IMG/VR virus record: IMGVR_UViG_3300046451_000053
Location: 1 to 37,710 of that record
Length of the DNA stretch: 37,710 nucleotides
Reading direction: 5' to 3' (one strand)
DNA from: a virus
In this document: positions 1 through 37,710 of the stretch, one piece after another
Layout of the letters: each line of letters begins with the position of its first letter
How positions within the stretch are numbered: position 1 is the first letter of the stretch
Translations under genes and position numbers: made by a program
Notes under the pieces: generated by a model
What the model was told of the DNA's origin: nothing
The model's input: only the letters and a program-made list of their open reading frames with translations
Database searches by the model: none

Positions 1-10
1 ACTGACCAAA
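1..10. repeat. Terminal 10-base direct repeat (circle closure)
   Basis: Bases 1-10 (ACTGACCAAA) are identical to bases 37701-37710. A reading frame continues without a break across the join. This is the signature of a circular assembly with a short leftover overlap, or of a circularly permuted phage genome. Ten bases are too few to be a T7-type terminal repeat by themselves. Unique length is 37,700 bases. Confidence 0.85.
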
Positions 11-313
11 CCTAGAGTTAATCATAGCCTTGCACTTGATTTCTTGTTCAAACGCTAATTTCTGAGAAATAGTTTCTTTGGCTATCTGACCTAGTGAAAA
101 CCTATCGCCAGTTTTACCTAGGGTCTTGTGTAGTAATTTGTCCCAGCGGCCTATGATGGGATGTGCAGATTCATCTAACTGTTTTTTACCTAATTGAATG
201 TTATCTATCTGACCTGCTAATTCAGAAATATCTTTTGCAGTACGGATAGATTTAGATACTATCTTTACGGCACTGTTAATTAGTGCTAGACCTGTAAGAA
301 CATCCAGTACCAT
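1..313 (-). CDS. Membrane-anchored protein, N-terminal part (gene crosses the sequence ends)
   Basis: This is the first part of a 168-residue protein whose remainder lies at 37507-37700 on the same strand. The start ATG (313-311) overlaps the stop of the 100-residue gene upstream as TAATG, the usual coupling in this genome. The N-terminus is mildly hydrophobic (VLDVLTGLALINSAVKIV), followed by a helical charged middle. The C-terminus, in the other segment, is a transmembrane helix. It lies between the tail-fibre block and the holin/lysozyme cassette, so a role in lysis or as a virion membrane component is possible, but I do not recognise the family. Joined length is 507 bases including stop. 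Confidence 0.82.
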   Translation of the reverse strand, partial: MVLDVLTGLALINSAVKIVSKSIRTAKDISELAGQIDNIQLGKKQLDESAHPIIGRWDKLLHKTLGKTGDRFSLGQIAKETISQKLAFEQEIKCKAMINSRFGQ

Positions 314-615
314 TAGGGCTTGGGAAAGTCTGTCTTAACTTTGTCCACAATAACTTTCATTGCAGTCTCGTCATCTCCACCTTTCCATAATGCATCCAAC
401 TGATCTCCTATTGTAGGATAAGCCTCAACTCTTTTTTCTACGTAAGCAGTAGCTACGATCATTGCATCGTACTCAGTTTTCCAAGTAGCAATGTCTGCGT
501 CTGAAGGAATGCCATCAGGGAACTCAGTTATAATTCCATCAACAGTGGACATACCTTCTTGATTGTTGTGCTTCCAACCTATGATTGCGCCTATGTTATC
601 TAATTGTGTTGCCAT
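313..615 (-). CDS. Small acidic protein of the tail-fibre block, probable fibre assembly factor
   Basis: A 100-residue acidic protein with no signal peptide or membrane segment. Its C-terminal third (YPTIGDQLDALWKGG then DKVKTDFPKP) belongs to a type often seen beside phage tail fibres. The last 40 residues resemble the separate 49-residue protein at 2855-3004: both have a YPT motif, a GDD and an end of DKVK-x-DFPK. It follows two paralogous 171-residue putative fibre proteins. Role inferred from context: fibre chaperone or assembly factor. Start at ATG 615; the stop overlaps the next start. Confidence 0.75.
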   Translation of the reverse strand: MATQLDNIGAIIGWKHNNQEGMSTVDGIITEFPDGIPSDADIATWKTEYDAMIVATAYVEKRVEAYPTIGDQLDALWKGGDDETAMKVIVDKVKTDFPKP

Positions 616-624
616 TATATTTTC

Positions 625-1140
625 CTATGCTGAAATTTCAGTAATGATTAAAGTTGTATGTGGAATATCTCCACCTCTTTTTGAAGCATTTGAATATCCG
701 TTAGCAGAAATATAGCCACTTGAGTTGCCTACACGACAACGAATAGTTGTTGCACTGGTTGTTCCAGCAACAATGACAGTAGATAAAGAAATATCGTTTG
801 AGTAATTCCCATATAGATAACTACTAGCAAGTGCACCTGCCGTGCTATCTTGAAATATTCCAAATGTTTTATAGTTCTGTGTGCCACCAATTGTGCTGTG
901 AAAATCAATCTTCAGTAAATTTGAAGCATGAGCTGGAGTAATAGCCTTTGTGATAATTTCCACTCCTTCGGTGATTTGCATTATAGTATCATCGAAAGGT
1001 GCAACAGTAGTTGACGTTACATATGCAAAACTTGTTTCATAAACAACTTGAAGAACCTTACCAGCACCACTAACAGCCCCAGTAAAAGTATAAGCGTCAC
1101 TCATGTCCATTACGTCTGCGTTTATTTTTGTTAAGCTCAT
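625..1140 (-). CDS. Putative tail fibre/receptor-binding protein, paralogue B
   Basis: A 171-residue, Ser/Thr/Gly-rich, probably beta-structured protein. It is a tandem paralogue of the adjacent gene at 1137-1652, which also has 171 residues. Shared blocks are GKVxQVV near residue 27, a DDTIxQITEG stretch, IFQDSTAGALA, VxAGTTSATT and the C-terminal ITEISA. Its start ATGA overlaps the stop of the upstream copy by four bases. Placement after the tail-fibre genes and before a fibre-assembly-like protein suggests a distal fibre or receptor-binding subunit. No enzymatic motif is visible. The function is inferred; the duplication is directly seen. Confidence 0.78.
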   Translation of the reverse strand: MSLTKINADVMDMSDAYTFTGAVSGAGKVLQVVYETSFAYVTSTTVAPFDDTIMQITEGVEIITKAITPAHASNLLKIDFHSTIGGTQNYKTFGIFQDSTAGALASSYLYGNYSNDISLSTVIVAGTTSATTIRCRVGNSSGYISANGYSNASKRGGDIPHTTLIITEISA

Positions 1141-1652
1141 GCTGAAATCTCCGTAATTGTAATTGATGAAGCATTTACACCACCAAACTTTCTTGCTCCG
1201 CCAGAGCCATTAAAAGTAAGTGTACCTGAACTAGGCGGCCCAACTCTTACTTTAAATGTAGTAGCACTTGTTGTACCTGCTGTCATATAATGAGAAAATG
1301 TAATGCACTTACCATGTGTACTATAGTCTCCAACAATAGAATTTACTGCTAACGCTCCAGCAGTACTATCTTGGAATATAGCGGCAGACATTTGGTAACC
1401 GCCACCAGCACTAAAAGTAAAAAAAACAGTCGCTTGAATTAATAGTTTATTAGTTGCGCTAGCAGGGGTAACAGCTAGTGTCATAACTTCACCACCCTCT
1501 GTTATTTGAGGTATGGTATCGTCATACGGCAGTACTGTAGTTATTGTAGCAACTGCACCTGTTTGGGTATTTACCACTTGAACAACCTTACCACCTCCAG
1601 CCACACCAGCTATGCTAGTAATTAAACCCGGCGTTATTTTAGTTGCAGTCAT
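1137..1652 (-). CDS. Putative tail fibre/receptor-binding protein, paralogue A
   Basis: A 171-residue paralogue of the gene at 625-1140. It has the same length and conserved blocks (GKVVQVV, IFQDSTAGALAV, TAGTTSATT, ITEISA at the end), but its exposed middle and C-terminal loops differ (for example GYQMSAAIF and a Gly/Ser-rich GPPSSGTLTFNGSGG). Identical ends and variable interiors are what duplicated receptor-binding subunits would show. It starts with TAATG coupling behind the tail assembly chaperone-like gene. There is no signal peptide and no cysteine pattern. Fibre function is inferred from composition and neighbourhood. Confidence 0.78.
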   Translation of the reverse strand: MTATKITPGLITSIAGVAGGGKVVQVVNTQTGAVATITTVLPYDDTIPQITEGGEVMTLAVTPASATNKLLIQATVFFTFSAGGGYQMSAAIFQDSTAGALAVNSIVGDYSTHGKCITFSHYMTAGTTSATTFKVRVGPPSSGTLTFNGSGGARKFGGVNASSITITEISA

Positions 1653-1945
1653 TAGCTAGGTACCTCCGGCCAAGTTATTGTTCCTAAAACAGTTACATCA
1701 TTTAGTGTTCCGGGTAAGTTCCGAAGAGCTGTTCTATACTCTGTCCATGCATCTGATATTGCTGGGCTGTCTCCTAGAGACATCCAATCTGATTTTGCTA
1801 GCTCTTGATCGCGTTGAAATCGGAGGTGTTCCCAAGCTCTAGATACATTTCCAGTTGCATATTCTATATGCTCTGCAATTTCAGATGCTGTATACTCTCC
1901 AACAGTTTCAACACCTGTGATTACATTTATTTGCCTAATGCTCAT
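1652..1945 (-). CDS. Phage tail assembly chaperone-like protein
   Basis: A 97-residue protein resembling phage tail fibre assembly chaperones (Phage_tail_APC type). A helical Arg/Asp-rich core reads LRFQRDQELAKSDWMSL then DAWTEYRTALRNLPG, and it ends in ITWPEVPS. The family signature is R-x-x-(L/E)LxxxDW, a YRxALRxLP helix and a final WP-x-VP. It sits between a putative fibre protein (1955-2854) and the two 171-residue fibre paralogues, the expected place for a factor that trimerises or folds fibres. It acts in the cytoplasm and is probably not in the virion. Confidence 0.72.
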   Translation of the reverse strand: MSIRQINVITGVETVGEYTASEIAEHIEYATGNVSRAWEHLRFQRDQELAKSDWMSLGDSPAISDAWTEYRTALRNLPGTLNDVTVLGTITWPEVPS

Positions 1946-1954
1946 TATATACCC

Positions 1955-2854
1955 CTATTCATACGTAATATTTAGTTTGCCAGCATCCCAAGCACTACTA
2001 CCACTATTTGTTGTTACCCGTATACGATCTAACTCAGCAGACAATGCTTTGTATCCTACAATGATATTGGGTGTTGTTCCTCCACCAAAATATGTTACAC
2101 CACCTCCACTCCACGTATAAGTAGCTGGATCAACTAAGGTGAGTGTAATAGTCCCTGAGAAGATGTATGAAGCATCACCGAATTTTGCCCAATTCCATCC
2201 ATTTGTAAATTTTGTACCAACAACAGAAGCACTCACGTAACTGGAAAGAGTTTCATAACTTGATGTCTCAATACCTCCAGAATCTCCAATCTGAACTAAA
2301 GCCCATACTGCGGCATTAAAACTACATCCTGCTAAACTTATACTAACTCTCTTTGTACCAGAAGGGATGCCTGTAAAATCAAAAGTTGTTCCAGAAGTCG
2401 TAGCAACTGCTGTTCCTAAAGTTACACCAGCGGCAGGTGGTATAGCTTCAAATGCAGGTGGACTTCCAGCACCAGTAGAAGTTAACACTTGCCCGTCACT
2501 GCCCGTAGCTACAGCCACAGGATTCCCGCTGGCATCATAACTAATGACATTTCCATCTACGCCTGAAGCCATCTGCCCCAGGCCAATAGCGTTGTCAGCA
2601 ACAGTGTTGACTATGCCTGTAGAAAAATACTGGATAGTTGTGCAGATATTTGTACCAGAAGGTAGAGTGCTAGTAGTTGTTAAAGTTGCACCACTGACGT
2701 TGAAATCTATACCCGGTGTTTGCGCTACACCATTTACGTAGAGCATCGTAGCATTTGTAGTTCCATTCTGGTCCAAAGTGAGCGTAGTAGTTCCACCATT
2801 ATGTCTTTTAACTTGAGGGTTCAGTTGGGCTAGGCCAGTTAAAAAATTACTCAT
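1955..2854 (-). CDS. Putative tail fibre protein (299 aa)
   Basis: Ser/Thr/Gly-rich beta protein. The N-terminal part (residues 1-100) looks like an attachment/stalk module. The middle contains the common phage-fibre spacer VISYDASGNPVAVATGSDGQ followed by VLTSTGAGSPP. The C-terminal 150 residues form a beta domain with several aromatic residues. A TVADNAIGLGQMA segment resembles TIADNAVTNAKMADDA in the next fibre gene (3014-3946), so the two share a stalk motif. The start lies directly after the 49-residue gene upstream (TAAATG). It probably contacts the host receptor, which would make it a host-range determinant; that is inference. Confidence 0.78.
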   Translation of the reverse strand: MSNFLTGLAQLNPQVKRHNGGTTTLTLDQNGTTNATMLYVNGVAQTPGIDFNVSGATLTTTSTLPSGTNICTTIQYFSTGIVNTVADNAIGLGQMASGVDGNVISYDASGNPVAVATGSDGQVLTSTGAGSPPAFEAIPPAAGVTLGTAVATTSGTTFDFTGIPSGTKRVSISLAGCSFNAAVWALVQIGDSGGIETSSYETLSSYVSASVVGTKFTNGWNWAKFGDASYIFSGTITLTLVDPATYTWSGGGVTYFGGGTTPNIIVGYKALSAELDRIRVTTNSGSSAWDAGKLNITYE

Positions 2855-3004
2855 TTAATCCCCCTTCGGAAAGTCTATTTTAACTTTGTCGCAAGCGGTT
2901 ACCCAAGCTTTCATCTTTGTGTCGTCGCCCTTCTTTTCTTCATAAAATGCTTCGAAAAAATCTGTAGGATACTCTGGTATTTTGTCAAAATTATAATTAG
3001 CCAT
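2855..3004 (-). CDS. Small protein, paralogue of the C-terminus of the 100-aa fibre-block protein
   Basis: A 49-residue ORF starting at ATG 3004 and ending in TAA immediately before the ATG of the 299-residue fibre gene. The sequence runs FDKIPEYPTDFFEAF, then EEKKGDDTKMK, and ends DKVKIDFPKGD. The ending is nearly the same as that of the 100-residue protein at 313-615 (GDDETAMKVI ... DKVKTDFPKP), so each seems to follow or accompany a fibre gene. It fills the gap between two fibre genes exactly, which supports it being real. Function unknown, possibly a fibre chaperone. Confidence 0.62.
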   Translation of the reverse strand: MANYNFDKIPEYPTDFFEAFYEEKKGDDTKMKAWVTACDKVKIDFPKGD

Positions 3005-3013
3005 TAAAAACTC

Positions 3014-3946
3014 CTAGCCCAATGCTGTAATAGTTAAAATTGGAATTGATAGTTGCTCAGATTCTCCACCGCCATCCCAGTTTCGTACTGCGTGAGCCTT
3101 TCCTTCAGAAGTAGCAACAGCATTTCTAATTTGCCACTTCAAAGTTTTAGCTGACCCCCAACTTGCTACTCTGCCAGATCCAGTATCTGTCCCATCACCA
3201 ATTCTTACTACCCAACGAAGAGTGTCAGGGCCACTCAGATAGACGTATCCACCTAAACATCTTCTAGCATCAGTAACTTCATCACTATCTATAAAAAATT
3301 TACACAGAATTTCACAGTTTGAATCTATTCTACGGACCATTAAATTTAAATCATAAATAACAGAAGTTGTTCCTGAGGGTGGAGTATAAGCAATAGAACT
3401 TCCATTTAAATCTGCATAAGTAAGATTAGGTGTTTGAGCACCAGTAACATTGCCAGGTGTGTAAGTCCCACTCCCTACTGTTCTTGCTCGTCCATCACAT
3501 ACCATTGCTAACATTTCTTTTATGTTTGCACCAGCACTAGCCCAAGCATTATCACCCCGAAGAAACGTACTACTACTGGCTGTCCCAGAAGCTGAAAGCT
3601 CTGCAACACCGATTGCATCATCTGCCATCTTAGCGTTTGTGACTGCATTATCGGCTATTGTTGTGTAGTTACGATTTTCTTGTGCGTACCTAGCTTCTAT
3701 CTTAGAAGTGCCTGTGGGTATAGCGGCATCGAATGTTACTCTAACACCACTTATAGAAAACGTATCGTGATTTTGATACACACCGTCAAAAGCAATTGTC
3801 ACACTATTTTCACTACCGGGGGTAGCACTCAAGTCTATATACGTAGAGGAACCATCGTTAAAATCTGTACCATCTGCAAATATATCTACTACTGGTACAA
3901 CTAGATCACGTAGACTAGGGGAAATACCTGATATGTACCCACTCAT
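3014..3946 (-). CDS. Putative tail fibre protein (310 aa)
   Basis: Ser/Thr-rich, probably trimeric fibre protein. Residues 1-95 form a beta module (FDGVYQNHDTFSISG, then TSKIEARYAQE). A conserved stalk follows, TIADNAVTNAKMADDAIG, then an STFLRGDNAWASAG spacer common in phage fibres. The C-terminal domain of about 165 residues is likely the knob: it is rich in Arg/Asp and ends in ILTITALG. Neighbouring genes are other appendage proteins. Assignment is by composition and stalk motifs; the exact part of the virion cannot be told from sequence alone. Confidence 0.78.
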   Translation of the reverse strand: MSGYISGISPSLRDLVVPVVDIFADGTDFNDGSSTYIDLSATPGSENSVTIAFDGVYQNHDTFSISGVRVTFDAAIPTGTSKIEARYAQENRNYTTIADNAVTNAKMADDAIGVAELSASGTASSSTFLRGDNAWASAGANIKEMLAMVCDGRARTVGSGTYTPGNVTGAQTPNLTYADLNGSSIAYTPPSGTTSVIYDLNLMVRRIDSNCEILCKFFIDSDEVTDARRCLGGYVYLSGPDTLRWVVRIGDGTDTGSGRVASWGSAKTLKWQIRNAVATSEGKAHAVRNWDGGGESEQLSIPILTITALG

Positions 3947-3947
3947 A

Positions 3948-4274
3948 TTAAGTTACCTTTAGGTAAGAAATTGTAGCTTCAAGGCTTGAATTAGCTTGAG
4001 CGTCTAATTTAATATAGTCTCCAGTTTCTAAAACCATCTTGCCTTGCATAGGGCTAAAAGCATCGTTTACTGGTATGTTTATTTCTTTAGCTAAGACTGA
4101 GTTCGTGCTTCCTCCTGATTGGTATACAGTTGCAGTTAACCAAGAGGCCGTGGTTGCGTGAACATTAGCAACCTGAAAACCCACCACCACAAGAGTTTCA
4201 CCACTCCCAGCAGTAAGGACAGTAGGGTCACTTGTCGTGACATCTGCTGAAACCATGTGGAAAGTATTTGCCAT
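3948..4274 (-). CDS. Small structural beta protein (108 aa), hypothetical
   Basis: A 108-residue protein rich in Thr, Val and Ala, with alternating hydrophobic pattern typical of a beta sandwich (ETLVVVGFQVANVHA, then GKMVLETGDYIKLDAQAN). It has no signal peptide or membrane helix. It starts 10 bases after the upstream fibre-like gene and ends just before the next fibre gene, so it is likely a virion appendage or decoration component. I do not recognise a named family. Confidence 0.7.
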   Translation of the reverse strand: MANTFHMVSADVTTSDPTVLTAGSGETLVVVGFQVANVHATTASWLTATVYQSGGSTNSVLAKEINIPVNDAFSPMQGKMVLETGDYIKLDAQANSSLEATISYLKVT

Positions 4275-4284
4275 TAATTTACTC

Positions 4285-5064
4285 CTATCCTAATGCTATG
4301 GCTAAAGCTGTTGCGGTTGATGCCGCATCTACAGCAGTAACAAATGAAGATGTATCTACACTTGCGGTTAAAAGTTGAAACTGAGTACCATCGTAGATAA
4401 CACCAGTAAGCCCAGCGGCTAATATTTGATTTGCTGATAAAGCTGATCCACTATTCTGTACAGCTTTAACTCCTAATCCACTAACGTTTAAAGTAGTAGC
4501 CCCTGTGTTATTATTGTCTGCGTCAAAGTAAAACACCTGTCCAGCAACATAACTGGTTATAGCTGGACTAGGAGCTATTACGTAAGCGTTTGTACCCCCT
4601 GTGTCTTGAGCAAAGTTCATAGAAGCGTTCTGAGCTTGTCCAAGTGTTACACTGTCTGTTAAAGCAGTACCTACAGCAAGTCCTGTTATCTTAGCGTTAC
4701 TTGTGGCTAAAGCAGATAGACCTGCTATAGAACCTCCTGATATACTTACACTGCTAGATGCCTGTGTAGCTATTGTTCCTAGACCTAAAGCTGACCTAGC
4801 GGCACTGGCAGATGTAGCTCCTGTACCCCCTTTAGCAACTGGAACAGTACCTAGACTAAGTGTAACTGAACCTATGGCATTGTCTCTGGCAACAGGACTA
4901 GTAGCTGTAATACTAGATACACCTGACAAAGCTGATGCAAGTGTGTCCTTACGTATCTTGTGCGTAGTACCTGCACTTATATCAACAATCGCTAAGACAT
5001 CATCAGCCGCTAAGTTAACTTCTGATAGTTCTGGTAACTCCGTTATCTTTTTGTTTGTTGCCAT
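4285..5064 (-). CDS. Putative tail fibre protein with conserved stalk repeats (259 aa)
   Basis: The N-terminus KKITELPELSEVNLAADDVL is a common start of phage fibre proteins and probably docks to the virion. Residues around 75-105 carry the widespread VAKGGTGATSASAARSALGL fibre motif. Next come small Gly/Ser/Ala repeats and a C-terminal region (FYFDADNNNTGATTLNVSGL) shared by many collar/fibre proteins. It is fully leftward and directly behind the 98-residue protein that follows the portal. Being the most portal-proximal of the fibre genes, it could be the proximal fibre. The function is family-based; the order of assembly is inference. Confidence 0.8.
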   Translation of the reverse strand: MATNKKITELPELSEVNLAADDVLAIVDISAGTTHKIRKDTLASALSGVSSITATSPVARDNAIGSVTLSLGTVPVAKGGTGATSASAARSALGLGTIATQASSSVSISGGSIAGLSALATSNAKITGLAVGTALTDSVTLGQAQNASMNFAQDTGGTNAYVIAPSPAITSYVAGQVFYFDADNNNTGATTLNVSGLGVKAVQNSGSALSANQILAAGLTGVIYDGTQFQLLTASVDTSSFVTAVDAASTATALAIALG

Positions 5065-5070
5065 GCTAGT

Positions 5071-5367
5071 TTAGCCTTCTAACCAAGTTACATTTACCGT
5101 GGCTGTTCCAGATGCTGTTATAGCCGCTACTTTATGTCCGGGTTCTATTACAACTGTAACAGGTTCCCCTACGTTTACTGCTAAACCAGCGGCCACTGTC
5201 GCTGTTGGAGCGGCACTGTTTAGTACAACGTAAGCTAGTCCTGATGAAGATATACGGGCAAGTCCCACGTTAGCAGGAGTTACCACTGTTCTGGTAGCCC
5301 CAGAGCTTGTTGTAGCTGATAAGTTTACACTGGAGTTTATTCTATAGTACATATTTTGTCGTGCCAT
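5071..5367 (-). CDS. Small structural protein next to portal (98 aa)
   Basis: A 98-residue Ala/Val/Thr-rich, almost charge-free protein with beta pattern (VGLARISSSGLAYVVLNSA, then VGEPVTVVIEPGHKVAAIT). It resembles small capsid-fibre/decoration proteins in composition, but I cannot name a family. It begins five bases after the portal stop and precedes the fibre genes, so a virion role is likely. No signal peptide, cysteine or catalytic motif. Confidence 0.7.
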   Translation of the reverse strand: MARQNMYYRINSSVNLSATTSSGATRTVVTPANVGLARISSSGLAYVVLNSAAPTATVAAGLAVNVGEPVTVVIEPGHKVAAITASGTATVNVTWLEG

Positions 5368-5371
5368 TATT

Positions 5372-7390
5372 TTACGCCTTTACGTTTTGTCCAGAAGACA
5401 TTTCAAACCCAAGTTCTACTCCTTTAAGTTTCAACTCTTCTTTCTTTATGTTGATGTTGTTTTCTAACTCTAGTCTTTCTAGTTCTAACTTCCCTGCTTT
5501 TATCTCTAATTCACTTGCTTTAACTTGAGCTTCCATTCTAGAAGTTTCAGCTTCCATTGTAAGTGCTTGCGCCTGTGCTTGTGCTAGTATGTCTTGTGGT
5601 GACGGTGGTGGAGGTTCTACTGGTTCAGGTTGTGAGATAAACTGATCTGCATTTTTGATACCCATCTCTGCACCAAGTTCTTTCACCAAGTTATATATGT
5701 TCTGTGGTGAAACCATGTTATCAGTTTGGGTAGCTACTTTTTCAATTAAAGCAGAGAAACTAGAAAGATTATTAAGGCGAACATCTTGATCTCCATATCC
5801 TAGGCCAACTTCAACACTCACATCCAAGTCTTCTTTCCAACTGGAAGGATCAACTTCGTAGTAAGCATTGTTTAGGCGCATTACTTTTTTACTATCTTCG
5901 TATCGCTGAACTAGGTTGTATATGTTTTTAAACATACTCTTTACACCTGTGTCAGCAAATACTCTAGCTATTAACTCTACTCTTCCTTGTGCGTTACTCA
6001 GAGCACCTTGCACTGCTCCTTGTGTTACATGGGACTTTAGAACATCTGCTGGTAAACCCTGAGTAGCTCCGTTTACTCCGGTTCTACCTGCTTTAAGTTT
6101 ATCCCAATAGTCCAGCATTTCAAAACTATACTGCTGTAGGGCAGGTGTTTGAATAGGCTGTAAGGCATTAGGTGATCTTGTGCGTACAATTCCACCGGGG
6201 CGGTTGGTTAACAGATCGTCTATGTTAACTTGACCTTCTACAACTTGGAACCTACCGTTGTTTGCCAAGTACATATTGTCTAATAGATTTCTTGTTAGGG
6301 TACTGCGAACAAGTTGTATATCTTCTACCGTCTCTGCTACAGATAGCCCATAGAACTTATGAGGGATCGGTATTGGGCATATAGAGCTAAAGGGTATAGT
6401 ATCTACAGGCTCCATCTCTAGCATTTCGTTGCCAGAGTGTATTACTTTGTAGAGTACCCCTACACCTGTGTCCTCTAAGTCTAGTTTAGTGTAGGATTCA
6501 AATACTTCTACAGTGTCCTCTGAGCGTACCACAGATCGTGTATCTATTTGATTTGTGCTATCGTATGCGTGTCTGGCCATATATTCTTGGCTAGTTGTAA
6601 GTCCGTCTACACTTGATCCAGAGCTTGCTAAACCTTCTACTAACTCTTCGTCAAAGCCCATTTCAATAAGCTCAGTTCTAGTTTTATGAGATCGGTGACA
6701 AACAAATCTAAAATCTTCTAAGCTCTTAGCACCACGGTTTATGAGAAACTCTTCCGGTGGTATATTATCTATTGTGACCTTACCGGACATTTTAGTTCTG
6801 CTAAATGTCACATCGTGTTTAATGTCTTCTACTTGGACTAGCTCACCTGTCTGTGGGTCAGGTACTTCTATGACGGTAACATCTTCTGTGTGCTCTAGGA
6901 TCTCTAACTCTTTGTCCTCTGAGATAAGGCTAAATTCTTGTTCTGTTAACTTCTCATAGGACTCCGTGGTGGTCTTTGTTATGTCTTCCCAGTAGTGTTT
7001 TACTATGCCAACCTTCTGTAGGAGAGCGTCAAAGAAGAAGTTGTACAGTATGTCAAATCCATTGTTCTGCTTGTAGAACACATGGTTCACGTAGTTCGTA
7101 GCCTGTTCTGCTATCTGGACATCTTCTGGTCCTTCTGGAGTGAAGCGTACTACGTCTTTACCACTTGTAAAGATACGCATTAAGCTAGGCATCATCCACA
7201 TGATAGTGTCTTGTACATCTGTGACAACTACTTGAGAGCGTCCATCCTCTTCGTTACCAAATGGTTCCCCATAGAAATACTCCATAGAGCGTTCTCGTTG
7301 TGTACTAATCTCAGAATCAATAAAAGAAGAACTGTCTTCTACTTCACCACTAAGAATAGATACTATTTCATCGTCGGATAATTTATCCAT
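5372..7390 (-). CDS. Portal protein (P22-like)
   Basis: A 672-residue protein, the expected length of podovirus portals. It forms the dodecameric ring at one vertex through which DNA is packaged and ejected. Seen: an acidic N-terminus, SQVVVTDVQDTIMWMMPSLM near residue 50 (typical of P22-type portals), IPFSSICPIPIPHKFYGLSV near 335, and the wing/stem region VRSTLTRNLLDNMYLANNG. The C-terminal 100 residues form a long coiled coil rich in Glu, Lys and Leu after a PEPVEPPPPSP linker, possibly the barrel. It lies just downstream of the large terminase, as in many phages. Confidence 0.92.
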   Translation of the reverse strand: MDKLSDDEIVSILSGEVEDSSSFIDSEISTQRERSMEYFYGEPFGNEEDGRSQVVVTDVQDTIMWMMPSLMRIFTSGKDVVRFTPEGPEDVQIAEQATNYVNHVFYKQNNGFDILYNFFFDALLQKVGIVKHYWEDITKTTTESYEKLTEQEFSLISEDKELEILEHTEDVTVIEVPDPQTGELVQVEDIKHDVTFSRTKMSGKVTIDNIPPEEFLINRGAKSLEDFRFVCHRSHKTRTELIEMGFDEELVEGLASSGSSVDGLTTSQEYMARHAYDSTNQIDTRSVVRSEDTVEVFESYTKLDLEDTGVGVLYKVIHSGNEMLEMEPVDTIPFSSICPIPIPHKFYGLSVAETVEDIQLVRSTLTRNLLDNMYLANNGRFQVVEGQVNIDDLLTNRPGGIVRTRSPNALQPIQTPALQQYSFEMLDYWDKLKAGRTGVNGATQGLPADVLKSHVTQGAVQGALSNAQGRVELIARVFADTGVKSMFKNIYNLVQRYEDSKKVMRLNNAYYEVDPSSWKEDLDVSVEVGLGYGDQDVRLNNLSSFSALIEKVATQTDNMVSPQNIYNLVKELGAEMGIKNADQFISQPEPVEPPPPSPQDILAQAQAQALTMEAETSRMEAQVKASELEIKAGKLELERLELENNINIKKEELKLKGVELGFEMSSGQNVKA

Positions 7391-7393
7391 AGA

Positions 7394-7429
7394 TTAATAC
7401 TTTGGCTTCGGTGGTTTTCTTTTCTTCAT
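7394..7429 (-). CDS. Possible 11-residue basic micro-ORF between terminase and portal
   Basis: The ATG overlaps the large terminase stop as TAATG and reads MKKRKPPKPKY, ending four bases before the portal ATG. It shows the same coupling as many real genes here and fills the gap exactly. It could equally be a translational relay that delivers ribosomes to the portal start, which lacks an obvious Shine-Dalgarno. Far too short to assign. Confidence 0.3.
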   Translation of the reverse strand: MKKRKPPKPKY

Positions 7430-8862
7430 TATACAATACCTCTATGATTATACTCTATTTTAGCATCAAAGTTGTACTTCTTGTACGTTGTACTTCCTGT
7501 GGCTTTCTCACCAAATCGTTCTACAGAGAGTGCGGCGTACCTCATAGCACTTAGGAGGTCATCTTTAATTGCAACCACTTTCCCATTTTTTCTATGATAC
7601 AACCGAAGCTCTTCAAGAGTTTCTTGACAAGACTTAAAGATTTGGAGCCTACCTGTTTCAAAACGCTGTAGCATCTCGCTAAGACCTGCTTCAACTGAGT
7701 TGTTACCATTTAGTTTACCTTCTGCTGGTGGATTAGAGAAATGATCTGCAAGCATGTATATACCTAAATCTCTGTATTGTTGTGCAAGTTGTATCCCTGA
7801 TCCTTTGTCGTGCTGTAGACCATCGTGGGGAAAACATACTGGTATCCCCCTTGTTCTTGCGTTTATAACAGCGGCGTGAGTAATAGGCGTTTCCTTGCTT
7901 CGTCTGTACTCATCGTATACGTACATTATATCGTTGTCTGGATCTAAAGCCACCCAGCTAACAGCGGTAGGGTGATCATACCCAAAGTCAATTGCCGCTA
8001 AGATCAAGTAATGCTTCGGTATGTCGAAGTCATCACAAGTAATATCTTCTTCTGATACAGGAAAGATCAAGCCAGAACCAAATACTGGTATCCCTCTTGA
8101 TCTCATATCCCTTTCAGCAGGGCTGTAGACAGCTAGTAACTGTTCCTTGGTGTCAGCGTCGAGATGATCAACATCGTCCCACGTGGCTGTTATCAAGGCT
8201 TGTCCCGGTTTCAGTTCGTTTAAGAAACCACTTACAACCTGTGTCATACCCTTCTCTGGGGTAAACGTCATATAGACAATACCCCTTGTGTCAGCCGTTC
8301 TGGTTATACACTGACTAAAGATTTCCTGTTTAGGTTCCTCGTCAAGCCAGACAACATCTACAGCTTCTCCCATGAACTTCTCAAATCCCTGCTCATAGGC
8401 TTTAAAACTTATACTAGAGTTACCCCCTGTTACGTGCTTAACCAAGGCAGAGCTAAAAGCATTAGGTACTCCCGGTTTACGAACAGTTGATACAATTAGA
8501 TCCTTTGGTATAGCCCCTTGTCCCAGCTTGGAAGGATCTTGTGGGTTACCAAATAGTTCTCTTTGTATAATATCCCTAGTCGTATCGTTACTCTCACCTG
8601 CCGCCCAAACTCTGACAGGGTGATCAAATTTGTGTCCCGTCCACCATTCAGGATAGATGCCTGACATATGGTAGCTAGTCTCAGCGGCTCCACAGAATGT
8701 CTTACCTACTCTGTTGGCCGCCATGAGTATTCTCTGTGGACATTCAGCACCGCCAGTGTGAAACTTCTTCTGGTAGTCGTATGGCTTGTACTGATTAATC
8801 CTGTTCTCTTCTATGCGCCTCTGTTTCTCTTTGAGAAGCTTTAGGACATCCACTTTGTCCAT
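7429..8862 (-). CDS. Terminase large subunit (DNA packaging ATPase/nuclease)
   Basis: The motor that cuts and pumps phage DNA into the procapsid. The N-terminal ATPase has Walker A AANRVGKT (residues 48-55), the T7/P22-type variant, and Walker B VVWLDEE (170-176). A MTFTPEKG segment near 198 fits the coupling motif. The C-terminal RNase H-like nuclease has AIDFGYDHPTA with Asp292 as probable metal ligand. At 477 residues it is of normal length. Its start overlaps the small-subunit stop (TAATG type), and it probably works with that subunit and the portal encoded downstream. Confidence 0.95.
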   Translation of the reverse strand: MDKVDVLKLLKEKQRRIEENRINQYKPYDYQKKFHTGGAECPQRILMAANRVGKTFCGAAETSYHMSGIYPEWWTGHKFDHPVRVWAAGESNDTTRDIIQRELFGNPQDPSKLGQGAIPKDLIVSTVRKPGVPNAFSSALVKHVTGGNSSISFKAYEQGFEKFMGEAVDVVWLDEEPKQEIFSQCITRTADTRGIVYMTFTPEKGMTQVVSGFLNELKPGQALITATWDDVDHLDADTKEQLLAVYSPAERDMRSRGIPVFGSGLIFPVSEEDITCDDFDIPKHYLILAAIDFGYDHPTAVSWVALDPDNDIMYVYDEYRRSKETPITHAAVINARTRGIPVCFPHDGLQHDKGSGIQLAQQYRDLGIYMLADHFSNPPAEGKLNGNNSVEAGLSEMLQRFETGRLQIFKSCQETLEELRLYHRKNGKVVAIKDDLLSAMRYAALSVERFGEKATGSTTYKKYNFDAKIEYNHRGIV

Positions 8863-9314
8863 TATTTACCTTTGTGCAATTGTACAACATTGTCTTTAAG
8901 TATCTTGTTGATCTGCTTGTCTATCTCTTCATCAGAGAGTTCTGCTACTTCCGTGATAGTAGTTTCCTGCTTTTGAACAGCATCGTACCCTGCACGGCTA
9001 AGTATATCCCTAGCCGCATTAAGGCGTACTGTATCTGAATCTGATTGGAGAAGGCTCTCTAGAACCCCTAGAGCAGAGGTGGCTGTTTCGCTGACACGCT
9101 CTTTGATTCTGTTTTCGATGTGTTTCCAGAGGTATCGTTGTGTGCGATTAGCTCTATGTTTGAAAACACCTTTGTTCTTACCACTGTACCCTGCTTCTTC
9201 ATAGGCGGTTACAGAGTCTATTTTATCATCAACTAGAAGTTGTATGAACTTCTGTTCACGCTTTGTAAGCTTCTTATCTAGTTCTTTAGGTTTCATATAG
9301 TCTTCAAAGCGCAT
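8862..9314 (-). CDS. Terminase small subunit
   Basis: A 150-residue protein of the size and architecture of terminase small subunits, which bind phage DNA and load the large subunit. The N-terminal helix-turn-helix-like segment LTKREQKFIQLLVDDKIDSV then TAYEEAGYSG is characteristic. It is followed by a long helical oligomerisation region and an acidic/basic tail. The start ATG at 9314 has a G-rich Shine-Dalgarno (GGGGGA). It is the first gene of the leftward late unit, and the promoter with its dyad lies 10-50 bases upstream. Confidence 0.9.
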   Translation of the reverse strand: MRFEDYMKPKELDKKLTKREQKFIQLLVDDKIDSVTAYEEAGYSGKNKGVFKHRANRTQRYLWKHIENRIKERVSETATSALGVLESLLQSDSDTVRLNAARDILSRAGYDAVQKQETTITEVAELSDEEIDKQINKILKDNVVQLHKGK

Positions 9315-9323
9315 GGAGTCCCC

Positions 9324-9336
9324 CTGATACTATCAG
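9324..9336. promoter_or_regulatory. Dyad overlapping late promoter start (possible operator)
   Basis: CTGATA-C-TATCAG is a perfect inverted repeat with 6-base arms. It lies directly downstream of, and overlapping by two bases, the -10 box of the terminase promoter, where a repressor would block initiation. The binding protein is unknown; it might also only be an mRNA 5' hairpin. Confidence 0.45.
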
Positions 9337-9363
9337 TATAGCACAATGTGTTAACAAAGTCAA
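9335..9363 (-). promoter_or_regulatory. sigma70-type promoter for the late (terminase) unit
   Basis: Reading leftward: TTGACT (9363-9358), a 17-base spacer, then TATACT (9340-9335). This matches the bacterial consensus at 10 of 12 positions. It sits about 21 bases upstream of the small terminase ATG. No phage RNA polymerase is encoded, so host polymerase is the likely user. Confidence 0.75.
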
Positions 9364-9469
9364 CTCCCAATTTTACCCCCAAAAAATGAAGGCAGAGAAC
9401 TATTATAATAATACACACTCAGGGGGGGTTTCTGTTCTCTCTTTGTTCCTCAATTGCTGCCAGGTGTGA

Positions 9470-9630
9470 CAATATTGTAACAGTGTTGCACAAATGCGTG
9501 ATATATGTGCAATAGTGTTACAATATTGGTACAATGTTGTGTGACAATTGTGCAACACATTGTTGCTATGTGATTGATTTGCAACAGTGTTATTATATTG
9601 GTACAGTGTGTTACAATATTGGTACAGTGT
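9470..9630. repeat. Iteron-like array of a 23-base repeat
   Basis: Three direct copies of GTGTTACAATATTGGTACA followed by (A/G)TGT start at 9515, 9587 and 9608; the middle copy has TTATAT in place of CAATAT. A fourth, inverted partial copy (CAATATTGTAACA) lies at 9470-9482. The last two copies are 21 bases apart, two helical turns. Such spacing suits cooperative protein binding, as at replication origins or multi-site operators. Function is inferred. Confidence 0.7.
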
Positions 9631-9741
9631 GCGAGTGTGCTTGGTGTACATCTATTGACTGTTAAACTATTGGATTGCTTAAATAATAGGCAATAAACTA
9701 TAGGCTATTTTAAGACGTTTTAAAGCTATGTAATTTAAATA

Positions 9742-9755
9742 GTGTACTGGTACAC
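9742..9755. repeat. Short palindrome GTGTAC-TG-GTACAC
   Basis: Perfect 6-base arms around two bases, inside the noncoding region. Its GGTACA half also occurs in the iteron array just upstream. Possible protein-binding site. Confidence 0.45.
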
Positions 9756-9765
9756 CTGATAAGCT

Positions 9766-9889
9766 TAAACACGCTGTAACACGCTTACAATGGCTTGTAG
9801 GGCTATTTCTCGCTAGGTTGTAAGTAATGCTTTTTATATAGCAGTATGAGTGAAAGACATAAACACGCTGTAACGTGCTTAAAATGGCA
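9766..9889. repeat. Imperfect 30-base direct repeat pair
   Basis: TAAACACGCTGTAAC, then ACG or GTG, then CTTA(C/A)AATGGC occurs at 9766-9795 and again at 9860-9889, 94 bases apart. In the second copy CACG-CTGTAA-CGTG can fold. It precedes the terminator of the 72-residue gene. Function unknown. Confidence 0.6.
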
Positions 9890-9898
9890 TATAGGCAT

Positions 9899-9923
9899 AA
9901 AAAAACCCGGTGATTAAACCGGG
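9899..9923 (-). terminator. Rho-independent terminator of the 72-aa gene
   Basis: Leftward transcript: CCCGGT-TTAATC-ACCGGG followed by seven U. The 6-pair GC-rich stem and U run make a textbook terminator, 26 bases beyond the stop of the 72-residue gene. It insulates that gene from the noncoding region and the late promoter. Confidence 0.85.
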
Positions 9924-9948
9924 CTTAGTTTTGAGAATGTTGAGGATT

Positions 9949-10167
9949 TTATTCAGAAAACAAGCTATCGTGATACTTAACCAGGTAACCTCCCATTCCC
10001 ATCATGGCAGAAAACAACGGCTTATCATCGATTGTCCAAGGTTTACTATTTGGACCTTCGGACGTGATCTTATAAGTACCATCAAACTTTTGGATGAAAT
10101 ACCCAGCTTTTCTTAAAGCTTTAATGGTTTGTTGAGTTTCCTTTTTAGTCCACATTTTAGTAGTCAT
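9949..10167 (-). CDS. Small protein (72 aa), monocistronic, unknown function
   Basis: A 72-residue soluble protein beginning TTKMWTKKETQQTIKALRKA with a basic helical N-terminus, a short central strand (YFIQKFDGTYKI) and a hydrophobic MMGMGGYLVKY near the C-terminus. It has its own promoter (10208-10236), a GGAG Shine-Dalgarno and its own terminator, so it is a self-contained unit. The similar isolated layout of its two leftward neighbours suggests early host-takeover or accessory functions. I do not recognise the family. Confidence 0.72.
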   Translation of the reverse strand: MTTKMWTKKETQQTIKALRKAGYFIQKFDGTYKITSEGPNSKPWTIDDKPLFSAMMGMGGYLVKYHDSLFSE

Positions 10168-10188
10168 AATTTTAATTCTCCAAATTAA

Positions 10189-10219
10189 GCCAGTATTGGC
10201 TAGTATATTAGTAGCCTAT
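10189..10219. promoter_or_regulatory. Two adjacent dyads in the leader of the 72-aa gene
   Basis: GCCA-GTAT-TGGC (10189-10200) is directly followed by a second dyad, GGCTA...TAGCC (10198-10216), which overlaps the -10 box. These could be operators or leader hairpins. Confidence 0.35.
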
Positions 10220-10236
10220 TTTTTAAAGTAAATCAA
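10208..10236 (-). promoter_or_regulatory. sigma70-type promoter of the 72-aa gene
   Basis: Leftward: TTGATT (10236-10231), 17-base spacer, TACTAA (10213-10208), with TATACT a few bases further as an alternative -10. It starts two bases past the U run of the preceding terminator. Confidence 0.5.
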
Positions 10237-10237
10237 C

Positions 10238-10272
10238 AAAAAAATACCCAGTGTAAAATTAATCACACTGGG
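10238..10272 (-). terminator. Rho-independent terminator of the GP88-like gene
   Basis: Leftward transcript: 8-pair stem CCCAGTGT / ACACTGGG with loop GATTAATTTT, then UA and seven U. It lies 20 bases after the stop of the 221-residue gene. The segment GTGATTAATTTTAC is identical in the terminator at 11020-11048. Confidence 0.88.
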
Positions 10273-10292
10273 CCAAGTTTGGAGAATAAAAT

Positions 10293-10958
10293 CTAATGCT
10301 TTTTATAGGATACGTTTTTAATGCCTTTATTCCAGCAAGCCCGACAATCACCGCAATTGTTTTTACGGGTATAAGCTTTGCACTCTTGGCCAATTGGCTC
10401 GTGGTCTTTTGTATGGACTGTACTTGTGCACAAATTTGGCAACAATGCACCATATGATCTAGTCGTAGCCTTACCGTTTATTTTGGAACCTGATATACGA
10501 ACGCATAAGTTTTCAGGTATTGCGTAGGCATTTACATAGTTACGTTCTTGGGTAGGTAACCAATGTGCAATATTTGGTGTTCTTTCACAAACCAGACAAA
10601 TTGCCTTGAACATTTGTTCACTTTGTAAATCTCCAGCGTCGAACCATCGATGATACCTAACCTTAGTCTTTTCAGCTTGTCGCTCAATTTGAAACACCAT
10701 TGCAGATACCCAAGTGAATAATTTGTCTTCTACTACTGCCTTATTATATTTTGCAAGGTTTAACTTGTACCCCATGTCTACACTTGGTCTAAGCTTTTGA
10801 AGCTTCCTAGCGTAGCAACTATTACAGCTTGTACCTTTTATTTTAGCAAGCTTGGAACCCGTTTGACACGCGAATGCATCAATTGAGAATGTCGTACCTG
10901 GCATTTTTGTGTTACCGTTTGAGATTTTACCTAACTCTTGTGCTTCTTTTACTAACAT
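10293..10958 (-). CDS. GP88-like cysteine-rich protein (221 aa)
   Basis: Resembles the phage 'gene product 88' family of unknown function. Seen in order: GNTKMPGTTFSIDAF near residue 15, a CNSCYA cysteine cluster near 45, RYHRWFDAGDLQSEQMF near 100 (the family's R-x-x-x-(S/A)GDL motif), TPNIAHWLPTQER near 127, and a C-terminal zinc-knuckle-like ECKAYTR-x6-CGDCRACW, ending NVSYKKH. The many spaced cysteines suggest bound metal, zinc or Fe-S. It has its own promoter, an AGGGGA Shine-Dalgarno and its own terminator. The family link is from recognised motifs, not from a search; the biochemical role is unknown. Confidence 0.78.
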   Translation of the reverse strand: MLVKEAQELGKISNGNTKMPGTTFSIDAFACQTGSKLAKIKGTSCNSCYARKLQKLRPSVDMGYKLNLAKYNKAVVEDKLFTWVSAMVFQIERQAEKTKVRYHRWFDAGDLQSEQMFKAICLVCERTPNIAHWLPTQERNYVNAYAIPENLCVRISGSKINGKATTRSYGALLPNLCTSTVHTKDHEPIGQECKAYTRKNNCGDCRACWNKGIKNVSYKKH

Positions 10959-10988
10959 TTTTATTCCCCTATTGATTTAAGATAAAAC

Positions 10989-11017
10989 AATATTGCACAA
11001 ATAAAAAACCGTGTCAA
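10989..11017 (-). promoter_or_regulatory. sigma70-type promoter of the GP88-like gene
   Basis: Leftward: perfect TTGACA (11017-11012), 17-base spacer, AATATT (10994-10989). It begins immediately beyond the terminator of the upstream 68-residue gene. Confidence 0.6.
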
Positions 11018-11019
11018 CT

Positions 11020-11048
11020 AAAAAGACGGGGTAAAATTAATCACCCCG
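11020..11048 (-). terminator. Rho-independent terminator of the 68-aa gene
   Basis: Leftward transcript: CGGGGT / ACCCCG stem with loop GATTAATTTT, then UC and five U. It lies 10 bases after the stop of the 68-residue gene, and its loop is identical to that of the terminator at 10238-10272. Confidence 0.85.
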
Positions 11049-11057
11049 CCTAACCAG

Positions 11058-11264
11058 TTAACCTGCGAAATTGTACAAATTGCGACCATTTGCTTTTTCT
11101 ATATATAGCGAACGTTTACCAAAATGTAAACCTGTCATGGTTGAGCCACTGGTAATATCATATCTAGTTTTACCCCCACGCCTACGATATAAACCTTTGA
11201 CCACACCGAAAAGACAAAAACGCTTTCCGCTCGTGCCATCATTAAGACTTTTTGTTTTTAACAT
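11058..11264 (-). CDS. Small basic protein (68 aa), first leftward early gene
   Basis: A 68-residue, Lys/Arg/Gly-rich protein. The start at 11264 is chosen because AAGGAG lies 6 bases upstream; an upstream in-frame ATG (11306) would place 14 residues over the promoter region. It contains GKRFCLFGVVKGLYRRRGGK and a repeated GKR motif, which suggests nucleic-acid binding, but no known fold is evident. It is driven by the leftward half of a divergent promoter pair and closed by its own terminator. As the first gene beside the ACACTT operator cluster, it is a candidate regulator or host-takeover protein (inference). Confidence 0.68.
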   Translation of the reverse strand: MLKTKSLNDGTSGKRFCLFGVVKGLYRRRGGKTRYDITSGSTMTGLHFGKRSLYIEKANGRNLYNFAG

Positions 11265-11294
11265 ACTATAACTCCTTTGATTTAAGATTTGTAC

Positions 11295-11323
11295 ACTTAA
11301 CCACACTTAGTTTCAATAGTCAA
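11295..11323 (-). promoter_or_regulatory. Leftward promoter of the 68-aa gene
   Basis: TTGACT (11323-11318), 17-base spacer, TTAAGT (11300-11295), 31 bases before the ATG at 11264. It overlaps two ACACTT repeats. Its -35 box is 14 bases from that of the rightward promoter. Confidence 0.55.
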
Positions 11324-11337
11324 GTGTAAAATAAAAC

Positions 11338-11366
11338 TTGACTACACTTAGCACACTTGCTACACT
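11338..11366 (+). promoter_or_regulatory. Rightward early promoter
   Basis: TTGACT (11338-11343), 17-base spacer, TACACT (11361-11366), 28 bases before the first rightward ATG (11395). The spacer and -10 box themselves consist of ACACTT repeats, so occupancy of the repeats would shut the promoter. Confidence 0.65.
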
Positions 11367-11394
11367 TCGTAGACATTAACAGAAAAGGGATATT

Positions 11395-11490
11395 ATGAGA
11401 AAAAAAGACATAAAAGATTTAATTTATTTAGGTATATTTTTTGCCATGGTAATTATAGGGGCTACTTTGATGGGTGCTATCAATGGATAA
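11395..11490 (+). CDS. Single-pass membrane peptide (31 aa)
   Basis: First gene of the rightward early unit. A charged start (RKKDIKD) is followed by one transmembrane helix, LIYLGIFFAMVIIGATLMGA. An AAAAGGGAT purine-rich Shine-Dalgarno precedes the ATG. It overlaps the next ORF by eight bases. Small early phage membrane peptides often act on host envelope proteins, but nothing specific can be said here. Confidence 0.6.
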   Translation: MRKKDIKDLIYLGIFFAMVIIGATLMGAING

Positions 11491-11620
11491 ATTTGACGAA
11501 GAGGCTTTCATACAATGGAAAAACTACCAAGAAAGTCGCACTAATTTTTTACCCGATTGGTACAAAAATGCAAGTGACCAACAGCGTAGACAATATTTTT
11601 TAAAAGACTACAAAGGGTAA
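11483..11620 (+). CDS. Small hypothetical protein (45 aa)
   Basis: The ORF starts within the end of the preceding membrane peptide gene (ATGGATAA overlap). It is soluble, rich in Lys, Asp, Gln and aromatics (FIQWKNYQES, then FLPDWYKNASDQQRRQYF). Helical amphipathic pattern. No recognisable family. Confidence 0.55.
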   Translation: MDKFDEEAFIQWKNYQESRTNFLPDWYKNASDQQRRQYFLKDYKG

Positions 11621-11624
11621 CACA

Positions 11625-11816
11625 ATGGAACAATTAGAACCAAACACATTAATCTTACTAGAGATTTTGTCAGACAATGAAGAGCTGAGTGATTGCTTAG
11701 AAGGCTTGGTGGATCTTGCACTTGTAAACGATAGACACCAATTGCACTTTATAAAAGAGGCGATTGTGGACTATTCCTTAAAGTTTTACCCTAATTTACC
11801 AGAATATATAAATTAG
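11625..11816 (+). CDS. Small acidic helical protein (63 aa)
   Basis: A 63-residue acidic protein (net negative), Leu-rich and probably all-helical: ILLEILSDNEELSDCLEGLV then DLALVNDRHQLHFIKEAIVD. It starts four bases after the previous stop and is the last gene before the second rightward promoter. No family recognised. Acidic early phage proteins can mimic DNA or bind host enzymes, but that is speculation here. Confidence 0.6.
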   Translation: MEQLEPNTLILLEILSDNEELSDCLEGLVDLALVNDRHQLHFIKEAIVDYSLKFYPNLPEYIN

Positions 11817-11819
11817 TAC

Positions 11820-11847
11820 TTGACAGTCCTACAAAATAGTGTACCCT
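11820..11847 (+). promoter_or_regulatory. Second rightward promoter (tentative -10)
   Basis: Perfect TTGACA at 11820-11825. The best -10 candidate is TACCCT (11842-11847, 16-base spacer), followed at once by TATACA and the palindrome at 11849. The -35 is convincing and the -10 is weak, so activation or tight repression is plausible. Confidence 0.45.
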
Positions 11848-11848
11848 A

Positions 11849-11924
11849 TACACTTAGTACTATATGTACTAAGTGTACACTTCAATAGAGTATTCTACAC
11901 TTAGTACTAAGTGTACTAAGTGTA
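11849..11924. promoter_or_regulatory. Operator-like palindromes built on TACACTTAGTAC
   Basis: Dyad 1 (11849-11877) has perfect 12-base arms, TACACTTAGTAC and GTACTAAGTGTA, around TATAT. Dyad 2 (11896-11915) is a perfect 20-base palindrome, TACACTTAGTACTAAGTGTA, and a further half-site GTACTAAGTGTA overlaps it at 11913-11924. This makes five identical 12-base half-sites in 76 bases, just downstream of a TTGACA box. The core matches the ACACTT cluster at 11293-11369. A sequence-specific dimeric or tetrameric regulator is the simplest explanation. Confidence 0.75.
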
Positions 11925-11948
11925 TCAATGTTGTACAATGGAGGTAAT

Positions 11949-12134
11949 ATGTTTGTCATTTTCTTTTTAGCCGTTCTCGTAGGATCAACACAATCCGACT
12001 ACTTAAACACCATCAAGCAAGAGCAAGACCAAGGTGCCACCTGGCACTACACTGGAGGTCAACCAGCGGACCCCAGTGCTCAACAGTTGTTTAATGCTGA
12101 GACTATATACTGGAAGTTACAATATGAAAAGTAA
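11949..12134 (+). CDS. Small secreted or membrane-anchored protein (61 aa)
   Basis: The start at 11949 (MFVIFFLAVLVGSTQS) is chosen for the GGAGG five bases upstream; an in-frame ATG at 11928 would overlap the operator region. It has a short N-terminal hydrophobic segment, either a signal peptide or an anchor, then a polar domain with WHYTGGQPADPSAQQLF. First gene after the palindromic operators. Function unknown. Confidence 0.6.
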   Translation: MFVIFFLAVLVGSTQSDYLNTIKQEQDQGATWHYTGGQPADPSAQQLFNAETIYWKLQYEK

Positions 12135-12213
12135 AGTACCACCGTTGGACAAACGGATCTTGACATACGAGCGTAAACCACCTATACCTCCAACAATAGA
12201 CATTAGGGTATAA
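12124..12213 (+). CDS. Proline-rich small peptide (29 aa)
   Basis: Overlaps the preceding gene by 11 bases and stops two bases before the next ATG, so it tiles the operon. It is basic and Pro-rich (LTYERKPPIPPTIDIRV). Real expression is supported only by this tiling. Confidence 0.42.
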   Translation: MKSKVPPLDKRILTYERKPPIPPTIDIRV

Positions 12214-12215
12214 TC

Positions 12216-12374
12216 ATGAGATGTATTATTTGTGATCATAGGCTAGAGCTATCAAGAAAGATAGACTTGTGCCCGGAGTGTAGCGATTCCATAGCCAAGG
12301 TGTACGATGACGAACCACCAAAAGACTTTGACGATTACTCTTACATTATTAAGGAGAACAACAAGAATGATTAG
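12216..12374 (+). CDS. Zinc-ribbon-like small protein (52 aa)
   Basis: Two CxxC pairs (CIIC at residues 3-6, CPEC at 19-22) form a likely zinc knuckle. An acidic C-terminal half follows (DDEPPKDFDDYSY). Phage proteins of this type often bind nucleic acid or host polymerase, but no specific role can be assigned. The stop region overlaps the next micro-ORF (ATGATTAG). Confidence 0.6.
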   Translation: MRCIICDHRLELSRKIDLCPECSDSIAKVYDDEPPKDFDDYSYIIKENNKND

Positions 12375-12429
12375 TATTATTGGGTTTTTATTAGTGCTAT
12401 TGTCTAACCTAGAGAAGAAATTACCATGA
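12367..12429 (+). CDS. Tiny hydrophobic peptide (20 aa)
   Basis: MISIIGFLLVLLSNLEKKLP. It overlaps the upstream gene's stop by eight bases and the downstream start by four (ATGA). The hydrophobic stretch is about 12 residues. It may be a real membrane peptide or a translational relay; support is positional only. Confidence 0.4.
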   Translation: MISIIGFLLVLLSNLEKKLP

Positions 12430-12695
12430 GTTTAAACAGAGAAGAGGTTCTAGAAAGTGCTCTAGATTGTATTACCAACGATAGAGCAAATACCTACGGT
12501 AAACCAGAAGACAACTTTGGCAACATTGCCCGTCTATGGTCTGCCTATCTAAGCAGTGATGTCAGCAAGTTAGATGTTGCCATGCTCATGGTGCTGGTAA
12601 AAGTAGCCAGAACTAAAAGTAGTCCAGAACATTCTGATAATTATGTTGACATGGCAGGTTATTCTGCGTTAGCATCTGAACTAGGAAAGGAGTAA
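12426..12695 (+). CDS. DUF6378-like protein (89 aa)
   Basis: Matches the pattern of the DUF6378 family, which is widespread in phages. Seen: ITNDRANTYGKPEDNFGNIA, then LWSAYL, DVAMLMVLVKVARTK and NYVDMAGYSAL. The paired DR..YG, K-x-AR and D-x-x-DxAGY motifs look like a compact all-helical fold related to MazG-type nucleotide phosphohydrolases, but catalytic Glu clusters are sparse, so activity is uncertain. It starts in an ATGA overlap and is separated by five bases from the next gene. Cytoplasmic. Confidence 0.75.
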   Translation: MSLNREEVLESALDCITNDRANTYGKPEDNFGNIARLWSAYLSSDVSKLDVAMLMVLVKVARTKSSPEHSDNYVDMAGYSALASELGKE

Positions 12696-12700
12696 CTAAC

Positions 12701-12862
12701 ATGATTTATAATGAAATTAATCTAGGTTTTGCTAAATTAGTAGTTTACACGGACAATAAAGGAGTTGTTAAGGCTAATATGGCAAACTCTGACTGTGATT
12801 ATGCATTTAAAGTTCCAAAGCAGGAAATTTATACAAGAAAAGCAAAGGAGAACACTAAGTAA
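12701..12862 (+). CDS. Small hypothetical protein (53 aa)
   Basis: Starts with MIYNEINLGFAKLVVYTDN after an AGGAG Shine-Dalgarno at the end of the preceding gene. Short beta hairpin, then a Lys-rich helix (KQEIYTRKAKENTK). Its stop overlaps the next start (TAATG). Unrecognised. Confidence 0.55.
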   Translation: MIYNEINLGFAKLVVYTDNKGVVKANMANSDCDYAFKVPKQEIYTRKAKENTK

Positions 12863-13020
12863 TGTCGAACTGCTGGCACTGCAATGCTGAGTTGATTTGG
12901 GGTGGTGACCATAATATAGATCGTGAAGATGACACCTATAGCATGGTCACTAACTTGACTTGTCCTAAATGTGAGTGTATAGTATATGTTTATAAGCCAA
13001 AGGATAAAGAAAATGAGTAA
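12862..13020 (+). CDS. Zinc-ribbon protein CWHC/CPKC (52 aa)
   Basis: Two CxxC knuckles, CWHC (4-7) and CPKC (35-38), frame a conserved-looking LIWGGDHN...YSMVTNL core. Very similar small zinc ribbons occur in many marine phages, with unknown function. It is coupled to both neighbours by overlaps (TAATG upstream, eight bases downstream). Probably binds nucleic acid or a host protein; this is inference. Confidence 0.68.
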   Translation: MSNCWHCNAELIWGGDHNIDREDDTYSMVTNLTCPKCECIVYVYKPKDKENE

Positions 13021-13144
13021 TAGATGGATGTGGATTTATGGAGATGAATGTGACGAATTGTGGAAACATTTTGATATGGAAGATAGAAATTCTGATGATA
13101 GAATTAAAGTAAAACTTATCGACTTTGAAGAGAAAGAGGAGTAG
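13013..13144 (+). CDS. Small acidic protein (43 aa)
   Basis: Begins MSNRWMWIYGDECDELWKHF and ends in a charged DFEEKEE tail. It overlaps the preceding zinc-ribbon gene by eight bases and stops two bases before the next ATG. A GAGAAAGAGGAG stretch at its end supplies the next Shine-Dalgarno. No known family. Confidence 0.5.
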   Translation: MSNRWMWIYGDECDELWKHFDMEDRNSDDRIKVKLIDFEEKEE

Positions 13145-13146
13145 AC

Positions 13147-13419
13147 ATGCACGTTAATTTATTCGATTACGCTCCTAGAATAGGTTCCGGGTGGCGACAA
13201 GTAGAAGTTGTCACCGAAGGCTGGAAGTGGGTTACGATAAAGTACAACCCCAAGGTGTGGAAAGGTACAGACGTTCGTGCTCATCCTGACGATGTCTACT
13301 CTGATGTAGAGTACATCTTTGGGAGACCTATTAAATCTAAGATTAGGAAATCAATTTGGGAAACTTTACCTAAAAGTGAAACTCTCTTAGGTGTAGTGCA
13401 GGGACGTTATGCCACGTGA
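13147..13419 (+). CDS. Hypothetical protein (90 aa)
   Basis: A 90-residue protein with many aromatic and basic residues: WRQVEVVTEGWKWVTIKYNP, then VWKGTDVRAHPDDVYSDVEY. Mixed alpha/beta pattern without cysteine or membrane segments. Strong GAGGAG Shine-Dalgarno. It sits between two tiny ORFs in the pre-replication cluster and overlaps the next start by 11 bases. I do not recognise the family. Confidence 0.65.
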   Translation: MHVNLFDYAPRIGSGWRQVEVVTEGWKWVTIKYNPKVWKGTDVRAHPDDVYSDVEYIFGRPIKSKIRKSIWETLPKSETLLGVVQGRYAT

Positions 13420-13540
13420 TCCTAGCTGGAAATGGCTTAGAGCACTAGGTCATAAAATAATCCTTGCTAAGAAGGGTAAGAAGGTGTATACCCGTAAGAT
13501 CAAACATAAGGTGAGTAATGAACAAAAAATCACGTATTAA
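13409..13540 (+). CDS. Small basic protein (43 aa)
   Basis: Strongly basic: DPSWKWLRALGHKIILAKKG, then KKVYTRKIKHKV. It overlaps the upstream gene by 11 bases and the downstream one by 23. Could bind nucleic acid. Coding support is positional and compositional. Confidence 0.5.
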   Translation: MPRDPSWKWLRALGHKIILAKKGKKVYTRKIKHKVSNEQKITY

Positions 13541-13676
13541 AAATAGGCGTAGAAGTAATGCACCTAAAGTACCACAAGTGAAACCCGACTGGCCTACTGG
13601 TATTTATTGCGGTGGTGTTGTCGGTACTATTACTGAGCAAAATTCTGTTAAAAAGGAGAAGAAATGGAAGATTTAA
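13518..13676 (+). CDS. Small basic protein (52 aa)
   Basis: Starts MNKKSRIKNRRRSNAPKVPQ (Arg/Lys-rich) and has a central WPTGIYCGGVVGT. It overlaps both neighbours (23 and 13 bases). The AAGGAG within its end is the Shine-Dalgarno for the next gene. Function unknown. Confidence 0.5.
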   Translation: MNKKSRIKNRRRSNAPKVPQVKPDWPTGIYCGGVVGTITEQNSVKKEKKWKI

Positions 13677-13864
13677 AGATTGAAATGGTTTCTGAATATT
13701 GCCTTGGGAAGGGTAAAAAGCACTCTGATAAGGTAGGTTCTATATCTATAGATCACTTTGTAAGTGCAGAGGCTCTTGAAGAGTTGCTAGATGTTATTAA
13801 GTATAAAATGTTTGAGCACGATCCTGTTAAGTTAAACATCACTTTTAACACGAGTAACGGCTAA
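13664..13864 (+). CDS. Hypothetical protein upstream of primase-helicase (66 aa)
   Basis: A 66-residue protein: MEDLKIEMVSEYCLGKGKKH, a helical EALEELLDVIKYKMFEH, and a final strand VKLNITFNTSNG. An AAGGAGAAG Shine-Dalgarno precedes it. Its stop overlaps the primase-helicase start (TAATG). Position suggests an accessory replication role, with no sequence proof. Confidence 0.62.
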   Translation: MEDLKIEMVSEYCLGKGKKHSDKVGSISIDHFVSAEALEELLDVIKYKMFEHDPVKLNITFNTSNG

Positions 13865-15510
13865 TGGAGATACAGGAGTCTCAGATAGTAAGTGCTCACC
13901 AATTTTGCCCAGAGTGTGAATCCAGTGACGCTATGTCTATCTACACTGATCACACTTATTGTTTTAGCTGTCTAACTTGGAGAAGTACATTGGAAACAGC
14001 AGATGTAATACCCATGAATGTGCATAAAAGCCTTGAGGATCTTACCATAAGGACCACCGCAAAGTGGGAAGACCGTAAAATCTCTAAGGCAGTAACTAGT
14101 TTCTATGATGTTATTGTCTCAAATGGTAATGTGGAGTTTCCATATTATGACGGTACTGCTAAGATTGCTAGTAAGTTTAGAAATTTTGGTAAAGAATTTA
14201 AGACCACCGGAGAATTTAGTCAAGCAGGTATGTTCGGAGCGCATACCTTGTTAAAAGCTAAGAATTTTGAAGTAGGTAACACAGTTATTATCACCGAAGG
14301 AGAGTCTGACGCTCTTGCCGCCTTCCAAATAGCTAATAAAATCAACCCAACATCTGAGTCACTGACTCTCAACAAGACATTAGTCCCTGTTTTTAGCATT
14401 AAATCCGGTGTTGCAAGTGCAGAACGAGATATTAAAGCTAATTTAGAGATGTTAGAGAAGTTTGAGCGTATATTTGTATGCTTTGACAGTGATGAACATG
14501 GTCAGAAAGCCTCTAGGAAGGTCGCTAAGCTGTTTACACCCTCTAAGGCTAGGATAGTGACCCTAGAGCTAAAGGACGCTTGTGAGTACACTACAAAGGG
14601 CTGGGGAGACCAGTTCATGGCGCACCTTAAAGATGCTCCTATTTATACACCTAGTGGTATTGAGAACGCTTCTAACAACTTTGACCGCCTGTGGTCAGAG
14701 CAAAACTTAATCAGCATTGACTTTCCGTGGAAAGAATTAAACCAGAAGACCTTGGGCATCAGACAGCGTGAGATTGTCACTTGGGCGGCGGGAACTGGTG
14801 TTGGTAAATCCAGTTTTATGCGCGAACTACAGCACTTTTACATCAAGAACAATGATTTTAACATTGGGATAATTGCCCTGGAGGAGTCAGTTGACCGCAC
14901 AAGGCGTGGAATATTAGCTATCGAAGCTAACGATAAATTACATTTGAACGAAGTGTTCGGTAAGTACTCAAAAGAGGACATAAAAGGCTTCTTTGACCCC
15001 ACTTTAGGTACAGGTAAGGTATATTTGTACGATCATTTTGGCTCAATGGACTGCGAAGACTTGATAAATCGCGTTAGGTACATGGTTGTTGGCCTAGATT
15101 GCAAGGTAATATTTATAGATCACCTAAGTATTCTTGTCAGTGGTCTTGACATCCTAGATGAACGTAAAGCTATTGATAAAACAATGACCTTATTAAGACA
15201 GTTGACACAGGAAACTGAATGTGCTATACATCTTGTTGCTCACTTGAGCAGACGAAGTAACTCTGATAAATCTCACGAGGACGGTGGAGAGATCAACCTA
15301 GCTCACCTCAGAGGTTCACACGGTATCAGTCAAGTTAGTGACACTGTGATAGCCTTGGAGCGAGATACACAGTCAGATGACCAAGAAGAGGCTAACACAA
15401 CTACCCTGAGAGTGTTAAAGTGTCGCTACACAGGGGATTTAGGTATAGCTGGTAGGTTAACGTACAATAAAACTAACGGTAGATTACAAACTACAAAAGA
15501 TGAATTTTAA
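13864..15510 (+). CDS. Primase-helicase (T7 gp4-like)
   Basis: A bifunctional replication protein that lays RNA primers and unwinds DNA at the fork. Domains in order: an N-terminal zinc ribbon with CPEC (15-18) and CFSC (33-36); a TOPRIM primase core with ITEGESDALAAF (Glu145-Glu147) and CFDSDEHG (Asp208, Asp210); a DnaB-like helicase with Walker A AGTGVGKS (309-316), ALEESVDRTRRG near 340 and Walker B VIFIDHLS (415-422). The end of the helicase has the LRGSHGISQVSD motif typical of T7 gp4/Twinkle enzymes. At 548 residues it matches T7 gp4. Followed directly by DNA polymerase (TAATG), forming the replisome pair. Confidence 0.95.
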   Translation: MEIQESQIVSAHQFCPECESSDAMSIYTDHTYCFSCLTWRSTLETADVIPMNVHKSLEDLTIRTTAKWEDRKISKAVTSFYDVIVSNGNVEFPYYDGTAKIASKFRNFGKEFKTTGEFSQAGMFGAHTLLKAKNFEVGNTVIITEGESDALAAFQIANKINPTSESLTLNKTLVPVFSIKSGVASAERDIKANLEMLEKFERIFVCFDSDEHGQKASRKVAKLFTPSKARIVTLELKDACEYTTKGWGDQFMAHLKDAPIYTPSGIENASNNFDRLWSEQNLISIDFPWKELNQKTLGIRQREIVTWAAGTGVGKSSFMRELQHFYIKNNDFNIGIIALEESVDRTRRGILAIEANDKLHLNEVFGKYSKEDIKGFFDPTLGTGKVYLYDHFGSMDCEDLINRVRYMVVGLDCKVIFIDHLSILVSGLDILDERKAIDKTMTLLRQLTQETECAIHLVAHLSRRSNSDKSHEDGGEINLAHLRGSHGISQVSDTVIALERDTQSDDQEEANTTTLRVLKCRYTGDLGIAGRLTYNKTNGRLQTTKDEF

Positions 15511-17135
15511 TGTCGCATGTTGTTATAGATATAGAAACAGATGGGTTTGATGCAAGTGTTATACACTGTGTAGCTTGCATAGATCATCAGAACCGTGAGA
15601 GAGTATTCATAGAACCTAGCGGTCTAAGTGAGTATCTCTCTAGGTTTGATCTGGTTGTAGCTCACAATGGTATACAATTTGACTACCCTATGCTTAAAAA
15701 ACTGTGGAATATATCTATACCAGCCTCTAAACAGTACGACACTTTAATTGCATCTAGGTTAATACAGCCTGATATGGAGAAAGGCCATAGTTTGGAGACT
15801 TGGGGGCTACGTTTAGGCTTCCCAAAGTCCCCTAAACCTGATGATTGGGCTATATTTACCGACGAAATGCTTGCATACTGTAAAGTAGATGTTATTGTCT
15901 GTAGCTTAGTGTACCAAAAGGTACAAGAAGAGCTACAAAACTTCTCAAAAGAGTCCCTTTATAGCGAATTTAAGCTACAAAGGATGATAAACACCGTAAA
16001 AAACAACGGTTTCTACTTTAAAGAAGACGATGCTATAAACTTACTTTCTGAGATAGAGCAGAAGCAGGATGTTATTAAAGCAGAAATAAACAAAGTGTTT
16101 AACTCTAGATTTATAATAATGAAGACAAAGATCAAGGAGTTACCATTTAATATTAACAGTAGGGATCAAATAGCTTCCCAATTGATACACCTTGGCTGGG
16201 AGCCTAAAGAGTTTACCCCTTCCGGTAAGGCAAAGGTAAACGAGGATGTCCTAGATGGTGTAAATATACCACAGGCTAAATTAATATCAAGTAATTTTAT
16301 GCTACATAAACGTGCGGCTATGCTTAAATCTTGGATCAAGGCTACTAATGGAGATTCTAGGGTACGTTGTCAGTACCACTCTCTAGGTGCAGTGACCAAC
16401 CGTATGTCTTGCTCTGGTCCTAATTTACAGCAAGTACCGTCTGTTAGAAAACCATACGGAGAAGAATGTAGAAAGCTTTGGTCTTGTCAGTCTGGAAATA
16501 TGCTCGTAGGGTCAGATGCTCAAGGCTTAGAGCTTCGCGTGTTAGCCCACTATATAAATGACCCTGAGTACACCAAGGAGGTCTTAGAAGGGGACATACA
16601 CACCACTAATCAATTAGCGGCAGGTCTTAGTACCAGAGATGAAGCAAAGACGTTTATATACGCTCTGTGCTATGGTGCTGGGGATGCTAAATTAGGTACG
16701 GTAGTTGGTGGTAACGCCAAAGACGGTGCTCAACTGAGAGCAAGTTTCTTTGCTAAAATACCAGCATTTAAGAAATTTGCAACAAAAGTAATAAGCAAAG
16801 GAGAAAAGTATGGTAAGTTAACAGCAATTGATGGTAGGATCTTAAAGGTCCGTAGTTCTCACGCAAGCTTAAACACCTTGATACAAGGAAGCTCTGCTGT
16901 ACTTATGAAAAACTGGTTTATGAACACCGCTTTAGACTTAAAAAGGAGGTCTGTAAATGCTGGAGTTGTTGCTATGGTACATGATGAAATTATTTTAGAA
17001 TGTAGTGATAATTTAGTTGACACTGTTGCAGAATCTGTTAAACTAGGTATAAGGCTAGTAAATCAACAGTTCAATATACGATGTAGTTTAGACTGTGATG
17101 TTAATTTTGGAACTAATTGGAAGGAAATACATTAA
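15510..17135 (+). CDS. DNA polymerase A family with 3'-5' exonuclease
   Basis: Replicative polymerase of T7 gp5 type. Exonuclease domain: DIETDG (Asp7, Glu9), AHNGIQFDYPML (51-62) and YCKVDV (123-128). Polymerase motif A is GSDAQGLELRVLAHY (Asp336). Motif B is RDEAKTFIYALCYGAG (376-391) with Lys380 and Tyr384, the position equivalent to E. coli Pol I Phe762. Motif C is VHDE (490-493). At 541 residues it is shorter than T7 gp5 (704) and has no obvious thioredoxin-binding loop. Tyr at position 762 is associated in the virome literature with virulent phages, consistent with no integrase here. No intein. Confidence 0.95.
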   Translation: MSHVVIDIETDGFDASVIHCVACIDHQNRERVFIEPSGLSEYLSRFDLVVAHNGIQFDYPMLKKLWNISIPASKQYDTLIASRLIQPDMEKGHSLETWGLRLGFPKSPKPDDWAIFTDEMLAYCKVDVIVCSLVYQKVQEELQNFSKESLYSEFKLQRMINTVKNNGFYFKEDDAINLLSEIEQKQDVIKAEINKVFNSRFIIMKTKIKELPFNINSRDQIASQLIHLGWEPKEFTPSGKAKVNEDVLDGVNIPQAKLISSNFMLHKRAAMLKSWIKATNGDSRVRCQYHSLGAVTNRMSCSGPNLQQVPSVRKPYGEECRKLWSCQSGNMLVGSDAQGLELRVLAHYINDPEYTKEVLEGDIHTTNQLAAGLSTRDEAKTFIYALCYGAGDAKLGTVVGGNAKDGAQLRASFFAKIPAFKKFATKVISKGEKYGKLTAIDGRILKVRSSHASLNTLIQGSSAVLMKNWFMNTALDLKRRSVNAGVVAMVHDEIILECSDNLVDTVAESVKLGIRLVNQQFNIRCSLDCDVNFGTNWKEIH

Positions 17136-17551
17136 TGACGTTTCATTATATTGAAGGCAAGTTAGAGTACGCTATGATTTTTGACAAGAAAGATATGTTT
17201 GATCGCTGGAGTACTGTGCTCTTGCTTGAAGGTGATCAAATAATTAATGCTAAGAAGCTTAACCTCAAGATAAATCAAAAAGAGGATAAGTTTGATAATA
17301 TTCCTTATGTCTCACTCAAGACAACAATGCCTCCCAAGGTGTACGATGAGGAGAACAACCAGTACAAGGGGCCGACTATGCTAACGTCAGGAAGCGAAGG
17401 TGTTGTGAAGCTCACGCAGAAAGCGTATGATAATAAGTTTGGTAAGGGCATCACCACCTATATAGACAGCGTTAAGATTACTAAAGCTGTGCCTTGGTCA
17501 CCCCCAGATGCTGACGACTTTGCTCAAGGGGAGGGAGACAGCGAGTTCTAG
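17135..17551 (+). CDS. Single-stranded DNA-binding protein (T7 gp2.5-like)
   Basis: A 138-residue protein. The start at 17135 gives TAATG coupling with the polymerase stop; an alternative ATG lies 18 bases upstream. OB-fold-like beta pattern (GKLEYAMIFDKKDMF, then KLNLKINQ, YVSLKTTMPPKVYDE). The key sign is the acidic C-terminal tail DADDFAQGEGDSEF ending in Phe, like gp2.5 and bacterial SSB, which contacts polymerase and helicase. Located right after the polymerase. The end overlaps, in another frame, the open extension of the GIY-YIG ORF. Confidence 0.8.
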   Translation: MTFHYIEGKLEYAMIFDKKDMFDRWSTVLLLEGDQIINAKKLNLKINQKEDKFDNIPYVSLKTTMPPKVYDEENNQYKGPTMLTSGSEGVVKLTQKAYDNKFGKGITTYIDSVKITKAVPWSPPDADDFAQGEGDSEF

Positions 17552-17673
17552 TTGACTACGGTCACTGGGATGTTAATCTGGTAGGCGAGTTCTCCCCCGA
17601 AGATCACTTTGGATTCGTCTACCGGATAACTAACTTAAAGAATGACCGTTCTTACATTGGCTGTAAACACCTT

Positions 17674-18153
17674 ATGAAGTATCAGAAAGGTAAGCCAATT
17701 AAGGCTAGTGAATGGAGAACTTACTGTAGCAGTAGTAAGTATCTCAAACCGGAAATAGACGAACTAGGAAAGGAAAATTTTTCATTTACAATAATTTTAC
17801 TCTGTGATAACAAACGCAACTTGTACTACAATGAAATGAAAATACAAGTAGAATTAGGTGTGTTAGAAACAGATAAGTATTACAATGCAAACGTAGGTGG
17901 AAAGAGATTCTTTAGACCTGTTAAGAGTTATACTGATCCTAACTTTATAAGAAAAATAAGTGGTGCAAATCATTACAGATGTAAAGGTGATTTTATTGTC
18001 ACTTATAAAGGCGGTATTACTAACTTAATTAAGAACAAAAGTCTTAGGCAATTTGCTAAAGAGAACGGATACAATCAATCTCATCTTAGCAAGGTAGTTA
18101 ATAAGAACAAAACCCATAAAGATATTATTAAACTGGAGTTTTTAGATGGCTAA
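17674..18153 (+). CDS. GIY-YIG-type endonuclease ORF, conventional start missing
   Basis: From the first ATG the ORF gives 159 residues, but the same frame is open upstream to 17515. There it encodes the GIY-YIG hallmark: HFGFVYRITNLKNDRSYIGC at 17611-17670, which contains FVY and YIG. The ATG version would lose the catalytic Tyr/Arg region and be inactive. No ATG, GTG or TTG exists in the upstream part; CTG at 17578 is the only near-cognate of note. The frame is -1 relative to SSB and overlaps its last 12 codons. The C-terminus has a helix-turn-helix-like LRQFAKENGYNQSHLSKVVN, as in homing endonuclease DNA-binding modules. Non-AUG start, frameshift from SSB, or a broken gene are all possible. 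T7 resolvase (gp3) is absent, so it might fill that role. Confidence 0.72.
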   Translation: MKYQKGKPIKASEWRTYCSSSKYLKPEIDELGKENFSFTIILLCDNKRNLYYNEMKIQVELGVLETDKYYNANVGGKRFFRPVKSYTDPNFIRKISGANHYRCKGDFIVTYKGGITNLIKNKSLRQFAKENGYNQSHLSKVVNKNKTHKDIIKLEFLDG

Positions 18154-18982
18154 AAAAAAGATAGATACTTTGGTAGAGGACATTTACTCTCTGCTGGACA
18201 AAGGAACTACTTCCCCTAACCAAGAATACTTATTTGCAATGGCTTCTAATATTGTAGACTCTATGAAGAAGCAATTGTGGGTGGGTACTAAGTCCTCTGG
18301 TAAAGGTAAGTTACGTATGTCTAACATAGGTAAGCCTTGCACACGATCACTTTGGTACGATATAAACGGTGATGATAACAAAGAGAAGCTCACCTCTGAG
18401 ACAAAGTTAAAGTTTATTGTAGGTGATATAGTTGAAGCTGTTATCTTGTACCTTGTTAAAGAGTCCGGTCATGTGGTAACAGACCAACAGAAAGAAATAG
18501 AGATAGACGGTATTAAAGGCCACTTAGATGCTGTCATAGATGGTGAATTAGTAGATGTTAAATCCTCTAGCTCATACGGTATGCGTAAATTTAAAGAAGG
18601 TACTCTTCCACAAGATGACCCCTTTGGCTATTGTAGTCAGATAAGTGGTTACGCTAATGCCTTGGGTAAAAAGTCTGGTACGTTCTTGGCTTTTGATAAA
18701 AGCGCAGGTGATTTAGCTGTCTACACTTACAAGGATTTAGAGGACAGTAACAAAAGAATAAAGAAAGTTATAGCCGACACTTCCTGTAAGAAGCCTCCTA
18801 AGAGAGCTTTTGAGACAGTTACAGAGCGTAAGACAAACAAACAGAAGTTAGGTGTTAACTGCTCATACTGCTCTCACAAGAACACCTGTTGGGAAGATGT
18901 AGGTCTTGATTTACAATTTAAAAGCGGTAGACCAGTATTCTATGTACCCACTGGAGAAGAAAACAATGTGCATGGATTCTAA
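18146..18982 (+). CDS. Cas4/RecB-like PD-(D/E)XK exonuclease with Fe-S cysteines
   Basis: A 278-residue nuclease. Catalytic core: GHLDAVIDGELVDVKSSSSY, with Asp128 and the Asp137-x-Lys139 pair, followed by Gln165-x3-Tyr169 (QISGY), the RecB/Cas4 motif. Cys65 plus a C-terminal Cys239-x2-Cys242-x5-Cys248 reproduce the four-cysteine Fe-S signature of Cas4/AddB nucleases. It probably degrades DNA ends, as T7 gp6 does, recycling host DNA to nucleotides and trimming phage DNA. It overlaps the GIY-YIG ORF by eight bases and is followed by a small acidic protein and NrdJ. No CRISPR is nearby, so Cas4-like describes only the fold. Confidence 0.88.
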   Translation: MAKKKIDTLVEDIYSLLDKGTTSPNQEYLFAMASNIVDSMKKQLWVGTKSSGKGKLRMSNIGKPCTRSLWYDINGDDNKEKLTSETKLKFIVGDIVEAVILYLVKESGHVVTDQQKEIEIDGIKGHLDAVIDGELVDVKSSSSYGMRKFKEGTLPQDDPFGYCSQISGYANALGKKSGTFLAFDKSAGDLAVYTYKDLEDSNKRIKKVIADTSCKKPPKRAFETVTERKTNKQKLGVNCSYCSHKNTCWEDVGLDLQFKSGRPVFYVPTGEENNVHGF

Positions 18983-19157
18983 ATATATATCTAAGGAAAT
19001 TCTACGGGATATATCTGATACTTATAGTTCAGATGAAATACTTGACAACATAGGTATGCTCCCGTATGATCTTGCTTTGCTCTTAGCAGAAGAGATCAAA
19101 GAAAACATAAGTAAATTTGACCATAGACCATTGGATGCTTATACAAATGACATATGA
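18966..19157 (+). CDS. Small acidic helical protein (63 aa)
   Basis: Start ATG 18966 lies 9 bases after a GGAG and overlaps the exonuclease end by 17 bases; it also overlaps NrdJ by 11. Acidic, probably all-helical: SKEILRDISDTYSSDEILDN then LPYDLALLLAEEIKENISKF. Tight coupling to exonuclease and reductase suggests a role with one of them (partner or inhibitor), but no family is recognised. Confidence 0.62.
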   Translation: MCMDSKYISKEILRDISDTYSSDEILDNIGMLPYDLALLLAEEIKENISKFDHRPLDAYTNDI

Positions 19158-20841
19158 TAATACTCAATACGGGATGAAGACTTCCCTAGCCCAAGAGATA
19201 GATATAGGTAAATATCGTCAAACTGGGGAAGACTTCTACGGAAAGATAGTTAGAATAGCAGGTGCTCTTAAAGATACACCTGATCACTTTGAAGCTTTTA
19301 AAGATACCCTGCGACACATGAGATTCTTACCAGCAGGGAGAGTGCAGAACGCAATGGGAGCGGCTCGACAAACTACCGCTTTTAATTGCTTTGTCTCCGG
19401 TAAGATTGAAGATAGTATGGATTCTATTATGGGTAGAGCTACAGAAGCGGCAGAGACTATGCGCCGTGGAGGTGGTATAGGATATGATTTTAGTAATCTT
19501 AGACCTAGAGGTGATAGAATAAAGTCGTTAGACTCTAAAGCTTCTGGCGCAGTTAGTTTTATGCAGATATACGATGCAGTGTGCCAGACAATAGCCTCTA
19601 GTGGCCATAGGAGAGGCGCACAGATGGGTGTACTTAGAGTAGACCACCCAGACATAGAACAGTTTATCACCGCTAAGAACAACGGTACTGCCCTAACTGG
19701 TTTTAATATTTCAGTAGGTATTACAGATGAGTTTATGAAGTGCTTAGAAAAGAAAGAACCCTTCCCTTTAAAATTTGACGGTACTGTGCATGAAGAGGTA
19801 GACCCCGTAGCTTTGTGGGATATGATTATGCGCTCCACTTGGGATTGGGCAGAGCCGGGGGTACTGTTCTTAGACACTATTAACAGGATGAATAACCTGT
19901 ACTATTGTGAAACTATTGAAGCTACTAACCCTTGTGGTGAGCAACCTCTACCAGCTTACGGTGCTTGTTTGTTGGGAAGTTTTAACCTTCCTAAGTATGT
20001 TCATAATAAATCATTTGACTTCGGTTTGTTCACAGGGGATATATCTAATGTTGTCAGGGCTATGGACAATGTGGTAGACAGAACCATATACCCTTTACCA
20101 GAGCAGAAGCAGGAAGCTCTTAATAAACGTAGGATGGGACTAGGTATCACTGGCTTAGCTAATGCCGCTGAGATGTGCGACATGCCGTATGCGTCTAAGA
20201 AGTTTATGAAGTTTGCTACTGAAGTTTTAACAACTTTGAGAGACTACACCTATGCGGCTAGCTCCACATTAGCTCAAGAGAAAGGATCTTTCCCACTGTA
20301 CGACAGTCACAAGTATACCAGTGGGGAGTTCTTTAAGACTTTGTCACCGTGGGTACAAGATCAGATCAAAGAGCATGGTATACGTAACTCCCACCTGACC
20401 TCTATTGCTCCTACTGGTACTATTAGCTTGACTGCTGACAACGTAAGCTCTGGGATAGAACCTCCATTTAGCCTGTTCTACGACAGGACTATCCAAGAGT
20501 TTGATGGACATCAGATACAACGAGTAGAAGACTACGCTTATAGCCAAGGTGTGAGCGGTAGGACAGCTAATGAGATAAGTGCAGAAGAGCACCTATCGGT
20601 TTTAGCACTGGTCTCTAAGTACATAGACAGTTCTGTTAGCAAGACTTGCAATGTGGGCAACGATGTGGACTACGATCAATTTAAAGAGCTATACTACAAC
20701 GCTTGGAAACAAGGGTGCAAAGGTATAACTACTTTTAGAGCAGAAGGTAAACGGTACGGTATCTTGAATGAAGTCAAAGAAGAAGTGCAAGCAGAAGCTT
20801 GTTTTATAGACCCTATGACAGGACAGAAGACCTGTGAGTGA
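19147..20841 (+). CDS. nrdJ: Ribonucleotide reductase, class II (adenosylcobalamin-dependent)
   Basis: Makes deoxynucleotides for phage replication using vitamin B12, so no NrdB partner is needed. The start at 19147 (MTYDNTQYG) was chosen as closest to the conserved region; ATGs at 19117 and 19135 are in frame. Seen: Cys81 in FNCFVS, RRGGGIGYDFS near 107, GHRRGAQMGVL near 153, active-site NPCGEQ (Asn261, Cys263, Glu265), Cys274 in YGACLLGSFN, and a C-terminal Cys552/Cys563 pair for re-reduction. PTGTISL appears later. At 564 residues it is short, with no ATP cone. It resembles NrdJ of marine phages such as cobaviruses. Confidence 0.93.
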   Translation: MTYDNTQYGMKTSLAQEIDIGKYRQTGEDFYGKIVRIAGALKDTPDHFEAFKDTLRHMRFLPAGRVQNAMGAARQTTAFNCFVSGKIEDSMDSIMGRATEAAETMRRGGGIGYDFSNLRPRGDRIKSLDSKASGAVSFMQIYDAVCQTIASSGHRRGAQMGVLRVDHPDIEQFITAKNNGTALTGFNISVGITDEFMKCLEKKEPFPLKFDGTVHEEVDPVALWDMIMRSTWDWAEPGVLFLDTINRMNNLYYCETIEATNPCGEQPLPAYGACLLGSFNLPKYVHNKSFDFGLFTGDISNVVRAMDNVVDRTIYPLPEQKQEALNKRRMGLGITGLANAAEMCDMPYASKKFMKFATEVLTTLRDYTYAASSTLAQEKGSFPLYDSHKYTSGEFFKTLSPWVQDQIKEHGIRNSHLTSIAPTGTISLTADNVSSGIEPPFSLFYDRTIQEFDGHQIQRVEDYAYSQGVSGRTANEISAEEHLSVLALVSKYIDSSVSKTCNVGNDVDYDQFKELYYNAWKQGCKGITTFRAEGKRYGILNEVKEEVQAEACFIDPMTGQKTCE

Positions 20842-21088
20842 GAAGCCTAAAGACCTGACATGGAAAGTAAAGTGGGTATCAACAGTAACACTTATCCTGG
20901 CAATGATACTCACTAGTCAGAATATATATCCGTATAATCTGGCTTTCCATATCTTGGGTATTCTTGGGTGGACCTATGTTTCTATTGTCTGGAACGACAG
21001 AGCTTTAATTGTAATCAATAGTGTAGGTCTAGCTATTTTTTCTAATGGTATTGTAAGTTACTTTGTTAAGATTAACGTATTGGGATAA
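20834..21088 (+). CDS. Small membrane protein (84 aa), DUF6552-like
   Basis: GTG start overlapping the NrdJ stop by eight bases. About three hydrophobic helices: VSTVTLILAMILTS, LAFHILGILGWTYVSIVW, and ALIVINSVGLAIFSNGIVSY. A KVKWVST-start and a GWTYVSIVWNDRALI block resemble a small membrane family (DUF6552) found in roseobacters and their phages; this match is from memory and moderate. Last gene of the rightward unit; it converges with and overlaps a leftward 35-residue ORF. Might affect host membrane energetics; function unknown. Confidence 0.7.
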   Translation: MSEKPKDLTWKVKWVSTVTLILAMILTSQNIYPYNLAFHILGILGWTYVSIVWNDRALIVINSVGLAIFSNGIVSYFVKINVLG

Positions 21089-21179
21089 TTATTTTACCGC
21101 ACCTTCTGCACGTGCCTCTTTTACCTTCTAGTTCATGCCAAAGAATTGCACACATTACTTTTTTAAAAAATTGAATCAT
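21072..21179 (-). CDS. Tiny cysteine protein at the convergence (35 aa)
   Basis: ATG 21179 with a good AGGAG Shine-Dalgarno 7 bases upstream. Sequence MIQFFKKVMCAILWHELEGK then RGTCRRCGKIIIPIR, with one CxxC in a C-terminal knuckle typical of small phage proteins. It begins nine bases after the HesB-like stop and overlaps the opposing membrane gene by 17 bases. Last leftward gene. Confidence 0.5.
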   Translation of the reverse strand: MIQFFKKVMCAILWHELEGKRGTCRRCGKIIIPIR

Positions 21180-21187
21180 CTTAACTC

Positions 21188-21505
21188 CTATACTTGAAAG
21201 CTTTCGCCACATCCACACATAGATTTGACATTAGGATTGTCTATCATTAGCCGCTGTCCGAATATATCCTTTTTGTAATCTATTGTCATACCTTCTAGGT
21301 ACAGTAGAGAGACAGTGTCTATGAGAAGTTTACCGGAATCAAGATCAATTATATGATCTCCTGCCTCCTCTGAGCTAGTCAACTGCCAATCATAAGAGAA
21401 CCCAGAGCAACCTCCACTGCTAACTGCTAAGCGTATGTCAGTGGTAGTGTTTTCGTTTATGATTGAGGATAAGTGTATGTCTGCGTTATCAGTTAGGTTA
21501 ATCAT
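21188..21505 (-). CDS. HesB/IscA-type Fe-S cluster carrier
   Basis: A 105-residue A-type carrier. All three cluster ligands are present with family spacing: Cys in SGGCSGFSY, then 63 residues, then CGCGESF at the C-terminus. The family takes nascent Fe-S clusters and passes them to apo-enzymes in the cytoplasm. Located at the end of the leftward late unit, after virion genes. It could service the phage's own four-cysteine exonuclease or maintain host metabolism; both are inference. Length and completeness argue that it is functional. HesB-like genes are known auxiliary genes of marine phages. Confidence 0.9.
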   Translation of the reverse strand: MINLTDNADIHLSSIINENTTTDIRLAVSSGGCSGFSYDWQLTSSEEAGDHIIDLDSGKLLIDTVSLLYLEGMTIDYKKDIFGQRLMIDNPNVKSMCGCGESFQV

Positions 21506-21509
21506 TTAC

Positions 21510-21647
21510 CTAGCGGGGTTTCTTGTGAGTTAGCATTTTAGACTTTTTTGTATGTTTAGCTCCAGTATGTAATGAGCCATTAGACATTTTATGTGTTTTG
21601 CCTTTGTATACTTTACCATTTTTTGTATAGTGGGGTACATTTTTCAT
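21510..21647 (-). CDS. Small basic protein (45 aa)
   Basis: MKNVPHYTKNGKVYKGKTHK then MSNGSLHTGAKHTKKSKMLT: extremely Lys/His-rich, lacking acidic residues. It lies four bases before the HesB-like ATG and 35 after the 90-residue basic gene. Similar tiny Gly/Lys/His proteins accompany DUF6321-like genes in marine phages. Possibly DNA-associated inside the capsid; unproven. Confidence 0.62.
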   Translation of the reverse strand: MKNVPHYTKNGKVYKGKTHKMSNGSLHTGAKHTKKSKMLTHKKPR

Positions 21648-21682
21648 TTAAAATTACTTTCCCTGTTAAATATTAAGGTACA

Positions 21683-21955
21683 CTACCATTTGACTTTGTT
21701 AGCCCAATAAGCCGCTGACATTTTTCCTTTAGATATGTTGGAAGCGTGACGAGCTTTAAAAGATTTACGCCTAGCTTTTTGTTTAGCCGTTTTAGGATTT
21801 GAACCTGCACCACTCACTCCCTGTTGACCAAAACGTATTAGTTTAATTTTGCTCCCGGCTTTGGCTAAGACTGCGTGAGATTTTTTAGAATGTTTTGGAG
21901 TTCTCTTAGGTTTATTGTACCCTGAGAAAGTTGTACCTCTATACTCTATACTCAC
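21683..21955 (-). CDS. Basic protein, DUF6321-like (90 aa)
   Basis: Very basic 90-residue protein: YNKPKRTPKHSKKSHAVLAK, then IKLIRFGQQGVSGAGSNPKT, RRKSFKARHA, and the ending MSAAYWANKVKW. The RFGQ-x-GV block and the SAAYWANKVKW end are typical of a conserved marine phage family (DUF6321), recognised from memory. It overlaps the upstream 466-residue virion protein by four bases. Charge suggests DNA binding, perhaps packaged with the genome; role unknown. Confidence 0.72.
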   Translation of the reverse strand: MSIEYRGTTFSGYNKPKRTPKHSKKSHAVLAKAGSKIKLIRFGQQGVSGAGSNPKTAKQKARRKSFKARHASNISKGKMSAAYWANKVKW

Positions 21956-23352
21956 ATACCTAATCCTGAATTATCGTAGGACATACCGGGATCATCGTAG
22001 TTCCCCCAACCACCCGTGGCATCACCAGCGGCTACAGCGTCTGCTGTATAATCACCTCCAAAGTAGTGATCTAACCCAGCTAGGTTACGTGCTCCAGCAG
22101 AGGTAGTCTCGAAACCTTTATAACTCGCTACTTGATCAGGTTGAGTAGAAGCAAGAGCATCAAAGAAATTATAATTATTTAGAGAACCAGTTTGGTAGAA
22201 ACTTGAACCCCCCGGCTCGTAGGAGCCATCGTAAAATATACCTTTAGTATCTCCTGATAAAGTACCTCCTTTAGACAAGGATATATTACCAGTGACTTCA
22301 TCAGTGTCTTGGTGATAGCCCAGAGAGTTAAAAATACCTCCTAATAAACCTACTAGTCCAGCCGCTGGACCACCTAGCGCACTGGCTACCCCCATAGCAC
22401 CACTTGTAACAGCCGCTCCTGCTCGTTGACCATCTGTTAGCGATTCGTCTTCAGCAACTTTAAGTGCCGCATTTGCAGGAGAACCTATAACAAATCCCCT
22501 TGCGTTATCGGCAAAATTTCCACCCATAAGTCCTCCTATTTCTGGGTTAGCTACTCTATCAGGATAAGACACATTATTATTAAAATTATAAGGCTCCACC
22601 GGATCCGCTAGTGGTACAGAAGTTACCAACCCTTCTCCATATCGAATCCCCGGAGGGAGACTATGCGGGCCTACTTCTTGAACAAATGGATTATCTACTG
22701 GTCCTTGACTTCCGTATCCCCAAGCTTCACCTACCTCCCTGTCTGATTGAATTGTATAGGCTCCGGGTGTACCTGTATTATTAAAAGCGTCCACCATACC
22801 TTGTTCAGGGTCTACATTAGCAGTTGAAGGTAAAGACACACTAACCTCTGCTTTTCCACTAGGGGCTACAGATTGCACCGGATCTCCAACTATACCATTC
22901 CAAAAATTAGATACATCATCAAAGGCGTTTTGTACGTAGGGTCTTACACTAACTTCTCTATTATAATTTCTTACTGTAGGTACAGCATTATTGTACTCTG
23001 GTGGTACAGATATATCTTCATCGTAATTATAAGAATCTAAGGGCATACTAAGAGCAGTTCTAGGGCTTGGGCTATAAGGTTGCCCTGCGAGCAGAGTGTT
23101 TGTAGCATCTCCTATAATATTTCCAGCGCGATCATAAGCCATTCCAGCAAGTTCTGGTACTACCCTGCCAAAAATATCAGGTAAAACTTGTCCTGCGACT
23201 TGCCCCATTTCTTTAAAAGCGCCTCCAAGCCACTCTGTACCAAAATCAAGTGTTGGTTCATAAGATAGAGGCGTACCGTTCATTGAGTATATCCGCCTAC
23301 CTAACTCGTCTGTGGCGTTTAAGTCTACCTGTGATCTTCTTATTTGTACCAT
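21952..23352 (-). CDS. Putative internal/ejection virion protein (466 aa)
   Basis: Last large gene of the virion block. N-terminal half Gly/Pro/Tyr/Asn-rich and low-complexity. Residues about 300-345 hold a Gly/Ala-rich hydrophobic segment (AAVTSGAMGVASALGGPAAG then LVGLLGGIF), as in proteins that insert in the cell envelope during ejection. The C-terminal part is Gly/Asp/Tyr-rich. No enzymatic motif. Its start overlaps the transglycosylase-like gene. By position it matches the gp14-gp16 ejection group of T7-like phages; assignment is contextual. Confidence 0.65.
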   Translation of the reverse strand: MVQIRRSQVDLNATDELGRRIYSMNGTPLSYEPTLDFGTEWLGGAFKEMGQVAGQVLPDIFGRVVPELAGMAYDRAGNIIGDATNTLLAGQPYSPSPRTALSMPLDSYNYDEDISVPPEYNNAVPTVRNYNREVSVRPYVQNAFDDVSNFWNGIVGDPVQSVAPSGKAEVSVSLPSTANVDPEQGMVDAFNNTGTPGAYTIQSDREVGEAWGYGSQGPVDNPFVQEVGPHSLPPGIRYGEGLVTSVPLADPVEPYNFNNNVSYPDRVANPEIGGLMGGNFADNARGFVIGSPANAALKVAEDESLTDGQRAGAAVTSGAMGVASALGGPAAGLVGLLGGIFNSLGYHQDTDEVTGNISLSKGGTLSGDTKGIFYDGSYEPGGSSFYQTGSLNNYNFFDALASTQPDQVASYKGFETTSAGARNLAGLDHYFGGDYTADAVAAGDATGGWGNYDDPGMSYDNSGLGM

Positions 23353-24056
23353 TATGCTTTCTCCAATTTTTCTCTAACTGATAAATACTTAGTACGCCAA
23401 TCTTCTAGAAAGTTTCCTATTGTTGGGTTTTTTCTTTGCAAAGTTCTCTTTGTCATGTTACTCATCAAAGCTTTCTTACGATTTTTGTTCTTCATATTTT
23501 TAATTGGCCTATCTTTAAATTGAGATATTTCAGTTATTCCTGAAACTCCTTGTTGATGTGCTAAATATAAAAGTATGGGATCTATATCTGTACGCCCTAG
23601 CTTTGCAAGAGACCTCCCCATTTTATTTGTACTCATGTCTAGTAAAGTATTTTGAGTGTCTACATCAAATAAATTAATTTTTTTACCCAAGAGGTCTTCG
23701 GCAGTCGAAGGTAAAAACTGATACAGACCAGTTGCTCCACTACCTTTATTTCTAGCTCTTGGGTTGTTAGTAGATTCTAGCATAGCCCATGTTCTTCTAT
23801 CTGCTAAAGGTAACTTGTAGTTCATCTCTGTAGACTGTTCAGGTAGTAACCCTTGAGTGTCTTGCTCCTGTATATTTGTAACAGGAGGATTCTGTATTTG
23901 CTCCTGTATATTTGTAACAGGAGGATTCTGTATTTGCTCCGGTGGTGGATTTGGCATAAGACCACCCATTGAAGCAGGACTTAAAAATCCCGGTATTGGC
24001 TTACCTTGGTCTTTAAACTTAGACAATAACCCTTGTAGTAAATTAGGATTTTCCAT
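23352..24056 (-). CDS. Lytic transglycosylase-like virion protein
   Basis: A 234-residue protein with an SLT-like core: TWAMLESTNNPRARN (probable catalytic Glu94), GSGATGLYQFLPSTAEDL (106-123) and YLAHQQGVSG near 167. This is the ES..N / GA.GLYQ.. / AH..G pattern of soluble lytic transglycosylases. It probably cuts peptidoglycan locally during DNA ejection, as the N-terminal domain of T7 gp16 does, here on a separate chain. Residues 40-63 are a perfect tandem repeat of 12 residues in a Pro/Gln linker. Next to the 1079-residue ejection protein. Confidence 0.82.
   Translation of the reverse strand: MENPNLLQGLLSKFKDQGKPIPGFLSPASMGGLMPNPPPEQIQNPPVTNIQEQIQNPPVTNIQEQDTQGLLPEQSTEMNYKLPLADRRTWAMLESTNNPRARNKGSGATGLYQFLPSTAEDLLGKKINLFDVDTQNTLLDMSTNKMGRSLAKLGRTDIDPILLYLAHQQGVSGITEISQFKDRPIKNMKNKNRKKALMSNMTKRTLQRKNPTIGNFLEDWRTKYLSVREKLEKA
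23862..23933. repeat. Perfect 36-base tandem duplication inside the transglycosylase gene
   Basis: Two identical 36-base units (23862-23897 and 23898-23933) plus seven bases of a third. They encode EQIQNPPVTNIQ twice in a Pro/Gln linker. In frame, with no damage to the catalytic domain. Identity at every base implies recent duplication or slippage. Confidence 0.9.
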
Positions 24057-27000
24057 TATCCTCTCCCCATGTTTATGCTTCCCATAAGGTTTGCAAAGCT
24101 ATTAGGTATACTGTTGGCAGTAATGCTTGGAGATAAAGCAGGATTTCCTACTGCACTCTGTGTATTCTGAGCAATCTGAGCACCTTGTTGAACGGGGTTA
24201 ATCCTAGCAGGTTGTTGCGGAGACACCGCTTGAGTACCCTGTAGTTGATTCATCAGGGCTTGCTGTTGAACCATGTTCTGACCTAGTTGTTGCTCTGCTG
24301 TAGCTTGGTCTGGTACGTTCTGAGATACAACTTGAGCAGGATTACTTGGACCTACAGGGGGAACACTAGGTAAATCGGTTAAATCACTATTACTATAATG
24401 CACTTCTTGAATAGAAGATCCAACGGTAGCCGCCAGTATACCGTACCTACCGTTTAGAACCATCTCTGAAAAGCGTAGCCCTTTTCCTACAATATCCCCG
24501 GTCATAGCCATACCTTTTTTAAGTGCATCTTCAGCTACGTCTTCACCTGTTCTTCCAGCGGCTAACTTAGCTTGCATACTTTTCCACGCTGGACTTCCCG
24601 GTGCAAGTTTATTCATAGAGTACATAAAAGACAATGGTTTAGCTATAGCATTAGGGTCTAATCTTAAAAATCCCCGTAACAGTGCAAATGGTTGAGCGGC
24701 AGATGAAAGTTCTCCTACTCCCCTAATGTTAGTAGTTCCCCGTAGTGTTAAAGCCAAGTCCCTCATACCGTCCCAATAAGAACCATATAGCTCTTTAAGA
24801 AGAGGTTCGTTTACAAATTTATTCTGACTGTTCCTACCTCCACTTGACAAGGCTGTTACTATTCCTTCAGCCCAATCAGACATAGCACTCATTTTATCCA
24901 CTGGTGTTTTCAGAGCAGACGCTTGTAATACCTTTGAAAAACTTTCTGCTGTAACCATCTCCTGTATAAAAGTCTTTGAACCAGCGGACAAAGAATCAAG
25001 ATCATTTATTTGTGCTACTATGTTCTTTAACTCTTCACCACTAAGTGATTTTCTACTTGTAAGCTGAGAAACAGTTTTAGCAATATCGTCTGTAAACTTG
25101 ACACCTTCTTTATAGCTTTTTATCACCTCTAATTGGCGCACACCTAAAGTAGCTTTACTAGGATTTTTACTAGCTACATTATTGAGTATACTTTTATACT
25201 CTGTCATGGTATCATTTTTAAATATTCTATTAAAAGTATCTTTGCCTTTAGCTCCTACTTGTTTAGCCAAAGTTGTCTCTACGTTTTTAATCCTAGCTAA
25301 AATTCTTGTAGCTTCTTTTGCTCCTACTTCTGTACCAGCTTCGATAGCATTTTTTAACCCTACTGATGTTTCCCTAATATAATTAGAACCTATAGAGCTA
25401 AGTATTTCATTCTTAGTCTGTAAGGTATTTTCTAATACTCCCGGCATACCTTTACCAAAAGCTTTGTCTAAATTATTAATAACAGAAACTAAGTCTTTAC
25501 CATTTGTTCCATTAACTAAATTTTCAAGTATCTTTTCAGCATCATTCTCTACTCTTTGACTGATGTTTTTTTCTATTCCACCTTGTCCTTTGTACACTGA
25601 TTTAAATTCAGCATACTTTTTATTTACTCTATTTAAAACATTTACAGTATCTTTACGAACACCCTTAATACCTTCTATACCTTCTCTCAATGCTTGGGAA
25701 ATATTCATAGATTTAAATTGAACTTCGTCTGACCCACTTGCAAAAGATTCTCTTCTTAACCTTCTATCCATGCTTAGCAAATCACCTGCTGTAAGGTTAG
25801 GGGTGTCTTTGGGATTTCTTATATCAAACTCAACACCTGTTTCTGGATCTTTCCCTACTTTATCTTTAACTACTCTAAATACATCATCCCCCTCATCCCC
25901 TATTTTTGCAAAGGAAGATATCCTTGATTTATAAGAAGCTGGTAAATATTGAAACACATCTGCTGAAGACATGGTAATTCCATCAGCGTTTAATTTTTTT
26001 GTTATACCATTTAAAACTTGTACTAACTGTTCCTTGTTAACACTTACAATATCTAACCCTTTTAATTCAGGGGCATTAAAGTATTTACTTGAATTACTAA
26101 AAACTGCACTTGTTTTATCACGCTGATTTCGTATAACCGCATTAGCATAATTTTTAAAACCTACTATAGACGAATTAGCTTCATCTTGTAAACCTAATTT
26201 AGATGTCTGATAATCTTCAACACTTTTAGCAGTTTTTATTAAGTTGTTTCTTTCTGCTGTAGTTAGACCTTCTTTTAGTCTTTTAGACAGAGCCACTAAA
26301 TCATCACCAGCTTCAGCCCCTTGGCGCATGATTGCTCTATATTTATTTAAACTTTGTATTATAGTATCAGCGTACCCACTACCACCGGATACCATAGCTG
26401 TACCCTCTAGTCTACTTAGTACGTTACTTGTAACCCCTCCTTCTGGAGACAGTATAGAGTTTATACTAATAAGCATTGCATCATCGTCACCTACTACAGC
26501 CCTAATTCTGTTCTGTGCGGCTAGTAGCTCTGATACGTTTGGACCTTGGAATGTCTTATCAGGTAACTCTGCTTTAGCTCCCTTAACCGCATTTTTAGCC
26601 ATATTAGCTGTCTTACCTACAGCCGCTAAAGGTGCTCCTATTAAAGCTGTACCTAGTGTTACAAAACCAGCTTCTGTGCCAGCCTCTTTTAGTATTTTAC
26701 TCAGTGATTCAGTATTGTACCCATTAAGCTCTTGTACACCTTCTATACCAAGATTAGCCGTCATATCCCCTAGACCTGCTCGTATACTTGTACCTATAAG
26801 ACCTCTTCCTATAAGTGTACCTAGTACCCCTGTAACAGGACCACCCATAGGCAGGGTTGCTATAGTAGTAGCTAAGAATCTGGTAGCTTCTGGAACAATA
26901 TCAGTTAAATCGTGTAGCTCTAAAAAATCACCATCAACCATTCTTGGTCTATTATCACCTTCGGCAACTGGCTGACCCATACGTTGTAGCCCTGCTGGGA

Positions 27001-27295
27001 GAACTGCAATTTTATTACCAACATCAGACACAAACCAGTTATTCTCTCCAACCTGCTCGTCCATTACCATCTTAACTTCATCTGGAGTACTAGCCGCACT
27101 TAACCTAATGCGTAGATCATAGCTATCTATACCAGTTTTAGTGTCGTACTCTTTGTCTATGTCGTAGTAACCACCGTACAAGGAAGCATCAGTTGGAAAC
27201 TCTTTTGATATTATATTTTGTACTTGATCATCTGACAGTCCAGAAGGAACAACTAAACGTTTACCATTCTCTAAAGTGATAGTTTCTGTAGCCAT
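24056..27295 (-). CDS. Large internal virion (DNA ejection) protein, 1079 aa
   Basis: Longest gene of the window, positionally equivalent to T7 gp16 or gp15. The N-terminus (ITLENGKRLVVPSGLSDDQV) has a small beta-hairpin/UBA-like pattern seen at the start of many such proteins. Residues about 135-225 form Gly/Ala-rich hydrophobic stretches (FLATTIATLPMGGPVTGVLG, then GFVTLGTALIGAPLAAVGKT) suited to membrane insertion. A long central helical, Lys/Asn-rich region follows, and a Gln-rich C-terminus (AEQQLGQNMVQQQALMNQLQ). No enzyme motif; the transglycosylase is a separate neighbouring gene. It likely forms the trans-envelope DNA conduit. Confidence 0.78.
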   Translation of the reverse strand: MATETITLENGKRLVVPSGLSDDQVQNIISKEFPTDASLYGGYYDIDKEYDTKTGIDSYDLRIRLSAASTPDEVKMVMDEQVGENNWFVSDVGNKIAVLPAGLQRMGQPVAEGDNRPRMVDGDFLELHDLTDIVPEATRFLATTIATLPMGGPVTGVLGTLIGRGLIGTSIRAGLGDMTANLGIEGVQELNGYNTESLSKILKEAGTEAGFVTLGTALIGAPLAAVGKTANMAKNAVKGAKAELPDKTFQGPNVSELLAAQNRIRAVVGDDDAMLISINSILSPEGGVTSNVLSRLEGTAMVSGGSGYADTIIQSLNKYRAIMRQGAEAGDDLVALSKRLKEGLTTAERNNLIKTAKSVEDYQTSKLGLQDEANSSIVGFKNYANAVIRNQRDKTSAVFSNSSKYFNAPELKGLDIVSVNKEQLVQVLNGITKKLNADGITMSSADVFQYLPASYKSRISSFAKIGDEGDDVFRVVKDKVGKDPETGVEFDIRNPKDTPNLTAGDLLSMDRRLRRESFASGSDEVQFKSMNISQALREGIEGIKGVRKDTVNVLNRVNKKYAEFKSVYKGQGGIEKNISQRVENDAEKILENLVNGTNGKDLVSVINNLDKAFGKGMPGVLENTLQTKNEILSSIGSNYIRETSVGLKNAIEAGTEVGAKEATRILARIKNVETTLAKQVGAKGKDTFNRIFKNDTMTEYKSILNNVASKNPSKATLGVRQLEVIKSYKEGVKFTDDIAKTVSQLTSRKSLSGEELKNIVAQINDLDSLSAGSKTFIQEMVTAESFSKVLQASALKTPVDKMSAMSDWAEGIVTALSSGGRNSQNKFVNEPLLKELYGSYWDGMRDLALTLRGTTNIRGVGELSSAAQPFALLRGFLRLDPNAIAKPLSFMYSMNKLAPGSPAWKSMQAKLAAGRTGEDVAEDALKKGMAMTGDIVGKGLRFSEMVLNGRYGILAATVGSSIQEVHYSNSDLTDLPSVPPVGPSNPAQVVSQNVPDQATAEQQLGQNMVQQQALMNQLQGTQAVSPQQPARINPVQQGAQIAQNTQSAVGNPALSPSITANSIPNSFANLMGSINMGRG

Positions 27296-28470
27296 TAAGA
27301 AGGATTCCTTTTTCTACCAAAACGTGGGCGTTTAGACGCATTTGCCTCTATACCCGGAATAGAAACACCCATAGTGTTTAAATAACCTTCATCTATTTTT
27401 ATATTCCTAGAAGTTAACTCTTGAAATGCGGAAAACTTTTTAGAAAGTTCATCCCTATTTGTATTCCAAGCGGGAGTACCTATTGAATTAAACATAGTTT
27501 TATAGTCTGTTGCAGAAGCGTCCCTTCCAAAAGCACCTGATTTAACTAATTGATCTATAATAATATTTAGTTCTATCATCATTTCTTCTTTGTTAGATGA
27601 CCGTAAAGGTATGCCAACAATAGCCGCAAAACTAGTAAAAAAGTCAGATACTTTACCCGGACCACCTGTAGTCCAAGCACTATCTCTAAGTAATGTTTGC
27701 ATTGCAGTTGTTTTTTCTAAGGCTATTCTTGAACCTTGTACTCTTCTGTACATTTTAATTATAGGTTCTTTAGCCATTAAATCTCTAGGGTCTTTAGCGT
27801 TCTTGGCTCTGGCTAACTTTTCCTTAGATATTCTTTCAGCTTCATCTGCTTCTACTGCCCGTAAAGCAACTTCACCTTGAGCCGCTCCTGCTACGTCCGC
27901 ACTAAAACCAGATTGAAAACTAGGCTTTGTGTACAGACTAGCTTCCATCATTCTACCCAGAACAGGGTTGTTAAATAAAGCATCTACAGTCTCTCCGAAT
28001 AAACCTGCCTTTTTATTTTCTGCGGCTTTTCCTTCTCCTAGTAACATACCTGATTCTACGGGACTATACTTTGTTTGAAGTTGAGCATCAGTAAGAAGAC
28101 CTCCGGGAGGACCAACAGGTTTAGATTTTTGAGGTACAGTTCTATTATACTGTTTCATAAACTCTGCTTGTTCAGCAGGTGTTCCAACGGAGTTACCCAT
28201 GTTTACCAGAGGAGTATTAGTAGCTACAGCGCGAAGAGCGTTTAATGTGTTAGTTGGACGGTTTGTGTCCATTGGTTTATTAGTTGGATCACTTTCATCC
28301 CCTCTCCATAAATGATTAACAGCGCCACCTAATAGGTTCATTCCAGAATTATACATACTTTTTATAGGATTACCACGGTTGTTAAAGTATGTTCTTACAT
28401 CATCAGCAAGAGGTCTAGACCATTTTGTTCCCTCTGTCATAGTCCAAGGAGTTATTTGTCTATCAGCCAT
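27295..28470 (-). CDS. Putative internal virion protein (391 aa)
   Basis: A 391-residue, mostly helical, basic protein; start overlaps the preceding stop. Contains a Gly/Asn-rich N-terminus (YNSGMNLLGGAVNHLWRG), a helical middle with VALRAVEADEAERISKEKLA, and ends in RPRFGRKRNP. No signal peptide, membrane helix or catalytic motif. Lies between the 1079-residue ejection protein and two MGSIF-starting proteins, so it most likely belongs to the internal core. No family recognised; role by context. Confidence 0.66.
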   Translation of the reverse strand: MADRQITPWTMTEGTKWSRPLADDVRTYFNNRGNPIKSMYNSGMNLLGGAVNHLWRGDESDPTNKPMDTNRPTNTLNALRAVATNTPLVNMGNSVGTPAEQAEFMKQYNRTVPQKSKPVGPPGGLLTDAQLQTKYSPVESGMLLGEGKAAENKKAGLFGETVDALFNNPVLGRMMEASLYTKPSFQSGFSADVAGAAQGEVALRAVEADEAERISKEKLARAKNAKDPRDLMAKEPIIKMYRRVQGSRIALEKTTAMQTLLRDSAWTTGGPGKVSDFFTSFAAIVGIPLRSSNKEEMMIELNIIIDQLVKSGAFGRDASATDYKTMFNSIGTPAWNTNRDELSKKFSAFQELTSRNIKIDEGYLNTMGVSIPGIEANASKRPRFGRKRNPS

Positions 28471-28895
28471 TACGTTCTACCCTTTCCGCTTCCCATTACC
28501 GAAGATTTTAAGTTATACTTAACTAAAGCCATCACAGCCTCCCTTAATTCTTCTGCTGTCTTACCTTTGTAGTCTTCACTACTTACTTCCCTATAACCTT
28601 TTCTACCCCCACTTGGATTACTCGTGTCAAGCTTCTGGGTATTTTTTACAGGTTTTACTTTAGAAGAATCTTTGTAAGCTCCCATAGCTTTAGACAAATC
28701 TTTTATACTTTTTTTCTGCTCCATCTCTTTGTACATTTGATCTTTACTTGGATCATACCTGTAGACCCCCTCTAGCTCCTTAGATCCGTAGGTACTTCCT
28801 TCGAACCCGTATGGTTTATCTAGTTCAGGATTATCTGTACCACTTTCTCTTCCATAAGAAATAGACCTCTCTAGTCCTTCAAAAATAGAACCCAT
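28470..28895 (-). CDS. Small internal virion-type protein starting MGSIF (141 aa)
   Basis: A polar, Lys/Ser/Gly-rich, probably disordered 141-residue protein with a C-terminal helix (EELREAVMALVKYNLKSSVM). Its first five residues, MGSIF, are the same as in the next gene upstream (28895-29782). Overlapped starts and stops tie it to the ejection-protein block. Function unknown. Confidence 0.62.
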   Translation of the reverse strand: MGSIFEGLERSISYGRESGTDNPELDKPYGFEGSTYGSKELEGVYRYDPSKDQMYKEMEQKKSIKDLSKAMGAYKDSSKVKPVKNTQKLDTSNPSGGRKGYREVSSEDYKGKTAEELREAVMALVKYNLKSSVMGSGKGRT

Positions 28896-29782
28896 TAGCC
28901 AAACCCTCCTTTAAGTAGTCCACCAACTTGCATTGCAGTTTGAAAAGGACTAGTACCGGGAAACGCTTGCCCTTGTGTACCTTGTGCAGAGCTTTGGTAA
29001 GCGGTACTTGTACCAAGACCACCAAGACTACCAAGTATGTTTGCGTAGTTAATAGCTTGCTTACGTTGAGCTTCCTGCTCTTGCTGTGCTAGTCTAGCCG
29101 CATCTGCCAACCCAGCTTGTTCATAACCTTCTAAGCTTTTACCAATACCCTCTTGTATAGTGTAAGGCATTGCAGACTGTTGAGCTACCTGTTGTGCATA
29201 TGCTGGCAACTGGTTAAGTGCGGCAGTCTGTCTTGTATCTGCTCCTTGTAACGCTTGGTACATACCTGAACGAGTAGTCTCTTCGCGTTGCCTTTGCTGT
29301 AGTGCTTGGAGTTCTCCTAGGGCAGTAGAGCCTACGCCAAATTGACCAGCACCAATAGCTTGTTCTTGAGCAGTCTGTTTGTCTCTTTCAGTCATTGCTC
29401 TTGCCTGATCTGAAATAGTGCCTATTTGTGCTTGATACAGAGGATCAGCTAGAGGGTCTTGCATAGCAGTACCAACTTGTTGCTGGTAAGCTTGCTGAAG
29501 GCTCTGTGGCATACCCATACCACCTTGTGCCACACTTGTACCAAGTGTATTTGCCAAGTTACCAAATCCTTCATAAGCGTTCTGTGTCTGAGCAGATTGA
29601 CCGGGAGTTAAAGCACCAGTGTACAATGAAGGGTCTTGTGTAAAGACTTCCTCCAAAGAAGGTAAGTAACTTTTGATATAAGGTTCTATTTCACCGTAGG
29701 GTTTTACCTCTTGCGTTCCAGTTCTTTGCTGTGACTGAGGTACTTGTACTACCGTTGGTGTTGATTTAAATATACTTCCCAT
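28895..29782 (-). CDS. Gln-rich internal virion protein (295 aa), gp14-like by position
   Basis: Gln/Ala/Gly-rich, helical protein. MGSIF start, then TPTVVQVPQSQQ, IEPYIKSYLPSLEEVFT, long Gln-rich helices (LQALQQRQREETTRSGMYQA), and an amphipathic Gly-rich C-terminus (TAMQVGGLLKGGFG). This profile is usual for the small ejection protein (T7 gp14 position) in marine podoviruses, which is expelled first and forms a pore in the outer membrane. No direct motif proof. Three-base gap to the GNAT-like gene. Confidence 0.72.
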   Translation of the reverse strand: MGSIFKSTPTVVQVPQSQQRTGTQEVKPYGEIEPYIKSYLPSLEEVFTQDPSLYTGALTPGQSAQTQNAYEGFGNLANTLGTSVAQGGMGMPQSLQQAYQQQVGTAMQDPLADPLYQAQIGTISDQARAMTERDKQTAQEQAIGAGQFGVGSTALGELQALQQRQREETTRSGMYQALQGADTRQTAALNQLPAYAQQVAQQSAMPYTIQEGIGKSLEGYEQAGLADAARLAQQEQEAQRKQAINYANILGSLGGLGTSTAYQSSAQGTQGQAFPGTSPFQTAMQVGGLLKGGFG

Positions 29783-29784
29783 GT

Positions 29785-30267
29785 CTATAACCTTTTAAAT
29801 ATTGTTGTATTCATTGGAGTGTACCCCAAAGGTTCCATTACCCTTGTCCACCCCTTTCTTCCTATCATTTGACTATACTTGTAGCCTAAACTTCTATAGT
29901 GTTCTTCTACTCTAGGCAAAGCATATTTAAAATTAAACTTACCGCTTATTGCTTCAAAATTAATTACATCTGCTCTAGGATAAGCAATAACTCCTACAAC
30001 AAAACACCCTACTATTTTCTCATCTTTTAGAGACACCCAAAGATCGGAAATGTTTTCTAAAATTCTACTGGTTACATCTTCAGTATTTATTAAATCTGTA
30101 TTACCTTTTGAAACCGACTTGTCTATAAAATCCCAACATTTATCTACAATGTCTACTCTGGTACTATAAAAACGATTAACTTTGCTATAGCTTAACCCAC
30201 GCTCCGCTGGAATTGTAAAAGTATATTCCTTCTCCTGCCCCCGGATTCCATGTAGTTCCATCTGCAT
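29785..30267 (-). CDS. GNAT-like protein with doubtful N-terminus (160 aa)
   Basis: From about residue 30 on, the sequence looks like a GNAT fold: LWVSLKDEKIVGCFVVGVIA (strand pair), INFEAISGKF, a helix LPRVEEHYRSLGYKYSQMIG, RKGWTRVMEPLGYTPMNTTI. The acetyl-CoA P-loop (Q/RxxGxG/A) is not clear, so it may be non-catalytic. Proteins like this occupy the T7 gp13 position in tail modules. The first 28 residues come from an 83-base overlap with the 86-residue gene in another frame and look unlike the rest. The real start may be a non-ATG codon near 30185. Confidence 0.68.
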   Translation of the reverse strand: MQMELHGIRGQEKEYTFTIPAERGLSYSKVNRFYSTRVDIVDKCWDFIDKSVSKGNTDLINTEDVTSRILENISDLWVSLKDEKIVGCFVVGVIAYPRADVINFEAISGKFNFKYALPRVEEHYRSLGYKYSQMIGRKGWTRVMEPLGYTPMNTTIFKRL

Positions 30268-30445
30268 ATCTTATATCACCTTGTGCTGGTTTAGTTGGAG
30301 GAGAATACACCACATCTATATGTCCATCTTGAACTGAATCTAAAACACCCTTAATAGCAAATAAGTTATTAGTTAAAATTACAGGCAGATCATCAATATT
30401 TGAGGTAGCTGACTCTGGGGCAAATCGCAGAAACTCTTTAGCCAT
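30185..30445 (-). CDS. Small tail-associated protein (86 aa)
   Basis: An 86-residue protein: helical N-terminus (FLRFAPESATSNIDDLPVIL) and a beta C-terminus, GDIRYADGTTWNPGAGEGIY then FYNSSGAWVKL, a motif common in phage tail and fibre parts (DIRYADGTxW..G.G.G.Y). It immediately follows the tail nozzle (overlap TAATG) and overlaps the GNAT-like gene. Likely a virion component. Confidence 0.7.
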   Translation of the reverse strand: MAKEFLRFAPESATSNIDDLPVILTNNLFAIKGVLDSVQDGHIDVVYSPPTKPAQGDIRYADGTTWNPGAGEGIYFYNSSGAWVKL

Positions 30446-32013
30446 TATCTATCCGACACTAGTTCAGACTCTACTGAATACCCTGACATATTAAATCGGT
30501 TACCCGTGGTGTTTTCAACTTTAATTGCTATGTATCTACCTCGCACTCTACAGTCTACTTCACTGTCTGTACCAATTGTAAACTCTACAGGGTCGCTATA
30601 TGATACCCCTTCGTTAGCAGTAAGCTCTGCGCCCACACTTACATTAACTCTTCCTGTACCTTCAAACCTAGGGTATACTTTAGTTATACTTTTAACTCCA
30701 CTAGGATTACCAGCGTGTAGCCCTACTCTTTCTAAGAAAGAATTAATAGCTACACCGTTAAATGTAATACCACTATCTGCTAAGTATAATCTAGTATCTT
30801 TTGTACCGCACATCAACAGAGAGTCTGTAGTAGGGTTATAAGGCTGTTGCGCCCATTTGAGAGTATCAGCGGCCCAAGTTGTACTTGCTGAAGCCCAAGT
30901 GTTTGTTAAAGCAGGGTTGACAACTCCTTTAGCTATAAAGTTTACCCCCGGCAGATCACGCTTAGACCATGTGTTGTCACGGTAGTTCCAGATAAGAGCT
31001 TCATCAGGATACCCTCCAACAGCATTTGTCTTAGGATAACATATCCACACTTCGTTCTTAACTTTATTATGAACTAAGAAGGTTTTATAAGCGTAGGTAG
31101 AATCAATCTGAGAAAACAAATATGTACGCACTTGATCATCAATAACACTTACCATTGTAGATCCATTGTGCTTTACGACATCGTTAGCGGATACTAGAAC
31201 GTGCTCGTTGTTGCCTATTTGTACCACAGCATCTCTGGCAAATAATCCTATGTCTTTAAACCGTTCCCGTAAGTTAAAAGAGAATGTTCCACCTGTGTAC
31301 GTTAAGGAGTAAATACTATCTTCTTTGTACACTATAAGATCATTGCCCAAGGGAATAGCATTTAACAAATGTCCCTTAGTACCACCTACGGTAATCTGAT
31401 TAGCTTCTGAAGCTGTACTTGCTGTAGTCCAAGTAGTAGAACCATTGTTAGAAGCACCCTCTGGGATAGCATCACTCCACCTTATGGAGTAAGGTAAAAC
31501 AGCACCATTATCTGTTAGGTTTAGAGCAATCAAATGGTTTTTAAATGGGACTATAACTTGACAACGCAGTGTAGAAGGCCAATGAGCTAAGTCGGTAAAC
31601 ACAGAACCCGCCTGTAGAAGGCTCTGAGGTATATCTATACCATTATTTACAACAAGAACGCCGCCTAGAGCATCTCCTTGCCAGTTTTTCTCTGTGTTTG
31701 CTAGTGTGGTATAAGCACCACTTGATCGAGTAACCGCCGCATGAGTTGTTCCCGTAATCTTGTATAGAGCAGTTACACCACCATACACCCATAAATCAGT
31801 AGAAGACTGCTTCCAACTAGTAGTCCAATATGGTGTTTGTGTAGGTGTACCCAAGGAAGCAGAGTGTCCCTCAATACTTCCAGCTTGCTTATCGTTGAAT
31901 CGTACATTTTGGATAGAAGAAAACATATTAGCTGGCATATCGTAAGGAGATAAATCAGCATTGAATGTAAATCCAGTTTGTGTACCGCTTACGTCAAATA
32001 TTTCTTTAACCAC
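30445..32013 (-). CDS. Tail nozzle/tube protein (T7 gp12-like)
   Basis: A 522-residue beta-rich protein with repeated beta-propeller-type blades: STDLWVYGGVTALYKITG, HLIALNLTDNGAVLPYSIRW, GNDLIVYKEDSIYSLTYTGG, NEVWICYPKTNAVGGYPDEA, LIWNYRDNTWSKRDLPG. This blade pattern is typical of podovirus tail nozzle proteins (gp12 of T7, gp10 of P22). It directly follows the adaptor and a 48-residue ORF, the normal tail order. It starts with GTG at 32013, inside the 48-residue ORF end. Forms the distal tail tube in the virion. Confidence 0.85.
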   Translation of the reverse strand: MVKEIFDVSGTQTGFTFNADLSPYDMPANMFSSIQNVRFNDKQAGSIEGHSASLGTPTQTPYWTTSWKQSSTDLWVYGGVTALYKITGTTHAAVTRSSGAYTTLANTEKNWQGDALGGVLVVNNGIDIPQSLLQAGSVFTDLAHWPSTLRCQVIVPFKNHLIALNLTDNGAVLPYSIRWSDAIPEGASNNGSTTWTTASTASEANQITVGGTKGHLLNAIPLGNDLIVYKEDSIYSLTYTGGTFSFNLRERFKDIGLFARDAVVQIGNNEHVLVSANDVVKHNGSTMVSVIDDQVRTYLFSQIDSTYAYKTFLVHNKVKNEVWICYPKTNAVGGYPDEALIWNYRDNTWSKRDLPGVNFIAKGVVNPALTNTWASASTTWAADTLKWAQQPYNPTTDSLLMCGTKDTRLYLADSGITFNGVAINSFLERVGLHAGNPSGVKSITKVYPRFEGTGRVNVSVGAELTANEGVSYSDPVEFTIGTDSEVDCRVRGRYIAIKVENTTGNRFNMSGYSVESELVSDR

Positions 32014-32152
32014 TACCAGTTCCAGTATCTATAACCCAATTGACGTTCTCGTACTCTTGTAAGCTTAGTAGTAAACCATCTTCAGTTTCTATATTACCAC
32101 CTAATTCTTGTACAATACAGAAGTTATCTATGACCCAGTTAGTGTCAGGCAT
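32006..32152 (-). CDS. Small acidic protein between adaptor and nozzle (48 aa)
   Basis: TAATG-coupled to the adaptor stop and overlapping the GTG start of the nozzle by eight bases. Sequence MPDTNWVIDNFCIVQELGGN then IETEDGLLLSLQEYENVNWV. It contains two similar (T)NWVID segments at its ends. Tiles the gap fully, so it is probably real; function unknown. Confidence 0.58.
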   Translation of the reverse strand: MPDTNWVIDNFCIVQELGGNIETEDGLLLSLQEYENVNWVIDTGTGSG

Positions 32153-32772
32153 TATGTTCCCTGCATAGTTAAGACAGTTCCACTGTACTCAGAGCGATCT
32201 TCTAAGAGCATTACATCCTGTAGTACTTTAGCGTATACCGCACCGAACCTTTTCGATTGTTCAGTGTCGTTTAAAAACAAAGAACCTTCAAAACAACTAC
32301 CGAACAAATATAGATCAGGATAGTCTTGTAGGATATTATTTGTAGAGTTAGAATCAGATAAAGCTACTAACTTCCTATAATAATTAATACCAATTGTATA
32401 AGCGGCATCAGGGGTAGGAAGTACTTTGATACTGTCTCCAACACTTGTATATGCCCTAGGGTATCCAGATGAAAATCCTCCATACTCTCTACTACCAGAC
32501 TCTATGGACATATAAGACAATGCACGAGTTGTGGTAGAATCGCTTTCGTATGTAATGTTCTTTAACTGTATTATATCACTAGGAAGATTATAGAAAGCTG
32601 TTCCACTAGTGGTAGTAGTGTCTGCACGTACAACATTAGACCTAATAAGTAAATCTCTGTTAAGTTTACCTTCTGTTAGGCTGATAAAATCAGGAATAGT
32701 ACTTGTTAAATCACTTCTGTTTAAGTAATTTGCAATGCTTGATTTTAATTCTGTGTATGTAGCTAGAGCCAT
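32152..32772 (-). CDS. Head-tail adaptor (T7 gp11 / tail tubular protein A-like)
   Basis: A 206-residue protein of the phage adaptor family, connecting portal and nozzle. Typical: helical N-terminus YTELKSSIANYLNRSDLTST, FISLTEGKLNRDLL, FYNLPSDIIQLKNITY (the LPxDxxxLxxI block), RAYTSVGDSIKVLPTPDAAY, GINYYRKLVALSDS and a helical end. Expected length and position, directly before the nozzle gene. Assembles as a ring below the portal after packaging. Confidence 0.85.
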   Translation of the reverse strand: MALATYTELKSSIANYLNRSDLTSTIPDFISLTEGKLNRDLLIRSNVVRADTTTTSGTAFYNLPSDIIQLKNITYESDSTTTRALSYMSIESGSREYGGFSSGYPRAYTSVGDSIKVLPTPDAAYTIGINYYRKLVALSDSNSTNNILQDYPDLYLFGSCFEGSLFLNDTEQSKRFGAVYAKVLQDVMLLEDRSEYSGTVLTMQGT

Positions 32773-33086
32773 TAAATAACACTTTCATGTGTTCTGAGAA
32801 AACGGTATTGAGGATCATTTAAAAGCTGTTTAACTTTAGGCATATGATCTTTATTCATCACATCAACACCTAATTCACGCTTCCACTTTTCTATAATAAT
32901 AAGAGGAATACTAGCAACTTTCCTCATACTTTTATCTTTAGTTTCCACACCACCGTACATGGAATCATTATTAAATTCTTGTTTATTTAGTTTAAGAAGA
33001 GGCTCTATATCTTGAGTGTTCTTTAAGATTACTTTATCTTCATTTTCGTCATACTTAAATTCAGTACTTATTGGATCTTTACTCAT
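32772..33086 (-). CDS. Hypothetical protein downstream of capsid (104 aa)
   Basis: A 104-residue, Lys/Asp/Glu-rich soluble protein, mostly helical: NEDKVILKNTQDIEPLLKLN, then KVASIPLIIIEKWKRELGVD and LNDPQYRFLRT. The C-terminal LNDPQYRFLRTHE pattern is conserved-looking, seen in small proteins encoded next to capsid genes in marine phages (from memory). Could be a head completion or adaptor-assembly factor. Start ATG 33086; coupled to the adaptor by overlap. Confidence 0.66.
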   Translation of the reverse strand: MSKDPISTEFKYDENEDKVILKNTQDIEPLLKLNKQEFNNDSMYGGVETKDKSMRKVASIPLIIIEKWKRELGVDVMNKDHMPKVKQLLNDPQYRFLRTHESVI

Positions 33087-33092
33087 AACATA

Positions 33093-33167
33093 TTATCCTG
33101 TTACTTTTAATATATCAATAATACTTACACCTATCATAGTGTAAGTAATTAATGTAAGTATAATCAT
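33093..33167 (-). CDS. Tiny membrane peptide after the capsid hairpin (24 aa)
   Basis: ATG 33167 preceded by GGAACAAGG. It encodes MIILTLITYTMIGVSIIDIL then KVTG: one hydrophobic helix. It ends seven bases before the ATG of the 104-residue gene. Composition and tiling support it weakly. Confidence 0.38.
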   Translation of the reverse strand: MIILTLITYTMIGVSIIDILKVTG

Positions 33168-33187
33168 ACCTTGTTCCTAAAAGTATA

Positions 33188-33210
33188 GGCAGGGGATCTC
33201 TCCCCCACCT
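33188..33210 (-). terminator. Hairpin after the capsid gene (possible weak terminator)
   Basis: Leftward RNA: AGG-UG-GGGGA-GAGA-UCCCC-UG-CCU, a 5-pair GC stem extended by three more pairs beyond a 2x2 mismatch, then AUACUUUU. It lies 10 bases after the capsid stop. T7 has its main terminator at the same place, behind the capsid gene, where it boosts capsid over tail expression. The U run is weak, so partial termination or mRNA protection are alternatives. Confidence 0.55.
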
Positions 33211-33220
33211 ATTGTTAATA

Positions 33221-34171
33221 TTAAGACAAGTCGTACACTGCGCCAAGAGCTTTCTCGTTTTTAGTAACGAGGGTAAACTCAGTAACAATAGCACGTTGCT
33301 CTCCGTCAGAAGTACTTGCTACTTCTTTTTGCTCAAACGGACGTAAGTAAGCTACACCATAATACTCAGGGTCTAGTATCCATACATCACGAGCACGTTG
33401 AAAGCGGTTAGGTACAACGGCTAGTTCACCGAAATCACTAACATAGATGTCCATACCACCGATAATACGTTGATCACCAGCATCTATATAGTTAGAAACT
33501 CCACTAGCTCCACCAACACCAACGAAAGTAGAGAATACCTGCTTTTTAGCAGGAGCCATCATAATGTACTTACAATCTGCACCGCTGTCGTAAGCCGCTA
33601 GAATAGTAGCTTTAAGCAGTGTTTCAGTAAAAGTACGTTGTGTACCGTCTGTACGTGCCGCACCGTTACCAGCACCTGCACCGTTTGTACCAACGCTTAC
33701 GTTAGTAGCAACATAGTTAGGCAATCCACCTAATTTACGCACAGTAGTATCAGCGGCCATTGCAGTTTTAGCTTGGTTATGAAGAAGTGATTTCTCCATA
33801 TCACGCTTTAACTCTTTAGCACGTTTCGTCATTTGGTAAGCTAATTCTTGCTTACGTCCTGCTTTGGAAACAGCGTCAAGAGTTCCAGAAACCAATGTGG
33901 TTTTAAGGGCAATCTGACAAATGTTGCCAAGACGGGTAGTAGCGGCAGGTTCTGCGGCTACAAGAGTTGAACCCTCTTCATGATGGTTCGTATGAACTGC
34001 ATCAGCAAGAGCGTCAGTTTGCCATTCATGGTTTACTGCAATCGCATCTTCGCGACTACCCATAGACATAAATGGAGTTTCAGTAGGGGAAATGTCGTAA
34101 ATAACATTTTCCAAATCTTCACGTAGACCGACTCCAGAATACGAGACGAACACACCTGTAGGTTGTGCCAT
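33221..34171 (-). CDS. Major capsid protein
   Basis: A 316-residue HK97-fold-type capsid protein of the SU10/DUF5309 type. Features: GVGLREDLENVIYDISPTET then PFMSMG at residues about 14-39, HEWQTDALADA near 49, the long spine-helix region KQELAYQMTKRAKELKRDME near 108, SLLHNQAK, and a C-terminal beta region, PNRFQRARDVWILDPEYYGV, AYLRPFEQ. Near-normal length. A strong AAAGGAAC Shine-Dalgarno precedes the ATG. Follows the scaffold gene and is followed by a hairpin, the standard capsid module. No N-terminal cleaved delta domain is apparent. Confidence 0.92.
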   Translation of the reverse strand: MAQPTGVFVSYSGVGLREDLENVIYDISPTETPFMSMGSREDAIAVNHEWQTDALADAVHTNHHEEGSTLVAAEPAATTRLGNICQIALKTTLVSGTLDAVSKAGRKQELAYQMTKRAKELKRDMEKSLLHNQAKTAMAADTTVRKLGGLPNYVATNVSVGTNGAGAGNGAARTDGTQRTFTETLLKATILAAYDSGADCKYIMMAPAKKQVFSTFVGVGGASGVSNYIDAGDQRIIGGMDIYVSDFGELAVVPNRFQRARDVWILDPEYYGVAYLRPFEQKEVASTSDGEQRAIVTEFTLVTKNEKALGAVYDLS

Positions 34172-34187
34172 AGTTTAGTTCCTTTTG

Positions 34188-35168
34188 TTAAATTAAATCC
34201 ATAAACGCATTTACAGCATCCTGTTTACTACCGGATTTACTAAGCTTGTCGCGTCTTGCTTTAACGTCACGATTAACCCTTTGTGTCTTACCAACAGGAT
34301 TCCCAGCTTTAAGAACTTTGTTAGAAGACTTTTTAGTTACTTTAGAAGTTTTAGATGCGTTTGCCCTGTCTTGCAAAAATGCCTTATGTAACATAAGTAC
34401 AACTTTGTGATCAGTAATAGCATTAACATCTTGTTCTGAAAATCCTTCGCTTAAAGCATAACTCCTTAAATCATCCTTTAAAGTAGAACTTGGATCAGAG
34501 TATTCTGGTAAAGCAGTAGATAATAATTTTGCTTCTGCGTGAACCTTTTGTTGAATATTTTGATACACTTCTTGTTGGGTTTTTTGCTGAACATTAACCT
34601 GTTCTTGCCTAACTTGAACAACTTTGTCTTTAGCATCTTGAAACTCAATTCGTTTCTCCATATATTCTACTGGATCATCCGCTTTAAGTGTAGCCCAATC
34701 AAGTTCTTGAAACTTCTGTAGTTCCATACTTTGATATTGCTCCATGTTTGCTAAGACTTCTTGGTATTGCCCACGTTCTGTTTGAACAGATTGTAAGTTA
34801 GCTTCGTAAGCTTTCCGCATTTCTGCAACAGACTGAGATTTCTTAGTATAATCAGACTGCCGTTGATACCCGTTTGTAAGTTCATCAAGAGTAACCTCAA
34901 ATTTTTCGCCGTCTACCTTTACAGTATAGCTTTGTGGGGTTTCTTCATATTCTTCTTCATCGGATACCTCTACTTCTTCAACCTCTTCGTAGACTTCCTC
35001 TTCTGCTTCTTGTGATTGCTCTGACAGAATAAGTGGCTCTTCTTCTTGAGGTTGTTCTGTAGATGCTTGCTCTGGATTAGTGTCGGCACTTCCGAACATT
35101 ACATCGTACATATTGGCTTCTTTGTTAGGGACTTCCTGAACTTCAGGATTGGTCTCTTGGTCTTCCAT
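34188..35168 (-). CDS. Scaffolding protein
   Basis: Internal scaffold directing procapsid assembly. 326 residues: a very acidic disordered N-terminus (EEEVYEEVEEVEVSDEEEYE), then YTVKVDGEKFEVTLDELTNG, a block seen in phage scaffolds, YQRQSDYTKKSQSVAEMR, a long coiled coil rich in Gln/Glu (residues 120-210), and a basic C-terminus (KVTKKSSNKVLKAGN, then RDVKARRDKLSKSG) which would bind the capsid inner face. Encoded right before the capsid gene with an AGGAG Shine-Dalgarno. Not expected in mature virions. Confidence 0.9.
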   Translation of the reverse strand: MEDQETNPEVQEVPNKEANMYDVMFGSADTNPEQASTEQPQEEEPLILSEQSQEAEEEVYEEVEEVEVSDEEEYEETPQSYTVKVDGEKFEVTLDELTNGYQRQSDYTKKSQSVAEMRKAYEANLQSVQTERGQYQEVLANMEQYQSMELQKFQELDWATLKADDPVEYMEKRIEFQDAKDKVVQVRQEQVNVQQKTQQEVYQNIQQKVHAEAKLLSTALPEYSDPSSTLKDDLRSYALSEGFSEQDVNAITDHKVVLMLHKAFLQDRANASKTSKVTKKSSNKVLKAGNPVGKTQRVNRDVKARRDKLSKSGSKQDAVNAFMDLI

Positions 35169-35177
35169 AATTAACTC

Positions 35178-35414
35178 CTATTTTAACGAATTTTCTATTA
35201 AGTTACTATCCATACACGCTTGTAAATCGTCAAGGATAGATGTCAATGCTTGTACTTTGTACCAGTAATGATTTCTATCTTCTTGATTGTCAGCGTGTTT
35301 CCATTGTTCTATCAAAGATAGTTCAATATTTTTAACCGCTTCTTTAAACATCTCGTTCTCTAAGATAATAGATGCTTGAGCGGCTTGCTCTTGTATTCTC
35401 ATTGCTAGATACAC
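35178..35414 (-). CDS. Small helical protein upstream of scaffold (78 aa)
   Basis: All-helical 78-residue protein: RIQEQAAQASIILENEMFKE, then AVKNIELSLIEQWKHADNQE, then YKVQALTSILDDLQACMDSN. Proteins with this EQW..A...E.R...W......L..I...L pattern are common between portal and scaffold in podoviruses, with unknown function. Start overlaps the collar protein stop by one base. Perhaps a head-assembly cofactor. Confidence 0.68.
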   Translation of the reverse strand: MYLAMRIQEQAAQASIILENEMFKEAVKNIELSLIEQWKHADNQEDRNHYWYKVQALTSILDDLQACMDSNLIENSLK

Positions 35415-35902
35415 TAAGTCTTAATAATAAAGTTAGTTGGGATTTGAGCTAGTACAGCAGATCCACTAGCGGCCACGGCTGTTTGAGATGTTCCTAGCGA
35501 GTTAGATCCTCCTACACCTATTGGCACATGCGATCTAAAATCTGGTACTTTAAAGTTACTTCCGCTGGTTCCGTAGACTGTTCCTATTATAGCATAAAGG
35601 TCAGCGTAAGTAGAAGTACTATAATTACCACCATCACACAACAACCAATCTTTGACACCTGAAATTGTTTCTGTTGTAGGTATAGTATTAGAACTATACA
35701 TCATGAGAGACCCTACTGGAAAGCCTAGTTTATTAAGTTGTGTGGATGTTTGGGTTACGGCTGTTGTTGCTAAACCGGGGAACTGAGTTTTAAGAACACT
35801 CTTAACTAACCGTAAGTGATCATCACCCTCTGAAATGTTATCAGAAGCGGCTGGGTATGCTGTATTAAATTGGGAAATGTAGCTTGCTGATTCGACTGTC
35901 AT
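35414..35902 (-). CDS. Tail collar domain protein
   Basis: A 162-residue appendage protein. The N-terminus (DDHLRLVKSVLKTQFPGL) is a frequent start of phage collar/fibre proteins. Residues 80-135 match the phage tail collar domain: PVGSLMMY, WLLCDGGNYSTSTYADLYAI, IGTVYGTSGSNFKVPDFRSH, VPIGVGG. It may attach fibres to the tail or serve as a short fibre. First gene after the strongest promoter in the window (35930-35958), with an AAGGAU Shine-Dalgarno. Separated from the other fibre genes by the lysis cassette. Confidence 0.87.
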   Translation of the reverse strand: MTVESASYISQFNTAYPAASDNISEGDDHLRLVKSVLKTQFPGLATTAVTQTSTQLNKLGFPVGSLMMYSSNTIPTTETISGVKDWLLCDGGNYSTSTYADLYAIIGTVYGTSGSNFKVPDFRSHVPIGVGGSNSLGTSQTAVAASGSAVLAQIPTNFIIKT

Positions 35903-35929
35903 TAGTTATCCTTACTAAGCTGTTATCTA

Positions 35930-35958
35930 ATTATACCAAAATTAAGAGTAAAAGTCAA
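35930..35958 (-). promoter_or_regulatory. Strong sigma70 promoter for the capsid/tail unit
   Basis: Leftward: TTGACT (35958-35953), 17-base spacer, TATAAT (35935-35930). Eleven of twelve consensus positions match, the best in the window, in a 57-base gap between the lysis cassette and the collar gene. It would boost scaffold and capsid expression over the terminase-initiated transcript. Confidence 0.8.
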
Positions 35959-35959
35959 C

Positions 35960-36292
35960 CTAAACTTTAAATTGCTTTGCTTCTACATGAACTATTACAA
36001 ATATACCTTGTCTAGTACTCCATATTTCGGATAATCCTTCTAGTCCTATATACTTGTGTATTCTATTTTTTAGAATGTGGAGATACCTTATATCTGAGTA
36101 CAAGCACTCTCCCGATTCCATAGAAGTATTGTATAACTCTACTGCTTCTTTATCAGTTTTTACATTTTCATACTGTACTAAGTAGTATGGTGTTTTACAC
36201 ACATACTTACTTGCAATAACATCACCACTGTTTAACTCTGCACTTGCTCCTGTGGGTACAAGTAGTAGTAGTAATATAAGAAGATTACGCAT
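35960..36292 (-). CDS. Secreted protein of the lysis cassette (110 aa)
   Basis: Clear signal peptide: MRNLLILLLLLVPTGASA with predicted signal peptidase I cleavage after ASA. The mature part of about 92 residues has two cysteines (YVCKTPYY and GECLYSD), possibly a disulphide in the periplasm. No lipobox, so it is not a typical outer spanin. It overlaps the lysozyme gene end by eight bases. Likely a periplasmic lysis helper or superinfection-blocking factor; unassigned. Confidence 0.72.
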   Translation of the reverse strand: MRNLLILLLLLVPTGASAELNSGDVIASKYVCKTPYYLVQYENVKTDKEAVELYNTSMESGECLYSDIRYLHILKNRIHKYIGLEGLSEIWSTRQGIFVIVHVEAKQFKV

Positions 36293-36740
36293 TGCTTAAA
36301 AACAGTTCTCTTTCTGCTTTTCTTCTTCTAAGAAGTCCGGGGATAGCTCGTTTACCTGCGTACTTCCAGCGTAAGAACTCGTCAGCGCACCCTTTGTAGT
36401 TTCCTCTATTTAGTTTCATCCTAGCTGTTGATCTTTGAAAAGCTCCTGAACCCACGTTGTACACAAAGCTACACAGTGCCGCAAATTGGTTTTGGTTTAC
36501 AGGTACTTTAACTAATTGGATTAAACGTACCTCAGTTCTTTTTAAATCTCTTTCCATTAATTGTAGAGCTTCTTCTTTTGTAATATGCTTATGTGTGGCT
36601 TTAACACGCTTCCCATCTATACCGTATATTGAACCTACCCCTATAGTCCATATACCTGCAACGTCTTTATAGGGTTTAGAAGAGAATCCTTCAAAGCTTT
36701 CTATTAACTCTAGCCCTTCCTTGCTTATTACTTTGTCCAT
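36285..36740 (-). CDS. Endolysin, T4-type lysozyme (GH24)
   Basis: Muramidase that cuts the murein glycan chain at lysis. The start is set at ATG 36740, giving 151 residues and a 13-base overlap with the holin; upstream in-frame codons lie within the holin gene and do not fit the family. The catalytic triad has exact family spacing: Glu17, Asp26, Thr32 in ESFEGFSSKPYKDVAGIWTI then GVGS. The C-terminus shows FAALCSFVYNVGSGAF and GLLRRRKAERELFL, both classic. No signal sequence, so it needs the holin for export. Confidence 0.92.
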   Translation of the reverse strand: MDKVISKEGLELIESFEGFSSKPYKDVAGIWTIGVGSIYGIDGKRVKATHKHITKEEALQLMERDLKRTEVRLIQLVKVPVNQNQFAALCSFVYNVGSGAFQRSTARMKLNRGNYKGCADEFLRWKYAGKRAIPGLLRRRKAERELFLSNA

Positions 36741-37162
36741 TTGCTGACTAAGCGTTGCCCGAACCAAAAACTTATAATCACAGAAAAGAGTCCTATCACT
36801 TCGCTGGACCACAGCAGTTGGAATAACTCTAGGCTTATCAGGCCAAAAGCTGAAAGAAATGTAAGTAGCACAAATTCCAAGAAGAAAAAGTATGTAATAA
36901 GAGGTCTTACGCTTGCAGATAGATTTACCACCCATTTACTTGCCCTCCTAGTCTGTTCATCAGAACTTCTATGAATTGCCACGTTAGTCTCACCAACACT
37001 TACAATTAGAGCTTCATCTCTTTTGTCTTGAGACTGTTGTGCCATGATTTTAAGTTCATGGTCTTTGTCCCTTGTATCTTGTTTTGCGTCCATAAATTGT
37101 TTAAAAATTGATGGTCCCGTGGAAGTTACAAATCCTAAAAGACTGCCTATAAGTGAAATCAT
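36728..37162 (-). CDS. Holin (3TM/GTA-type)
   Basis: A 144-residue membrane protein: hydrophobic N-terminus (MISLIGSLLGFVTSTGPSIF), a charged helical middle (DAKQDTRDKDHELKIMAQQS), then two transmembrane helices (LITYFFFLEFVLLTFLSAFG and SSEVIGLFSVIISFWFG) and a basic QRLVSKWTK tail. This is the layout of the 3TM holin family found in phages and gene-transfer agents (SVRPLITY... and FWFGQR). It makes the membrane lesion that releases or activates the lysozyme encoded immediately downstream. Confidence 0.85.
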   Translation of the reverse strand: MISLIGSLLGFVTSTGPSIFKQFMDAKQDTRDKDHELKIMAQQSQDKRDEALIVSVGETNVAIHRSSDEQTRRASKWVVNLSASVRPLITYFFFLEFVLLTFLSAFGLISLELFQLLWSSEVIGLFSVIISFWFGQRLVSKWTK

Positions 37163-37171
37163 TATATCTCT

Positions 37172-37507
37172 CTAAACTGGTGGGTGTGAACCGTTGTGCG
37201 TGTGCATCAAAGTGTCTGTATCTCTTCTAAGTGCCGTAACTCTATGGTTTAAAGCTTCTACTTCTCTAGCTTTGGTTTCTTGGTGATCAGGGGACAGCAT
37301 AGAACCTAGCACACTTACTTGATGTTTCATAACTGCATCCCCAGACTCTGTTGCATCTAATCTAGTGTTTAAGCTGGCAATCTCTTTTAACACTCCCTTT
37401 AAATCTTCTTGTATACGAGATACAGTGCTTTTGATTACAGCCCATGTACCTGCTAGTCCTGCTAGCACTGTACCAAAAGTAAGAAGCTCTCTTGCTCCAA
37501 ACTCCAT
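37172..37507 (-). CDS. Membrane-anchored coiled-coil protein of the lysis cassette (111 aa)
   Basis: N-terminal hydrophobic helix (LLTFGTVLAGLAGTWAVIKS) followed by a coiled coil (SRIQEDLKGVLKEIASLNTR, then REVEALNHRVTALRRDTDTL) and a short His/Pro tail. That is an inner-spanin-like layout, but no outer spanin lipoprotein is evident. Start overlaps the stop of the 168-residue gene (TAATG), stop nine bases before the holin ATG. Function inferred. Confidence 0.7.
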   Translation of the reverse strand: MEFGARELLTFGTVLAGLAGTWAVIKSTVSRIQEDLKGVLKEIASLNTRLDATESGDAVMKHQVSVLGSMLSPDHQETKAREVEALNHRVTALRRDTDTLMHTHNGSHPPV

Positions 37508-37710
37508 TATTTTTTAGCCCAGTGTATGTACGCCGCTACCCCTGCTACTGCTAAACCAACTACAATTATTCCCATGACGTACTCCAATACTTTATACAAC
37601 TTTTCTGTTGAAATATTTTTCTTTTCTTTTAGTTCTTTTTCTTTAAGTCGGTGTTCAGCAATTCTACTTCTGCGTTCCTCTAAAATATCGTCCCAAGTAG
37701 ACTGACCAAA
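37507..37710 (-). CDS. Membrane-anchored protein, C-terminal part (gene crosses the sequence ends)
   Basis: Continuation of the gene that starts at 313. The frame passes the join after FGQSTWDDILEERRSRIAEH, goes through a Lys/Glu-rich helix (RLKEKELKEKKNISTEKLY), and ends with a transmembrane helix, VMGIIVVGLAVAGVAAYIHW, then AKK and stop. A type of C-tail anchor with a charged cytoplasmic coiled region. Bases 37701-37710 duplicate 1-10 and must be counted once. Stop overlaps the next start (TAATG). Close to the lysis genes. Confidence 0.85.
   Translation of the reverse strand, partial: FGQSTWDDILEERRSRIAEHRLKEKELKEKKNISTEKLYKVLEYVMGIIVVGLAVAGVAAYIHWAKK
37701..37710. repeat. Terminal 10-base direct repeat (second copy)
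   Basis: Same ten bases as positions 1-10; see the entry there. Confidence 0.85.

Follow-up and report, generated by a model that had tools for sequence, protein, structure and literature searches.

Introduction

The usual view, to our knowledge, is that lytic phages regulate their early genes without specific repressors. The put-type RNA of HK022 forms hairpins at the start of the early transcript, which bind polymerase and bring about antitermination.

At the DNA level, the operators of Aca autorepressors in anti-CRISPR operons lie at a strong phage promoter ahead of small early genes and comprise a single inverted repeat or two similar ones; each Aca family has its own palindrome (PMC9410906). 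In Cluster A mycobacteriophages, repressor sites are located at the early promoter, downstream sites (stoperators) can stop elongation, and immunity groups arise as the operator diversifies along with its repressor (PMC6550527, PMC9283540). The omega heptads of pSM19035 are unspaced short tandem units, both direct and inverted, which lie over promoters and are bound by a cooperative small protein (PMC9499535). In the phages LUZ24, PaP3 and tf, a TTGACA-17-TATAAT promoter precedes an early gene, and the early and late halves have a homologous architecture; according to the tf paper, the tf promoters coincide with the experimentally identified LUZ24 promoters (PMC3517423). In these respects the systems are akin to the locus described here. 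The accessible parts of the LUZ24-group promoter literature (PMC3517423 for the promoters) do not mention the palindromes that are reported below for these phages.

Results

Repeat array and promoters

The window, i.e. the whole stretch of DNA analysed, comprises the 37,710 nucleotides of the IMG/VR record IMGVR_UViG_3300046451_000053. The features of the early region are collected in Table 1. Exact half-sites TACACTTAGTAC were located at 11849 (+), 11866 (-), 11896 (+), 11904 (-) and 11913 (-), so that the five 12-base copies within 76 bp reported in the first-pass annotation were recovered at their exact coordinates; no further exact copy is present in the record. That annotation had described one 12+5+12 dyad, a perfect 20-bp palindrome and an overlapping half-site. 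The palindrome and the overlapping half-site were found as described, but the dyad is not single: two such dyads, O1 and O2, form 29-bp direct repeats with 93% identity and an offset of 47 bp.

Table 1. Positions of the promoters, repeat units and adjoining genes in the early region of the window.
Feature	Position	Strand	Description
Degenerate cluster	11293..11367	.	lies over the divergent early promoter region and consists of six ACACTT/AAGTGT units
P1, promoter-like	11338..11366	+	TTGACT-17-TACACT, TG ahead of the -10 box; overlapped by the degenerate cluster
63-aa protein	11625..11816	+	predicted acidic, helical; immediately ahead of P2; synteny kept in L031 and L036
P2, -35 box	11820..11825	+	TTGACA; matching box at the matching place in L036 and L031
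P2, putative -10 box	11842..11847	+	TACCCT, spacer 16, inferred; TATTTT with spacer 17 in L031 and L036
O1, putative operator	11849..11877	.	12+5+12 dyad TACACTTAGTAC-TATAT-GTACTAAGTGTA; 2 nt past the -10 box, spans the expected transcription start
CAATAGAG element	11883..11890	+	between O1 and O2; kept in many relatives
O2, putative operator	11896..11924	.	dyad TACACTTAGTAC-TAAGT-GTACTAAGTGTA; holds three exact half-sites that overlap (20-bp palindrome and one more)
61-aa small protein	11949..12134	+	first gene behind P2, preceded by GGAGG (11940-11944); L031 has a homologue behind its array

In dinucleotide-Markov simulations of the genome (n = 30), no 12-mer occurred more than twice per 100 bp, compared with the five copies observed, and the repeat score behind P2 was 34 versus a maximum of 8 across 20 shuffled genomes. 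As neither the copy number nor the score was ever reached, the array is not due to chance. Scans with Rfam and for tRNAs gave no matches. Among 84,980 genomes, the 20-bp palindrome matched only one isolated site in Flavivirga, which was judged a chance match. The exact-pattern scan of IMG/VR returned the same phage from other samples (L006 and L007, more than 99.9% identical); L009 is also the same phage by this measure.

The TTGACA box noted ahead of the site in the first-pass annotation is real, and its placement of a dense, regulatory-type site at a promoter ahead of small early genes was supported. The array lies inside the early operon, between the 63-aa and the 61-aa genes. The -10 box of P2 is poor; the relatives carry TATTTT or TATAAT at the equivalent position.

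The degenerate cluster, which is absent from the first-pass annotation, is located about 0.5 kb upstream of the array and includes the head-to-tail 9-bp units TACACTTAG-CACACTTGC-TACACTTCG. Of the 47 ACACTT/AAGTGT hexamers of the genome, 12 are found in two clusters, half of them in the array and the other half at 11293-11367. In simulated genomes, the maximum was three units per 80 bp versus the six of the degenerate cluster.

Genome context

The window phage is tailed, and its major capsid protein is of the SU10 type. The closest cultured-phage matches of its terminase are marine Vibrio and Pelagibacter phages (about 56%), a virion protein matches the PaP3/LUZ24/Bjorn group, and the replication genes are T7-like; no phage RNA polymerase was found among the window genes, and nothing in the genome suggests lysogeny. 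The layout is like that of Bjorn and LUZ24: one strand carries the early genes and those for replication (11.4-21 kb), the opposite strand carries the late genes, and a large divergent region separates the two halves. At the convergent end of these halves, an Fe-S_biosyn gene (iron-sulphur cluster biosynthesis, A-type carrier) is present at 21188-21505 (-).

Near the array, a cysteine-rich GP88-family protein of 221 aa is encoded at 10293-10958 (-). GP88 neighbourhoods in several phage lineages carry promoter arrays, the search itself having been seeded with GP88. A 68-aa basic protein, predicted to be all-beta and with the pattern LNDGT.G.RF.WGL.RKR..., is encoded at 11058-11264 (-); it belongs to no known family and occurs at 14 of the 34 array loci. 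Beside the small-terminase gene, at 9464-9640, lies another repeat array of a different kind, with GTGTTACAATATTGGTACA palindromes and a 31-bp imperfect inverted repeat (9465-9533). A CACTGTTGC/ACACTGTTG cluster is common to relatives and is located 600-1000 bp upstream of their large terminase. The 9464-9640 array is possibly a packaging or replication site.

Arrays in related phages

The compared loci comprised 80 with 78-100% terminase identity, 80 around the GP88 gene and 34 around a third early gene. In the close relatives L031/L032 and L036/L105 (87-88% terminase identity), the 63-aa gene is retained together with a TTGACA-17-TATTTT promoter and an array built from the same motif. The L031 array reads TACACTTAG-TACACTTAT-TACACATAG plus GTACTAAGTGTA, and that of L036 reads TACACTTAG-TACACATAG plus three 26-bp repeats of TACTAAGTGCACTTAGTA.

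In more distant relatives, including the cultured LUZ24/PaP3/tf and CRP-4, the palindromes differ from that of the window (CTCTATAGAG, CACTATAGTG, CAATTGTG, ACTTAAGT, ACCTTAAGGT). At the equivalent promoter place, CTCTATAGAG was found in L098, L130 and L209, CACTATAGTG in L160, L172 and L162, CAATTGTGATCACAATTG in L065 and L068, TACAATATTGTA in L149 and L145, and ACTTAAGT in L118, L109 and L108. The same place is occupied by AACAATATTGTT with ACACAATTGAGA units in L071, L079, L069 and L120, by eight copies of TCTCTATAGTGT in L122, and by arrays of other palindromes in L095, L092/L160 and L144, among others. The upstream gene, the promoter and the array are kept in synteny in L031 and L036, and a differing palindromic array takes the equivalent place in farther relatives. 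Conserved flanking genes with a lost palindrome, which the first-pass annotation had named as an outcome that would speak against its reading, were not seen in the relatives examined.

Of the 16 distinct phages tabulated, most have the first unit of the array 1-6 nt past the -10 box; in three of them it overlaps the -10 region. Head-to-tail units with a 12-bp period were found in L122 (eight copies), L160 and L071. Among close relatives, the unit number changes in whole 9- or 12-bp steps: four in L160 versus three in L172, four in L071 and L069 versus three in L079 and L120, and three in L031 versus two in L036. The CAATAGAG element recurs between the outer units in relatives. This element serves as a tandem array unit in L209 and L071, hence it is probably one further binding unit.

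A sequence-blind repeat score of at least 12 was obtained at 72 of 1482 promoter-like sites in the terminase and GP88 loci versus 3 of 294 in control loci, the score having been devised after the pattern was noticed and some of the high-scoring sites being simple repeats. One of the three high-scoring control sites is the cultured phage CRP-4. At the end of contig L050, upstream of the terminase, a 36-bp perfect palindrome AATGTTAACATAATGGATATCCATTATGTTAACATT directly follows a TTGACA promoter; it may partly be an assembly artefact.

Arrays in cultured phages

In the cultured Roseobacter phage CRP-4 (L010, MK613346, 1648-1767), a promoter with a TACTTAAAGGATA array stands ahead of a Zn-ribbon-like gene; the array is at record position 1648 and is nearly identical to that of L166. 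In PaP3, LUZ24 and tf, AACCTTAAGGT comes immediately after TTGAC(A/T)-17-TATAAT, and a second copy is located about 15-40 bp further, as either ACCTTAAGGT or ACCTAAGGT. The PaP3 leader was matched by 92 phage records.

The Bruynogheviruses HSN4 and SL4 have another promoter behind a holin-like gene, and it also carries the AACCTTAAGGT start-site palindrome, here with no downstream partner; the second promoter of PaP3 has the variant palindrome ACCTTGTGGT. In the Bruynogheviruses L226, L227 and L223, two promoters both contain GTGTG(G/A)TATAATAACCTTAAGGTG...CCGGGG(G)TTGC. One of the shared promoters is located upstream of LUZ24 gp13/PaP3 orf54 and the other behind the holin-like gene, where the PaP3 variant is found. 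No such array was present in the stretches read of the cultured Cobavirinae SIO1, ICBM1 and P12053L, or found in phage Bjorn.

Search for the regulator

No DNA-binding regulator was recognised among the window proteins scanned, either by Pfam, by PHROGs or by a genome search for HTH_39. In line with the first-pass view that the phage has no known repressor, none of these proteins gave a significant transcription-factor match. Clustering of the conserved early families, 14 of which were tested, yielded no family clearly co-varying with the operator sequence. The best correlate of operator similarity was HTH_39, with rho 0.58 over 18 non-independent pairs and 14 families tested; but neither the window nor L031 or L036 has it.

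The 68-aa basic protein resembles the DNA-binding domain of T4 MotA only insignificantly (E about 1). It was rejected, as its similarity does not track the operator and it is closest to that of L149, whose operator differs. For the 63-aa protein no significant fold or PDB match was obtained, and this neighbour of the array is predicted to be all-helical, without the N-terminal strand of ribbon-helix-helix proteins.

Discussion

The sequence at 11849-11924 is best read, with a probability of roughly one in two, as a DNA operator array for a regulator that binds cooperatively and is probably a repressor. The tandem 9-bp TACACTTAG-type units would form two operators, arranged as two dyads at the P2 transcription start. 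A small, sequence-specific, cooperative protein, made early and most likely encoded by the phage, would occupy the units from the start site downstream. The bound protein would block initiation or act as a roadblock to early elongation at P2, and the small-gene operon would be shut down or tuned after the protein has accumulated. The same protein probably acts on P1 too, more weakly, via the degenerate cluster. In related phages, the promoter-plus-array design is kept, and the recognition sequence would have diversified, like that of repressor/operator pairs. An early-to-middle switch by a dedicated regulator, as suggested in the first-pass annotation, is a conjecture within this reading, and so is binding by the small proteins named there. 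Several observations speak against the reading. No DNA-binding regulator was recognised among the window proteins scanned, and no protein family clearly co-varied with the operator. The centre of the unit changes by 1-2 bp (a 9- versus a 12-bp period; ACCTTAAGGT versus ACCTAAGGT), which is unusual for a rigid dimer, and the leaders also fold well as RNA.

The RNA hairpin that the first-pass annotation gave as an alternative is possible but doubtful. The P2 transcript would start with one long hairpin or two 12-bp hairpins, the pairing and not the sequence being conserved, and the leader would serve 5'-end protection, RNase III cutting or a polymerase modification like that by the HK022 put RNA. 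This would account for the fast sequence turnover without a co-varying regulator. The window leader has a folding z of -5.5 and two 12-bp stems that pair perfectly. The outer arms of many relatives begin at the transcription start and pair across 30-50 nt, and the arms are sometimes non-palindromic yet pairing (18 bp in L118, 15 bp in L144, 15 bp in L031 and 10 bp in L041); in the leader of LUZ24 P1, AACCTTAAGGTGTCCGGGG pairs with CCCTAGGATACCTAAGGTT by inspection. However, the leaders of L085 and L080 have no folding excess (z = -0.1), and direct similarity exceeds inverted similarity in the window, L036, L122 (44 versus 9), L149, L109 and others. A hairpin needs neither palindromic arms nor head-to-tail units. 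Most leaders can form a fold. The DNA operator array is still preferred because the units are near-palindromic and, in many phages, stand head to tail, because their number shifts in whole units without a matching change of the partner arm (L160 versus L172), and because the start-site palindrome is kept at the second Bruynoghevirus promoter, which has no partner. The DNA and RNA levels could also act together.

It is rather unlikely that the sites are operators for a transcription factor of the host, by which the early genes would be timed to the state of the host and the sequences would differ since the hosts differ. Such a reading agrees with the failure to find a phage regulator and with the origin of the phages with differing arrays from many samples. 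Moreover, the unrelated contig L011 has ACACTTAGT-N11-ACTAAGTGT over TTGACA-17-TATAAT beside NrtR-like Nudix and NAD-salvage genes, from which it follows that half-sites of such sort serve cellular-type regulators. Nevertheless, the spacing in L011 is 11 versus 9 or 0 in the window, no NAD genes are among the recognised window proteins, and the 20-bp palindrome occurs at just the one isolated site in the genomes searched. The dense multi-unit arrays and the stepwise unit changes better fit a phage-specific, evolving pair of protein and operator.

A structural or replication site (iterons, packaging, centromere-like) merely adjoining the promoter is very improbable: the tandem repeats are iteron-like, but the array lies within a few nt downstream of the -10 box in most of the phages listed, the site is present at two separate promoters in Bruynogheviruses, the GC skew turns across the whole early/late divergence and not at 11849-11924, and the other array of the genome, on the small-terminase side and with a CACTGTTGC-type motif common to relatives, is a better candidate for such a role.

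Extending the DNA operator reading to a large group of lytic phages is more tentative. We regard it as conceivable, on balance improbable, that the uncultured marine LUZ24/SU10-type relatives, the Bruynogheviruses and the Veravirus CRP-4 control their early genes through a previously undescribed, promoter-proximal array of cooperative operators. The recognition sequence would diversify phage by phage in the manner of immunity groups, and it would be read by a new type of DNA-binding protein, which would also confer superinfection immunity between these otherwise lytic phages. If this is true, many marine phages as well as the well-studied Pseudomonas phages LUZ24 and PaP3 would carry an unrecognised regulator, possibly with homotypic superinfection immunity. 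Because cultures exist of LUZ24, PaP3 and CRP-4, the question is directly testable at the bench.

Comparison with known systems

In a limited literature search, no prior description of this architecture was found. The consensus of the NrdR box is the 16-bp palindrome ACACWATATATWGTGT. NrdR boxes were rejected since the spacing in the window is N8 (ACACT-N8-AGTGT) and N17 instead of N6. The L011 operators, found with the N11 variant, are located at 5029-5057 and 6870-6898. The contig encodes an NrtR-like Nudix regulator, a nicotinate phosphoribosyltransferase and a NadD-like protein, as named by reading the translations, and its operator was judged to be different from that of the window and of NrtR type. 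NrtR operators combine the N11 spacing with linked NAD genes, whereas the window has no NAD-metabolism Pfam match; the PHROG label 'NAD synthetase' at 17674-18153 was rejected, this being a GIY-YIG endonuclease by Pfam.

Aca sites lie within the core promoter (IR1 and an optional similar IR2), whereas the two similar dyads of the window begin past the -10 box, and up to eight tandem units are found in the present arrays. The Aca operon contains the HTH aca gene; in contrast, the early ORFs of the window contain no HTH, and HTH_39 is absent. Stoperators are single asymmetric sites distributed genome-wide and belong to a system with an immunity repressor gene, whereas the window has palindromic sites within 76 bp, a degenerate cluster only at P1 and no recognised repressor among the proteins scanned. 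As both systems have defining features that were looked for here and are lacking, the array was not filed under either of them. The omega system combines 7-bp units with a ribbon-helix-helix protein; here the units are 9-12 bp and no ribbon-helix-helix protein was identified, and the array was not filed under this system either. The promoters of LUZ24, PaP3 and tf share with P2 the start-site palindrome and the second copy downstream, but they have two units only, with another palindrome, and are annotated just as sigma70 promoters.
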